Of a DNA stretch of 64,000 bases, positions 1-64,000 are shown one piece after another (the first letter of the stretch is position 1; each line of letters opens with the position of its first letter). The stretch is from Gammaproteobacteria bacterium TMED1 (lineage in GTDB: Bacteria; Pseudomonadota; Gammaproteobacteria; Pseudomonadales; Azotimanducaceae): assembly GCA_002167855.2 (NCBI GenBank), contig NHBG02000020.1:324173-388172 (forward strand), written 5' to 3'. Under the pieces are notes generated by a model that ran no database searches, was not told the origin of the DNA, and saw only the letters and a list, made by a program, of their open reading frames with translations. A program made the position numbers and the translations under genes.

Positions 1-2
1 TT

Positions 3-665
3 GGGAAAATAGCGGGCACCAACTTTAGAATTATATGGGATAACGCGTATGCTGTTCATCATTTAGGGGGCAGCCCAGATAAATTAGAAAATATAAAAGA
101 AGCCTGCGAAAAAGAGGGCACTCTGGACAGTATGATAATGTTTGCTAGTACTTCAAAGGTTACCTTCGCGGGTTCTGGTATCTCGTTTGTCGGTTCCTCG
201 CAAAAAAATCTAGACAATTTTGAGCAGTATTTGTCCGCCCAGACTATCGGTTTCGATAAAGTCAATCAGTTAAGGCACGCACGTTTCCTAAAGAATGAGG
301 AGGAGATTAATGCGCATATGGAAAAGCATAGAGAAATAATTCAACCAAAATTCGCCATAGTAGAAGAAAAACTTACTACCTCTCTAGCAGGGATGGATAT
401 TGCCTCTTGGACAAAACCAAATGGGGGTTACTTCGTCTCACTTGACACAACTTTTAAAGTTGCGGATCAAGTGATAAAACTGGCAGACAAAAGTGGAGTA
501 AAACTAACTCCTGCAGGCGCAACTTTTCCCTATGGTAATGATCCAAATAACAGTAATATCAGAATAGCACCAACGTTCCCACCGCTAGACGAGCTTGAAA
601 AAGCGATGGATGTCTTGGTGCTATGTATTGAGCTTGCGACGGTGAATTATCTACTCAATAAATGA
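3..665 (+). CDS. PLP-dependent aminotransferase (MocR/AspB-like class I), 5'-truncated by window edge
   Basis: Open frame continues upstream of the listed ORF (GKIAGTNFRIIWDNAYAVHHLGG...); motifs DNAY and TSKVTFAGSG (PLP lysine region) and a conserved C-terminus. Confidence 0.8.
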   Translation, partial: GKIAGTNFRIIWDNAYAVHHLGGSPDKLENIKEACEKEGTLDSMIMFASTSKVTFAGSGISFVGSSQKNLDNFEQYLSAQTIGFDKVNQLRHARFLKNEEEINAHMEKHREIIQPKFAIVEEKLTTSLAGMDIASWTKPNGGYFVSLDTTFKVADQVIKLADKSGVKLTPAGATFPYGNDPNNSNIRIAPTFPPLDELEKAMDVLVLCIELATVNYLLNK

Positions 666-2185
666 TGTTAAGTCCTTTAGACAGTTTTATTATTATCATT
701 TATTTCCTTATCTTATTTTTCATTGGGATTTTTTTTGGAATAAAAAACACATCGACGGAAGACTATTTCCTCGGTGGTAGGAAATTCAGGGGCTGGGTTT
801 TAGGGATATCTCTTGTTGGTACATCAATTAGTTCGATCACATTCTTAGCCTACCCTGGTGATGCTTTCAAAACAGCTTGGCTACGCTTTCTTCCAAATCT
901 GATGTTACCGATTGCAGTTCTAATTGCCGCTTATTATTTTCTACCTAGGTTACGTATAGGAAAAGCAACGACTGCCTATGAATTCCTTGAAGAGAGATTT
1001 GGATCGTCCGTTAGGATTTATGGAGCAGGGTCATTTATAGTGGCTCAATTTGTTCGTCTTAGTTTAATCCTCTACTTAGTCGGGCTGGTCTTACACCAAA
1101 TCATTGGTTTTTCTGCTAATGAATGCATAATTTTAGCAGGCGTCGCGGTAGCCATGTACACCGTTTTAGGAGGGATTAACGCGGTCATATGGACTGACGT
1201 CATACAGACCATAGTCCTTGTACTTGGCGGGCTAATCTGTATGTTTGTAATCGTAGAGTCCCTGCCCGGTGGGTTCAGCCAGATTATCGAAGTGGGAAAA
1301 AATCACGGCAAGTTAGCTTTTTCAGAACTCAGAAATGGACAACTGACACCTGTAGCTTGGGGACCCAGCCTCAGTGAAAAAACTATTACTATGATGCTTC
1401 TTATTGGCCTTATTAGTTGGCTGACCGAGTATTCAAGTAATCAAAATACGATACAACGCTTTAATGCAGCGAGCTCAGAAGTGGAGGCTCGAAAAGCAAT
1501 GTATATCTGTGCCGCTGTGAGCCTACCTACTTGGGCCTTTTTCATGCTGCTAGGTACGGCGCTATACGTGTTCTTCGAGAGCTTTCCTGCGGCGCCAGCT
1601 ACTGAAATTATTGCAGGACTCCGAAAAGCAGAGGAAGTAATCCCTTATTTTATTATTCATCACCTCCCCAAAGGTATCATCGGTTTAGTTTTAGCTGCGA
1701 TAGTGGCAGCCGCCATGTCTTCGCTTGATAGTAGTATTAATTCAATATCGACAGTGGCTACTTCAGATATTTATCGACGCTTTATAAAAAAAGATGCTCC
1801 GGATTCTCACTATCTAAAGTTCGCAAGACTGACGGCTTTTGGAACAGGCTTATTGATGATCGGTGGCGCCATCATCTTGACAAATACGCACACAAAGACT
1901 ATCCAAGACACTGCAACGGTCCTTACATCTCTTTTGGCAGGAGGGCTTCTGTCAATTTATGCAATTGGTTTCTTCTCACGCAAAGGTAACGAGAAAGATG
2001 TTCTGTTTGCAATTTTGGGCACCATGGTTTTTACAGCATGGACAATCCTTTCCTCAAAAGCATTACTACCCGAATTTTTATTATATCCATTTGATCTCTA
2101 CTACACTGGCTTGATAGGCAATATAGTTATGTTTGTTCTCGTTTATGGCATCAGCCTGACCTTTCCTGGCAATAAAACATACTAA
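662..2185 (+). CDS. Sodium:solute symporter (SSS family)
   Basis: 507 aa, multiple TM segments, SSS-like N-terminus EDYFLGGRKFRGWVLGISLVGTSIS; overlaps the upstream stop by 4 nt. Confidence 0.85.
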   Translation: MMLSPLDSFIIIIYFLILFFIGIFFGIKNTSTEDYFLGGRKFRGWVLGISLVGTSISSITFLAYPGDAFKTAWLRFLPNLMLPIAVLIAAYYFLPRLRIGKATTAYEFLEERFGSSVRIYGAGSFIVAQFVRLSLILYLVGLVLHQIIGFSANECIILAGVAVAMYTVLGGINAVIWTDVIQTIVLVLGGLICMFVIVESLPGGFSQIIEVGKNHGKLAFSELRNGQLTPVAWGPSLSEKTITMMLLIGLISWLTEYSSNQNTIQRFNAASSEVEARKAMYICAAVSLPTWAFFMLLGTALYVFFESFPAAPATEIIAGLRKAEEVIPYFIIHHLPKGIIGLVLAAIVAAAMSSLDSSINSISTVATSDIYRRFIKKDAPDSHYLKFARLTAFGTGLLMIGGAIILTNTHTKTIQDTATVLTSLLAGGLLSIYAIGFFSRKGNEKDVLFAILGTMVFTAWTILSSKALLPEFLLYPFDLYYTGLIGNIVMFVLVYGISLTFPGNKTY

Positions 2186-2263
2186 TCGGAAATCTTAGCT
2201 CATGTTAAGATAAGTGGAATAGATTTTTATCTTGAATGGAGATAGCCGATACGGCAATGACTT

Positions 2264-3529
2264 ATGAAGTTTATGAAAAAGCTTTTTGGAGAATCGGTTA
2301 CGAATAGCGCAAATGATTTCACTGAGTTGGACCTGCCGTGGGAATTAGAACAAGCTATCAATGAACTGGGATTTAGAGACTGCACGCCTATACAAAAAGA
2401 GGTTCTCCCTCAATCAATCGATGGTTCAGATATCATTGCACAAGCTCAAACGGGCACAGGGAAAACTGCTGCCTTCCTTATCTCGATGTTAACGTACCAT
2501 ATTGAAAACCCTGAGTTAAGCGCTAGAAAAGCGGGAACTCCCTTCGCCTTGATTATCGCCCCAACTCGAGAGCTGGTGATGCAAATCGCTGACGATGCTG
2601 AAAAGCTCTCAGCATACACAAAGATATGTATTGTCCCCATTGTTGGGGGCATAGATTATGAAAAACAAAAACAATTTATGCGGTCGAAGGTTGATATTGT
2701 CGTCGCTACACCGGGAAGATTATTGGACTTCTGCCGTTCAAACATCATTGACCTTTCAAGAATAGAGTCACTAGTCATTGATGAGGCAGACCGTATGTTA
2801 TCCATGGGATTTATACCTGATGTAAAGAGCATAATAAGACGGACCCCTCATAAAGAACGTCGCCAAACACAACTTTTCAGCGCGACACTGAGCGAAGATA
2901 TCCAGCGACTTGCTAAATCTTGGACCCTAAATCCTTTTCTAGTTCACATAAAACCGGAGGAAATAGCGGTAGGGTCAGTTACTCAGGAAGTTTATTTAAC
3001 CTCGGAGAACGAAAAATTTAAGGTTTTATTTAATATACTTAAATCTGAAGAAGTGACTAAGGCGATCATTTTTGTCAACCGTCGTAACCAGACTCGTGAC
3101 CTAGAAGAAAATCTTTATCGCTATCAAATAAGTACAGGATTACTTACTGGGGATGTTCCTCAGAAGCGAAGGATAAGGACTCTTCAGCAGTTTAAGTCAG
3201 GAAAAATCGAGGTTCTCGTCGCGACAGATGTAGCGGGCAGGGGTATTCATGTCAATGATGTCAGTCACGTAATCAACTTCAATCTTCCTGAAGATCCAGA
3301 GGACTATGTTCACAGAATAGGAAGAACAGGGAGAGCTGGCGCGAAAGGTACCTCAATAAGTCTTGTTTGTGAAAGCGATGTGTTTATGCTGCCTGCGATT
3401 GAAAAACTCTTGGGTGAAAGCATCATCAGCACGCAACCAGACGAAAAATACTTATTAGCACTGCCTAACGCGACCCGTCTCAGAAAAAAAGGTACAGCAG
3501 CCAAAAGGCACACCAGCCATACTGAGTAA
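2264..3529 (+). CDS. rhlB: ATP-dependent RNA helicase, DEAD-box, RhlB-like
   Basis: AQTGTGKTAAF, PTRELV, DEADRM, SAT, HRIGRTGRAG motifs; overall resemblance to RhlB. Confidence 0.8.
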   Translation: MKFMKKLFGESVTNSANDFTELDLPWELEQAINELGFRDCTPIQKEVLPQSIDGSDIIAQAQTGTGKTAAFLISMLTYHIENPELSARKAGTPFALIIAPTRELVMQIADDAEKLSAYTKICIVPIVGGIDYEKQKQFMRSKVDIVVATPGRLLDFCRSNIIDLSRIESLVIDEADRMLSMGFIPDVKSIIRRTPHKERRQTQLFSATLSEDIQRLAKSWTLNPFLVHIKPEEIAVGSVTQEVYLTSENEKFKVLFNILKSEEVTKAIIFVNRRNQTRDLEENLYRYQISTGLLTGDVPQKRRIRTLQQFKSGKIEVLVATDVAGRGIHVNDVSHVINFNLPEDPEDYVHRIGRTGRAGAKGTSISLVCESDVFMLPAIEKLLGESIISTQPDEKYLLALPNATRLRKKGTAAKRHTSHTE

Positions 3530-3729
3530 GATCGCAAACCCTACCTATGAAATTAGGAAGCACAAATTTATGAAGGCGCCTACCTTAATTTATAGTTTTT
3601 TGGCTTCCCTAGTTTTAATATTCTATAAATCAAGATTGTTATTTATTTCTTGCGACGTGCGCTACCTATATAATTGATATCTAACAGGCAGTGCTTTTTT
3701 ATTATTAAAAAGACTCATCAGGAATTGCT

Positions 3730-4116
3730 ATGAATGCATTAATAATGGCAGAGGCGCTGAATGTACTGGGTGAGAAACTCCTTCCCTGCGGAGATTCACC
3801 AATTACCGGCTTTTTCAGAGATGGTTACTGTAATACATGTCATGAAGATGTCGGTTCACACACGGTCTGCGTGGAAGTCACTGAGGAATTTTTAGAATTC
3901 TCCCGATTTTCAGGAAATGATTTATCGACGCCGCATCCAGAATTTGAATTCCCTGGACTGAAAGAAGGTGATCGCTGGTGCCTATGCGCAGGGCGCTGGC
4001 TCCAAGCCTACGAAAAAGGTATGGCACCTAAGGTTTTTTTACGCAATACCCACATTAGGGCGCTTGAAACCATACCTCGCGATTTGCTAGAGAAGTTTGC
4101 GGTTCAACTTAATTAG
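3730..4116 (+). CDS. DUF2237-family protein
   Basis: TGFFRDGYC, DVGSHTVC, GDRWCLCAGRW motifs characteristic of the family. Confidence 0.75.
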   Translation: MNALIMAEALNVLGEKLLPCGDSPITGFFRDGYCNTCHEDVGSHTVCVEVTEEFLEFSRFSGNDLSTPHPEFEFPGLKEGDRWCLCAGRWLQAYEKGMAPKVFLRNTHIRALETIPRDLLEKFAVQLN

Positions 4117-4185
4117 TTTTACTAACTCAAGCTATCACAAACTAGGTGATTTAGTTACGAACACCAAATAACAGAATCACTAATT

Positions 4186-5445
4186 TTAAGACTCCCGATG
4201 TTTATTTGAGAAGAAAGTTCCGCGGAGTTCATCTCGAAACTTGGGGTGCGCAATCTCTATTAACTTTTTTGCACGTTCGTTCCACGAAGTATTCTTTAAG
4301 CTTGCTATACCAAATTCAGTAACAACCATGTCCACATCAGTCCTTAAAGCCGTAACCATCTCGACGCGGGGAACAATTCGGGATACCTTTCCCCTTCGAG
4401 CTGTAGAGGCCATAGCAATGATTGAGCGCCCATTCTTGCTAAGCTTAGCTGCACGCATGAAATCGACAGAACCTCCTGTACCCGAGACTTGGAAACCACT
4501 CACAAACTCAGCATTCACTTGCCCAAAAAGGTCGACTTCCATTGCAGAATTTATGGAGACAAAATTATCCAGATGACGAATCACATTTGACTCGTGAGTA
4601 TAATTTGCACCTTTAAAATGAATACTCCTCTCACGTGCTACCCAGTCCAAGAAATCTTTAGACCCCAAAGCAATACCGGTAATATGTTTGCAACTATCAA
4701 TGGCTTTCCGCTTGCCATTTAGATTTCCATTCATGATCAATTTCATCGTACCATCTCCAACAAGTCCTCCGTGAAAACCCAGGTCGTTTTTATTAGTGAG
4801 ATTTGAAAGTATCGCCTCAGGAATCGTACCCACTCCAGTCTGAAGACAATCTCCATCTTTTATAATTGAGGACACTAACTTAGCAATCTCCAGCTCCACC
4901 GATTTTACCTCAGGCTTTGGGTAAAGGATTGGGGGGCAAGCCTTCTCTAATAACAAGTACGACGCGTTCATTTCTAATGGAGGACAACCAATAGGAGCAG
5001 TCATTTCAGTGTTAACTTGGAGAACTACCGTCGCAGCTCCATCAAGAGCTGCCTGAACAAATTCCATACCTGGACCAAAGCGTATTTCTCCGTTGATATC
5101 TTTAGCTACCTGCAACAACACTATATCCAAGGAGCACCCTTGGATATAGTCATACACTGCACGCATCTGCATTGGGATATAATCAATTCTTCCTTTACTC
5201 AAGCCCCTCTGTAACGCGGGAGTCATAAAAAAAGTCGCCATTCTAGATTCAGGCGCTAAGGAGGAAAGGTCTATTTGGTTAATAAATAATGGTTGCTGGA
5301 TAAAAGTCACTCCATTTGCTTTTTCTCCGTCAGCTGCGAGTAGTTCGATAAGGCCTTTAGGTTCATTGGTATATGCTCCCACATAAACTCGTTGACCAGG
5401 CTTAAACAAACTAAGGAATTCAGATTCGTCAATGTACTGGGTCAC
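4186..5445 (-). CDS. Acetyl-CoA hydrolase/transferase family (4-hydroxybutyrate CoA-transferase-like)
   Basis: 419 aa; GDCLQTGVGTIPEAIL, FHGGLVGDGTMKL, VDFMRAAKLSKNGRSIIA motifs. Confidence 0.85.
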   Translation of the reverse strand: MTQYIDESEFLSLFKPGQRVYVGAYTNEPKGLIELLAADGEKANGVTFIQQPLFINQIDLSSLAPESRMATFFMTPALQRGLSKGRIDYIPMQMRAVYDYIQGCSLDIVLLQVAKDINGEIRFGPGMEFVQAALDGAATVVLQVNTEMTAPIGCPPLEMNASYLLLEKACPPILYPKPEVKSVELEIAKLVSSIIKDGDCLQTGVGTIPEAILSNLTNKNDLGFHGGLVGDGTMKLIMNGNLNGKRKAIDSCKHITGIALGSKDFLDWVARERSIHFKGANYTHESNVIRHLDNFVSINSAMEVDLFGQVNAEFVSGFQVSGTGGSVDFMRAAKLSKNGRSIIAMASTARRGKVSRIVPRVEMVTALRTDVDMVVTEFGIASLKNTSWNERAKKLIEIAHPKFRDELRGTFFSNKHRES

Positions 5446-5656
5446 AACTCAAACTCGCCTATAATTAAACTTATGCACAAGTTGCAGCTACTGATCTAAC
5501 GCAACAGATTACTGATTTCTCCGATATACTTACGTTAAACGAGGATCACTCAAAACGCTAGCCAACAGAACAGATGAGAAAACAACTATCTTTTGATTAA
5601 ATGCGAAAAAGAAGCCTTAGAAGCTAGCGATACTAATTGAAAATAGGACTAATATC

Positions 5657-7189
5657 ATGGGCGAAAAACCAAATATTCTTCTTATCATGGCTGATGATCT
5701 GGGTTTCTCGGATTTAGGCTGCTTCGGAGGTGAAATAGATACACCTAATCTCGATGAACTGGCACTGAGTGGTCAACGTTTTACGCAATTCTACACAAAC
5801 GCGAAGTGCTCTCCATCAAGAGCGGCGCTACTTACTGGGCTTTACGCTGAACAAGTTACCGAAAAAGCGGATGGAGGAACGCTCCATGCTCGTAACAATA
5901 TTACCTTAGCAGAGATGCTCCGGCTTGCAGGATACACAACTATGGCAACTGGAAAATGGCATCTTGGCGAAAGCAGCGAACGCAGACCGATTGCGAGAGG
6001 CTTTGACAGATACTGGGGGCTACTTAGTGGTTGCAGCAACTACTTTAATCCCGGTGATCGAAGGCCAGATGAACCAGAACCCGGTCGTAAAAATGATAAC
6101 GACATTCGCCCCTGGTGTGATCAAGACACTGTGATGCATCCATTCAATCCAAAAAATAAGAATTTTTATACTACTGATGCGATCACTGATCACGCGATTC
6201 AATTTCTTAATGAAGTAAAATCGAGTGAAAAACCTTTCTTTCTTTACATACCACACTGCGCACCCCACTTCCCTTTGCAGGCATGGCCTGAAGATATAAA
6301 AAAGTACAGGGAGAGATATACTTCAGATTGGTCAGATATTCGTCAGCAAAGATACTTAAGATTATTGGAGCTTGGAATTATTGATCCTAGTTGGGGCCTA
6401 CCCCCGGCGGATGAGCGAGCCAAACGGTCTTATGCAAACCTAGGTAATCATGCTGTTGAGACAATGGCTGTTTACGCGGCCATGGTAGATCGACTTGACC
6501 AAGGTATCGGTCGAGTATTAAGTAAGCTTTCTGAACTAGGAAAGAAAGAAAACACCCTAGTGCTTTTTTTATCTGACAATGGTGGATGTGCAGAGGAAAT
6601 TCACTGTACCCCAGAGACACCTCCTGGAACTGTGGATTCCTATAGAACAGTTGGTGCAGCCTGGGCAAATGCTAGTAATACACCTTGGAGGTTATTCAAA
6701 GATTTTGATCATGAGGGCGGTATCTCCACCCCATTAATAGCCAGCTGGCCGGCACGAATAAAAAAGCCCGAACTGATTCATGATGTTGCTCACATAATTG
6801 ATTTTATGCCGACATTTGCAGAGATCGCAAATATCGAACTACCTAGCCATTACAAAGGCCAGTCTTTGCTTCCGATAACAGGAAAAAGTCTTGTCCCTTT
6901 TTTTGATGGAGAAAAAGACCAAGCCTCACAACGCGAGCTTTTTTGGTTAATTGGCGGCGCTAAAGCAATGAGAAAGGGTAAATGGAAAATCGTAACTCAG
7001 GGTCCTAAAAGGGTTCAGGCTGGAATACAAATAGAAGCGGGACACCACTCATGGGAGTTATATGACATGGAGAATGATCGTTGCGAACTTCATAATCTCG
7101 CCAACCGCCACCCTGAGATAGTCGAGTGGATGGCGAATAGATGGGAGGAGTGGCATACGAAGTGCCTGCAGGATACAGCTCTATATTGA
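5657..7189 (+). CDS. Sulfatase (arylsulfatase-like, formylglycine type)
   Basis: NILLIMADDLGFSDLGCFGG; CSPSR formylglycine motif (C-x-P-x-R); GKWHLG. Confidence 0.9.
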   Translation: MGEKPNILLIMADDLGFSDLGCFGGEIDTPNLDELALSGQRFTQFYTNAKCSPSRAALLTGLYAEQVTEKADGGTLHARNNITLAEMLRLAGYTTMATGKWHLGESSERRPIARGFDRYWGLLSGCSNYFNPGDRRPDEPEPGRKNDNDIRPWCDQDTVMHPFNPKNKNFYTTDAITDHAIQFLNEVKSSEKPFFLYIPHCAPHFPLQAWPEDIKKYRERYTSDWSDIRQQRYLRLLELGIIDPSWGLPPADERAKRSYANLGNHAVETMAVYAAMVDRLDQGIGRVLSKLSELGKKENTLVLFLSDNGGCAEEIHCTPETPPGTVDSYRTVGAAWANASNTPWRLFKDFDHEGGISTPLIASWPARIKKPELIHDVAHIIDFMPTFAEIANIELPSHYKGQSLLPITGKSLVPFFDGEKDQASQRELFWLIGGAKAMRKGKWKIVTQGPKRVQAGIQIEAGHHSWELYDMENDRCELHNLANRHPEIVEWMANRWEEWHTKCLQDTALY

Positions 7190-7324
7190 CCTATATTCTT
7201 AAGGTTTGCGCTAAACCTAACTACCTCTATATGTGGCCATGTTAGGGGTCCACGAATCATCGGAGCGGAACCGAGAGAGAGCCCGCCTCAACGTAACATC
7301 AAGACGAGCTCCAGAGGGAGAAGT

Positions 7325-8623
7325 TTAAAGGATATAGCCTCGTTCATTATGCAGAGAAACATCTAGGCCCTCTGACTCTTGTTCTTCATCGACTCTTAGA
7401 CCAATGAGAGAATCTAAAATCTTTAGGATGATGAAACTACAGATACCGGTATAAACTATAGTTGAGACGATGCCAATTGCCTGGGCCCCCAACTGAGCAC
7501 TAATCGAGGAATTTCCTCCTCCAAAGCCAGCTCCGCCGAACTGGGTTGCGCACAAGATACCGACGCCTAGAGCACCGATTATTCCACCAACGGCATGTAC
7601 ACCGAATACATCTAAACTATCGTCATAGCCCACCGCCCTCTTGAGGGCAGTAGAAGCGAAGAAACACCCAACCCCGGCAACTAAACCAAGAGCTATCGCT
7701 CCCATAGGCCCAATCGATCCGCAGGCTGGGGTAATGGCCACTAGTCCAGCTACCGCTCCAGAAGCGATTCCCAAAACACTTGGTTTACCGTGTTTAAGCC
7801 ATTCAGCAAACATCCAAGCAAGAGCTGCCGCAGCAGTAGCTAATTGGGTCACCGCCATCGCCATCCCAGCCACGTTATCAGCAGCCAACTCACTCCCTGC
7901 GTTGAAACCGAACCATCCAACCCAGAGCATGGAAGCTCCAACAATAGTTAATCCAAGATTGTGAGGAGGCATTTGAGTTTTGGGATATCCTTCCCTTCTT
8001 CCCATTACGATAGCCGCGACCAACCCCGCTATACCTGCATTAATGTGGACGACGGTACCTCCGGCGAAATCAAGAATGCCATAATCGCCTAACCATCCGC
8101 CACCCCATACCCAGTGACAGACAGGGGCATAACATATCGTCACCCAAAGTGTCATAAAAATAAGTAGTGCTGAAAACTTCATCCTCTCCGCGAACGCTCC
8201 AACAATTAGCGCAGGAGTAATAATGGCGAAAGTCATCTGAAAAGTCATAAATACCGTTTCAGGAATGGAGCCAGACATTGCATCAACCGTGACGCCCGAC
8301 AAAAAGGCCTTGTCCAATCCCCCCACAAAAGCGTTTACCGATCCACCATCACTAAAAGCCAAACTGTAAAGATAAAGAGCCCATAAAATAGACATTAGCC
8401 CCGTGATAGCGAAACACTGCATTAACACCGAAAGTACGTTTTTGCTTCGAACCATTCCCGCGTAAAACAATGATAATCCTGGAATAGTCATGAACAGCAC
8501 CAGAACCGTAGCGGTGATCATCCAAGCTGTATCTCCAGAGCTTAGTTCATCCGCGATCCCTAAACTTGGTAGGAGCAGAAGCCCCGCGAGAAAAACTCGC
8601 GCCAGATTTTTTATTTTCAACAT
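7325..8623 (-). CDS. amt: Ammonium transporter (Amt family)
   Basis: GLSLFYAGMVRSKNVLS, GWFGFNAGS, DVFGVHAVGG; ATG at 8623 has the SD GGAGAGAGAA and a signal-peptide-like N-terminus (listed ORF extends to 8677). Confidence 0.9.
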   Translation of the reverse strand: MLKIKNLARVFLAGLLLLPSLGIADELSSGDTAWMITATVLVLFMTIPGLSLFYAGMVRSKNVLSVLMQCFAITGLMSILWALYLYSLAFSDGGSVNAFVGGLDKAFLSGVTVDAMSGSIPETVFMTFQMTFAIITPALIVGAFAERMKFSALLIFMTLWVTICYAPVCHWVWGGGWLGDYGILDFAGGTVVHINAGIAGLVAAIVMGRREGYPKTQMPPHNLGLTIVGASMLWVGWFGFNAGSELAADNVAGMAMAVTQLATAAAALAWMFAEWLKHGKPSVLGIASGAVAGLVAITPACGSIGPMGAIALGLVAGVGCFFASTALKRAVGYDDSLDVFGVHAVGGIIGALGVGILCATQFGGAGFGGGNSSISAQLGAQAIGIVSTIVYTGICSFIILKILDSLIGLRVDEEQESEGLDVSLHNERGYIL

Positions 8624-8703
8624 TTCTCTCTCCACAATAACTGTTTCACTTTTTGTCCCGCGCACCATTTTTGACAAGTCGCACGGCCTCCGAACGTTTT
8701 AAA

Positions 8704-8721
8704 AAGCAAAGTTAGTGCCAA
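8704..8721 (-). promoter_or_regulatory. Putative sigma-54 promoter of amt
   Basis: Minus strand TTGGCAC-TAACT-TTGCTT; GG-N10-GC spacing as in the -24/-12 consensus. Confidence 0.7.
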
Positions 8722-8919
8722 TTAAGGGCATTAATAAGGAAGTTAGCGGATTAACTTACCTAAAATAGGTTTTGGTATGGTTTTGACTTACTTATGAAGG
8801 AATAAAAAGATCTACTTTAGTGCATACAAAATAGTTATGCTCTATTTTAGATCAACAAAAAGATTCATATCAGTCTTTGTAGCTTTGTATATACTTAGGA
8901 AAAACTTCTAAAACCTACT

Positions 8920-9819
8920 TTGATTATAAAAGCACCCCCGTGGTTTGATCGTTACGTAACGGTAGCTGCGTCTGATCATTCGATTCCTGTCAATGACTGC
9001 AGCATCCATTATCGAAAGTGGCAAAAAGACAGTGATTCCGACAAACCAACGTTACTATTTGTGCATGGAAATGGCGCTAATCTTCACTGGTGGGATTTTA
9101 TTGCTCCTGCATTCCTGGAAAATTGCAACGTTGTCGCAATTGATCTCTCCGGTTCAGGTGATAGCGAACACAGGAATGAGTATTCGCTTGAAGTTTTCGC
9201 TCAGGAGATAATCGGAGTTTGCGAGGATGCAAACCTTAGAAATATTACGGTAGTAGGGCATAGCTTTGGGGGTAGCGTTGCACGCTCATGCGCTTTTTTA
9301 AATCCCGGTTTTTTTTCTCAGCTGATTATGGTGGATAGTAGCTTTGAACAACGGAGAGATCGCGCGGTAACGCTTAGAAAAAAAAAGCCTATTGGGAGGT
9401 ATTACGCTAGTTTAGCGGAAGCAAAAAAACGCTTTAAATTACGTCCCTCCCAACCTTGCTTAAACCGTTATATCCTTGACTATATTGCAGGTCATTCCTT
9501 AATAAAGACGGTATCAGGCTATTATTTTAAATTGGATCAGCAAATTTTTAAAAAAATGAAGCAAAGCGGCTTGCCCGACGCTCTATCCATGCTTAAGGAT
9601 ATATCTTGTCCCGTGGGATTAATTTATGGAGAAAAAAGCCGATTTTTTACTTCTCATAGCATCCAAATTTTGGAGCGAGTCATACCAAGCTCTCATATTT
9701 TAAGTATAAGAAATGCTCACCACCATCTATTTCTAGAATATCCAGAAAAATTTATTGAATCTCTGGGTAAACTCACGGTCCTGATGACTCCAACTGATCC
9801 ACCAATTGATTCGCCTTAG
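8920..9819 (+). CDS. Alpha/beta hydrolase
   Basis: LLFVHGNGANLHWW, GHSFGG nucleophile elbow; TTG start. Confidence 0.8.
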   Translation: MIIKAPPWFDRYVTVAASDHSIPVNDCSIHYRKWQKDSDSDKPTLLFVHGNGANLHWWDFIAPAFLENCNVVAIDLSGSGDSEHRNEYSLEVFAQEIIGVCEDANLRNITVVGHSFGGSVARSCAFLNPGFFSQLIMVDSSFEQRRDRAVTLRKKKPIGRYYASLAEAKKRFKLRPSQPCLNRYILDYIAGHSLIKTVSGYYFKLDQQIFKKMKQSGLPDALSMLKDISCPVGLIYGEKSRFFTSHSIQILERVIPSSHILSIRNAHHHLFLEYPEKFIESLGKLTVLMTPTDPPIDSP

Positions 9820-9955
9820 TTTCGAGTTCCGCAATAAGTTCTTTGGTAACATGAACAGAAAGTGCAACGGCTCGTTTTGGACCAAGTTTTCTTAAACCAG
9901 AGGCAATATCCTCAGCAAGGAGTTTTATTTCATTTGGGTTGCCCATCGCGCTCAT
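9773..9955 (-). CDS. Small hypothetical protein (about 57-60 aa), overlaps hydrolase 3' end convergently
   Basis: AAAGGA upstream of ATG at the fourth codon; amphipathic, charged composition; divergent from 10041 gene. Confidence 0.5.
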   Translation of the reverse strand: MSAMGNPNEIKLLAEDIASGLRKLGPKRAVALSVHVTKELIAELETKANQLVDQLESSGP

Positions 9956-10040
9956 CCTTTAGATTTGATAATTCATTATGATACCTTAAGGCCTGCAAAC
10001 TGTCTCTGGCGACAACTTATACAATTCCTGGAAAAAGCTT

Positions 10041-10313
10041 ATGCCGAAAGTTACAGTAAATTACCGTGGTGCCATACTAACCGTCGAATCAGATGACGAT
10101 GAAGGCCGACTATTAATTAACGGGCTCATTCGAGCGCGAATCAAATTAACACCAACAACACGATTAACATCTACTGTGCAAACAGACTACGAGTGGCATG
10201 AATTAATCGAGGGAACAATAAAACGAAAAGCTGGTAAAGTAACGCTTGCTATTCATGCAAATAATGTTGAGATCGCCTTGGAGACTTTCTCACTACAGAC
10301 CTATTTGGAATAA
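10041..10313 (+). CDS. Hypothetical protein, 90 aa
   Basis: ATG ORF filling an otherwise empty interval; protein-like composition. Confidence 0.6.
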   Translation: MPKVTVNYRGAILTVESDDDEGRLLINGLIRARIKLTPTTRLTSTVQTDYEWHELIEGTIKRKAGKVTLAIHANNVEIALETFSLQTYLE

Positions 10314-10414
10314 GGAAACAACAAAATTTTATGGGATACAGTAACTCTCAATCTAAGTAATATTTCAGTTATCCAATTTTGACTGAGCGTTCAAATATAA
10401 CCTTATTTAAGTCT

Positions 10415-10443
10415 TTGACAGTTAGGGGCTGCTAGTTTATAAA
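10415..10443 (+). promoter_or_regulatory. Sigma-70 promoter for candidate ncRNA
   Basis: TTGACA (10415-10420), 17-bp spacer, TATAAA (10438-10443). Confidence 0.75.
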
Positions 10444-10449
10444 TTAGTT

Positions 10450-10652
10450 AATGATTTTGCAGATTGTTACCGTGCTCGCAGTTCTATCCAGGGGGAACCG
10501 CCAAGCGCGCCCATGGTACCCTGAGTTTGTAAGGAGGTGATCCCATTAATAGTCAATCTATTAGGGGAGCCTCCGAGTTAAACTAGCGTTTTCTCGGAGT
10601 CTGCTCCCCATACGTATGACGAAGCCCTGGGGGATCCCTCCCAGGGCTTTTT
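10450..10652 (+). ncRNA. Candidate novel structured RNA (~200 nt)
   Basis: Strong promoter upstream, 14-bp bulged hairpin (10564-10609), intrinsic terminator (10622-10652), no ORF longer than 29 codons recognised. Confidence 0.65.
10622..10652 (+). terminator. Rho-independent terminator
   Basis: AAGCCCTGGG-ggatccct-CCCAGGGCTT followed by TTT. Confidence 0.85.
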
Positions 10653-10661
10653 AAATGAGGG

Positions 10662-11579
10662 TTAAGCAACTTTGATCCCAGCTAAATTATTAAAGCAAGT
10701 TTCCTTAGATGTTAGGATAAATTCTTCCATAAAGGGATGGGTTAACTGATCTTCACGAATAGCAGCAAAAAGCGTGCTCCAAAGGCCTCGATCGCCAAGC
10801 GGAATAGCGTCAATCGTCTGGCGCTCAAGGTATTCTGTGAGTGCCCAATTAGGCAAAGCAGCAACACCCCTTCCATTTGCCACCAGCTGAACCATCATAG
10901 GAGTGAGCTCAGCTGTACGCACACTCTCTGGCTGAATATCATCCAAATCCAGAAATCTTCTGAATATATCAAGTCGGTTTCTATCAACCGGATAGGTAAT
11001 TAGGACTTGATTCTTGAAATCACTAGGCAAAACGTAAGGCTGCGAGCGAAAAATATGATTGACAGGGATGGCAAGCATCGACTCGTACTTAAAAAGTGGG
11101 ATATATTTTAAGCCAGGTAAATCTAGAGGATCTGACGTAATCACTAAATCCAAATCCCCTCGACTCAGCGCTGGAATTGGCTCAAAACTGAAACCACCAG
11201 TTAAATCCAACTCAACGTCTGGCCAATCACCACGATACTTATCGATTGCGGGTAACAACCATTGAAAGCAGCTATGACACTCGATGCAGATATGTAATCT
11301 TCCAGTTTCCCCCCCAGCCAACCGAGCTATATCCCTCTCAGCCCCACGAACCAAAGGAAGAATATCATCTGCAAGCCTAAGCAAAACTCGTCCAGCGCTC
11401 GTAAATGTCGGAGGCTTGGTCTTGCGAGCGAACAACTTACAGCCTAATTTATCCTCAAGATCTTTTAGTTGGTGCGACAAAGCAGATTGCGTCAAGGATA
11501 GCCGGTCGGCTGCCTCGACTAAACTGCCAGTATCACGTAAAGCTACCAATGTTCGCATATGCCTGAATTCAATCATCAA
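10662..11579 (-). CDS. metR: LysR-family regulator, MetR-like
   Basis: N-terminal LysR HTH (FRHMRTLVALRDTGSLVEAADRLSLTQSALSHQLKDLE); HSCFQWLLPA region typical of MetR. Confidence 0.75.
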   Translation of the reverse strand: MMIEFRHMRTLVALRDTGSLVEAADRLSLTQSALSHQLKDLEDKLGCKLFARKTKPPTFTSAGRVLLRLADDILPLVRGAERDIARLAGGETGRLHICIECHSCFQWLLPAIDKYRGDWPDVELDLTGGFSFEPIPALSRGDLDLVITSDPLDLPGLKYIPLFKYESMLAIPVNHIFRSQPYVLPSDFKNQVLITYPVDRNRLDIFRRFLDLDDIQPESVRTAELTPMMVQLVANGRGVAALPNWALTEYLERQTIDAIPLGDRGLWSTLFAAIREDQLTHPFMEEFILTSKETCFNNLAGIKVA

Positions 11580-11723
11580 TTATGATCATTTTTCTAGGTG
11601 TTTGAGATCTATCGTATTTCAGTTAGATATAATTCTCTCACTCTCCAAATAGATCTCTTAAGGAGACGTAACTTCAACATGGAATCAATTGATTGAGATA
11701 ACTATAATCCCATATTTAACTAA

Positions 11724-11903
11724 TTATGCCAGAAAAAAAATAACCAAATAAATCAAAGGGAACAAAATCAAGCAGTAACAAACAATGTTATTTGTGACAG
11801 GCCATTTTTCCTCCTGGCTCACGGGCAAGATTTCGCCGAAAACCAGCCAAAGACAGCAACCCGTAATTAGTGCAAGTATTAAACTGAACAGTATTAAACT
11901 CAT
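11724..11903 (-). CDS. Small hydrophobic membrane protein (59 aa), not in the ORF track
   Basis: Read from sequence: MSLILFSLILALITGCCLWLVFGEILPVSQEEKWPVTNNIVCYCLILFPLIYLVIFFLA*; starts 12 nt after moeA with GAAGG upstream; two TM segments. Confidence 0.6.
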   Translation of the reverse strand: MSLILFSLILALITGCCLWLVFGEILPVSQEEKWPVTNNIVCYCLILFPLIYLVIFFLA

Positions 11904-11915
11904 ACCTTCTATCCC

Positions 11916-13133
11916 CTAAACAAGGTAATACTTTATTTTATCCCCATACTGAATCCGCTGCCCAATATCTGCTTCTGCAAGGGCATCAGCCCAAACGACT
12001 GAGGATATTATTCCAGAGCCTTGATCATCATATTTACTAAGCCAAACCTCTCCTAAAGAGTTCACGGAAAGCCTTACCCTCAAGTATTCGCGTCTACTCC
12101 CAGCCTGGAATTCAAAATCTGATAACCCATAATAGTAATTGGCTAAAGGCCGATTACCTCCTTGCAACGCAATAAGATAAGGTTTAGCAATCATAAGGAA
12201 AGTAACGAATGTAGATACAGGATTGCCTGGCAGGCCGAAAAATGGTTTCCCATTTACGCTACCAAATGCCAGAGGCTTCCCCGGCTTTATTGCCAATTGC
12301 CAAAGATCCAGAGATCCAAGGGATTCGACGGCTACTCGAACATGGTCCTCTTCACCCACTGAAACACCGCCAGTACAAAGTATGCAGTCACTGCTATTAG
12401 CTGCTTCCATAAGCGCTGTGCGAGTAGCTTCAAAGTCATCCTCGATAATTCCAATATCTATCACTTTCATACCAAGTTCTCGCAAAAGCCCAGCAAGAGT
12501 GTATCGATTGCCATTATATATTTTTCCTGGCGCTAAATCATTTGGCGGCTCAACTAACTCGTTACCTGTAGAAATAATTGCGATCTCCAATGGACGAAAT
12601 ATATCTAGCCGAGAAAGCCCGACCGAGGCGATCAGTCCAAGATCCTTAGGCATTATGCGATGACCTGCAGAGAATATAATCTGCCCCTTCTTAATATCCT
12701 GTCCTTGCGGTCGAACATTTTCGCCAAAAGATGGGAGCTTATTAATTGTGACCAGATTATCGTTCGAAGAAGTATTCTCCTGAATTACGACGGAATCCGA
12801 ACCTTGAGGCATGGGTGCTCCGGTAAAAATTCTTACTACAGTTTTGGAAGCAAGAGGTTTACCCACAACACCAGCAGGAATTCTATTACTAACTCTGTAC
12901 CTTTTACCCACAGCTATAGAATCCAGTCGAACCGCGTATCCGTCCATCGCACTAGTGTCTACTGGCGGAATAAATACTTGCGATCTTATATCTTCCGCAA
13001 GATATTTACCTGAGCTTTCATCTAAGTTTACCTCAAGACGACTAAGTGTGGGGTTCACACAATCAAGTAGCTCCTCAATAACCCTATCTACCTCAGACAA
13101 CGAGAGTGCCATATTTTTTCGGTACTTACTCAC
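11916..13133 (-). CDS. moeA: Molybdopterin molybdenumtransferase MoeA
   Basis: DTSAMDGYA, RIFTGAPMPQGSDSVV, STGNEL, GGVSVGEED, GLPGNPVS. Confidence 0.92.
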   Translation of the reverse strand: MSKYRKNMALSLSEVDRVIEELLDCVNPTLSRLEVNLDESSGKYLAEDIRSQVFIPPVDTSAMDGYAVRLDSIAVGKRYRVSNRIPAGVVGKPLASKTVVRIFTGAPMPQGSDSVVIQENTSSNDNLVTINKLPSFGENVRPQGQDIKKGQIIFSAGHRIMPKDLGLIASVGLSRLDIFRPLEIAIISTGNELVEPPNDLAPGKIYNGNRYTLAGLLRELGMKVIDIGIIEDDFEATRTALMEAANSSDCILCTGGVSVGEEDHVRVAVESLGSLDLWQLAIKPGKPLAFGSVNGKPFFGLPGNPVSTFVTFLMIAKPYLIALQGGNRPLANYYYGLSDFEFQAGSRREYLRVRLSVNSLGEVWLSKYDDQGSGIISSVVWADALAEADIGQRIQYGDKIKYYLV

Positions 13134-13636
13134 TAATGAGAACCTTTTTTGATTAGCTCTGCAAAATTACAGGGTCGATGGTTTATATCTAGCTGATCCT
13201 TAAGAATCTTAAGCCAAGCGGTCTTACATGCGCCTGGGGATCCTGGTATGCAGAAAACTAGGCTACCGTTTGCCATGCCTCCTACGGCTCTGGATTGCAG
13301 AGTGGACGTACCAATTTCTTCATAGGAAACAGCTCGAAACAGCTCACCAAATCCATCAATTCTCGAATCCAGTAAAGGCTTAATCGCTTCGGGAGTTGAG
13401 TCTCTAGAAGTGAAACCCGTTCCTCCGGTTATAAGTATCACCTCTATCCCTGGACTAGCTATCCAAGTCGATACCCTTGAGCGAAGGAGATATAGATCAT
13501 CTTTCTCAATTTCATATCCAATCAAATTATGGCCATCCTCTTCCAGTACTTCGCAAAGATACTGACCAGACGTATCAGTATCTCTAGTGCGAGTGTCCGA
13601 TACTGTTAATACCGCAACATTTAAGGGCTCAGGCAT
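13133..13636 (-). CDS. moaB: Molybdenum cofactor biosynthesis protein MoaB
   Basis: VAVLTVSDTRT, ILITGGTGFTSRDSTPEAI; overlaps moeA start. Confidence 0.92.
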   Translation of the reverse strand: MPEPLNVAVLTVSDTRTRDTDTSGQYLCEVLEEDGHNLIGYEIEKDDLYLLRSRVSTWIASPGIEVILITGGTGFTSRDSTPEAIKPLLDSRIDGFGELFRAVSYEEIGTSTLQSRAVGGMANGSLVFCIPGSPGACKTAWLKILKDQLDINHRPCNFAELIKKGSH

Positions 13637-13693
13637 ATTGAACTCCAGCAGTGAATGTTTCTAACTAAGAATCTGAATTCTTTATTGTAGCCA

Positions 13694-14848
13694 CTAGCTA
13701 CTATAGTGACTATTACCGAAATGCTTATCGACTGCCTGAGCTATCCGATCCCAAGCTTCTGTGAGAATTGCTCGTGGACACCCAAAGTTTAAGCGCATAA
13801 ACCCTGGTCCTCCGAATTCCTCACCATCCGACAAACCAACTCCAGCTTCTTCAAAAAAAGATGGTGCATCATCAAGTTTCAGCCCCCTCACATCGAGCCA
13901 AGCTAGGTAAGTAGCCTCGACTTTATTCATTTTGATCCCAGGTATTTCTTCGACTCGCTTTTCGCAGTAATCTCTATTTCCCTGTAAATATTTAAGAACC
14001 TGACGCCGCCAAGATTCGCAGTCACGATATGCAGATATCATCGCAGTGTAGGAAAAGAGACTAACGTCTCCAACAACACCCTGACTAGCTGCTAAAAATT
14101 TTTCACGTAATGCCTGATTTTTAATTATCGCAATGCCGCCACCAATACCCGCTATATTGTAAGTCTTTCCAGGACTAATTAAGGTCACCAAATTCTCTTC
14201 AATTCTCTCATCGACCTTCGCTAAGGGTATATGAGTTCTTCCATCGAATACTAGATCGCAATGAATTTCATCTGAACAAACTAACATGTCATGATTTAGA
14301 CAAAGATCAACAATCTCTCGAAGTTCCGAGAAACTCAGCACCCTACCAATAGGATTAAAAGGGTTGCAGAGTAATAGGAGCCGGCTTTTAGCAGTAATGG
14401 CATTACGAAGCGCAAACAAAGGGTATTGGTAGCCTCGGCTAGCTGGCTCGGTATCGATTCTAATGAGTTTACGACCACTGGTCTCTGGCGCCTTAAGAAA
14501 TGGAGGATAAATTGGCGCCGCAGTTATCACAGACTCATCTGGCTGGACCCATGATCTGCAGACCGTATTTAGACCCTGGACAACGCCAGGTATGAACAGG
14601 ATCTCATTGTGTTCTACTGACCAGTCATAACTATCTTTAAGCCGCTCGACGATTACTGCTCTTAATTCATCCGGAGCATCTGTGTACCCGAAATCCCCCG
14701 AGTCTGAACGTTCTTTTAGAAAATCGCTAATAGCTTGGGGAGCCTTGAAATCCATATCAGCAATCCACATAGCTAACACATCAGTATCCCTGTACTTCAT
14801 CCACTTGGTGCTGTCCTTCCTATCAATCACTAGGTCAAAATTATCCAT
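13694..14848 (-). CDS. MalY/PatB-family PLP enzyme (cystathionine beta-lyase-like)
   Basis: KWMKYRDTDVLAMWIADMDF, SDEIHCDLVF, SPGKTYNIAGI. Confidence 0.88.
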   Translation of the reverse strand: MDNFDLVIDRKDSTKWMKYRDTDVLAMWIADMDFKAPQAISDFLKERSDSGDFGYTDAPDELRAVIVERLKDSYDWSVEHNEILFIPGVVQGLNTVCRSWVQPDESVITAAPIYPPFLKAPETSGRKLIRIDTEPASRGYQYPLFALRNAITAKSRLLLLCNPFNPIGRVLSFSELREIVDLCLNHDMLVCSDEIHCDLVFDGRTHIPLAKVDERIEENLVTLISPGKTYNIAGIGGGIAIIKNQALREKFLAASQGVVGDVSLFSYTAMISAYRDCESWRRQVLKYLQGNRDYCEKRVEEIPGIKMNKVEATYLAWLDVRGLKLDDAPSFFEEAGVGLSDGEEFGGPGFMRLNFGCPRAILTEAWDRIAQAVDKHFGNSHYSS

Positions 14849-14919
14849 GATGCTATTTTGGCTTAAAGATCAGATATACTACCAGTATTATTCAGAGGAA
14901 AAGTACCGGATAGCCATAT

Positions 14920-15561
14920 ATGAATTTCTTAAGGAAACTCAAACTACCAGATAAGACCACAGCCCTACCTGGACGAAATGAAACACTGGAGGTCCCCGAT
15001 TACCATTTTGTAAACAGGAAATCGATCAAACCGCCTTTCTCAAACGAACTCCAAACAATAATTTTTGGCATGGGTTGTTTCTGGGGTGCCGAGAGAATCT
15101 TCTGGGAGCAAGATGGTGTGCATGTAACAGCGGTTGGCTACGCCGGCGGGATTACCCCAAACCCGACTTACGAGGAGGTATGTTCTGGACTTACGGGACA
15201 TAGCGAGGTGGTTCTTGTCGTTTTTAATCAACGTCAAATAACATTTCAAACTCTACTTTCTATGTTTTGGGAGGGTCACAACCCAACGCAAGGGATGCGA
15301 CAAGGGAACGATATCGGAACACAATATCGTTCCGGTATATATACATTTTCAAAGGAACAACAAACCTTGGCTGAGGCAAGTAGAGAAATTTTTCACGGCG
15401 CTTTAGCGGTCAAGGGGTTCCCTGCGATAACCACTGAAATTTATCCAGCACCAACATTTTATTACGCGGAGCACGACCATCAGCAGTATCTCGCAAAGGT
15501 ACCTAATGGCTATTGCGGCTTAGGCGGAACTGGAGTTACGTATAAAGCTGAAACTAATTGA
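14920..15561 (+). CDS. msrA: Peptide-methionine (S)-S-oxide reductase MsrA
   Basis: [41 protein letters not shown]. Confidence 0.93.
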
Positions 15562-15570
15562 ACCTGTATT

Positions 15571-16479
15571 TCAAGCCGTCAAACGTTGATAAGCCTCTTC
15601 ATAACGCATTAACGTATTATCAATAACTTCCTGAGGAAGAGCAGGTCCGGGGAACTCTTTATCCCACTCAGCGCTATCAACCAGGGTCTGCGTGTAATTT
15701 CGCACATATTGCTTATCAAAACTATTTTGCTCCGTGCCGGGCTCCCACTCTTGTGCTGGCCAAAAACGTGAGCTGTCAGGAGTCAAAACCTCATCAATAA
15801 GTACTGGAACTTCAGAGTTTTCTAACAATCCAAATTCAAATTTGGTATCTGCAATAATAATTCCTCTCTCCCGCGCGTACTCTCGACCTGTATTATAAAT
15901 TTGTAGCGATAGGTCTTTTATTGACTCCATCAGAGAGTACCCTACCAACTCACAGGCTTCTTCAAAACTGATATTTTCATCATGCCCCTCTTCTGCTTTG
16001 GTCGAAGGCGTGAATATCGGTGTTTCTATACGATCGCTGTTGACCATATGCTCGGGCAGGGTGATTCCGCAAACCTTACCAGTCTTCTGATAATCTTTGT
16101 AACCACTTCCAGTGAGATAACCTCGAACAATACACTCAACAGGCACGACATTAGTCTTTCTACAAATCATAATACGCCCTTCCAGGCTTTCTATCTCTTG
16201 CTTGCTAAGACCATCGATATCTGAGGGGTCTGTAGAAATCAAATGATGGGACATCGAGTCCCCAAAATAGTCGAACCAAAACTTGGAAATTTTTGTGAGC
16301 AACACACCCTTCCCTGGTATCCCATTAGACAAAACAACATCAAAAACACTCACACGATCACTAGCGATAATTAAAATTCCATCTTCCCCATTTGATAGTT
16401 TCATGTCATATAAATCTCTAACCTTACCCGTTCTCTTATTGGGGAGAGGAAGATTCGTCGTCATTAATGCCTGTTCCAA
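15571..16479 (-). CDS. purC: Phosphoribosylaminoimidazole-succinocarboxamide synthase
   Basis: GKVRDLYD, SDRVSVFDVV, VECIVRGYLTGSGYKDY, DTKFEFG, LIDEVLTPDSSRFW. Confidence 0.93.
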   Translation of the reverse strand: MEQALMTTNLPLPNKRTGKVRDLYDMKLSNGEDGILIIASDRVSVFDVVLSNGIPGKGVLLTKISKFWFDYFGDSMSHHLISTDPSDIDGLSKQEIESLEGRIMICRKTNVVPVECIVRGYLTGSGYKDYQKTGKVCGITLPEHMVNSDRIETPIFTPSTKAEEGHDENISFEEACELVGYSLMESIKDLSLQIYNTGREYARERGIIIADTKFEFGLLENSEVPVLIDEVLTPDSSRFWPAQEWEPGTEQNSFDKQYVRNYTQTLVDSAEWDKEFPGPALPQEVIDNTLMRYEEAYQRLTA

Positions 16480-16551
16480 AGTTTTTGTCCTTATAGTAAA
16501 GAGTTACATTCTACAGAAACGATCAAATTCGAAAAAGAAAATGTTTTTATA

Positions 16552-17772
16552 CTAAGATGCAAGTGCCTGATCGAAGTCTGCTATCAAATCACCAGCTTCC
16601 TCAATACCAATAGAAAACCGAACCAGTGAATCCTGAATACCCATCTCTAAACGCCTCTTTCGACCCATTTCAGAGTAAATTGTATGCGCAACAGGTATGC
16701 CTAAAGTTCGGGTATCTCCAAGATTGCTGCTGCATATAACAAGTCTTAGTTTATTGAGAAAATCAAAGCAATCTAGATTATTGAGTTCTACACTAAATAT
16801 CGCACCCGGATGCCTAAATAGTGTCTGCGCAAGCTCATTCTCTGGATGATTCTGTAGGCCTGGGTAGTATAAACGCTTAATGCTCCGATGCCCGGATAGG
16901 AAGTCTGTAATTTTTTTTGCATTAGAGCAGGCTCTATCCATTCTTAAAGCTAGAGTGTCTGAACCAACAGAAATATGGTGCGCTGCTTCTGGGCCTAAAG
17001 CGGCTCCAAAATCACGAAGCCCCTTTTTCTTGATCTGGGTAATTGCCCAACTAGAACTATCACCTCCCTTATAGATATCGTATATATTTGAGTAGCTACT
17101 CCAGTCATAATTATTGAGTTCCGTGACAGCACCACCAAGTGCATTAGCGTGGCCACCAATATATTTTGTAAGACTGTTAATTGACAGACTTGCACCTACA
17201 TTTTTTGGCTGGAAGAGATAAGGAGTGGTCATGGTATTGTCAATAAAGTAAACAAGCTGGTGATCTTTACACAAATCGCCAATCCTCTGGAGATCAGATA
17301 TCTGAGTTCTCGGATTGGCTATAGTTTCTACAAATACCATTTTAGTATTTTCCCGAATTTCTGAAGCGACGGCATCGACTGATGTGGCATCCACTAAAGA
17401 TACCTCAATCCCATGAGTAGCAAAAGAGCTGAACAAACTGTTAGTGTTGCCAAACAAATAAGATGACGAAATTAAGTGATCACCCCTCTGCAATAATGAA
17501 AACAGTGTACTACCAATAGCGGCCATCCCCGTTGAAAAAGCAACGGTTGCAGATCCATTTTCCATAACTGAAATCTTGTTCTGTAATGCTGTCACGGTAG
17601 GATTTGTCTGACGGCCATAAGAATAACCAAATTCCCTACCTTGAAATACGGCTGCTAATTCTCTTGCATCCTCATAAGCATAAGTCACGGTAGTGTGAAT
17701 AGGCTTATGTATCGAACCATGTTCTATTTGATCCTGTCGATCTGAATGCACAATTCTTGATGTAAACCCCAT
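16552..17772 (-). CDS. Cys/Met-metabolism PLP-dependent enzyme (homoserine sulfhydrylase / gamma-lyase family)
   Basis: YGRQTNPTV, FSTGMAAI, TKYIGGHANALGG; preceded by a SAM-II-like riboswitch. Confidence 0.85.
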   Translation of the reverse strand: MGFTSRIVHSDRQDQIEHGSIHKPIHTTVTYAYEDARELAAVFQGREFGYSYGRQTNPTVTALQNKISVMENGSATVAFSTGMAAIGSTLFSLLQRGDHLISSSYLFGNTNSLFSSFATHGIEVSLVDATSVDAVASEIRENTKMVFVETIANPRTQISDLQRIGDLCKDHQLVYFIDNTMTTPYLFQPKNVGASLSINSLTKYIGGHANALGGAVTELNNYDWSSYSNIYDIYKGGDSSSWAITQIKKKGLRDFGAALGPEAAHHISVGSDTLALRMDRACSNAKKITDFLSGHRSIKRLYYPGLQNHPENELAQTLFRHPGAIFSVELNNLDCFDFLNKLRLVICSSNLGDTRTLGIPVAHTIYSEMGRKRRLEMGIQDSLVRFSIGIEEAGDLIADFDQALAS

Positions 17773-17799
17773 ATCCCCTCCTAGGCGACATTCGAGCCG

Positions 17800-17845
17800 A
17801 AAAAAAAACCTGTCTAGTTATCTATCCACAACTAAAGCAGGTTTC
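17800..17845 (-). terminator. Intrinsic terminator in the leader of the Cys/Met PLP gene (attenuator)
   Basis: Minus strand AAACCTG-c-TTTAGTT-[GTGGATAGAT]-AACTAGA-CAGGTTT then a run of Ts. Confidence 0.8.
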
Positions 17846-17900
17846 TTTCCCTTTAGCTGCACTTCTATCGCGCCCGCAAGCAGATTTCAAATCGGCGCAT
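17846..17900 (-). promoter_or_regulatory. SAM-II-like riboswitch aptamer
   Basis: Minus strand GCGCCGATTTGAAATCTGCTTGCGGGCGCGATAGAAGTGCAGCTAAAGGGAA: P1 GCGCC/GGCGC, GATTT in the loop, TGCTT/AAGTG pseudoknot, conserved GCTAAAG(GG) tail. Confidence 0.78.
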
Positions 17901-17904
17901 GAGT

Positions 17905-17934
17905 ATTTTAAGAAACCCTTTACCAAAATATCAA
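17905..17934 (-). promoter_or_regulatory. Sigma-70 promoter for the riboswitch-led transcript
   Basis: Minus strand TTGATA-N18-TAAAAT, placing the predicted TSS at the first base of the aptamer. Confidence 0.6.
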
Positions 17935-18001
17935 GTAGACTTTAGAAAATATTAAAGCAACAGGACTCTGTTAGAATTGAGCAGCAACTAAAGGAATTTA
18001 T

Positions 18002-19288
18002 ATGCCTTCATTTAATGACGAACTCTTAACATTCTTATCTCAATCACCTACACCATTTCATGCTGTTAAAAATATGAGTACTCAGCTAGAAAAAGAGGGC
18101 TTTAAAAAACTTGATGAAAGTGAGTGCTGGAAAATTACTGAACCTGGTCGCTATTATGCTGTGAGAAACCAGTCTTCTATCATAGCTTTTACTCGAGGTA
18201 ATAACGATGCTCTTAAGGCAGGCATAAGGCTTATCGGTGCCCATACTGACAGTCCATGTCTCCGCGTCAAACCAAATCCAACAATCCACAAAAGTTCATA
18301 TCTGCAAGTTGGAGTAGAAGTTTATGGCGGGGTATTGCTAAACCCCTGGTTTGATCGAGATTTGAGCCTTGCAGGTAGAGTGACATACTCTGCTGGATCG
18401 GCTATATCTAGCAGTCTCATTAATTTTAATGCCCCAATAGGCATAATCCCAAGTCTTGCCATTCACCTTGATCGTAAGGCCAACGAATCACGCAGTATTA
18501 ACCCCCAAAGACATCTTCCACCTGTTCTTATGCAGACGGATGAATATACAACCTTCGATTCCCTCTTGGAAAAAAGGCTCCAAGAAGAACACGATATAGA
18601 AGGGAAAATCCTAGGACATGAGCTCTCTTTTTATGATGTCAACCCAGCCAACCTTATTGGCATGAATAACGAATTCATAGCAAGCGCGCGATTGGATAAC
18701 CTCCTTAGCTGCTTTATTGGATTAAAGTCACTTCTATTAGCTGATGATACCTATACCTGTGTCTTGGTATGCAATGATCATGAAGAAGTTGGGAGCGCCT
18801 CGAATGCAGGCGCCTTTGGACCCTTCCTAAGGAATGTGATCGAAAGATTATTTCCAAATAGAGAAGAGCTACTCCGGATAATGTCAAGATCGGTTCTAAT
18901 TTCAACTGACAACGCACATGGTATTCATCCCAATTATGCAGACAGACATGATACCAATCACGGGCCTTTATTAAATAAAGGACCAGTGATTAAAATAAAT
19001 GCTAATCAGCGCTATGCCACTAATAGTATAACCCAAGCGTATTTCGCTCATTTATGTGATCAGAATGATATTCCATACCAAAAATTCGTTAACCGCTCCG
19101 ATTTATCCTGTGGCAGTACAATTGGACCCATTACATCGACAGAACTAGGTGTAAAAACTATAGATATTGGTTTACCAACATTTGGGATGCATTCAGTTCG
19201 AGAACTGGGCGGTGCGCAGGATCCGGAATATCTGTACCGTGTACTGGTAAACTTTTTAAATATCACAGACCTCCCCAACGCTCTATGA
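18002..19288 (+). CDS. apeB: M18-family aminopeptidase
   Basis: LIGAHTDSPCLRVKPNP, NDHEEVGS, SARLDNLLS, DNAHGIHPN. Confidence 0.9.
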   Translation: MPSFNDELLTFLSQSPTPFHAVKNMSTQLEKEGFKKLDESECWKITEPGRYYAVRNQSSIIAFTRGNNDALKAGIRLIGAHTDSPCLRVKPNPTIHKSSYLQVGVEVYGGVLLNPWFDRDLSLAGRVTYSAGSAISSSLINFNAPIGIIPSLAIHLDRKANESRSINPQRHLPPVLMQTDEYTTFDSLLEKRLQEEHDIEGKILGHELSFYDVNPANLIGMNNEFIASARLDNLLSCFIGLKSLLLADDTYTCVLVCNDHEEVGSASNAGAFGPFLRNVIERLFPNREELLRIMSRSVLISTDNAHGIHPNYADRHDTNHGPLLNKGPVIKINANQRYATNSITQAYFAHLCDQNDIPYQKFVNRSDLSCGSTIGPITSTELGVKTIDIGLPTFGMHSVRELGGAQDPEYLYRVLVNFLNITDLPNAL

Positions 19289-20397
19289 AACTACTAGAAC
19301 AGATAGCAGTTGCAACAAATTTACGCGAAGGGGCTGAGGGAATAAGAGATATCCTAGCGTCTGTAGCCCAAAATCAAAAACTTTCACTTAAAAATTTAGC
19401 GAATACGGTTTATATGCCGCTACCTGTTGTAGCTGCTGTGCGCCGAGAACTAGAACGTCGTAATATTTTGGTTCGGGATAAGGGGATCTGTCTTACCCAA
19501 GAAGGATTAAAGTTAGTGAGTGATTTGGGTATCCAAAGCAGTTTAGTCTCGGAAGACCATTTGATATCGATATTCAAGGATATCAAATATAAAATGCCTG
19601 AAGTAAACGTTACTCTAGACCAAGCATTCGCAAGCCCTGAAACATCTTTTCGTCGAGTTACATACGCAAATCAATATGATGCGATTTCGGGTCGAAATGT
19701 CATTTTAATCGGAGACGATGACCTTACCTCTATCGCTATTGGACTTAACTCGAAAAAAAAAGGAAAACCCAAACGACTTGTGGTTTTGGATATCGATCCA
19801 AGGGTTATAGATCTTATAACTAGTACCTCAGCAGAATTTAGTCTAGATATAGAGTGTTACTTACATGATCTAAAATGCCCTTTACCTCCTAATCTCAAAT
19901 ATAATTTTTCTACTGTCTTCACAGATCCTCCGTATACACTATCAGGACTTGAATTATTCCTGGCTAGGGCTTCTGAAGCATTAGAAGAGGGATCTGGAAA
20001 GCAAGGCTACCTTTCCTTTGGAAATAAGGACCCAGATACCGATCATGAGGTTTTTAAAATTATTAGCCAATATGGATTTGTGCCAAAAGAAATCATCGAA
20101 AACTTTAATACTTATGACGGAGGCACAATCATTGGTAATATCAGTCGCATGATCCGTATTGTAAGCGGGACACAAAGAGCAATCTTACCATCATACTTTA
20201 ATCGTCCCATCTACACCGGCGATAATAATATCTCACAGAGGTCCTACGTATGCAGTCTATGTGGAGAGAAATATATAGTAGGTAAAAATTGTTCACACAT
20301 CCATATAGAGGCCCTAAAACAAGCGGGCTGCTCGGAATGTGGTAACACCATATTTAATCTAGTAGCTAAAATTCAAGAGGGAAAAAATGACAGATAA
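19285..20397 (+). CDS. bpsA: BpsA-like N4-bis(aminopropyl)spermidine synthase family protein with C-terminal Cys4 tail
   Basis: Winged-helix-like N-terminus, GDDDLTSIA, VVLDIDPRV, FTDPPYTLSGLELFL, FGNKDPD motifs; ATGA overlap with apeB. Confidence 0.75.
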   Translation: MKLLEQIAVATNLREGAEGIRDILASVAQNQKLSLKNLANTVYMPLPVVAAVRRELERRNILVRDKGICLTQEGLKLVSDLGIQSSLVSEDHLISIFKDIKYKMPEVNVTLDQAFASPETSFRRVTYANQYDAISGRNVILIGDDDLTSIAIGLNSKKKGKPKRLVVLDIDPRVIDLITSTSAEFSLDIECYLHDLKCPLPPNLKYNFSTVFTDPPYTLSGLELFLARASEALEEGSGKQGYLSFGNKDPDTDHEVFKIISQYGFVPKEIIENFNTYDGGTIIGNISRMIRIVSGTQRAILPSYFNRPIYTGDNNISQRSYVCSLCGEKYIVGKNCSHIHIEALKQAGCSECGNTIFNLVAKIQEGKNDR

Positions 20398-20785
20398 TAG
20401 AGCTAAGTTAATGGCCTATACCAGCAGTATGACCGAAGAAGATAGAAAACTGGTCTTGTCCTTAGGTAAACAACTTACTCTTTGGTGCTTCGACTGTAAT
20501 GGGATTCAAATTGACGATGCAGATTTGCTTACTACCCAAATGATAAAATATATAGAACAAACTAACCTATCAGTTCGAGAAAAGTGTGTTTCAAAATATG
20601 AACCTCAAGGTATAACGATTGCTCTAATTTTGGAGGAATCACATCTTATGGTGAATACCTGGCCAGAGCATCGCGTTATGCAAATTGAACTATTTGCGTG
20701 TACCGACATAAATCAAAAAGATCTGGAGGGTATTGCTACCGAAATGTTCGGCGCCGAACGAGTCTATACATATAGATATGAATAA
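20387..20785 (+). CDS. speD: S-adenosylmethionine decarboxylase proenzyme
   Basis: LEESHLMVNTWPEHR (E-S-H processing site), ELFACTDI; overlaps bpsA by 11 nt. Confidence 0.88.
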   Translation: MTDNRAKLMAYTSSMTEEDRKLVLSLGKQLTLWCFDCNGIQIDDADLLTTQMIKYIEQTNLSVREKCVSKYEPQGITIALILEESHLMVNTWPEHRVMQIELFACTDINQKDLEGIATEMFGAERVYTYRYE

Positions 20786-20804
20786 CGGGAATCAGTGAAT
20801 ATAA

Positions 20805-22289
20805 TTATGCGGGGAGCTCGTTCCTAAGCATGTGTGGTTTGACAAGTAACTTTTCTAACAGCTCAAAAAAAAGCTCAACGAAAATAGCAAGTCCAGCCGC
20901 TGGGATCGCACCCTGTAAAATAAGATCTGTATCATTTAGCGCAAGTCCGGTTACTATAGGCTCCCCTAAACCACCCGCTCCTATGAAGGCAGCAAGTGTT
21001 GCTGTTCCGATACTTATTATCGCCGCCGTCTTCACGCCTGCCAGGATCGTTGGGAGAGCCATAGGCAGAAAAATATAACGAAGCTGCTGCACCGAAGTTA
21101 GTCCAATAGCCTCTGCCACCCGCTTTAGCAGAGGATCGATCGTAACTAATGCGGTGATAGTATTTCTCAAAATTGGTAAAATGGAGTAAAGAAATAGAGC
21201 AACGATAGCCGGGACTTCACCTATACCAAAGAGTGGGATCATCAATGCCAAAAGAGCGATAGATGGTATCGTTTGTAATAGACCAGCACAGTAAACTGTT
21301 ACCCGCGCAAGGATAATAGACTTGAACACGATAAATGCTAAAGGAAGACCAAAAACGCAACCTGAAAGCAGAGCAATAAAAGTTAGCTTTAAATGAATGA
21401 TGGTATTATCAACTACTGACCACAGGACACTATTTTTTTTTGAACTTTGATTAAAGCCCTGCTCTGTCAAAAACGTCCTTGCAACTTCCGAGAATGTTCT
21501 TCCATCAACTACTGTTTGACTATTGAGGTCTCTCATCCTTTCGTCGTCTATTACCCCCTTCAGCTGCGAAAGTACTTTCATTGCGCGATCAGGCAAGTCA
21601 ATACGAACAAATGGCACGGCCAGGTATTGCGGGAAGTATCCGTGATTATCGGATAATACCGTGAGCTGGTATCTTTCGAGATCACCATCTGTTGAATATG
21701 CGTCTGTTACGTCAATCTTATCTTCATGAATTGCTTGGTAAGCAAGCCCGTGCTCAATACCTTTGGGCTTAGCAAACAAGTTATATGTTTTCATGAGTCC
21801 AGGCCAACCATCTTCCCTATTAAGAAACTCAAGACTAAAGGCCATTCGAAGATTTGGTTGCTCAGCAAGCTGTGAAATATTCTGGATATTTAGCCGCCTA
21901 GCGAGCTCTTTTTTGATTGCTATAGCGTAGGTATTATTGAAGCCAAACGAGTCTAAAACTCTTAATTCCTGTTCCGACAGAATTCGATTAAGATTGGAAA
22001 TTCCTAATATAGAATTTTGTTCTTTCAAAATTACTTGGGCTAAGGTCCCGGTATATTCGACATAGATATCTATTTCGCCATTTAGGAGAGCTTCATAACA
22101 AACCAGCGTACCGCCAAGACCGAACTTTCTCTCAACCTCAAAACCCTCAACCTCAAGCAGTTGAGCCATGATTTCACCCAAAAGATAACTCTCGTTAAAA
22201 TTTTTACTACCGACAGTAATCACCGCAGAGGCAGAAGATAGATACAAGCAACAGAAAAAAAAGAAAGCAATATATTTAAACATTAGCAT
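20805..22289 (-). CDS. Osmoprotectant/quaternary-amine ABC transporter: N-terminal substrate-binding domain fused to C-terminal permease
   Basis: ITVGSKNFNESYLLGEI plus VEYTGTLA (OpuAC-like), then permease ... GLLQTIPSIALLALMIPLFGIG ... AEAIGLTSVQQL ... IGTATLAAFIGAGGLG. Confidence 0.88.
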   Translation of the reverse strand: MLMFKYIAFFFFCCLYLSSASAVITVGSKNFNESYLLGEIMAQLLEVEGFEVERKFGLGGTLVCYEALLNGEIDIYVEYTGTLAQVILKEQNSILGISNLNRILSEQELRVLDSFGFNNTYAIAIKKELARRLNIQNISQLAEQPNLRMAFSLEFLNREDGWPGLMKTYNLFAKPKGIEHGLAYQAIHEDKIDVTDAYSTDGDLERYQLTVLSDNHGYFPQYLAVPFVRIDLPDRAMKVLSQLKGVIDDERMRDLNSQTVVDGRTFSEVARTFLTEQGFNQSSKKNSVLWSVVDNTIIHLKLTFIALLSGCVFGLPLAFIVFKSIILARVTVYCAGLLQTIPSIALLALMIPLFGIGEVPAIVALFLYSILPILRNTITALVTIDPLLKRVAEAIGLTSVQQLRYIFLPMALPTILAGVKTAAIISIGTATLAAFIGAGGLGEPIVTGLALNDTDLILQGAIPAAGLAIFVELFFELLEKLLVKPHMLRNELPA

Positions 22290-23001
22290 TCAAAAAAAAG
22301 CGCTTTACGTATTCCTCAGCTGGATGGTTAATAACAGTATGAGGTTTCCCTTCCTGTATTACCTTACCATTCCGAAGAATAACGAGATGACCAGCGAGTT
22401 TTAAAGCCTCATTAATGTCATGGGTCACTAGAATTATAGATTTGTCTTTCCTGATAACCTTCAGGAACTGCTCATAAATCGATCCACGTGTAATAGGATC
22501 AAGTGCTGAGAAAGGCTCATCAAGCAAGAGCAATTTCGGATCGAGCATCAAGGCTCTACATAAACCAACTCTCTGTTGCTGACCACCGGATAAACTATGC
22601 GGATATCTTTCAGCAAGATCTGAGTCAAGTTCAAATTCATCGAGCAGTTCATCACAGCGTTCATCCATCAACCGTGGTTCCCAACCCGATAGTTGAGCAA
22701 GTAGTGTAATATTTCGTCTAATCGTCAGATGGGGAAAGAGCCCCGCTCCCTGGACCGCATATCCCATCTTTTTCCTAACAGAAGATATAGATCGATAATT
22801 AATTTTCTTTCCTTCAATTTTTAGAATTCCGCTATCGGGCTGGATTAGACCGTTCACCAATTGCAGTAGCGTTGACTTACCACTCCCGCTTTCGCCTACA
22901 ATCGCTGTGGTCTGAGCATCAGGAAAACTAAGGGAGACGTCTGTAAGGACTCTGGTTTGGTTGTATGACTTACATATATTTTCAAATTCTACAGCAGACA
23001 T
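22276..23001 (-). CDS. ABC transporter ATP-binding protein (OpuCA/YehX-like)
   Basis: GESGSGKST, LSGGQQQRVGLCRAL, LLLDEPFSALD. Confidence 0.9.
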   Translation of the reverse strand: MSAVEFENICKSYNQTRVLTDVSLSFPDAQTTAIVGESGSGKSTLLQLVNGLIQPDSGILKIEGKKINYRSISSVRKKMGYAVQGAGLFPHLTIRRNITLLAQLSGWEPRLMDERCDELLDEFELDSDLAERYPHSLSGGQQQRVGLCRALMLDPKLLLLDEPFSALDPITRGSIYEQFLKVIRKDKSIILVTHDINEALKLAGHLVILRNGKVIQEGKPHTVINHPAEEYVKRFFLNANV

Positions 23002-23007
23002 TTACTA

Positions 23008-24420
23008 TCAAAGAACTCCGTCACTTATATCACCGATATAGTTTACAAGATCACCCAAGTATGGCGTTTCTGAATTTTCCTGCATTTTTTTCAATTTTTC
23101 TAAGATGTCTTTTATGGCCCTGCCTCCATTCCAGCGATCCATACGATAACTGTTCCAACGCACTTCCTCTTCCGCCGAAAGGATATTGGGATAGTTTCTC
23201 GCTCGAAAGCGAAACAGCATTTTATTTAGACGCTCATCCTCAAATTGTCCTTCTATATTTTGTAATTGGTCAGGGTGCAGCTTATGTACCTGATCCATTA
23301 AACTCCTATCATGATCACCGAAAAAATCTCCCTGATAAAGCATTTTGTCCGGATCATACTCTACTTGAAATGTTCTCTCTGAAAATACGGTTTTGATTTT
23401 TTCTGACAGCCCATTACTGTTCTGGATTTGTCGCATATGATCAAGGCACTCCGAAAACGAAATACCTAGCCTGATCATATCTTCATTAGTCATCGAAGTC
23501 AGCGGGGCGATGGCTGGACATCGGTTCTTATATAATGTTATCAATGGTTTGTATTTGCTACCCTGTTTCCAATTCTCAAGAGTAGAGAATAGTATTTGAT
23601 CCAATTCCGTTGCCGTTGAATTTATCATTTCTGTAGGATTAAACGACAGGTCATAGCAAATAAACCCGTTAGGATTCCTTGGGTGCTTACACAACGGTAA
23701 TATGATTCCGACACAAGATCGTCGAGCCCCATAAAGGGGAGAGACATGAATAATTGGCTTTTTATCAGCAAAATTGAGGATTTGAGCCACGCGATCCTTT
23801 TTTCGTAAAGCATAAAGAAATTCGAAGAGCCTAGGCTGACACTTTCGTAGTAGCTTAGTCAGGGCGATAGTTGCCAGAACATCTGAAACAGCGTCGTGGG
23901 CATCTCTATGTTCTATACCATTAGCTTTAGTAAGTTCCTCGAGACGAAAGGTTACCAAACCAGCCTCGTCTCTAGGCCATTCGATGCCCCCTGGGCGCAA
24001 TGCATAAGCCATCCGGAACATGTTAATGACATCCCAGCGAGAGTTTCCCCCCCGCCATTCTCGAGCATAAGGGTCGCAAAAATTTCGATAGCACATTTGC
24101 CGAACAAATTCGTCATCAAAGCTAAGACTGTTGTAACCAACAACACAAGTTTCAGGAACGCTGAACGCTGACATAATGCGACGACAAAACTCTACTTCAT
24201 TTGAACCAATAGAACTTAATCGGGACATACTTAAACCCGTAACCAAAATAGCTTCAGGATTGGGTAAAACGTCATTCCCCGGCAAACAGAATATATTCAC
24301 GGACGATTCGATGGGAGTAAGGTCAATATCAGTGCGTACCCCCGCAAACTGCAAGGGCCGATCAATTAGAGGATCTAGACCAGTAGTTTCCAGATCGTAC
24401 CAAAAAAATGTCGGTGCCAT
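23008..24420 (-). CDS. sbcB: Exodeoxyribonuclease I
   Basis: FFWYDLETTGLDPLIDRPLQFAGVRTD, GYNSLSFDDEF, HDAVSDVLATI. Confidence 0.93.
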   Translation of the reverse strand: MAPTFFWYDLETTGLDPLIDRPLQFAGVRTDIDLTPIESSVNIFCLPGNDVLPNPEAILVTGLSMSRLSSIGSNEVEFCRRIMSAFSVPETCVVGYNSLSFDDEFVRQMCYRNFCDPYAREWRGGNSRWDVINMFRMAYALRPGGIEWPRDEAGLVTFRLEELTKANGIEHRDAHDAVSDVLATIALTKLLRKCQPRLFEFLYALRKKDRVAQILNFADKKPIIHVSPLYGARRSCVGIILPLCKHPRNPNGFICYDLSFNPTEMINSTATELDQILFSTLENWKQGSKYKPLITLYKNRCPAIAPLTSMTNEDMIRLGISFSECLDHMRQIQNSNGLSEKIKTVFSERTFQVEYDPDKMLYQGDFFGDHDRSLMDQVHKLHPDQLQNIEGQFEDERLNKMLFRFRARNYPNILSAEEEVRWNSYRMDRWNGGRAIKDILEKLKKMQENSETPYLGDLVNYIGDISDGVL

Positions 24421-24506
24421 AAATTAAGTATAGCTACTTTATGATTTTGACACATGACTGTTTTCAAATACGTGCATATAATCAGCATTTTTGAGACTGT
24501 ATTATC

Positions 24507-25874
24507 GTGACTAAGTTTTCCCTAATCTTAGGTCCCTCTTTGGCGGCCGCAGTCTTTTTATCACTTTCTACAGCAGGCTGGGATATGGCAGCATGTTGGG
24601 CTGCGGCTATCGCTATGACTTGCGCGATTTGGTGGGTCTTTGAACCGATACCAATTCCCGTTACCTCTTTACTACCGTTAGCAGGATTTCCAATGTTTGG
24701 AGTTTTAACTCCCAAACAAGTGGGAGAAGCGTACGGTAGTCCCCTAATACTTCTCCTGTTAGGAGGATTCATCCTATCTACCGCTATGGCAGGCAGTGGC
24801 GCTCATAGAAGAGTTGCATTGAATATGGTCAATATATTTGGTGGTTCCAATAGTAAAAGATTGGTATTTGGGTTTATGGCTGCTTCTGCACTGTTAAGTA
24901 TGTGGATCTCTAATACAGCTACCACGTTAATGTTATTACCAGTCGCCCTTGCAGTGATTGAAAAGGCAGAAGACAAGTCTTTGGCTATTCCCTTGCTACT
25001 AGGAATAGCTTACTCAGCCAGTGTCGGAGGAATTGCGACCCCGATTGGGACACCTCCGAATTTAATGTTTCGAGAAATTTACGAACAAACAACGGAGACA
25101 GAAGTTTCTTTTATTGCTTGGATGAGCTGGGGTATTCCGGTAGTTATAATATTCATACCCATCATAGGGCTCTACTTAACTAGGAACCTAACCCACTCTA
25201 GCTCCATAATTTTGCCCAGCGCAGGGAAATGGAGCACTTATGAAAAAAGAGTTCTGCTAGTCTTCGCACTTACCGCCACAGCCTGGATGACAAGGGGAGA
25301 ACCTTTCGGGGGTTGGAAGACATGGCTTGATCTCCCATATGCCAACGATGCAAGCGTCGCACTATTGGCTGTAGTAGCAATGTTCTTGATACCCAATGGT
25401 AAGGGTGGCCAATTATTAGATTGGGAGACTGCTAATAAAATCCCCTGGGGCATGTTGATACTATTCGGTGGCGGCATCGCGATTGCAAAGGCATTTGTAG
25501 CCTCTGGTTTGAGCGGTGCGCTTGGCGAACTACTTTCAGGCATCGCTAACTGGAATACTATATTAATGTTGGCTGTAATTTGTCTCGCGATTACGTTTTT
25601 AACCGAGGTTACTAGTAATACGGCGACAACAACGCTAATGATGCCAATCCTTGCCTCAGCCGCTTTAGCTACCGGTATAGAGCCGGCTCTACTTATGGTG
25701 CCTGCTGCAATGAGCGCTAGTTGTGCCTTCATGCTTCCAGTTGCTACTGCGCCAAACGTTATTGTTTACAGTACCGGGGTATTCCCCATAAAAGTTATGG
25801 CCCGGGAGGGGATAGTTCTTAACCTGATTGGAGCAATGATAATCACTGGCGTTTGCTTTGTAATGCTCAAATAA
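24507..25874 (+). CDS. SLC13/DASS-family sodium:anion symporter
   Basis: SMWISNTATTLMLLPVA, GGIATPIGTPPNLM, TSNTATTTLMMPIL. Confidence 0.9.
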   Translation: MTKFSLILGPSLAAAVFLSLSTAGWDMAACWAAAIAMTCAIWWVFEPIPIPVTSLLPLAGFPMFGVLTPKQVGEAYGSPLILLLLGGFILSTAMAGSGAHRRVALNMVNIFGGSNSKRLVFGFMAASALLSMWISNTATTLMLLPVALAVIEKAEDKSLAIPLLLGIAYSASVGGIATPIGTPPNLMFREIYEQTTETEVSFIAWMSWGIPVVIIFIPIIGLYLTRNLTHSSSIILPSAGKWSTYEKRVLLVFALTATAWMTRGEPFGGWKTWLDLPYANDASVALLAVVAMFLIPNGKGGQLLDWETANKIPWGMLILFGGGIAIAKAFVASGLSGALGELLSGIANWNTILMLAVICLAITFLTEVTSNTATTTLMMPILASAALATGIEPALLMVPAAMSASCAFMLPVATAPNVIVYSTGVFPIKVMAREGIVLNLIGAMIITGVCFVMLK

Positions 25875-25919
25875 GATCTCATTGACTTACGATGGCAAAT
25901 ATCTCCTATAGGGAACGGC

Positions 25920-27524
25920 ATGTACGAAGAACATTTTAGTCTAACCTCAACGCCCTTCTCAATAGCGCCTGATCCACAGTTTCTTTATATGAGCGCGAGA
26001 CATAGAGAGGCACTGGCTCACTTAATCTACGGTGTAGAAAATAACGGACTCGTTCTTTTAACTGGTGAAGTGGGTACTGGAAAAACCACCATCTGTCGAT
26101 ATTTGCTGAACGATTTACCTGATAACGTAGATACCGCTTTTATTATCAATCCAAAAGTTACCGAGACAGAATTACTTTCGTCCATTTGTGATGACCTCGG
26201 AATACTCTACCCTCAAAAAGCGACATTAAAGGTCTTAATAGATCGTCTTAATACTCATCTCCTCGATACACTTAAGAAGGATAAAAGAACATTAGTCATT
26301 ATTGACGAAGCACAAAATTTATCTGTCGATGTCCTTGAACAGTTACGACTTTTGACTAACCTTGAGACCAATCAGAGAAAGCTCTTACAAATTATTCTTC
26401 TGGGTCAACCAGAGCTACTGGGTACTTTATCAGGCCGTTCCCTTCGCCAACTATCCCAAAGGATAACAGCAAGATACCATCTAGATGCCTTGGACAAAAA
26501 CGAAACTAGGCAATATATCGCTTATCGTTTAGCCACTGCGGGCGCAAAAGTAACTATCTTTCAACGTTCAGCAATGGATAGTATCTACCGTCTGAGCAAA
26601 GGAATACCTCGGGTTATTAATTTAATATGCGATCGCTGCCTACTTGGTGCTTTCGCCGAAAACCAATCTTTTGTCTCTTCTCGTATCGTTAAAGCGGTGA
26701 GTAAAGAACTTTTTCTAGATCGTCCAATCTACTCGCATTTAGCTGGGACTGTTATATGCTGTCTAGCTGGCCTAGTAGTTTTTGTATCTTTATTTACCTA
26801 TCTACCATTTACAGTCTACTCACACAATAATGACACCGAAATCCAACTTACAAAAGGGAGAGCGGTTACTAACAATCCGCAAGACGCCGCAGTCACTATA
26901 CCTATTTCCAAAGTATCTGGGCACATCGATAAGGGGCTGGCCTTTACTGATCTACATGCTCTTTGGGGAATTTATATCAACAACCGGACCTTACCTGCTT
27001 GCGAGGCAATTATTCCAATTGGACTCGCGTGTTTAGAGTTATTAGGGAGTATTGAAGATATTGTTAAGTTAAATCGACCCACAATCATTCAGGCATCGAT
27101 CAACTCAGGGTGGGTAACAATTAGTGCGCTAAGTGAAAATAACGCGACACTGATAGCACATGATCGCGAATATCTAGTTTCAAGAAAAGAGCTTGATCAG
27201 TTATCCAATAGTTTGTTCACCGTTATTTGGCGCATGCCCCCAGGTTATAAAAAGCCCATATCCCTAGGTGACAAAGGCGCAGATGTCGATTGGTTAATTT
27301 ATCAGCTTTCGATTTTATACGAGTATCCTTACGAAAAAACCACTGGTCACGTATTTGACCGAGAGACTAGGAAAAAAGTTATGGATTTTCAAAAAAGCGT
27401 AAATCTTCCTGTTTCTGGTATCGTGGGGCCTCGTTCTTGGATATTTATTAATAGCATCGAGGGAATCAATATACCAGTTTTATATCAAGAAGAAAGTCGT
27501 AGAACAATGGTGGGCGAGAACTAG
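25920..27524 (+). CDS. gspA: GspA/ExeA-like AAA ATPase with peptidoglycan-binding domain
   Basis: MYEEHFSLTSTPFSIAPDPQFLYMSARHREALAHL, GEVGTGKTT, VIIDEAQNL, C-terminal LGDKGADVDWLIYQL. Confidence 0.85.
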   Translation: MYEEHFSLTSTPFSIAPDPQFLYMSARHREALAHLIYGVENNGLVLLTGEVGTGKTTICRYLLNDLPDNVDTAFIINPKVTETELLSSICDDLGILYPQKATLKVLIDRLNTHLLDTLKKDKRTLVIIDEAQNLSVDVLEQLRLLTNLETNQRKLLQIILLGQPELLGTLSGRSLRQLSQRITARYHLDALDKNETRQYIAYRLATAGAKVTIFQRSAMDSIYRLSKGIPRVINLICDRCLLGAFAENQSFVSSRIVKAVSKELFLDRPIYSHLAGTVICCLAGLVVFVSLFTYLPFTVYSHNNDTEIQLTKGRAVTNNPQDAAVTIPISKVSGHIDKGLAFTDLHALWGIYINNRTLPACEAIIPIGLACLELLGSIEDIVKLNRPTIIQASINSGWVTISALSENNATLIAHDREYLVSRKELDQLSNSLFTVIWRMPPGYKKPISLGDKGADVDWLIYQLSILYEYPYEKTTGHVFDRETRKKVMDFQKSVNLPVSGIVGPRSWIFINSIEGINIPVLYQEESRRTMVGEN

Positions 27525-28060
27525 TGTCTTATATACTTGACGCACTTAAGAAGGCTGAACAAGATGAACGTAATCGGGAAAGGTTACAGCTCGATAATCT
27601 TGGGTTGCCTCCGGAGAAAAGGCACAACACCTGGTGGCCGTTTTGGTTAGCAGCCACATTGTTGGGTGGAATAGCGATAGCATTACAAGTTGGTATTTGG
27701 GGTGAGAATTATCAGATTTTAGACACCAAAGCTGCAGAAACTAGTCTAGTCTTAGACATCCCAAAGACCAAAGCACACCAATACCCTGAAGTAATAAACC
27801 CTCTCCCTCTAACTCTCTCTGATTTACCGAAAAGTCTAGCAAACCAGGTACCCAAGATGGAATTTTCAAGCCATATTTATTCTCAAGACTCCAGTCTAAG
27901 ATCAGTAACTATAGACAACCAGATCTATCGAGAAAATGATCAAATTGCCAAGGAACTTTACCTCGAAGAAATTAACGAAATTGGAATAGTAATTAGGTAC
28001 CAAGGTAATTTAGCCGAAATATCTTTCTTGGAAGACTGGCTCAACATTAGTAACCCGTAA
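27524..28060 (+). CDS. gspB: GspB/ExeB-like protein
   Basis: MSYILDALKKAEQDERNRER N-terminus, one TM, immediately downstream of gspA. Confidence 0.75.
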   Translation: MSYILDALKKAEQDERNRERLQLDNLGLPPEKRHNTWWPFWLAATLLGGIAIALQVGIWGENYQILDTKAAETSLVLDIPKTKAHQYPEVINPLPLTLSDLPKSLANQVPKMEFSSHIYSQDSSLRSVTIDNQIYRENDQIAKELYLEEINEIGIVIRYQGNLAEISFLEDWLNISNP

Positions 28061-28063
28061 GTT

Positions 28064-28795
28064 TCAATTAGGATACTGCAACTGGATTGAGTCTTGAATT
28101 TCTATCAGACGCTGATTAATTTGCCTTCGATGACTATCTATCGCCTCAATAGCTTCTTCTACTTCAACTAATTGCTTACTTATAATCTGGATATCTTCCT
28201 TATTCTTCACAAGGTTAAGCTCCTGATCCTGAAGTTGTCCTCTAGTGAGCGAAACTTGAGTGGTAATCCCTTGCCAATCTTCCCGCAACTCTTGATAAGC
28301 GCGAGTCATCTCATCAGATACCGAGGTGAAGCTAGCCTCCAAAATAGCCATAGAGCTTTTGATTATTCTGAGATCAGAATCCAATTGTGTGCGAATCGAT
28401 AAGATATCGCGTTTATTTTCTTCGATATTTGGTTTGTTCGTCCGATAAGCATGCCCCCAAAGCAAATCGATCTGCTTAAAGTTCTCCCCAATGTTTCCTT
28501 GCATACTCTGCAAGGTTTTGGAGACGTCTGTACCTGTTGCTGCAAGTCGATCATTCAAATCCGAGATACTTTTCTGACTGCTAGTCAATAATATATCAGC
28601 CTGATCAAGCTTCTGTTGAACTTCATATAAGGTATAACCTCCAACACCCATGAAAATTGCCATCACGAGGATTATAAAAACTAGCAAACCATTAAAGTTG
28701 CTTTGCTTTGGAGTCTCAGAACCACTACCGCGTCGATAAAGGGCGTCGTCTTGTCCTGGCTTAATCTCTGGAATACCTTGCAAATCTTCGCTCAA
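28064..28795 (-). CDS. Hypothetical single-TM coiled-coil protein
   Basis: Cytosolic N-terminus, one TM (LLVFIILVMAIFMGVGGYTLY), long Q/E/D-rich coiled-coil-like region. Confidence 0.65.
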   Translation of the reverse strand: MSEDLQGIPEIKPGQDDALYRRGSGSETPKQSNFNGLLVFIILVMAIFMGVGGYTLYEVQQKLDQADILLTSSQKSISDLNDRLAATGTDVSKTLQSMQGNIGENFKQIDLLWGHAYRTNKPNIEENKRDILSIRTQLDSDLRIIKSSMAILEASFTSVSDEMTRAYQELREDWQGITTQVSLTRGQLQDQELNLVKNKEDIQIISKQLVEVEEAIEAIDSHRRQINQRLIEIQDSIQLQYPN

Positions 28796-28823
28796 ACACT
28801 ACTCCACATAACAATAACTAAAT

Positions 28824-28846
28824 AAAAAAGGCTCCCGAAGGAGCCC
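28824..28846 (-). terminator. Intrinsic terminator
   Basis: Minus strand GGCTCC-TTCG-GGAGCC-TTTTTT. Confidence 0.85.
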
Positions 28847-28866
28847 CACGTATCCCTTCATCTGGG

Positions 28867-29529
28867 TTACAAGAAAGCCGTGATCACGTACAAGGCAATA
28901 GTTAAAGCAACTCCACAGTGAATCACTCCCTTCACCGAAGTCATTGGTCCTTGCTTCCCGAAAATCGCATTCGCCTCGAGAGCAATTATCAAGAGAACAG
29001 CGAGACTCACTGATATAGAACTGGCGTCGGCTAATAATCCGGTCTGAAGATGACCAGAAGAACCCATGAACCATAGCATAGGTAAAGAGAATAGAGTGTT
29101 CGTCCGAGATGCGAGACCAGCCTTTGCAAGCGAGTCAGCCGCCTCTGGTATAGCCTCACCCCCATCAGCAACTTGAATAGCCGAGGCTACAACAATTTTC
29201 TGATTCGGCCAAATAACTAGCCATACGTTTAGAAACATTATCGTGGCAAGCAAAGAGCCCACTACAATTGCATAAGTAAGAACATTGTGCCTGTACGATA
29301 AGAGAGCAACACCGGACAAAAAGGTGACCATTGCGCCCCAGCGAAACCACCATAGAGCCCTAGGAACCAGTTTTTGTATTGCTCCTGCCTTATGATCCGG
29401 CTCTGCTTCCTTAAAATATTCTGTTTGAACAAAATTGAAGTAGTAAAGTAGTCCTATCCAAGTAACTCCTGCGAGCATATGTAGCCATCTGAACAAATAA
29501 TCCAGACCGTAACCAGTAAATAACTCCAT
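28867..29529 (-). CDS. Urate hydroxylase PuuD-like membrane protein (membrane domain only)
   Basis: LDYLFRWLHMLAGVTWIGLLYYFNFVQ, RALWWFRWGAMVTFLSG, multiple TMs. Confidence 0.7.
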   Translation of the reverse strand: MELFTGYGLDYLFRWLHMLAGVTWIGLLYYFNFVQTEYFKEAEPDHKAGAIQKLVPRALWWFRWGAMVTFLSGVALLSYRHNVLTYAIVVGSLLATIMFLNVWLVIWPNQKIVVASAIQVADGGEAIPEAADSLAKAGLASRTNTLFSLPMLWFMGSSGHLQTGLLADASSISVSLAVLLIIALEANAIFGKQGPMTSVKGVIHCGVALTIALYVITAFL

Positions 29530-29752
29530 GGGTCATTCCCTCTTTCACTTTTGAATAATTCTAAGTGCCAAAAACGCTTGGGGCGTCTCAGTGCCTCTCC
29601 GCTAGCCGGCTATAATAACAGTGAATATTTTAAAAAACTATTATCGGTAAATTACCAAATACCTATATTGATGGCGGCATTCAATAATCTAGGACTAATT
29701 GAGCTTTACCGAACACAAATCAATACCGACATCTATACCATCAGGCGAAGCC

Positions 29753-29782
29753 AAAAAAAATCCCGCTGTTGCGGGATTTTTT
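29753..29782 (-). terminator. Intrinsic terminator downstream of groEL
   Basis: AAAAAATCCCGC-TGTT-GCGGGATTTTTT palindrome. Confidence 0.85.
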
Positions 29783-29798
29783 CGTAGGCCTTTCAGGG

Positions 29799-31496
<1,698 letters not shown>

Positions 31497-31508
31497 TCAT
31501 TCAAATAT

Positions 31509-31820
31509 TTATTCAACTACACCGAATACTTCGCTCTCATTCATAATGAGCAATTCTTCACCATCAAGCTTAACTGAGCTACCAGCGTACTGACCAAAAA
31601 GAATCTTATCCCCCACTTTGAGGTCTACTTCTTGGACAGAGCCATTATCCAACTTCTTTCCTGGCCCGACGGCAATTACTTCACCCTGAGACGGCTTTTC
31701 AGCAGCGGAGTCGGGAATCACAATCCCACCAGCCGACTTAGTTTCTTCTTCAGTGCGACGCACAACAATACGATCTTGTAGTGGACGGATACTCATTCTT
31801 ATCTCCCATTTACTTTTCAA
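31509..31820 (-). CDS. groS: Co-chaperonin GroES
   Basis: [31 protein letters not shown]; start most likely the internal ATG of MSIRPL. Confidence 0.97.
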
Positions 31821-31900
31821 GCAGACATGCCACTTGGTTTTTTGTGTGTAACAGCACTACAGAAAGATGGCGCAGCTAAATAAACGTACTTCAGCTACCA

Positions 31901-31941
31901 CCTATCATTAGCACTCTAATTAATGGAGTGCTAATGATAGG
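31901..31941. promoter_or_regulatory. CIRCE (HrcA operator) with extended arms
   Basis: CCTATCATTAGCACTC-TAATTAATG-GAGTGCTAATGATAGG; core TTAGCACTC-N9-GAGTGCTAA is exact. Confidence 0.95.
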
Positions 31942-31986
31942 GATTCATATAGCAGAGTCAAGATTCGGAGCTATTTTTTCTAAAAA

Positions 31987-33333
31987 TCAGCTTGTTGACC
32001 GATTAGGCTCTGTCTTTTGGTCAGTCGAAAAATACTTTATCATTATCAAAGTTAGAACAATTGCTGGGAGGCCCAACAGCCCCGCTAAGATGAAAAAATC
32101 GAAATACCCAGTGTGATCCACTACAATTCCAGAAAAACCGCTTATAAACTTTCCAGGTAAAGTCATTAGTGAACTGAACAAAGCGTACTGAGTCGCAGTA
32201 TATGCTCGATTCGTGATACTCGATAAGTAAGCCACAAAGGCAGTAGCTGCAAAACCACCACTCAAATTATCAGCACTTATAACCAAAGCTAAATAACTAA
32301 TTTCTGGCTCTTGAGTTGATAGTAAAGCAAAAAGCAAATTGGTCATCGACACCGCGGCCGCGCCTAATAAAAGAGGGATGTAAATCCCGTACTTAACGAC
32401 AAGCAAACCACAGGCAAATGACCCTGCAATAGTCATAACGAAGCCGAATATTTTTACTACACTAGCGATTTCAGCAAGGCTATAACCCATATCCAAGTAG
32501 AATGGGTTTGCCATAATTCCCATAGCGATATCACTCAAACGAAAAACAGAAATAAACAGTAAAATGAGCAAAGCAAACTTCCCATTACGACTGAAGAAGT
32601 CAACAAATGGACTAACAACTGCTTTAGCGAACCATTTGAGCAAAGGTCCGAAAGCGATAGCCGAAACAATTTTTTTTTCGGCACTCAGATCAAAATTTGA
32701 TTCATCCTTTTTCGGCTCTGAAACGAGTAAAACAGTAAATATTCCGATAAGTAAGGAGGTCGCCATGATTTGGTAGGCCCGAGTCCATCCAAGAAACTCT
32801 GCGAAATAAAGACACCCCGCTCCTGCGAAAAGTAATGCCACACGGTAACCAAAGATGTAACTTGCTGCCATTGCACCCTGGTGTTTATCGATTGCTGATT
32901 CGATACGATAAGCATCTACGGCGATGTCTTGGGTGGCGGAGAAAAATGCTACAACCAGAGCGAATAAAGATAAAAGAAAGAGATCAGCAGGTCCAATATA
33001 AGATATCAAGAACAAACCTCCACTGATACCGATCTGTGCCAATAATATCCAGCTTCTCCTTTGACCTAATCGACGGGTCATATAAAAAATGGGCAATCTA
33101 TCGACGACTGGTGCCCAAAGAACCTTCACTGAGTAAGTGATTCCAACCCAAGCGAAAAACCCTATGGCACTAAGAGAAACATCCGCATCTCTCAGCCAAG
33201 CTGTTAAAGTGGAAAACACTAGTAGGTAGGGTAATCCAGCCGAGAAGCCGAGAAATGCCATCGCTATTACGCGACGGTCACCATAGACAGAAACTGCTTC
33301 CCACCAAGTTAAACCTGATTGAAATCCTGGCAC
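31987..33333 (-). CDS. ampG: AmpG-like MFS transporter (muropeptide permease family)
   Basis: MAFLGFSAGLPYLLVFSTLTAWLRDADVSL, DRLPIFYMTRRLGQRRSWI, ATQDIAVDAYRIE. Confidence 0.88.
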   Translation of the reverse strand: MPGFQSGLTWWEAVSVYGDRRVIAMAFLGFSAGLPYLLVFSTLTAWLRDADVSLSAIGFFAWVGITYSVKVLWAPVVDRLPIFYMTRRLGQRRSWILLAQIGISGGLFLISYIGPADLFLLSLFALVVAFFSATQDIAVDAYRIESAIDKHQGAMAASYIFGYRVALLFAGAGCLYFAEFLGWTRAYQIMATSLLIGIFTVLLVSEPKKDESNFDLSAEKKIVSAIAFGPLLKWFAKAVVSPFVDFFSRNGKFALLILLFISVFRLSDIAMGIMANPFYLDMGYSLAEIASVVKIFGFVMTIAGSFACGLLVVKYGIYIPLLLGAAAVSMTNLLFALLSTQEPEISYLALVISADNLSGGFAATAFVAYLSSITNRAYTATQYALFSSLMTLPGKFISGFSGIVVDHTGYFDFFILAGLLGLPAIVLTLIMIKYFSTDQKTEPNRSTS

Positions 33334-33341
33334 TAGGACTT

Positions 33342-33824
33342 CTAATCTCTAAAATTCTTGAACTGCAGCGGAGTAGTTAAATCAGCTTCCTTAATCAGGG
33401 CGATAGCCTTCTGTAAATCATCTCGTTTTTTTCCAGAGACTCGCACTTGGTCACCTTGGATGGCAGTTTGCACTTTCAATTTCTCTTCTTTGATTATCTT
33501 AACTAACCGCCTCGCCAAATCGGAATCGATGCCTTCTCTTATCGCTACGTTTCGAAAAAACCGTTTCCCCCTATGCTCTTTATCCTCCAATTTCATAATC
33601 TCAGGATCTATATTGCGTCTGACCAGTTTGGCGCGAAGGATATCTAACATCTGATCAATTTGTATCTCAGCTTCGGCTGATAACCGAATACATCCGTCAG
33701 TGTAATCGAAATTAGCTTCAACGCTGCGAAAATCGAAACGAGAGTCAATCTCTCGATTGCATTGATCTACGGCGTTTATTACTTCCTGAGTGTCAACCTC
33801 CGATACTATATCGAATGAGGACAT
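33342..33824 (-). CDS. yajQ: YajQ family nucleotide-binding protein
   Basis: SSFDIVSEVD, SRFDFR, KLKVQTAIQGDQVRVSGKKRDDLQ. Confidence 0.95.
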   Translation of the reverse strand: MSSFDIVSEVDTQEVINAVDQCNREIDSRFDFRSVEANFDYTDGCIRLSAEAEIQIDQMLDILRAKLVRRNIDPEIMKLEDKEHRGKRFFRNVAIREGIDSDLARRLVKIIKEEKLKVQTAIQGDQVRVSGKKRDDLQKAIALIKEADLTTPLQFKNFRD

Positions 33825-34104
33825 AAATTCTCCCTAGCAAAAAGCGAAGTGGTCATATCGCTGTGGTTGAAAAAACTATTCTTTACTCTTTTGAACAACA
33901 TCTGTCGCTAATTAGACTGATCCATCACGTTTAATATAACAAGGTGAAAGGTAACACTGCTACCAACCCAGAAAAAAAATTCCGCTGGCCGCTAAAAATC
34001 CGCAGCGAGGCTGGCTTTAGTCATATATCATCAATATAGGTAAATCATCGAATGTTATAATAAGTAATGCCTTTTTCAGCAAATGGAAACAAAAGAGGAC
34101 CAAG

Positions 34105-34680
34105 ATGGGTAACAGGCTGTCGAAAATATATACGAAAACTGGTGACTTGGGAGAAACAGGACTAGGTGATGGATCGCGCGTTTCTAAAACAGACCTTAGG
34201 GTAGAGGCAATAGGAGCAGTGGACGAGCTTAATAGCGTGATAGGTCTTCTAGTCGAGGAACTTAAAACTATAGAAAACAGTGAATTAGAGGATATTGTAA
34301 AATTCCTCAGATACTCACAGCATCGTATTTTCGACCTAGGAGGCGAGTTGTCTATACCGGGCTTTGAGATTATAAATGCGTCTCACGTTACCAAAATAGA
34401 GCTAAACCTAGATCGACTAAATAGCGATTTAGAGCCACTCAAAAATTTTGTCCTACCCGGTGGTTCTAGAGTCATTGCCACAGCGCACCTAGCTAGAGCA
34501 ACCTGCCGACGAGCAGAAAGGAGGGTAATAGCAATAATGGGAGACCCCTCGTGTCGGGGAAACTCCATAAATTCGAACGCAATCTGCTACCTCAACCGTT
34601 TCTCTGACTATCTCTTCGTAGTGGCAAGATCCTGCGCTAAAATCTCAGGCATCAATGAGGTTCTATGGGAACAAGGATAA
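34105..34680 (+). CDS. pduO: Cob(I)yrinic acid a,c-diamide adenosyltransferase (PduO type)
   Basis: IYTKTGDLGETGLGDGSRVSK, AIGAVDELNS, RRAERRV, YLNRFSDYLFV. Confidence 0.92.
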   Translation: MGNRLSKIYTKTGDLGETGLGDGSRVSKTDLRVEAIGAVDELNSVIGLLVEELKTIENSELEDIVKFLRYSQHRIFDLGGELSIPGFEIINASHVTKIELNLDRLNSDLEPLKNFVLPGGSRVIATAHLARATCRRAERRVIAIMGDPSCRGNSINSNAICYLNRFSDYLFVVARSCAKISGINEVLWEQG

Positions 34681-34689
34681 CTATTACGA

Positions 34690-36039
34690 CTAAAGAATCA
34701 TCCGTCTAATATCGCCCAGTATCGAGGTCAAGCAGGATGTAAATCTGGCAGCTTCTGCACCATCTATTGCTCGATGATCATAGGATAAAGAAAGCGGTAA
34801 TAGTGTCCGTGCAACGAAAGACCCGTCCTCAAAAACAGGGGCAACTCTTGCCCGGGACACGCCTAATATTGCCACCTCTGGCGGATTCACAATTGGCGTG
34901 AAAGCTGTGCCTCCGATACCCCCAAGACTTGAAATTGTGAATGTAGCACCTTGGTGATCTTCAAAAGATAGAGCTTTGTTTCTTGCCTTGTCAGCGAGGT
35001 TAGCACTTTCTTCCGCTATTTGTAGAACCCCTTTTTTATGAGCATCTTTGAGTACGGGGACAACTAAACCGTCCTCAGTTTCAACAGCAATCCCGATATT
35101 GTAAAACTTTTTTAAGACCAAATTATCTAGGCTTCCCTGAATCGATGAATTAAAGTGCGGGTGTTTTAAAAGGGCTATAACACTGGCCTTAATGAGGAAT
35201 GCGAGCGGTGTAAGTTTAATAAACGGATGTCTTTTCTCAACATTTTGCTCTTTTCGAAAAACTTCTAATTCAGTGATATCAGCTTCATCAAACTGTGTCA
35301 CATGAGGTATATTACACCAGCTTCTATGGAGGTTCTCTGCACTCAGTCGACGAACCCTTGATAGGGGTTTTAACTCAATATCACCAAATTTACCAAAATC
35401 GATATCCGGACTTAGAGGCAACGAATCCTCTGAAGCTGATAATAAACGCGAAGCTACATAGTGCTGAATATCAGCTTTTAATATGCGGCCCCCTCTACCT
35501 GTACCCTTAACATCTGGTAGGTGAACACCATATTCTCGGCCTTGCTTTCTAACAGCCGGGCCGGCATGGACTTCCTCCGAAGCAAAAGTAATTGAATCCC
35601 TCGATAAAAATGGATCAGGGCCTTGCTTTGAAAAATTGGACCTCTTGAGTCTATCCTCTTTCGATAACTCTTCCTTATCCGCGATCGAATTTCCCTCGAG
35701 TGCTCCTTCTTCTAGTAAATCTTCATAATCCGCGACAGATGATGATAAGGGAACTTTCGCAACTGGTTCTAGTTCTAAAATCAGATGCCCTTCTTGTACT
35801 ATGTCCCCAATTTTAACGCTTATTTGCCCGATTTTGCCCTGAGTTGGAGAAGGAATTTCCATGCTGGCCTTATCAGATTCAAGAACCACTAAGGATGTAT
35901 CTACTTCTATGTCATCTCCTACGCCAACTAGAATCTCAATAACTTCTACGTCTTGAGCCTCGCCAACATCAGGAACGAATACTTGTGTGACCATAGTCTT
36001 ATACTTCCACCGGATTTGGTTTCTCTGGATCAATTCCAA
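34690..36039 (-). CDS. aceF: Dihydrolipoamide acetyltransferase (PDH E2), single lipoyl domain
   Basis: VLESDKASMEIPSP lipoyl site, PAVRKQGREYGVHLPDVKGTGRGGRI, LSLSYDHRAIDGAEAARF; true start probably ATG at 35994 (MVTQVFVPDVGEA). Confidence 0.93.
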   Translation of the reverse strand: MELIQRNQIRWKYKTMVTQVFVPDVGEAQDVEVIEILVGVGDDIEVDTSLVVLESDKASMEIPSPTQGKIGQISVKIGDIVQEGHLILELEPVAKVPLSSSVADYEDLLEEGALEGNSIADKEELSKEDRLKRSNFSKQGPDPFLSRDSITFASEEVHAGPAVRKQGREYGVHLPDVKGTGRGGRILKADIQHYVASRLLSASEDSLPLSPDIDFGKFGDIELKPLSRVRRLSAENLHRSWCNIPHVTQFDEADITELEVFRKEQNVEKRHPFIKLTPLAFLIKASVIALLKHPHFNSSIQGSLDNLVLKKFYNIGIAVETEDGLVVPVLKDAHKKGVLQIAEESANLADKARNKALSFEDHQGATFTISSLGGIGGTAFTPIVNPPEVAILGVSRARVAPVFEDGSFVARTLLPLSLSYDHRAIDGAEAARFTSCLTSILGDIRRMIL

Positions 36040-38662
36040 ATTCGTCTATGGCTTTTCCGACAACGCCTACATCGATCATGTTTTCTTTCGCTAATGCGCT
36101 TAGTGCAGCCACGGTAATATGGTATCTGTCAACCTCGAAGAATTGTCGTAATTTCTCACGTGTATCACTTCGACCAAATCCATCAGTACCTAAAACAGTA
36201 TAACCGCGTCCAACATACTTACGGATCTGTTCTGCATAGCTTTTGATATAGTCAGTCGATGCGATAACTGGCCCTTTACTACCACGCAGACACTGTTCCA
36301 CGTAGCTCTCGCGGGGCTTCTCTTGCGGATGCAGCATATTCCAGCGTGCCGTTGACTCCCCTTCACGACCAAGCTCATTGAAGCTGGTAACACTCCAGAT
36401 ATCCGCGACGACATTATATTCTTTAAGTAAGTTCGCCGCCTGAATTGCCTCTCGTAAAATTGTACCTGAGCCTAGCAATTGAACAACTAGCTTTGATTTA
36501 GAGTTTGAATTTTTCTTTAAAAGGTACATGCCTTTTATAATGCCCTCTTCTACCCCGGGCGGCATCTCAGGATGACTGTAGTTTTCATTCATTACAGTTA
36601 TGTAAAAATAGCAAGCACGCTTCGAGACAAACATTAAATCAAGGCCATGATGAATAATTACGGCCAACTCATAAGCATAAGCAGGGTCGTAAGATAAACA
36701 ATTGGGTACAGTGGAAGCGAGAACATGGCTATGTCCATCTTGGTGTTGAAGCCCTTCACCATTAAGAGTAGTTCTACCGGCAGTTCCACCCAAGAGGAAG
36801 CCTCTTGCTTGCAGATCACCTGCCGCCCAGCACAAATCACCAACCCTTTGGAAACCAAACATAGAATAGAATATATAGAAAGGAATCAAAGGGACTCCTT
36901 GATTGCTGTATGAGGTAGCAGCCGCGAGCCAAGCGGCAAATGCCCCACCCTCGTTAATACCTTCTTCCATCACTTGACCGGTCTTGTCTTCCCTGTAATA
37001 AGCAATCTGTCCAGTATCTACTGGCTCATAAAGCTGACCCACTGAAGAGTAAATACCTAGTTGCCGAAACATGCCCTCCATACCAAACGTGCGAGCTTCG
37101 TCAGGAACTATTGGCACCAAAAGCTTCCCTATATTCTCGTCTTTAACCAAAGTCATAAGTATACGAATAAATGCCATTGTGGTGGATATCTCCCGGTTAC
37201 CTGAACCATCGGTGATATTCTTAAATTTAGAGAGTGTTGGAATGGTAAGCTTCTGGAAATCCGCTTTGCGAGCGGGCATGGGCCCTCCCAATACCGTTCG
37301 GCGGCCTTTAAGATATCGCATCTCCGTACTATCTTCTGGAGGCCTGTAATAGGGTACTTCCGCCAAATCACTATCTGGCAGGGGGATATCAAATCTATCT
37401 CGAAAGTCGCGCAGTGCCCCAAGGTCCAACTTTTTTATAGAATGAGTCATATTTCGCGCTTCACCTGCCAATCCCAGGCCATACCCCTTAACAGTTTTTG
37501 CGAGAATGACAGTAGGTTGCTCCTTATGCTCAACTGCGGCAGCATAAGCTGCATATACCTTGTAAGGATCATGTCCTCCCCGATTAAGACGGTAAATATC
37601 TTCATCCGATAAATGTTCTACCATCTTCAATAGTTCAGGATATTTGCCAAAGAAATGTTGCCTTGTGTAACCACCATCACGGCTTTTATAATTTTGATAG
37701 TCTCCGTCAACGGCTTCATCCATTCTTTGTTGTAACAATCCCAGCTCATCTTTTTCGAATAGCTGATCCCACATCCGTCCCCAAACAACTTTAATGACGT
37801 TCCAACCCGCACCACGAAAAACTCCCTCTAACTCCTGAATGATTTTCCCATTGCCACGTACAGGACCATCAAGCCTCTGAAGATTACAATTCACTACAAA
37901 AATCAGGTTGTCTAACTTTTCTCTTCCAGCAAGAGCTATCGCTCCCTGCGATTCAGGTTCATCCATTTCTCCATCGCCCAAAAAGCACCAAACCTTGCGA
38001 TCATTTGACGAAACTAAATCTCGAAAACTTAGATATTTCATGATGTGAGCCTGGTAGATCGCCTGCAGAGGCCCTAATCCCATCGATACGGTGGGGAACT
38101 GCCAAAAGTCCGGCATCAACCAAGGATGGGGGTAGGAAGACAAACCGTCACCATCGCTTTCTTGGCGAAATTTATCTAACTGTTCTTCGCCTAACCTACC
38201 TTCTAAATATGAACGAGCATAAATGCCTGGGGAACTATGTCCCTGAATGTATACAAGATCTCCCAGCTGCTCTTCGGTATCACCCCTGAAAAAATAATTA
38301 AAACCTACGTCATATAAGGTAGCACTTGATTGAAAAGTCGAGATATGGCCGCCAAGGCTTGAGTCCTTCATATTCGCTCGCATCACCATGGCCATTGCAT
38401 TCCATCTGATTAGAGAACGAATACGCCTCTCCATGAATAAGTCACCGGGCATTCTCGCCTCCTGACTAACGGGAATAGTATTGCGATAAGGTGTGTTGAT
38501 TGCGTAGGGGAGCTGTCCACCACCCTCTGTTAATTTTGCAGATAATCGCTGCAACAAGTACTGCGCCCGCTCCTGTCCATCGGTTTTAAGCACAGATACG
38601 ATTGCCTGAACCCATTCCTCTGTCTCTAATGGATCTTTATCCTCAGATCCTAGGTCTTGCAC
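35999..38662 (-). CDS. aceE: Pyruvate dehydrogenase E1 component (homodimeric)
   Basis: GHISTFQSSATLYDVGFNYFFRG, FLGDGEMDEPES, TLNGEGLQHQDGHSHV. Confidence 0.97.
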   Translation of the reverse strand: MQDLGSEDKDPLETEEWVQAIVSVLKTDGQERAQYLLQRLSAKLTEGGGQLPYAINTPYRNTIPVSQEARMPGDLFMERRIRSLIRWNAMAMVMRANMKDSSLGGHISTFQSSATLYDVGFNYFFRGDTEEQLGDLVYIQGHSSPGIYARSYLEGRLGEEQLDKFRQESDGDGLSSYPHPWLMPDFWQFPTVSMGLGPLQAIYQAHIMKYLSFRDLVSSNDRKVWCFLGDGEMDEPESQGAIALAGREKLDNLIFVVNCNLQRLDGPVRGNGKIIQELEGVFRGAGWNVIKVVWGRMWDQLFEKDELGLLQQRMDEAVDGDYQNYKSRDGGYTRQHFFGKYPELLKMVEHLSDEDIYRLNRGGHDPYKVYAAYAAAVEHKEQPTVILAKTVKGYGLGLAGEARNMTHSIKKLDLGALRDFRDRFDIPLPDSDLAEVPYYRPPEDSTEMRYLKGRRTVLGGPMPARKADFQKLTIPTLSKFKNITDGSGNREISTTMAFIRILMTLVKDENIGKLLVPIVPDEARTFGMEGMFRQLGIYSSVGQLYEPVDTGQIAYYREDKTGQVMEEGINEGGAFAAWLAAATSYSNQGVPLIPFYIFYSMFGFQRVGDLCWAAGDLQARGFLLGGTAGRTTLNGEGLQHQDGHSHVLASTVPNCLSYDPAYAYELAVIIHHGLDLMFVSKRACYFYITVMNENYSHPEMPPGVEEGIIKGMYLLKKNSNSKSKLVVQLLGSGTILREAIQAANLLKEYNVVADIWSVTSFNELGREGESTARWNMLHPQEKPRESYVEQCLRGSKGPVIASTDYIKSYAEQIRKYVGRGYTVLGTDGFGRSDTREKLRQFFEVDRYHITVAALSALAKENMIDVGVVGKAIDEFGIDPEKPNPVEV

Positions 38663-38679
38663 AATTTTCCTCCTTCTTT

Positions 38680-39543
38680 TTAATCGTGCCTTTCAAGGGA
38701 GATGATTTGGCACAATCTTTCAATGCCCTTTAAGATTCGCATGCTAGGTCGCGATATCAATGCAGCGTCTATGAAACTTATTTTTTCTCTATAACCGTGT
38801 ATTGTTCCCCATTTCTCTAGCCACGACAAACCCGCGTCTGTTGAGGATTTCGAGATTATAATAATATCGGGATTAGCAACAAGAACACTCTCCGTTGATA
38901 CAATAGGCACGGGGACATCGGACGAACCGAATATATTAGTGCCTCCACATGTCGATATTGCTTGTCCAATTAGATGCGTATCGTTGACGGTAAACAGCTG
39001 CTGATCTGATATTTGAAAAAAAACTTTTTTCTTAGGACCATCATTGCTCTCTCTAAAGAAGTTCAATCGACTTGAAAAGTGTTGCTCTAGTAATATACCT
39101 TGCTCTCGTTGTCCTACCAACAGACCTATTTTTTTAAAAGAAGTTCCAATACTCGCGAGATCAGGAGCATTATCAATGAAAACAGGTATCCCAAGCTTGC
39201 GAAGCTTACTAATGGTAGTGTTCGCCCCACCTGTATACCAAGCTAAAATAAGATCAGGATCGAGAGACAATATAAATTCCAAATTGATTGCAAAGGCGTC
39301 TCCGAGAACAGGGATAGAACTGGCTTCGCTTGGATAATCCGAGAATCGAACAGTTCCAACGATTTTGTGTCCAACACCAACGCTAAATAAAATTTCTGTT
39401 AGATGTGGTGCAAGAGATATTATCTTGGCAGGCGGAGTCGATAGCTCAACTGCAAATCCAGCATCGTCGATTACCTTAGTTTCCGCATAGACTTGAGTGC
39501 TTATATATAAGCAGAAAGTGATTGCGATAAACCTAATAACCAA
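38680..39543 (-). CDS. btuF: BtuF-like cobalamin ABC transporter substrate-binding protein
   Basis: Signal peptide, RIISLAPH-like KIISLAPHLTEILFSVG, VGTVRFSDYPSEASSIPVLG. Confidence 0.8.
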   Translation of the reverse strand: MVIRFIAITFCLYISTQVYAETKVIDDAGFAVELSTPPAKIISLAPHLTEILFSVGVGHKIVGTVRFSDYPSEASSIPVLGDAFAINLEFILSLDPDLILAWYTGGANTTISKLRKLGIPVFIDNAPDLASIGTSFKKIGLLVGQREQGILLEQHFSSRLNFFRESNDGPKKKVFFQISDQQLFTVNDTHLIGQAISTCGGTNIFGSSDVPVPIVSTESVLVANPDIIIISKSSTDAGLSWLEKWGTIHGYREKISFIDAALISRPSMRILKGIERLCQIISLERHD

Positions 39544-39544
39544 A

Positions 39545-40291
39545 TCACCATCCCCAAACCGTTAGAACAGCCGTAAAAGCTACCCAACCCCATACAGTTT
39601 TTTCAAGCAACCAATGTAACGGAGGCGGATCTAATTTTTCTTTACTATAACTTTCAACCCCTTCGTCCAGCATCACTGAGGCCCGAGCAACAATATTCAA
39701 AAAGTCCGCGTTAGAGAGCGAAAGATCGCTGAAGGCGTCAATCCATGCTCCAAAACCCCCACGAAACTCACCCAACAACGCAAAAATAAAACCCGTTAAA
39801 CGCGCCGGGATCCATTCCATACAATGCAGCATTTGTTCAAGAGTGGGGCTATCTAATTTCAAGTCTTCACAATATCTGCAATAGCGCTCACCTAATATAT
39901 AAAAGCATACTCCAACAGGCCCCAGAATTAGAAACCAAAATAGTGAAGGGAAGATACTTTGAAAAAAAAGATATGGCAGTTGATTTGCTATTTCATCCTC
40001 TAGCCCATCTTTGTGCAAATCTAAATCTAGAACATCTATACCAGTGAGGAGCACAAAAATACAAAGAAGAAGGTAACATAATCCAAATAACCAGTCTTCG
40101 ATAAGCAAACTAAACCAAAGTAGTAGCATAGTTGGAAAAACAACAGCAACCACAAATCTCAGGGGGCTTGTGGTAATCAAACTGTGCAAAAGTGTAAACC
40201 ATTTATCGAGAGGCAAAATATCGTAAACTTGGTTGCCCCCAAACCAATTTCTATGAACAAGTGCGATCCCGAGCACAACAAGAAAGTTCAT
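39545..40291 (-). CDS. ampE: AmpE-like membrane protein
   Basis: Position next to ampD; WIPARLTGFIFALLGEF motif typical of AmpE/CobD-like proteins. Confidence 0.75.
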   Translation of the reverse strand: MNFLVVLGIALVHRNWFGGNQVYDILPLDKWFTLLHSLITTSPLRFVVAVVFPTMLLLWFSLLIEDWLFGLCYLLLCIFVLLTGIDVLDLDLHKDGLEDEIANQLPYLFFQSIFPSLFWFLILGPVGVCFYILGERYCRYCEDLKLDSPTLEQMLHCMEWIPARLTGFIFALLGEFRGGFGAWIDAFSDLSLSNADFLNIVARASVMLDEGVESYSKEKLDPPPLHWLLEKTVWGWVAFTAVLTVWGW

Positions 40292-40367
40292 AAGCTAAGC
40301 CTAATTATAAGAAAGCTTAGTTTACCCTTTGAACGGCAAAAGGGGCAGTTCTCTTACAGTGATTTGA

Positions 40368-40976
40368 TTAAATCATTGCTCGAAACCGGGACCATAGAAA
40401 AGAATGTCCGGGATCTGTCTTCCGCTCAGGCGCAACATCACTGTGTCCTACAATATTCTCAATACTATAAGATTGCCGAAGTAGACTATAAATATGCACT
40501 AGTGCTTCATACTGGGAATCAGTGTAAGGAATATAATCGGTGCCCTCTAATTCAATTCCAATAGAGAAATCGTTACAATCAGTCCTACCGCGATAAAAGG
40601 ACGGTCCGGCATGCCATGCCCGGTCGAGAAAGGAAACAAATTGCACAATCTCACCGTCGCGACGGATTACTAAATGACTGGAAACTCTTAAGCCGTTTAA
40701 GTCAACAAAATCTGGGTGTTCTTTACAATCTAATGTATTACAGAACAGGTCCTTGATATAGGGACCGCCGAAATTCCCTTCCGGCAAACTAATCCCATGC
40801 AGGATAATAAGGCTGATTTCTCCTAGAGGTCTCTCATCTTTATTCTCGCAGGGCACTTGCGTAGCTCCAACTAAAATACCATTATCTATCTTCAAAGCAA
40901 ATCCATCGAGTGCCAAATCTAATGATAGAGCACAAGCAATATCGCTACCAGTTGATAATTTATGCCAGTGGCCCAT
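40368..40976 (-). CDS. ampD: 1,6-anhydro-N-acetylmuramyl-L-alanine amidase AmpD
   Basis: VSSHLVIRRDGEIVQFVSFLDRAWHAG, NDFSIGIELEGTDY, GHSDVAPERKTDPG. Confidence 0.93.
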   Translation of the reverse strand: MGHWHKLSTGSDIACALSLDLALDGFALKIDNGILVGATQVPCENKDERPLGEISLIILHGISLPEGNFGGPYIKDLFCNTLDCKEHPDFVDLNGLRVSSHLVIRRDGEIVQFVSFLDRAWHAGPSFYRGRTDCNDFSIGIELEGTDYIPYTDSQYEALVHIYSLLRQSYSIENIVGHSDVAPERKTDPGHSFLWSRFRAMI

Positions 40977-41498
40977 CCCTTCTTGATTATGAATACTAAG
41001 CGAACTGGGACAGTCATGATATTTCTCGGCTGCATCCTCGGCATGGTGGTCCTAACATTTTTTTTTAGTGAGTCTGAGAAAGAAAGATACAACCCCAATC
41101 GCGATCCTAAAAGCCTTGTCTCTCCTCATAGTATTGAAATTAAATTAGAGAGAAACTATTTAGGGCACTATATTGCGAATGGAACAATCAATCGTTATCC
41201 AGTAGCATTTTTACTGGACACCGGAGCGACTGATGTTGTCGTGCCAGCATCAATTGTAGGTAAACTTAACCTAAAAAAGGGTCGCGCGGGTCGAGCAATG
41301 ACAGCAAACGGAGCGATAACAATTTTTGAAACCAACATCGATCATCTTAGTTTGGGTGAAATCAATCTCTACAACGTGCGTGCAAGTATTAATCCTTCTA
41401 TGCCATCATCCAATGTGTTGCTTGGCATGAGTGCTCTTGGAAGAATAGAGTTTGTTCAAGACGGCACTTCGCTGACTCTGATACAGAAATCATTTTGA
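40962..41498 (+). CDS. Retropepsin-like clan AA aspartic protease (TIGR02281-like)
   Basis: N-terminal TM, FLLDTGATDVVVP active-site motif, LLGMSALGRIEF. Confidence 0.85.
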   Translation: MPVAHPFLIMNTKRTGTVMIFLGCILGMVVLTFFFSESEKERYNPNRDPKSLVSPHSIEIKLERNYLGHYIANGTINRYPVAFLLDTGATDVVVPASIVGKLNLKKGRAGRAMTANGAITIFETNIDHLSLGEINLYNVRASINPSMPSSNVLLGMSALGRIEFVQDGTSLTLIQKSF

Positions 41499-41507
41499 TT
41501 ATTTTAT

Positions 41508-42338
41508 ATGGACTATTTTGAGAATATAGTAGCCACGGTAAAAACGGCGTTGGAAGAAGATATTGGTTCTGGCGATCTTACTGCCTCCCTGATAGACGAA
41601 ACTGCCTCCACTTCCGCTTACATCATAGCGCGAGAAGACGCCGCTATTTGCGGAAGACCTTGGGTAGATAAAGTATTTGAACTCATCGACACCGAAATAA
41701 AGATTCGATGGCTTGTGAATGAAGGACAACTAGTAAGCAAAGGGGATAGGATTCTTGAGGCAAAGGGACGAACACGAAACTTACTTTCTGCAGAACGTAC
41801 CGCCCTCAATTTCATGCAAACGCTCTCCGCTACTGCAACGGAAACCCATAAACTTTGTCAACTTGTGGCGCATACCAATGTGGAATTACTAGATACAAGA
41901 AAGACTATACCTGGGCTGAGACTAGCGCAAAAATATGCGGTAAAGATAGGTGGCGGACATAACCATCGTATAGGTCTCCACGACGCCTTCCTGCTAAAAG
42001 AAAATCATATTAAAGCTAGCAGCTCGATAGTGGAGGCAACAAAACGTGCCCGTAAAATATCTCCAGAATCTCGACTAGAGATTGAAGTCGAAGATCTAAA
42101 GGAACTAAGGTTAGCCCTAAATTGTGAACCTGACTGGATTATGCTCGATAACTTTTGCGTAGAAGATATTCGAGTTGCAGTTGAGGAAACCAATAAACTT
42201 ATTAAGCTAGAAGCGTCCGGTGGAATAGAAAAAAAAGAGCACCTGATTGACATTGCCGAAACAGGTGTAGATTATATTTCCGTGGGTGCACTCACAAAAC
42301 ACCTTAGAGCAATTGATTTTTCAATGTTATTTGAGTGA
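41508..42338 (+). CDS. nadC: Nicotinate-nucleotide pyrophosphorylase (carboxylating)
   Basis: EEDIGSGDLTA, LSAERTALNFMQ, DTRKTIPGLRLAQKYAVKIGGGHNHRIGL. Confidence 0.96.
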   Translation: MDYFENIVATVKTALEEDIGSGDLTASLIDETASTSAYIIAREDAAICGRPWVDKVFELIDTEIKIRWLVNEGQLVSKGDRILEAKGRTRNLLSAERTALNFMQTLSATATETHKLCQLVAHTNVELLDTRKTIPGLRLAQKYAVKIGGGHNHRIGLHDAFLLKENHIKASSSIVEATKRARKISPESRLEIEVEDLKELRLALNCEPDWIMLDNFCVEDIRVAVEETNKLIKLEASGGIEKKEHLIDIAETGVDYISVGALTKHLRAIDFSMLFE

Positions 42339-42392
42339 GATAGAAAAACATATATTACGGTCAGAAGTAAGTACACAAGGGTATAAATTACT

Positions 42393-42668
42393 TTGAAACA
42401 TAAAGAAATGGAGGATGTATCACTGGAAACATCAAGTAGTTCCTACAAAAATTGGGCTGTTAACCTCGGTCTCACATTAGCTATAGCGGGATATATCCTG
42501 CTACTCGGCTTCGGTTTAAGCCAGTATCTCTCTAATGATGAAGAGGCCGTTTTTGGAAAAATTGCCCTTTTAACGATTATATTAGGGAGCACAATAGTTT
42601 TTGGGATAGTACTTTTCGAACGTCTCAGGACTTACAAAAAAGACCCCTATCGGGAAATAGAAAAATGA
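42393..42668 (+). CDS. Hypothetical two-TM protein
   Basis: 91 aa with two hydrophobic segments; TTG start; 4-nt overlap with ybjQ-like gene. Confidence 0.6.
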   Translation: MKHKEMEDVSLETSSSSYKNWAVNLGLTLAIAGYILLLGFGLSQYLSNDEEAVFGKIALLTIILGSTIVFGIVLFERLRTYKKDPYREIEK

Positions 42669-42991
42669 TGATAACTACAGCAGAAAATATTCATGGTAAA
42701 AAGATCTTAAAATCAATAGGGCTTGTGCGCGGCAATACAATCAGGGCTAGAAACATTGGAAGGGATATTATCGCTGTCCTAAGGACGCTAGTAGGTGGCG
42801 AAATCACGGAATATACAAAGCTTATGGCCGAAGCTCGCGAGCAGGCACTTGACAGAATGGAAAGTGAGGCAATCAGGCTGGGCGCCAATGCTATAGTAGG
42901 AGTTCGCTTCAGCACATCCGTAGTGCTCGGTGGCTCCGCAGAGCTCCTGGCATATGGGACAGGTGTGGTAGTTTCAGATCTGGAGAATTAA
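42665..42991 (+). CDS. YbjQ/DUF74-family heavy-metal-binding-domain protein
   Basis: SIGLVRGNTIRARNIGRDI, EAREQALDRMESEAIRLGANAIVGVRF. Confidence 0.9.
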   Translation: MMITTAENIHGKKILKSIGLVRGNTIRARNIGRDIIAVLRTLVGGEITEYTKLMAEAREQALDRMESEAIRLGANAIVGVRFSTSVVLGGSAELLAYGTGVVVSDLEN

Positions 42992-43054
42992 ATCACGCGG
43001 CCACTGTTATTTGAGGAAGACCAGTTAGATACTCATTCTAGACTGCTTGAAGAG

Positions 43055-44506
43055 TTATGCAGTATCAAGATACACAGCATAAAGTCGAATATCCTCTGGC
43101 CTTAATCCCACAAAGTTGATTCGCACTAATACAGGAGTACCTATGTCTTCTATTACTGCGTGTCTGTTCCAAGTAATTCTCTGGGCAAAACCTCCCTTCT
43201 TAGATGCTTTACTGACATTAGCTTCATAGCCTCTTATAGCGCGAAACGACTGATCCTGCAGTTCGACTGTTATAGAACTGTGTTCTGTGATTCCTTCGAT
43301 ATTGACAGATAAAACGGCCGACTTCCCTTCCAAATCGATAGGCGCTGACACAAAGTGTGAAGCTCTCTTCGAATAACTCCAAGCTCCACTATCGAATGGA
43401 GAGAAATATCCCAATCGATCTCTCGGCCAACTTGCAACGCGAACGCCATCTCCAGCCTCCTCTGGCCAAGCGCCGTACCAAAAAAGAGTTTCATCACCAA
43501 TATTCTCAAAACCCTGTCCCTGAATGAGAGCTGGAAAATTTAGGTTGAGTGCATCTCTATGTTTAGAACTCCAACCATCCTCAGCCGCTGCAACAATGGG
43601 AAAGTTAGGAATGGGCTCACGGTAATGCAAAGCATCCTGACTAACTGCAACACCAAGATCCATCGTGAGCATTCTTCTGTCATTGGATGGATGCCCGTCC
43701 CACTTGCCGAAGAAGCCAATTATAACATTGCCACGATTCCATAGCGCTGCTCCCAAGTGAACCTGCTGTCCATCATTTTTACCGTGACCCGCCGACTGAG
43801 GTTGATGTTGTCCCCTCCGGAGACCGGAACAAGTTGCCTCGGACCAGTACTCGAAGTCGCGGGAGGCCATTGTGACGAGTTGGCGAACGCCCATGCCGTG
43901 CCGCCCCCCTTGCCCGGCGAGATAGTAACAACCATCCACTATCGCACCCCCAGACATTTCAAACCAACCACCAACCGGATTATTGGAAGACTCGGTCCAA
44001 ATAAGCCCATCAGGACTATAGGCTACGGCAAGACCGCTGTACTTACTAGTTTCGAAAGCCATTTTAAAACGCTTGTTTTTGTCTTGAGCTTCTGGCTCGT
44101 GGAAGATAACACATGCCTGAACATGCAAATCTTCACCCATGTCCACTAAATTGTTATGTTTGCTGTCTTGATAACGGACTAAACCAAGATCCGGTTTTTC
44201 CCAGTCACGCCCATTTTTACTCTTCGCTAGGCAAACCCGCTGATGCCACTTTAAACAAGGACCCTGACCCAAATACCACATCCAAAATTCTTCGCCAATC
44301 CTAAGAACGGTTCCATAAAATGCAATCCACTGACTATCATGCTCACCGGCCTCACCAAGCGATATTACTGGGCTATTTCCGTGACCTCCTCGACTACCCT
44401 GAAGATTCAGCTTTAGACCATCTTGGAACGGGATACTGTGGTCATCGAAGGGGAAAAGCACTATAGAATTTAAACTTATCGGCGGGGCCCCATTTTTGAT
44501 AATCAT
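43055..44506 (-). CDS. Putative glycoside-hydrolase-like beta-propeller protein (GH43/GH32-clan resemblance), no signal peptide
   Basis: Repeated W-x-Y/F and 'S-DGL-W' blade-like motifs (VAYSPDGLIWTE, AKSKNGRDWEKP, ASRDFEYWSE); C-terminal beta-rich segment. Confidence 0.5.
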   Translation of the reverse strand: MIIKNGAPPISLNSIVLFPFDDHSIPFQDGLKLNLQGSRGGHGNSPVISLGEAGEHDSQWIAFYGTVLRIGEEFWMWYLGQGPCLKWHQRVCLAKSKNGRDWEKPDLGLVRYQDSKHNNLVDMGEDLHVQACVIFHEPEAQDKNKRFKMAFETSKYSGLAVAYSPDGLIWTESSNNPVGGWFEMSGGAIVDGCYYLAGQGGRHGMGVRQLVTMASRDFEYWSEATCSGLRRGQHQPQSAGHGKNDGQQVHLGAALWNRGNVIIGFFGKWDGHPSNDRRMLTMDLGVAVSQDALHYREPIPNFPIVAAAEDGWSSKHRDALNLNFPALIQGQGFENIGDETLFWYGAWPEEAGDGVRVASWPRDRLGYFSPFDSGAWSYSKRASHFVSAPIDLEGKSAVLSVNIEGITEHSSITVELQDQSFRAIRGYEANVSKASKKGGFAQRITWNRHAVIEDIGTPVLVRINFVGLRPEDIRLYAVYLDTA

Positions 44507-44600
44507 AAACTACCTTCTAAATTTTCTAATCACGCCAAGAGATCTAATCATCTCTCATTAGCTGTTCAGACAAAAGCTTACAAACTCAATAAAGAAATGG

Positions 44601-44673
44601 TGCCGGAAAGTGGACTCGAACCACCGACCAATAACTTACGAAGCTACTGCTCTACCAACTGAGCTATTCCGGC
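44601..44673 (-). tRNA. tRNA-Thr (anticodon CGT)
   Basis: GCCGGAATAGCTCAGTTGGTAGAGCAGTAGCTTCGTAAGTTATTGGTCGGTGGTTCGAGTCCACTTTCCGGCA folds as a cloverleaf; loop TTCGTAA. Confidence 0.95.
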
Positions 44674-44745
44674 ACAGATAAAAAGATACCCCGATATTTA
44701 GGGGCGGAACAAAAGAAACTTCTAGTAACGACAAAATGCCAGTAC

Positions 44746-45291
44746 TTAGCCATCGGAAGTCGCGTCCGATACAGGATCCTTAACATTTATTTCTGCCTCT
44801 AGCGGATCCATGGTGCCTTTTATAGTTTGCGATTCAGCAACCAAACCCCAATACGCTGGTCTTGATATTGTAACAGCCGAAGAGTCACCTTGAATGCCAA
44901 CAACACCTGTATCCGAGTCCTCAGCTTCTTGATAAGCCGGCCCTCCTCCGGGCGCTTCAATAGCGTCCGGATTAAGCATAGCAATCCAGCTAGGCGAATC
45001 TTTAGGTACAGTGCTAGTAAGACCCAAGGCTATCTGCGCATTACCCTTTACAAAGGTTGCACGCGCTAACGTTAAAGCCTTTTCATAGCTTGAGTTGACC
45101 CTCGACATATTAGCCTCTCTAACGTAATCCTGATATGCTGGTAAAGCGACTACGACAAGTATCGCGATAAGAGAGACGGCCAGCATTGCCTCAATCAAGC
45201 TAAAACCTTTTTGCATCTCTTTCATATTGTGAACTCCGCTCAATAATTTCTCACCAGCTAGAAAATACGGCACGTTGCGATTCCAGGCCAA
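44746..45291 (-). CDS. pilA: Type IV pilin-like protein (likely start at internal MKEMQKG)
   Basis: Prepilin motif KG|FSLIEAMLAVSLIAILVVVALPAYQDYV; adjacent to tRNA-Thr and pilD. Confidence 0.85.
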   Translation of the reverse strand: MAWNRNVPYFLAGEKLLSGVHNMKEMQKGFSLIEAMLAVSLIAILVVVALPAYQDYVREANMSRVNSSYEKALTLARATFVKGNAQIALGLTSTVPKDSPSWIAMLNPDAIEAPGGGPAYQEAEDSDTGVVGIQGDSSAVTISRPAYWGLVAESQTIKGTMDPLEAEINVKDPVSDATSDG

Positions 45292-45504
45292 TAGGGCAGT
45301 GTACGGGAACGGAAGTTACTTTGAAACCCAGTCCTGTAACGAAAGTGTTTAGGTTTACTTCAAAGAAATTGTAAGTCACGTCGTAAAATATTAATCATAT
45401 TGATCTCCTTTTAATTCCAGATAGTGGATAATTAAGAGGAGTGTCTGAACTATTTACACCGAGATAAACACTAATCTTTTGGACTTACTAAACTAAGAAA
45501 TCGC

Positions 45505-46380
45505 ATGATGGAAGATCTTTCTCTCTTACAATCCAATTACCCCACTACAGTTACACTGCTTGGGCTGATTTTGGGTTTATGTATCGGTAGCTTTCTAAAT
45601 GTGGTGATCGTGAGATTACCGATCATCCTCAAGAGACAATGGGTCACAGAAGCATACGAAATTCTTGACTTAAAAAGTCCTCCCGGGAACGGTGGTATAA
45701 CATTAAGTCAACCATGCTCACACTGTCCAAAGTGCAAAGCCCACATCCGTCCTTGGGACAATATTCCTGTTATAAGCTATCTCAGGCTTTTTGGAAAATG
45801 CGCAAGCTGTGGGGCAAAAATACCCTCACGGTACCTAATAATAGAATTAACCACTGGTGGACTCACCGCTTTTATTATTTATTCTTTGGGAATAACATAT
45901 TCCGGACTATTTGGATGCTTTTTTACTTGGGGTCTAATTACATTATCGTTCATTGATCACGATACAAACATTCTCCCTGATGGCATAACTTTACCTTTCC
46001 TCTGGTTAGGTTTGGTTGCAAACTACTTCGAACTTTTTATTGATTTCCGTAGTGCTTTTATTGGCGTTTGCTTAGGCTATTGTTTCCTATGGTCTACTTA
46101 TCAGATCCATAAATTCCTAACTGGAAAGGATGGAATGGGCCATGGTGATTTCAAGCTCTTAGCGCTCATCGGTGCATGGCTTGGATGGCAACCGCTTTTC
46201 TTAGTAGTTTTCCTAGCTTCAATAGGTGGTTTAATTTTTACTACAGTTCGCAGCTTATCAGGTAAAAAAAATGTCTATGCAATTGCATTCGGACCCTATT
46301 TAGCTTGCTCTGGATGGATTATGATGTTCTGGGGAGATGTGATTATGAATCATTACTTGGCATTAATTGGGATAATTTAA
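45505..46380 (+). CDS. pilD: Prepilin peptidase / N-methyltransferase
   Basis: GSFLNVVIVRLP, CSHCPKCKAHIRPWDNIPVISYL with two CxxC pairs, GKDGMGHGDFKLLALIGAWLGW. Confidence 0.95.
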   Translation: MMEDLSLLQSNYPTTVTLLGLILGLCIGSFLNVVIVRLPIILKRQWVTEAYEILDLKSPPGNGGITLSQPCSHCPKCKAHIRPWDNIPVISYLRLFGKCASCGAKIPSRYLIIELTTGGLTAFIIYSLGITYSGLFGCFFTWGLITLSFIDHDTNILPDGITLPFLWLGLVANYFELFIDFRSAFIGVCLGYCFLWSTYQIHKFLTGKDGMGHGDFKLLALIGAWLGWQPLFLVVFLASIGGLIFTTVRSLSGKKNVYAIAFGPYLACSGWIMMFWGDVIMNHYLALIGII

Positions 46381-46982
46381 TGTATGTAGTCGGTATATCG
46401 GGAGGTGTAGGGAGCGGCAAAACAACAGTTTCAAGTCAGTTTGCAGGACTAGGAATAACAATAGCGGATGCAGACATCGCTGCGAGAACCATTGTAGAAC
46501 CGGGTAAACCCGTGCTTAAAAAAATCGTTGACAAGTATGGTCAGAGCATACTTTTGGAAAGTGGTAAGCTTAACCGAGTCCTATTAAGAGAAATAATTTT
46601 TAACGATTCAGATGCGAGGACATGGCTAGAAAAACTAACGCATGGTCCCATTAACCTAGAACTTCGAGGTATAATCGATAAGTCTACCTCACCCTACTCC
46701 ATACTCGTCTTGTCAGCTGGGACCGGCCGATCATCTCTAATGGATCGGTTACTAGTGATAGATACCTCACCCGAACTTCAAATCAAACGTGTTATGGTTA
46801 GAGATAATTGTACACGCGAGCAAGTGCAGGCAATTATGGATGCGCAGCCGACCCGGCAACAGAGACTTGATATTGCAGATGACATACTTCTCAATGATGA
46901 AAGCTCGGACAATCTTTCTTCAGTAGTACGCCAATTCCATGTCAAATACACTAATCTTGCAAAGTCTAAAAGAAATGACTGA
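46381..46982 (+). CDS. coaE: Dephospho-CoA kinase (ORF track start at 46305 is upstream of the probable ATG)
   Basis: MYVVGISGGVGSGKTTVSSQF, DADIAARTIVEPG. Confidence 0.9.
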
Positions 46983-47166
46983 TCTGGTTGTTAACTGCCC
47001 GTCCTGTAACACGTTAGTAGCATGGGTTACTTCAAACAGGCATCGTCCATTTTGTTCTGATAGATGTAGAATCCTAGATCTTGGCGAATGGGCTGTGGGT
47101 AAACGAGGACTCCCCGCAGATGCAGAGTACTACGATGTAAAAAGTGAAAAGCTGAATGAGGAGTAG
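46975..47166 (+). CDS. yacG: DNA gyrase inhibitor YacG (start chosen at MTDLVV; ORF track start 46939)
   Basis: VNCPSCNTLVAW...RPFCSDRCRILDLGEWA. Confidence 0.93.
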   Translation: MTDLVVNCPSCNTLVAWVTSNRHRPFCSDRCRILDLGEWAVGKRGLPADAEYYDVKSEKLNEE

Positions 47167-47174
47167 AAAATGGC

Positions 47175-48401
47175 CTAGGTACGATACTCAGCATTAATTT
47201 TCACGTACTCGTGAGATAGATCACTTGTCCAAACAGTGTCACTAAAGTCACCAGAATTAAGATTTACTCGAATAACGATCTCTTCTTCCGCCATCACATT
47301 CGCGCCATCTACCTCCCGATAGTTTGATGCTTTCGCCCCACCACGCATCAGACATACGTCTCCAAGATATACGTCAACCCTGGAAACATCTATATCGATA
47401 TCAGCCTTACCAATAGCCATTACAATTCGACCCCAGTTAGCATCACCGGCGAAAATAGCCGTTTTCATTAGCGGCGAATTGGCAATTGCATAAGCGACAT
47501 CCAAACATACTTGCCTATTGGGTGCACCTTCGACATTAATAGTAACAAACTTTGTCGCCCCTTCCGCATCACGGATTATGCCCTGTGCGAGTTCCTGCAT
47601 AAGACTATTCAATTCTAAAAGGAATAATTCTTGCGCTGCTGGATCTCCAAGATCAACTAAAGTTTTACCTGTGGCGGTAAGCATGCATGAGTCATTGGTA
47701 GAGGTATCGCTATCGACAGTAATTCTATTAAAAGAACAGTTTACAGCTCTGACCAAAATATCTTGCAGTAAGTCCTTAGTGCAGATCACATCAGAAGTTA
47801 TGTATGCCAGCATAGTTGCCATATTTGGCTGTACCATTCCCGCTCCTTTTGCAATGCCGGTAATAGTTACGGTAGTACCACACACATTGAAACGACGTGA
47901 AGCAATCTTTGGACGAGTATCCGTCGTCATGATACCTTTGGCTGCAAGCAACCACTTGGATGGGTCAAGCCCTCCAAAAAGCTCGCTTAAGGACCTAATG
48001 ATCTTTTCGGTGGGGAGTCTTTCGCCAATGACGCCTGTAGAGAACGGTAAGATTTCAGCATAAGATACACCGCTAACTTCCGCCATCGCTTCGCAGCACC
48101 GAAGAGCATCTTGATTACCCTCCTCTCCGGTCGCAGCATTGGCATTACCGCTATTTATTAAGAAGTATCTGGCATCTCGCTGCTTTAAATGCGCTTTTCC
48201 GATCTGCACGGGTGCAGCGGCAAATAAATTCTTTGTAAACACACCTACCGTTGTACTGTTCTCCGCAAACTCAAGCAAAACAAGATCGTGAGCTTTGGAC
48301 TCATGGCTGCCCTCAAAAGATTTTCTAATCCCAGCAGCTACAGCTGCTAGTCTTACGCCTGGGACGGGATAAAAATCAAAACTGGCTTCTCCCACTGCCA
48401 A
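47175..48401 (-). CDS. argJ: Bifunctional glutamate N-acetyltransferase / amino-acid acetyltransferase
   Basis: NSGNANAATG, AKGAGMVQPNMATMLAYITSD, GDANWGRIVMAIG. Confidence 0.96.
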   Translation of the reverse strand: MAVGEASFDFYPVPGVRLAAVAAGIRKSFEGSHESKAHDLVLLEFAENSTTVGVFTKNLFAAAPVQIGKAHLKQRDARYFLINSGNANAATGEEGNQDALRCCEAMAEVSGVSYAEILPFSTGVIGERLPTEKIIRSLSELFGGLDPSKWLLAAKGIMTTDTRPKIASRRFNVCGTTVTITGIAKGAGMVQPNMATMLAYITSDVICTKDLLQDILVRAVNCSFNRITVDSDTSTNDSCMLTATGKTLVDLGDPAAQELFLLELNSLMQELAQGIIRDAEGATKFVTINVEGAPNRQVCLDVAYAIANSPLMKTAIFAGDANWGRIVMAIGKADIDIDVSRVDVYLGDVCLMRGGAKASNYREVDGANVMAEEEIVIRVNLNSGDFSDTVWTSDLSHEYVKINAEYRT

Positions 48402-48404
48402 AGT

Positions 48405-51146
48405 CTACTCCAATCGTCCACAACAAACTTTAAATTTTTTCCCTGACCCGCAAGGACATAATTCGTTACGACCTATCTTTTTATTTGATCTAACAAACGG
48501 TGCTTGACCGAGAGCCTGGCTCGAGTCCAGCCTCGCCGCCTGCACCTGATCAATTCTTGTACCAAGTTGATTGCTGGTTTCTTTTTTATATTTCAGCTGG
48601 CTTTTTTGTTCCTGTTCACGTCTTCTTTTTTCAATCTCATCTAAATCTTCTTTACCTCTAAACTCAACCCGACATAATATTTTTATTACTTCAACCTGAA
48701 TATTATTTAAAAGGTCTTCAAACAGTTGGAAAGCCTCTCGTTTATATTCCTGTTTCGGCTGCTTTTGGGCATAGGCGCGGAGATGGATTCCTTGCCTTAG
48801 ATGATCCATCGATGCAAGATGTTCTTTCCACATGGCATCAACTATATCCAACATAATCCGTTTTTCTATTATTCTAATATCAGGTCCTACAACCAGCTCT
48901 TTTTCTTTGTAACCTTGACGAGTTGTAGCAATTATTTTCTCCCTTAGAGACTCTTCATGTATCGTATGATCGTTATCAAGCCACTGCTGTATTGGAATTC
49001 GAGTATTGAACTCAGAAATACAGGCCTGCTCTAGGCCAGCAATATCCCACTGCTCTTCTAGACTTTGACGCGGCAAAAAGTTGTCTATAGTTTGGTTTAC
49101 AACATCACCCCAAATGATATCAATTGTCCCTGATATATCATCTGATGCCATCAACCCATTACGCTGATCGTAAATCATCTGACGCTGATCATTGGCTACA
49201 TCATCGTACTCGAGAAGTTGCTTACGGATATCGAAATTACGTCCTTCCACTTTGCGCTGGGCCTTTTCAATAGCATTTGTCACCATACGAGCTTCAATAG
49301 CTTCCCCTTTTTTCATCCCGGCCGATTGCATTAAACTCCGCATTTTATCTGAAGCGAAAATACGCATAAGATCATCCTCAAGAGATAAATAAAACCTCGA
49401 AAACCCAGGGTCACCCTGCCTCCCTGATCTACCCCGTAGCTGGTTATCTATCCTTCTACTTTCATGTCTTTCAGTCCCAATTACATGAAGCCCACCAGCT
49501 TCGATCACACGATTTTGATCTTTCTCCCAATTAGACTCCAGTGATTTAAGCTCCAATTCAGAATAGTTCCTTTCAGCCACTTCGGCTTCCCAATTTCCTC
49601 CAAGAATTATATCTGTGCCTCGACCTGCCATATTCGTAGCTATGGTAAGTGTTCCTGGTTTACCAGCTTGTGCGATTATTTCTGCTTCTTTTTCATGGAA
49701 TTTAGCATTCAGGACACTATGTTTAATCTTTTTATTGGTCAATAATGAGGACAGTCGTTCAGATGATTCAATTGACGCTGTGCCAACAAGAACTGGAGCG
49801 CCTTTTTCTAGGAGTACTGCAATATCATCTACAATCGCACTATATTTATCTTCCTCAGTAAGATAAATGAGATCGTTCCTATCATCTCGTATCATAGGCA
49901 GGTTAGTGGGTATAACAACTACGTCAAGTCCATATATTTGCTTAAACTCGAAGGCCTCAGTATCTGCAGTCCCGGTCATCCCTGAGAGTTTTGAGTAAAT
50001 ACGGAAATAATTTTGAAAAGTTGTCGAAGCGAGTGTTTGACTCTCATTAGATATGGGTAGACCCTCTTTTGCCTCAATGGCTTGATGTATCCCACCAGAC
50101 CATCGACGCCCTGGCATACTTCTTCCAGTATGCTCATCAACAATCACCACCTCTCTGTTCTGGATGATATAATGCACGTCCTTGTGAAAAAGGGTATGAG
50201 CTTTAAGTGCCGCTTGCATATGATGAAGTAACATCAGATTGGATGTACCGTAAAGTCCATCTCGGGATTCGAGTAATCCATTTTTGACCAACAAACCCTC
50301 AACTTTTATATGTCCCGAATCGGTTAATTCTACGTCACGCTGCTTTTCATCCACGAAAAAATCGCCTGGAGGTTCGATGTCGTTTAAAATGTGCTCGGGG
50401 GTCTTTTCCTGACGGTCTAATTTGGGTACGATTAAATTAATGGACCTGTAAACCTCTGAAGAATTTTCAACACCCCCCGTTATAATGAGAGGAGTTCTCG
50501 CTTCATCGATGAGAATAGAGTCAACCTCATCTACAATGGCATAGTTAAGTTCGCCTTGCGCCTTCTCTTCCAGTGAAAAAGCCATATTATCTCGAAGATA
50601 GTCAAAGCCAAACTCATTGTTCGTTCCATATGTAATATCTGCCTCGTAGGCCGTTTTTTTCTCGGTTTGATCCTGGCCGGCATAAACAACACCTACTCGC
50701 ATGCCAAGAGCCTCGTATAGTGGCCGCATCCACTCAGCACCCCACTTTGCGAGATAATCATTTACAGTCACAAGATGCACATTACCTTGAAGAGCGTTGA
50801 GATATAAGGGAAGAGTTGCCACAAGAGTTTTGCCCTCACCCGTTCGCATCTCTGCTATTCGACCCTCATGCAATGTGATGCCTCCTATCAGCTGAACGTC
50901 AAAAATTCGCATACCCAATGCACGCTTACCTGCTTCACGCACTAAAGCAAAAGCTTCAGGCAGTATCTGCTCGAGCGTTTCTCCTTGATCGAGTCTAGTT
51001 TCAAATACAATCTTTTGGGCCTTTATTTGCTCATCAGAATATCGCTCGATGACGGCTTCTAATTGGTTAACGACAGTCACGATTTTGCGCATACGCTTTA
51101 TTTCGCGATCATTTTTACTACCAAAGATCTTACGAAGCACGTTCAT
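48405..51146 (-). CDS. secA: Preprotein translocase subunit SecA
   Basis: [47 protein letters not shown]-terminal zinc motif [14 protein letters not shown]. Confidence 0.98.
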
Positions 51147-51212
51147 TACCTAAATATGAGTGAATTAGAAAAAATTGTATAATTCCAGAGCCGCAACGAG
51201 ATGATAGATATA

Positions 51213-52136
51213 TCAACGACTCGATCGATGAATATAAGAGGATGGATCGACGATTCTGCCATCTTTATATACTTCAAAGTGGACATGAGGGCCGGTGGAG
51301 CGTCCAGAACTGCCCATCAAACCGACAACCTGACCTTTTTTTACTATGTCACCAACGTTCACAAGATTTGTCTTATGATGACCATAGAGAGTTGTAAAAC
51401 CACTACCATGATTAATTTCGACTAATTCGCCATAACCACTTCGTGTTCCAGAATATACTACTACCCCTGCTGCAACTGCTATAATATTTGATCCTTCCTT
51501 CCCCGCAAAATCAACACCAGTATGCCAGGCACGCTTGCCCGTGATGGGGTCATTTCGAGCACCAAATCTAGAGGACATCCACCCCTTCTCGACAGGTCTA
51601 CCTGCTATGAAAAGATCATTTTGGATTTTCCGGGACACAAGCAAGGTTTCCAAAATAGAGAGTTGTTGTTCTCGGCTCTCTATCTCCTCACTCAATTTAC
51701 CCAAACGTTTCATATAGTCAGGTAGACTATTATTGAAATCTTCTGCTTCATTTAAAGGCCCTCCAAGGGCCGGAGGCTGAGAAAAATCAAACTCTCCTTC
51801 ATCCAATTTAGCGACCGATATCAATCTCTCTCCTAAAGCATCTAAACGTACAATTTTTGCCTGCAGATTTGCTAAACGAGTCGCTCCAGCCTCTAAACTA
51901 CCCTTAGCATCTGCCTTTGCCTCGTCAACCTCACTCTGCTGGATGTGAAGGACCTCTCTCCATTTACTCACCAATTCATTATTTAATCCTGCCTCACCCA
52001 AGCCATAATAATATGCTGCCATTCCTGCCGTCAGGAGAATGCTAATAAGCCCCAAGATAGCAAGCCCTAGTGACAGTGCGTTCGCGTTGAAAGAACGATG
52101 CTTACCTGAATGATTATCTATAATTATGAATTTCAT
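51213..52136 (-). CDS. M23-family metallopeptidase
   Basis: WHTGVDFAGKEGSNIIAVAAGVVVYSG, GRSTGPHVHFEVYKDGRIVDP. Confidence 0.92.
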   Translation of the reverse strand: MKFIIIDNHSGKHRSFNANALSLGLAILGLISILLTAGMAAYYYGLGEAGLNNELVSKWREVLHIQQSEVDEAKADAKGSLEAGATRLANLQAKIVRLDALGERLISVAKLDEGEFDFSQPPALGGPLNEAEDFNNSLPDYMKRLGKLSEEIESREQQLSILETLLVSRKIQNDLFIAGRPVEKGWMSSRFGARNDPITGKRAWHTGVDFAGKEGSNIIAVAAGVVVYSGTRSGYGELVEINHGSGFTTLYGHHKTNLVNVGDIVKKGQVVGLMGSSGRSTGPHVHFEVYKDGRIVDPSSYIHRSSR

Positions 52137-52203
52137 TTCTAAAACTACTAATAGTTAGGTTGGTTATCGGTTATCATAAGTTAATTATTAAGTAATAAAG
52201 CAC

Positions 52204-52662
52204 ATGTCTGACCTCTTATCCAAGGTAAAACTAAAGGCCAAACATCCTCTTGAAATAATGAGCGAATCCTCTTTACTCAACAAACTCCGCTCGAATGCTA
52301 ATAAACTGTTATCCATAGAAGATTTGATCCAACAAAATCTTTCCCTAAACTTACAAGTAGCAGCACTCAAAGGGGACACGTTACATTTAATCGCTCCCTC
52401 AAGCTCTGCAGCTACAAATATGAGGTACCGTCAGCAGACTATCATCAGCTTGCTCCGCAACCAATATCCTATCTCGAAATTGAAGCTCTCTGTTCGTCCT
52501 AAGGAGCCGCCACCTCCACCATATCTTAAGCCTCCAAATAAGCCGTCCCCAGAAAACGCCAGGCAAATAACTATAGCCGCTCAATATATCGAAAATGAAG
52601 GACTACGGAAAGCGCTAATTAAACTATCAAGGCGAGCGCATAAACCTAAAGCTGCTCAATAG
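52204..52662 (+). CDS. DUF721-family protein
   Basis: Position between lpxC and M23/secA; L[29 protein letters not shown] DUF721 pattern. Confidence 0.75.
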
Positions 52663-53572
52663 TCAGCGGGAAAGAGTAGCTTAAAGGAGCCTCTTCGATC
52701 GACTTAAAAGTGACCATCTCCCAACTTTCTGGCTGTTCAAGAATTGCTTGACGCAGAGCATGATTTGCAGTGTGTCCAGATTTATATCCAATAAACTCCC
52801 CAATTATGCTGTGTCCAAGGAGATATAAATCGCCAATCGCATCAAGGATTTTATGGCGAACAAACTCGTCCTTATGTCTAAGCCCGTCATCATTGAGCAC
52901 TCTATACTGATCCACTACAACTGCGTTATCTAAACTACCGCCCTGAGCGAGATTTTTTTCACGAAGGTGGTCAAACTCCTGCATTAGCCCGAATGTTCTC
53001 GCTCGACTAACATCCCTAACATAAGAGGTACTCGAAACATCAACTCTCGCGGTTTGCTCTTTGATTATTGGGTTATCATAAATAATAGTATGACTAACTC
53101 GAAAGCCGTTATAAGGCCTTATCGATACTGATTGCTCATAAGAGGCGCCGAAGTTTCCACGTACAGCAACCTCCCTTCGAAACCTTATAAACTTTTTAGG
53201 GGCCTCCTGTTCTTCAATTCCAGCAGACTGAATTAAAAACACGAAAGTGGCAGAGCTACCGTCCATAATTGGCATTTCAGGACCACTTACTTCCACCAAA
53301 ATATTATCAATAGCTAGCCCACACAGGGCAGACATTAGATGTTCTATCGTAGAAATCCGATACCCATCTTTTACAATAGTAGTTGCAAGGGTCGTGTCAC
53401 CGACGAATTCTGTTAGTGCTGGAATTACTGTAGCTGGCTTTGCATCTTCCCGGACAAAAATCACCCCAGTATCTACAGGGGCTGGTCTAAGTGTCAGGTA
53501 AACTTTCTCACCAGTGTGCAAACCCACGCCAGTAGCGCGAATTACATTCTTTAGCGTTCTCTGCCGGATCAT
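52646..53572 (-). CDS. lpxC: UDP-3-O-acyl-N-acetylglucosamine deacetylase
   Basis: [67 protein letters not shown]. Confidence 0.97.
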
Positions 53573-53705
53573 TATTCTTCTTATCTCCTCAGAACCCGCA
53601 AAGCCTGAATGTTAACAGATTAAGCGCTTAAGCTCTATGACCACGTCTACATATTCAGACTTCAAAGAAGACAATAAGTTGCACCCAGATTTCAATATTT
53701 GCCAA

Positions 53706-54860
53706 TTAATCGGCCTGGCGACGTAAAAAAGCGGGTATATCCAAGTAGTCTAAGTCCTTATTATTTGATATTTCTTCTGCTCCCCCCTCCACTAATGCAT
53801 TTCGAGTTATTGTGGGCGTATCAAAATCTTCGTATTTAGTCATTCCGTCGCCAGAAACTAAGGGTTCTGAGATACCTTTAGCAACTTTTTGTTTATCGTA
53901 TTTGTCTGAACTAAGGCCAGTAGCAACGACAGTTACACGTAGTTGTTCTTCCATACCTGGATCTATGACTGTACCAACAACTATAGTTGCGTTTTCTGAA
54001 GCGAATTCTTCAACTGTTGCACCTACCTCGGAAAATTCCCCCAGGGTAACGCTAGCGCCTGCCGCTATGTTTACTAGAATTCCGCGTGCACCATGAAAGT
54101 CAACATCCTCGAGCAGAGGACTTCGGACCGCCGCTTCAGCCGCTTGCCTAGCCCTACTCTCGCCTGTTGCAATTCCACTTCCCATCATCGCCATGCCCAT
54201 TTCACTCATTACGGTACGCACGTCAGCGAAATCTACATTAATCATTCCTGGACGGATGATTAGATCTGCTATCCCCTTTACAGCACCAAGCACAACATCA
54301 TCAACAGCACCAAAAGCTTCCAGCAAGGGTTTATCCTCACCCATTATTGCGAGTAGCTTTTGATTAGGGATAGTAATTAAAGAATCCACATTTTTCGCCA
54401 GCTCAGCGATTCCAGCTTGAGCTATTTTCATGCGTTTTTTTCCCTCAAAAATAAAAGGCTTTGTAACAACAGCTACAGTAAGAATTCCTAAATCACGGGC
54501 AATTTCGGCTACTATTGGTGCCGCACCGGTACCTGTACCTCCGCCCATTCCAGCGGCAATAAATACCATATCCGCTCCCTGCAGCACCTCAGCAATACGC
54601 TCTCTATCCTCAACCGCAGCATCTTTACCCCTTACTGGGTCTGCTCCAGCACCCAACCCCTTGGTTATTGTATTACCAAGCTGCAGCAACGTCTTTGCCG
54701 ATAAATTTTGTAAAGCCTGAGCATCGGTATTAGCACAAATAAAATCGACACCCTCAATGTTTTGAGAAACCATGTGTTCAACCGCGTTTCCGCCGCCCCC
54801 ACCGACTCCAATCACTTTAATTACGGCACTTTCTGCTGCATCATCGACTAGTTCGAACAT
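53706..54860 (-). CDS. ftsZ: Cell division protein FtsZ
   Basis: IGVGGGGGNAVEHM, GMGGGTGTGAAPIVAEIA, C-terminal LDIPAFLRRQAD. Confidence 0.98.
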   Translation of the reverse strand: MFELVDDAAESAVIKVIGVGGGGGNAVEHMVSQNIEGVDFICANTDAQALQNLSAKTLLQLGNTITKGLGAGADPVRGKDAAVEDRERIAEVLQGADMVFIAAGMGGGTGTGAAPIVAEIARDLGILTVAVVTKPFIFEGKKRMKIAQAGIAELAKNVDSLITIPNQKLLAIMGEDKPLLEAFGAVDDVVLGAVKGIADLIIRPGMINVDFADVRTVMSEMGMAMMGSGIATGESRARQAAEAAVRSPLLEDVDFHGARGILVNIAAGASVTLGEFSEVGATVEEFASENATIVVGTVIDPGMEEQLRVTVVATGLSSDKYDKQKVAKGISEPLVSGDGMTKYEDFDTPTITRNALVEGGAEEISNNKDLDYLDIPAFLRRQAD

Positions 54861-54919
54861 TTATCTTCCTCCTCAGGCAAAGATTTTCGAAGAATCTATA
54901 ATTACTAAGTTTTTTTTCA

Positions 54920-56146
54920 TCAACCTAAAAACCAACCTTTAATTCTCTTAACAAAGCTATCGATATCACTTTGACCCCCGCTGACCGTAATGGCTTGCCT
55001 GTCAGCTGCGTATTGCAACAATCCCACTGCAGTTGAGTAAATGGGATTCCTGACAATATCAGTTAAACCCCTGATTCCTCTCGGTTTTCCTATACTTACC
55101 GGCATGTGAAAAATCTCTTCCGCTAGTTCCACTACCCCCTCCATTTTGGAGGTACCTCCAGTAAGAACAATACCGGCGCCCACTAAACTCTCAAAACCGC
55201 TGCGCCTAAGCTCTCCCTGGATCAGGGTAAATAGCTCATCGTAACGAGGCTCAACAACTTCCGCCAAAGCCTGACGAGAAAGGTCTCGGGCTGAACGATC
55301 GCCCACACTGGGTACCTTGATGGTTTCATTTTCTCCTGCCAACTTTGCTAAAGCACATGCGTACTTTATTTTTATTTCCTCAGCGTTAGGAGGTGGTGTC
55401 CTTAATGCCATAGCTATGTCATTTGTAACTTGGTCTCCTGCAATTGGGATGACCGCCGTATGCCTTATTGCACCATCAGTAAAGATCGCTATGTCGGTCG
55501 TTCCACCTCCAATATCAACCAGACAAACCCCAAGATCTTTTTCGTCCTCGCTTAGAACTGCATAGCTTGAAGCTAACTGTTCGAGAATAATGTCCTCAAC
55601 CTCTAAACCACAGCGCCTGATACATTTTTCTATATTCTGTGCTGCATTCACCGCACATGTAACAAGGTGCACCTTTGCCTCAAGTCGAACACCAGACATT
55701 CCTAAAGGAGTCTTAACATCTTCTTGGTTATCGACCACATATTCCTGCGGAAGGATATGAAGAATCTTCTGATCTGCAGGGATGGCTACAGCCTGAGCTG
55801 CGTCAATAACCCGATCTATATCAGGTGAAAACACCTCTCTGTCTCTTATCGCTACAATTCCATGTGAGTTAAGACTGCGAATGTGACTACCTGCTATTCC
55901 TGCGTAGACAGCATGAATCTGGCAGCCAGCCATAAGTTCTGCTTCCTCTACCGCACGCTGAATTGACTGAACTGTAGAGTCGATATTAACGACGACTCCT
56001 TTCTTTAAACCTTTTGTTGAAGGATGACTCCCGATACCGACAATTTCTACAACCCCTTCAGGTGACAATTCAGCAACGATAGCTACCACCTTAGAGGTCC
56101 CAATATCCAGCCCAACTAGCATCCGCGACTCATTCGAAGCATTCAT
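54920..56146 (-). CDS. ftsA: Cell division protein FtsA
   Basis: VGLDIGTSKVVAIVAE, VDIGGGTTDIAIF, GIVLTGGTSKMEG. Confidence 0.97.
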   Translation of the reverse strand: MNASNESRMLVGLDIGTSKVVAIVAELSPEGVVEIVGIGSHPSTKGLKKGVVVNIDSTVQSIQRAVEEAELMAGCQIHAVYAGIAGSHIRSLNSHGIVAIRDREVFSPDIDRVIDAAQAVAIPADQKILHILPQEYVVDNQEDVKTPLGMSGVRLEAKVHLVTCAVNAAQNIEKCIRRCGLEVEDIILEQLASSYAVLSEDEKDLGVCLVDIGGGTTDIAIFTDGAIRHTAVIPIAGDQVTNDIAMALRTPPPNAEEIKIKYACALAKLAGENETIKVPSVGDRSARDLSRQALAEVVEPRYDELFTLIQGELRRSGFESLVGAGIVLTGGTSKMEGVVELAEEIFHMPVSIGKPRGIRGLTDIVRNPIYSTAVGLLQYAADRQAITVSGGQSDIDSFVKRIKGWFLG

Positions 56147-56877
56147 AATCTCATATCTCTCTGGAGTTTATCGTTTTTTGCGAGCTCCCATTTATTAATC
56201 CACTCAACGGCTGCGCCGTTGTTATATCTGGCATCAATTAGCTTAGGAGTCCCAAGAGATTTATTTTTGATCTCAAACAAAATATCAACTGATCTTTGAA
56301 GTCTTTCTCGAATATTTTCATTACCCAGAAAGAATTTTGTACCCAATGAATTATGAAATTCCCAAGCTCCCCTATCATTTAGTTTTAGAAGCTCTATCAC
56401 ATTCCCTGACTTAAATAGCACACGATTGAATTGCTGATACTCTTCCATGACTCGAGGAGCCGTTCCTTTGGGGCCATAAAGGTGAGGCAAATCTCCATCG
56501 ATAACATGGTCGGCAACAAAAACCTCCCCAAGATCATTTATGTATCCATCATCATTCCAATAAGCAATGGCTTTCTCTAATTTGATATCCAGCTCCAGAT
56601 TGTTGGGCCATTTACGAGCGATATAAACGGATTGAATTGAAGTGATTTGTTCTAAATGCGTTTTAATATCGAGAAGATTATCTAAATCAACAACATTCTT
56701 TAATTCGTTCAAAATTTGTTTTAAGTGCTTATCATCAAGATCATTCTTAAGAGAGATCTTTAGATCTTTGCCTAATGCGGAATCCATAAAGTGAGCGCCG
56801 CCAATAACAGTGGGGAATAAAAAGAGCGTAAGTAATAGAATTTTATAATTCACGCAATCACCCTCCTTTCTGCCCAA
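56143..56877 (-). CDS. ftsQ: Cell division protein FtsQ
   Basis: N-terminal TM then POTRA-like region (SIQSVYIARKWPNNLELDIKLEKAIAYWN); between ftsA and murC. Confidence 0.9.
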   Translation of the reverse strand: MGRKEGDCVNYKILLLTLFLFPTVIGGAHFMDSALGKDLKISLKNDLDDKHLKQILNELKNVVDLDNLLDIKTHLEQITSIQSVYIARKWPNNLELDIKLEKAIAYWNDDGYINDLGEVFVADHVIDGDLPHLYGPKGTAPRVMEEYQQFNRVLFKSGNVIELLKLNDRGAWEFHNSLGTKFFLGNENIRERLQRSVDILFEIKNKSLGTPKLIDARYNNGAAVEWINKWELAKNDKLQRDMRL

Positions 56878-58310
56878 TTCATCGTTAAATCAGCAGCAAG
56901 CTGAGCCGTTGCTCCCGCACCTTGTGTCAAAAGCAAATCTCCGGCCTTCAATATATTCTCAAGACGATCGAAAACATCGTTCATTTCTGTCACATGGTCA
57001 ATCTGAATGTGCTGGCTCAACTTATCATATAGATCCTTACTCGTGGCCCCAGAAATGTAAGCTTCTCCCGCAGGATAAACATCCACTAATATCAAATAAT
57101 CTACTTCTGAAAGCACTTCGATGAACTGATCAAATAGTTCAAACGTACGGGTATATCGGTGAGGTTGATAAACCATCACTAATCGATTTTTTGACCATCC
57201 ATCACGAATAGCCTTAATGGTTTCCCTTACCTCAGTGGGATGGTGCCCATAGTCATCGATCAAAAGAATAGTTCCTTTACCCAGCGAGAACGTCCCATGC
57301 ATTTCGAAACGACGTTCGACTCCTTGGAAACTCGCCAGGCCAGCAATAATATCTCTGTTGGGGACATTCTCATCCATAGCAATAGCGATAGATGCGAGTG
57401 CGTTCAAAGCATTGTGACGTCCCGGTAATGCTAGATCTATTTTTAGAGATTCTTTTTTACTAACAGATCTAACAAAAAAAGTTGACGTATCTCCGTGTTG
57501 GGTATATCCGTAGGCTTGAATATCAGCATCCGCATCAAAGCCATAGGTCAGTACTGGTCTCTTTATATCAGGAATTATGGAGCGTACACCGGGGTCGTCA
57601 ATACACGCCAATACAACACCATAAAATGGCAAGTTATGGACAAATGCTAAAAAAGCTTCCTTTAATTTTTGCAAGCTGCCACAGTAATTATTTAGGTGGT
57701 CACGATCGATATTTGTTAATACCACAACCATTGGCTGTAAATATAAGAATGATGTATCACTCTCATCTGCTTCGGCTACTATGTACCTACTGGCGCCAAG
57801 TTTCGCATTAGACTCTGTACTGTTTAATAACCCGCCAATAACGAAAGTAGGGTCTAGTCTGGCCTGAGATAGTATTGATACTATGAGGCTAGTGGTAGTA
57901 GTTTTGCCATGGGTGCCTGCAACGGCTATCCCATATCTATACCTCATAAGCTCGCCCAACATTTCAGCTCTGGGGATTACCGGGATTCTTTCTCTAAGTG
58001 CCGCCACGACTTCCACATTATTTGGATCAATAGCAGAAGAAACGACAACTACATCTACATCAGAAATATTTTTTATAGAATGACCAATATAGATATCAAT
58101 ACCTATATTTACTAGTCTCTCCGTGACTCCAGAGCTTATTATATCGGAGCCGGAAATCTCGTAACCTTGATTATGCAGAACTTCAGCGATACCACTCATG
58201 CCAGAACCCCCAATACCAACAAAATGGATACGCTTTATACGACGCATCTCCACCGTGTCTAGATATCTTCTATCTTGCACGAGCTCTCCTTGTTCGGTTT
58301 CTGCATTCAA
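56850..58310 (-). CDS. murC: UDP-N-acetylmuramate--L-alanine ligase (start may be the internal ATG near 58247)
   Basis: IHFVGIGGSGMSGIAEVL, AGTHGKTTTTSL, DDYGHHPTEV. Confidence 0.97.
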   Translation of the reverse strand: MNAETEQGELVQDRRYLDTVEMRRIKRIHFVGIGGSGMSGIAEVLHNQGYEISGSDIISSGVTERLVNIGIDIYIGHSIKNISDVDVVVVSSAIDPNNVEVVAALRERIPVIPRAEMLGELMRYRYGIAVAGTHGKTTTTSLIVSILSQARLDPTFVIGGLLNSTESNAKLGASRYIVAEADESDTSFLYLQPMVVVLTNIDRDHLNNYCGSLQKLKEAFLAFVHNLPFYGVVLACIDDPGVRSIIPDIKRPVLTYGFDADADIQAYGYTQHGDTSTFFVRSVSKKESLKIDLALPGRHNALNALASIAIAMDENVPNRDIIAGLASFQGVERRFEMHGTFSLGKGTILLIDDYGHHPTEVRETIKAIRDGWSKNRLVMVYQPHRYTRTFELFDQFIEVLSEVDYLILVDVYPAGEAYISGATSKDLYDKLSQHIQIDHVTEMNDVFDRLENILKAGDLLLTQGAGATAQLAADLTMNWAERRVIA

Positions 58311-59427
58311 ATTCTACTCGCAGCAAAATACCAATTAGTAGACAGCTCACAATAAGGCTATTACCCCCATAACTCATAAGAGGCAGAGTTAGGCCTTTTG
58401 TAGGTAGTACTCCAAGATTAACGCCAAGATTTATGAAAGCCTGTATACCAAGTATTAGACCTGCACCGTAGGCGACATAGGCGTGAAACTTTAATCCCAC
58501 TGATAGGGCATGGCTACCTAGCCAAAGACTACGCATCACCATCAAGGAAAAAATAGCGATGATAAAGCTAGCACCAACAAGACCCAACTCTTCCGCGATT
58601 ATAGAAAACAAGAAATCTGTATGAGCCTCAGGAAGAAAAAATAATTTCTGAATACTATTGCCTAAACCTAGACCAAAGAGATCTCCCCTACCAAAGGCTA
58701 TAAGTGCTTGAGTCAATTGATATCCACCTTCGTATGGATGCTCCCAGGGGTTTGTAAATACGATGAGTCTTTCAAAACGATAAGGTTCAAAAACTATCAG
58801 CAGTACACCCGCAAGAATGCTCACGATTAACAGAGGCGCAAAATATCTTATAGGAACTCCAGCTAAAAAAATGATGCCCATGATAGATGAAGTAATGACT
58901 ATAGATGTCCCAAAATCTGGCTGCGCCATTAGTAAGCAAATGACTGTGACTAGTATGATCGAAGGTTTCAAGAAACTGGAGAGCTTATTAGCCTCATTCC
59001 TTTTAAGGCTAGCTAAATACCCAGCAATATAAAAAATAATGAATAATTTTAAAAATTCTGACCCTTGGATACTGAAAGGGCCGAAAGGAATCCATCGCTG
59101 ACTTCCATTCACTTCTCGACCAAGACCTGGAATAAGTACTAAAACCAGTAATATCATTCCAACTATTAAAAGCGGTAGGCTCATCTTCTCCCAAAACTTT
59201 ATAGGCAGACCTATGGCCAACAAACCAATGCCAACACTAATAAAAAGATATATTAAATGCTTCAGTAGTAGATAGAATGAGCTCCCATAATATCGAGCTG
59301 ACATTTCTACTGATGCCGATGCAACCATAACTAAGCCAATCAGGAGAAGTGTAAGAGCACTTGAAAATATTATAGGATCGAGCGGAAATCTATTTTCAGA
59401 TATGTTGCCTCGTGCATGATTCTTCAT
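58270..59427 (-). CDS. ftsW: Peptidoglycan glycosyltransferase FtsW
   Basis: SERIES-family TMs, GREVNGSQRWIPFGPFSIQGSEFLKL, LPEAHTDFLFSIIAEELG, PLMSYGGNSL. Confidence 0.96.
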   Translation of the reverse strand: MKNHARGNISENRFPLDPIIFSSALTLLLIGLVMVASASVEMSARYYGSSFYLLLKHLIYLFISVGIGLLAIGLPIKFWEKMSLPLLIVGMILLVLVLIPGLGREVNGSQRWIPFGPFSIQGSEFLKLFIIFYIAGYLASLKRNEANKLSSFLKPSIILVTVICLLMAQPDFGTSIVITSSIMGIIFLAGVPIRYFAPLLIVSILAGVLLIVFEPYRFERLIVFTNPWEHPYEGGYQLTQALIAFGRGDLFGLGLGNSIQKLFFLPEAHTDFLFSIIAEELGLVGASFIIAIFSLMVMRSLWLGSHALSVGLKFHAYVAYGAGLILGIQAFINLGVNLGVLPTKGLTLPLMSYGGNSLIVSCLLIGILLRVEFECRNRTRRARAR

Positions 59428-60737
59428 AGTGAATACCTATGGACTAGAGCTTTGAACGCATTGCCCCGGGCGCGATAATCCTCAAACATATCAAAGCTTG
59501 CGCATGCAGGAGAGAGTAAAACGATATCATTTGATTTAGCAGAATGTATGGCTTGAGTAAAAGCCCCTGCTAGCGTTTTGGCCCTTGTTAAATCACACAG
59601 TCCATCGAGTGTTGTGCTAATTTCTTCCGCTGATTCACCAAAAACTATCGCCTTCTTGACAAAGGTATTTACCGGTAGTTTCAGGTCAGAAAAGTCGTTA
59701 GATTTTGATACCCCTCCCAATAGCAGGATAATATTTTGTTTTTGGGCAAAGCTTTCAATTGCAGCAACACAGGAAGAAACGTTAGTTGCTTTCGAATCAT
59801 TATAAAATGTTATGCCATTTGTTTTTTTAACCAGTTCACAGCGATGAGGTAGGCCCTCAAAGGTTTTTATATTCTCAAGCATAGCAGTCATTTCAAGCCC
59901 AATAGCTTCTCCTAGAGCCAGAGTTGCCATACAGTTTAAAACGTTATGTTCCCCTCCAATCGGAAGATCCTCCTTTAAGATTAGCGGTGTTCTTCCACGG
60001 CAAATCACCCGATCTGCTAGACCGAAGTCACTTGCGGCTGGCGGCTTATCCAATCCAAAAGAAATACTCGAGCTATCTTTTGGAATTGCATATTTTCGTT
60101 GAAGCTGGCGATTAAGTATCGCGGTCTTGCAATTCTGATATACATTACCCTTTACCCCGTAATAATGGTCCAAAGAGTTGTAGCGGTCTAGGTGGTCAGG
60201 GGACAAGTTCAAAACTACTGAGGCTAGTAAAGGCAGATTGGTAGCTAGTTCAAGCTGAAAGCTGGATAGCTCCAGGATATATAACTTCGCTGACTTACTA
60301 AGTAAGTCAAGGCAAGGTTTCCCAATATTCCCGCCAACAGAAACGCCTTTTCTTTCACAAGCAGCCACATGACCAAGCATCGCGGTGACAGTACTCTTCC
60401 CGTTAGATCCAGTTATTGCAACCATAGGAGCATCGGCTAATCGTCCAAACATTGCCACGTCACCTGTAATGGGGATACCTTGTTTTTTAGCCTCAACGAG
60501 ACAGGGTTTAGACAAAGCCACTCCGGGACTAACAACTATCTCGCTTGCACCAAGAATCATCTTCGCATTGGTCTTGCAGAAAGGGATATGAGGATTAATT
60601 GTGTCTAATGCTTTTCGAGCCAAGGGAGAAGGATTATCGTCAACAACTACATAGCTAACACCCTCACTCTCAAAGTATCGTGCACAGCTGAGGCCTGTCG
60701 CGCCTGCGCCAAAAATAATCTTGTAATCCTTCGACAA
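59424..60737 (-). CDS. murD: UDP-N-acetylmuramoylalanine--D-glutamate ligase
   Basis: GAGATGLSCARYF, ITGSNGKSTVTAML, NDSKATN, LLLGGVSKSNDFSDL, LLSPACASFDMFEDYRARG. Confidence 0.97.
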   Translation of the reverse strand: MSKDYKIIFGAGATGLSCARYFESEGVSYVVVDDNPSPLARKALDTINPHIPFCKTNAKMILGASEIVVSPGVALSKPCLVEAKKQGIPITGDVAMFGRLADAPMVAITGSNGKSTVTAMLGHVAACERKGVSVGGNIGKPCLDLLSKSAKLYILELSSFQLELATNLPLLASVVLNLSPDHLDRYNSLDHYYGVKGNVYQNCKTAILNRQLQRKYAIPKDSSSISFGLDKPPAASDFGLADRVICRGRTPLILKEDLPIGGEHNVLNCMATLALGEAIGLEMTAMLENIKTFEGLPHRCELVKKTNGITFYNDSKATNVSSCVAAIESFAQKQNIILLLGGVSKSNDFSDLKLPVNTFVKKAIVFGESAEEISTTLDGLCDLTRAKTLAGAFTQAIHSAKSNDIVLLSPACASFDMFEDYRARGNAFKALVHRYSL

Positions 60738-60744
60738 AATTACA

Positions 60745-62199
60745 CTATCCTTTCTGTATAGTAGAAATATATTCTTCTACTGTTGCTAAATCATTGAAGG
60801 GCTCTTTATGCCCGTAAATCTCTTGATAAGACTCGTGGCCTTTACCGGCAATAAGAATCACATCACCTTGCGCTGCCTCATTGATTGCTTTCTTAATCGC
60901 TAGTCCTCGAGATAATTCAATACTGTAAATTTCATTATCCTCAATCCCCTCAATAATATCGTTAGCAATTTTTTGCGGTTCCTCAAACCTAGGATTATCG
61001 TTTGTGATAATGAGGTGGTCAGCCAAATCAGAGGCGATCTCACCCATCTTTCTTCGCTTACCTCTATCACGATCTCCTCCACAACCAAATACACACCAGA
61101 TCTTCCCAGCGCAATGTGATCGAATACCAACTAGAACATTTCGAAGCGCCTCAGGCGTATGGGCATAATCAACAATAATCGAGGGATAACTTGATTTATA
61201 AAACGCATGCATACGGCCAGGTAAATTTTTTATTCTCCCTAAAAAGTTTATAGAATCTTTAAAATCGAAACCCAAAGCACCAAGAACGCTAGCAGCTGCA
61301 AGGAGATTACTTACATTGAATTTACCCATTAAATTGGATCTTAGGGTAGCAGTACCCCAAGGACTATCGAGTTTGAAAGACATACCAGTCTCATGGAGCC
61401 TTATCGAGCTCGCTACGACATCTGACTTGGAATTAAAGCCATAAAATATTTTTTTCGCCTGAATACCCTTAGATATTTCTTGGCAGTGAAAATCATCAGA
61501 ATTGAGGACAGCCAATTCCAATTGTGGCCACTCCATAAGTCGCCTCTTTGCATTGAGATAAGCCTCCATCGTTAAATGATAATCAAGGTGATCTCGCGAG
61601 AGATTTGTATAAGCGGCAATTTTAATTCGGGTACCGTTCAAACGCATCTGACTTAGACCATGGGATGATGCTTCTAAAGCCACCATCGAGCATCCGTTAG
61701 TCAGAAGGGAAGCAAGTTTTGATTGCAAAGTGATTGGGTCAGGAGTCGTTAACCTATCTATTTGGTTATCATCTAAAGCATATGGTAACCCTACCCCTAA
61801 TGTGCCCATTACTCCACATTGGGTTCCGAGATTAGTTGCTGCCGTCGCTACGAAATTAGCAACTGACGTTTTACCATTGGTTCCTGTTACAGCAAAAATA
61901 GTAAGTTTTTTCGATGGCTCCCCGAAGAATCGACTAGCTATTTCTCCCCTCTTACTTTTTAGGTTAGCTACTGATATGACAGGAACTGATGTAGAGGTAG
62001 CAGGAAATGAGCGATCGCACAAAATCGCAGCAGCGCGGTTTTCAACCTCACTAATAAACTTCCTTCCATCATTTTTTTGACCTTTGATAGCGATATAAAG
62101 CGATCCTTTGGTCACTTTACGAGAGTCATCAGTTACATCACGAATGAACACATCGTCATCAAGAGTAATATCAGGAAGTAATTCACTAAGCATAGTCAT
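60745..62199 (-). CDS. murE: UDP-N-acetylmuramoyl-tripeptide synthetase MurE (diaminopimelate-type DNPR motif)
   Basis: TGTNGKTSVANFV, YAHTPEALRNVL, TNDNPRFEEP. Confidence 0.96.
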   Translation of the reverse strand: MTMLSELLPDITLDDDVFIRDVTDDSRKVTKGSLYIAIKGQKNDGRKFISEVENRAAAILCDRSFPATSTSVPVISVANLKSKRGEIASRFFGEPSKKLTIFAVTGTNGKTSVANFVATAATNLGTQCGVMGTLGVGLPYALDDNQIDRLTTPDPITLQSKLASLLTNGCSMVALEASSHGLSQMRLNGTRIKIAAYTNLSRDHLDYHLTMEAYLNAKRRLMEWPQLELAVLNSDDFHCQEISKGIQAKKIFYGFNSKSDVVASSIRLHETGMSFKLDSPWGTATLRSNLMGKFNVSNLLAAASVLGALGFDFKDSINFLGRIKNLPGRMHAFYKSSYPSIIVDYAHTPEALRNVLVGIRSHCAGKIWCVFGCGGDRDRGKRRKMGEIASDLADHLIITNDNPRFEEPQKIANDIIEGIEDNEIYSIELSRGLAIKKAINEAAQGDVILIAGKGHESYQEIYGHKEPFNDLATVEEYISTIQKG

Positions 62200-63845
62200 C
62201 TCGCAGCTACCAGGGACTGTCTCGGAGGGATATTTAACACGCGAAGCGCCCCCGACATGACCCGGGAAAATACCGGGGCAGCTATTGCGCCACCTCCATA
62301 AGCCTTTGTTCTTGGCTCGTTTATTAACACCACTGCTACTAGTGATGGTTTATCAACCGGTGTCATTCCTGCAAAAAATGCGAGATGCGCTGTATCCTCA
62401 TACCCTGTGCTTCCAACCTTTCGGACTGTTCCGGTCTTACCAGCAACATCATAAGCCTCAATGGCCGCTTTAGTACCTGTACCAGCATCAACAACGCCCT
62501 TTAACATTAATTTGACGTGATTTGCTATTTCTCGATCCAACACGCGGCTTTCAGATGTAATCGTATTTTTTAAGAGTGTAGCCTCACGCTTTATACCCCC
62601 CGATGCAATCGACAGATATGCCGTTGCGAGTTGAAGGGGCGTCACAGTCAACCCATAGCCGTAAGCAAAGGTTGCTCTTTCAATATCCGTCCACCTTCTG
62701 TGATCAGGGAGTGATCCGGCACGTTCACCCGGAAAGCCAAAACCTGTATCCTCACCAAAGCCCATTCTTTGGAATAGTTCTCGGACTGAATGTTCGTTTA
62801 AAGTCAGCGCGAGCTTACTGATACCTACCTGACTTGAAAGGGCTACAATTTGAGAAAGATTAATAATTCCCCGATTCGAAGGATCACGTACAGTAAAATC
62901 TCCCACCCTTACAAATCCGGGATTTGTATCGATCTCGCTATCTACCAAATAGCCAGACTGAAGGGCAGCGGCCACAGTGAACGGTTTCACCGTCGATCCT
63001 GGTTCAAATTGATCAGTTACGGAACGATTTCTTAATGCCGCATAATCTAAAACAACTCTGTTATTCGGGTTATAAGAGGGCTGATTAACCATACTGAGAA
63101 TCTGTCCAGTCTGAACATCTAAAATCACGATCGAACCCGATACTGCCTTGTAATGTGTAATCGCGGATTTAAGCTCCCGGTAAGCCAAAAATTGCAGACG
63201 AAGATCAATACTCAGATCTAAATTCCTTCCCGGGATAGCCTCTTCGACCGGCATCAAATCTCTAATAATCTCTCCATGCCGGTTTTTCAGCACTTTCTTC
63301 TTGCCTACTGATCCAGCAAGCCACTGGTCAAATGCAAGTTCAAGCCCCTCTTGCCCACGATCATCAATATCGGTAATTCCAACTACATGAGCAGACACCT
63401 CTCCCGTTGGGTAATAGCGATGATACTCTTTTTGCCCGAACACCCCTTGCACCCCTAGAGAGATGGCTTTTTCAGCCTCCTGCGGTGGCATATGCCTTCT
63501 TAAGTAAACGAAATCTCGGTTTTGCGCAGAATCTATTTTTTTTCGAAATTCATCAAATGGAATTTCAAGATGTTCTGATAGGCGAATTAGTTGGCTCTCA
63601 TTTGCGATAACTTTTTTTGGATTTGCGACCAATGATATAACCGGGGAACTCACTGCCATTGGCCTTCCACGTCTATCTCGAATCATTCCACGATGAGCAT
63701 TTATTCTCTCCATACGCATAGTACGAGCATCACCCTGATCCTGAAGGAAATCCTTTTCAATAAAATATAAGTAACCTAAACGAGCCTCTAATCCAAGAGC
63801 TACAATGAGGACTGCAAACGCCACCAACCAAAGCCGTATACCCAT
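62196..63845 (-). CDS. ftsI: Penicillin-binding protein 3 (FtsI)
   Basis: FEPGSTVKPF (SxxK), SSQVG (SxN-like region), AGKTGT (KTG). Confidence 0.96.
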   Translation of the reverse strand: MGIRLWLVAFAVLIVALGLEARLGYLYFIEKDFLQDQGDARTMRMERINAHRGMIRDRRGRPMAVSSPVISLVANPKKVIANESQLIRLSEHLEIPFDEFRKKIDSAQNRDFVYLRRHMPPQEAEKAISLGVQGVFGQKEYHRYYPTGEVSAHVVGITDIDDRGQEGLELAFDQWLAGSVGKKKVLKNRHGEIIRDLMPVEEAIPGRNLDLSIDLRLQFLAYRELKSAITHYKAVSGSIVILDVQTGQILSMVNQPSYNPNNRVVLDYAALRNRSVTDQFEPGSTVKPFTVAAALQSGYLVDSEIDTNPGFVRVGDFTVRDPSNRGIINLSQIVALSSQVGISKLALTLNEHSVRELFQRMGFGEDTGFGFPGERAGSLPDHRRWTDIERATFAYGYGLTVTPLQLATAYLSIASGGIKREATLLKNTITSESRVLDREIANHVKLMLKGVVDAGTGTKAAIEAYDVAGKTGTVRKVGSTGYEDTAHLAFFAGMTPVDKPSLVAVVLINEPRTKAYGGGAIAAPVFSRVMSGALRVLNIPPRQSLVAAR

Positions 63846-64000
63846 TATTTTTTTTCCACCAGAACAATTTTACTTAGGTCTGGAGGGATCATATTTAGTT
63901 CACCACGCGCAACCTGGTAAACTCTTCCATTATTTGCCAATGCGCTTTGCTCTAACAAAAGCTTTTCGTACTCGCTTTGCAGGTTATCCTGCTCTTGCTG
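63845..64000 (-). CDS. ftsL: Cell division protein FtsL, truncated at window edge
   Basis: Minus-strand frame QQEQDNLQSEYEKLLLEQSALANNGRVYQVARGELNMIPPDLSKIVLVEKK*; TAATG overlap with ftsI. Confidence 0.8.
   Translation of the reverse strand, partial: QQEQDNLQSEYEKLLLEQSALANNGRVYQVARGELNMIPPDLSKIVLVEKK

Follow-up and report, generated by a model that had tools for sequence, protein, structure and literature searches.

A probable SAM-II transcriptional OFF switch ahead of a methionine-pathway gene in Gammaproteobacteria bacterium TMED1

The leader of a methionine-pathway gene in Gammaproteobacteria bacterium TMED1 is very probably a SAM-II transcriptional OFF switch, with SAM as the presumed ligand. 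It occupies positions 17934-17800 on the minus strand of the 64,000-nucleotide stretch of DNA analysed here, referred to as the window, and reads in order promoter-like hexamers, aptamer, terminator and T run (table 1). All of these, including a bulged 14-bp terminator stem, had been claimed in a sequence-only reading of the same DNA, and all are found on that strand. The reading had also proposed that bound SAM allows the terminator to form and turns the gene off. This logic is probably right, as the match to the SAM-II model, the gene context, conservation among relatives and compensatory changes all point in its direction.

Table 1. Features of the leader and the gene that follows it, in window coordinates.
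Feature	Positions	Strand	Basis or remark
Promoter-like hexamers TTGATA-N18-TAAAAT, 7 nt before P1	17905..17934	-	10/12 matches; conserved in congeners
SAM-II aptamer (RF00521 SAM_alpha), full model 1-79	17833..17908	-	28.7 bits
P1 5' strand GCGCC	17894..17898	-	Sequence, RF00521 alignment; invariant in congeners
Loop L1 GAUUUG	17888..17893	-	Identical in 107/108 leaders
Predicted pseudoknot 5' side: P2a UC 17884-17883 and P2b CUUGC 17880-17876	17876..17884	-	RF00521 alignment
P1 3' strand GGCGC	17870..17874	-	Sequence, RF00521 alignment, congeners
Aptamer tail GCAGCUAAAG: antiterminator 5' strand and predicted 3' strand of pseudoknot	17851..17860	-	
CUUUAGUUGU: antiterminator 3' strand and part of terminator 5' arm	17828..17837	-	C17837 bulged in terminator
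Intrinsic terminator hairpin, 14 bp, 6-nt loop	17808..17842	-	-14.6 kcal/mol by folding
T run of nine, first T inside stem	17800..17808	-	Sequence; invariant in congeners
Likely ribosome-binding site GGAGGGG, outside terminator	17777..17783	-	Sequence; purine-rich site conserved in congeners
Presumed target gene, 406-aa protein of the cystathionine gamma-synthase family	16552..17772	-	NCBIfam NF004609, Pfam PF01053

The Rfam model RF00521 matches the leader with 28.7 bits, at E = 8.6e-5 in a local low-threshold scan of the window and E = 1.4e-4 in a scan of the whole genome; none of 14 control genomes contains a match. The score lies under the gathering score of 36 bits, which is a database threshold and not a biological feature, and a default Rfam scan therefore misses the leader. 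In the same family of bacteria, leaders of genes that have the N-terminal motif of the window gene do score above 36 bits (for example L006, 50.6 bits; L007 and L008, 48.5 bits). SAM-V and SAH-family models gave no match in the window up to E = 5, and readings of the aptamer as SAM-V or SAH-type were dropped on this ground. The Rfam rivals mir-1270 and Bp2_287 are weak, far under their own cut-offs. The conserved SAM-II core is complete: GAUUUG, CUUGC and GCUAAA are all present, the last within GCUAAAG at 17857-17851 of the tail. In SAM-II, L1 forms the third strand of the SAM-binding triplex. P1 comprises 5 bp, invariant in congeners, and the P2b motif (C/A)UUGC is conserved across leaders. 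RF00521 carries no pseudoknot and leaves P2 unscored; the core bases of P2b are present in the window, in a register that we take to be that of the metX structure. P2a amounts to only about 2 bp, its register being taken from congeners. When the pseudoknot is excluded, ViennaRNA prefers folds of the aptamer stretch that lack P1. The SAM-II identity proposed in the sequence-only reading is borne out by the model match and the core motifs. Judged from its sequence, the element is a genuine SAM-II riboswitch, a divergent member in the usual configuration, and it adds a sub-threshold example to a known class.

The gene behind the leader scores 635 bits against NF004609 (cut-off 555), and its start codon lies 27 nt beyond the end of the terminator. 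The gene upstream of the leader, at 18002, is divergent, so that the terminator serves no upstream transcript. With the likely ribosome-binding site outside the terminator, these positions make a transcriptional OFF switch the simplest reading. The only other SAM-II match of the genome precedes metA in the same layout, and both copies fit the position of SAM-II before genes of methionine and SAM biosynthesis. Near the switch, at 19285-20785 on the plus strand, a branched-chain polyamine synthase-like gene (BpsA_C, PF01861) adjoins an adenosylmethionine decarboxylase gene. The promoter-like hexamers (-35 at 17934-17929, -10 at 17910-17905, minus strand) are found at chance level on their own (1 against 0.8 expected), and the promoter was discarded as independent evidence. 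Support for it comes from conservation in four congeneric leaders, where the hexamers appear as TTG(A/C)TA and TA(A/C)AAT.

An intrinsic terminator follows the aptamer, and its 5' arm is complementary to one aptamer strand. The terminator stem joins 17842-17828 to 17821-17808, and the U run reaches 17800. A simple terminator scan returned no hit, presumably owing to the bulged stem; folding resolves the hairpin. Tail and arm form a helix of 10 pairs, 17860-17851 with 17837-17828. The sequence-only reading had recognized this complementarity between 17859-17851 and 17837-17829, and the helix extends by the pair of 17860 with 17828. When the downstream stretch is shuffled with its dinucleotides preserved, only 14 of 4000 versions reach the score of this helix. 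The same reading described one strand shared by three structures. The pairings are real, but the sharing was overstated, as two strands are involved: 17860-17851 is common to aptamer and antiterminator, and 17837-17828 to antiterminator and terminator. By folding, the antiterminator hairpin reaches -10.3 kcal/mol, against the lower energy of the terminator (table 1). Folding at increasing lengths gives the antiterminator as the best nested structure at 70-82 nt, and from 85 nt onwards the terminator arm prevails, the order required by a kinetic switch.

In the proposed mechanism, the transcript would start right at the aptamer, a start site placed by inference. At low SAM, the tail GCAGCUAAAG would pair with CUUUAGUUGU as soon as the latter emerges; this antiterminator would mask the terminator's 5' arm and let polymerase continue into the coding sequence. 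Once SAM is bound, the pseudoknot P2 would hold the tail, leaving the arm free and allowing the terminator to form, so that transcription would end after roughly 100 nt. We infer both the kinetic nature of the switching and its direction.

Relatives supply the comparative evidence. SAM-II matches occur at one to three per genome in all seven genomes of the genus examined, at least once in 37 of 101 sampled genomes of the family, and in 120 of 369 genomes of the class, only 32 of which exceed the cut-off; many SAM-II leaders of this class go undetected in Rfam scans at default settings. In the leaders of the same gene in congeners (n = 4), the flanks diverge around conserved promoter hexamers, P1, core, tail, arm and T run. 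The corresponding enzyme on a MED690 contig is 87% identical to that of the window. Upstream of a relative of the gene at 63% identity (L004), inspection of 400 nt by eye revealed no aptamer. Among 108 SAM-II leaders collected from family and class, the tail-arm helix has at least 6 bp in 93, and a T tract lies within about 80 nt in 91. The leaders L001, L038, L040-L042 and others share with the window a common platform, ACCU(G/A)CUUUAG(C/U) followed by a T run, and the same downstream genes.

Covariation of tail and arm was assessed in the 73 non-redundant leaders that carry the arm motif NTTT(A/G)G(C/T) ahead of a T tract. Against shuffled pairings, and uncorrected for relatedness, the freely varying flanking bases pair at position -1 in 38 of the 73 (27.1 expected, p = 0.002) and at +7 in 24 (15.3 expected, none of 5000 shuffles as high). 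At positions -2 and -3 these leaders show no excess over shuffles. Within the motif, GCUAAAG/CUUUAGC is replaced by GCUAAAC/GUUUAGC, a paired change seen in L043 and again in L142, which belongs to a different family within the same order. The sequence-only reading had suggested looking for covariation in homologous leaders; through the excess at two flanking positions and these counterpart changes, the antiterminator has comparative support beyond the window.

Three other readings of the leader have to be weighed. Translational SAM-II switches exist, and the element might likewise act by hiding a ribosome-binding site, the hairpin being incidental. A leader of the same family and gene type, L082, shows how this looks: it has a SAM-II aptamer without terminator, and GAGGAG lies on the aptamer tail, 20 nt before the ATG; as far as its sequence tells, control has probably shifted there from transcription to translation. 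In the window, by contrast, the likely ribosome-binding site at 17783-17777 is about 70 nt past the tail and outside the terminator, and a conserved T run would be senseless in a translational switch. Translational control, very improbable here, is rejected on account of this distance.

A decayed aptamer before a constitutive terminator, limiting expression or producing a small RNA without responding to SAM, is also improbable. It would account for the sub-threshold score, the short P2a and two departures from other gammaproteobacterial leaders, namely loop CUGC in place of CAGC (a U where congeners mostly have A) and GGG in place of GAG after the tail; a constitutive terminator is described behind SAM-II at S. 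meliloti metA (PMC9373788). Yet the ligand-pocket motifs are intact, the antiterminator retains its full 10 pairs, and scores under the cut-off are common in the class. That the aptamer might be a relative with another ligand such as SAH, or of SAM-V type, has nothing specific in its favour beyond the low score and is extremely improbable: the model searches speak against it, core and gene context suit SAM-II, and in A. tumefaciens SAM-II favours SAM over SAH by a factor of more than 1000 (PMC1273637). The SAM-II transcriptional OFF switch remains the preferred reading.

Several side observations concern annotation and arrangement of such leaders. RF02424 ('Burkholderia sRNA Bp2_287') has a weak match opposite the window aptamer, at 17785-17898 on the plus strand. 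According to a comparison of match tables for the class, 21 of 31 RF02424 matches overlie RF00521 matches on the opposite strand, and direct scanning added three such loci (L149, L151, L155). Each of the 15 RF02424 loci read (L143-L157) has on its opposite strand a core like that of SAM-II, and in nearly all a terminator-like T run comes after this core; several precede sulfhydrylase-like genes and one a metK-like gene. From these sequences, RF02424 appears to be an antisense description of SAM-II leaders. The metXZ element of beta-proteobacteria (PMC4239095), in which a terminator comes after a possible pseudoknot, may likewise be a SAM-II. In the same genus as the window, locus L043 (genome G046, 1501-1698) carries a SAM-II match of 24 bits with its own terminator, directly followed by a SAM-I/IV match of 75.5 bits; tandems of two SAM classes are a rare type, of which seven have been counted (PMC9481103). 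At L055, L145, L146 and L148, the sequence after the first terminator opens like another SAM-II (GCCGATTT...CTTGC or similar), which suggests SAM-II leaders in tandem; five SAM-II matches occur in the genome of L055 (G349).

The layout of the window leader is ordinary, known since 2005 and common to most relatives of this gammaproteobacterium. Corbino et al. 2005 found that near-consensus promoter elements usually lie a few nucleotides ahead of P1 in SAM-II, and that many members have intrinsic terminators (PMC1273637). The sequence-only reading presented a transcriptional SAM-II whose transcript starts on the aptamer as a noteworthy variant, which is not supported; in family and class this arrangement is the rule. 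Nor does the view that SAM-II is usually translational hold: most are transcriptional and the translational metX case is rare (Huang & Lilley 2018, PMC6061858), and Barrick & Breaker 2007 (PMC2258182) provide a published precedent for the transcriptional reading. The S. meliloti metZ leader (PMC9373788) and the A. tumefaciens metA element (PMC1273637) have the same P1, L1 GAUUU and GCUAAA tail, a pseudoknot of the kind predicted for the window leader, the same promoter just before P1 and a terminator ahead of a methionine gene. According to Scheuer et al. 2022 (PMC9373788), an RNA of about 100 nt, a size that fits the terminated product of the metZ switch, is more abundant under high SAM, and S. 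meliloti likewise has two genome copies, at metA and at a sulfur-transfer enzyme gene.

The window leader differs from known SAM-II members in its low model score and in its P2a of about 2 bp, whereas 60% of SAM-II have 5 bp (PMC6061858). SAM-V closely resembles SAM-II in its pseudoknot core and its SAM site (PMC6061858), but is translational, and its model finds no match here. A further difference concerns the pocket strand GCUAAAG, which in the window pairs unbroken with the terminator arm and in high-scoring leaders of a phylum sample mostly does not; by eye and in a simple helix search, the P2a strands of the latter are rich in G+C and their arms are built differently. On the leaders compared, it seems typical of this class that the pocket strand is re-used without a break. 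Tentatively, and with more doubt than confidence, gammaproteobacterial SAM-II may have in common a sequence-conserved expression platform (ACCUGCUUUAGY and a T run) in which the pocket GCUAAAG itself serves unbroken as antiterminator strand, in contrast to high-scoring phylum-sample members, in which the pairing would involve the P2a strand or be interrupted. If true, this would be a lineage-specific switching solution, of which no description was found in the SAM-II literature examined. The 108 collected leaders offer material for studying the transfer of a binding-pocket strand from a small pseudoknot to an antiterminator.
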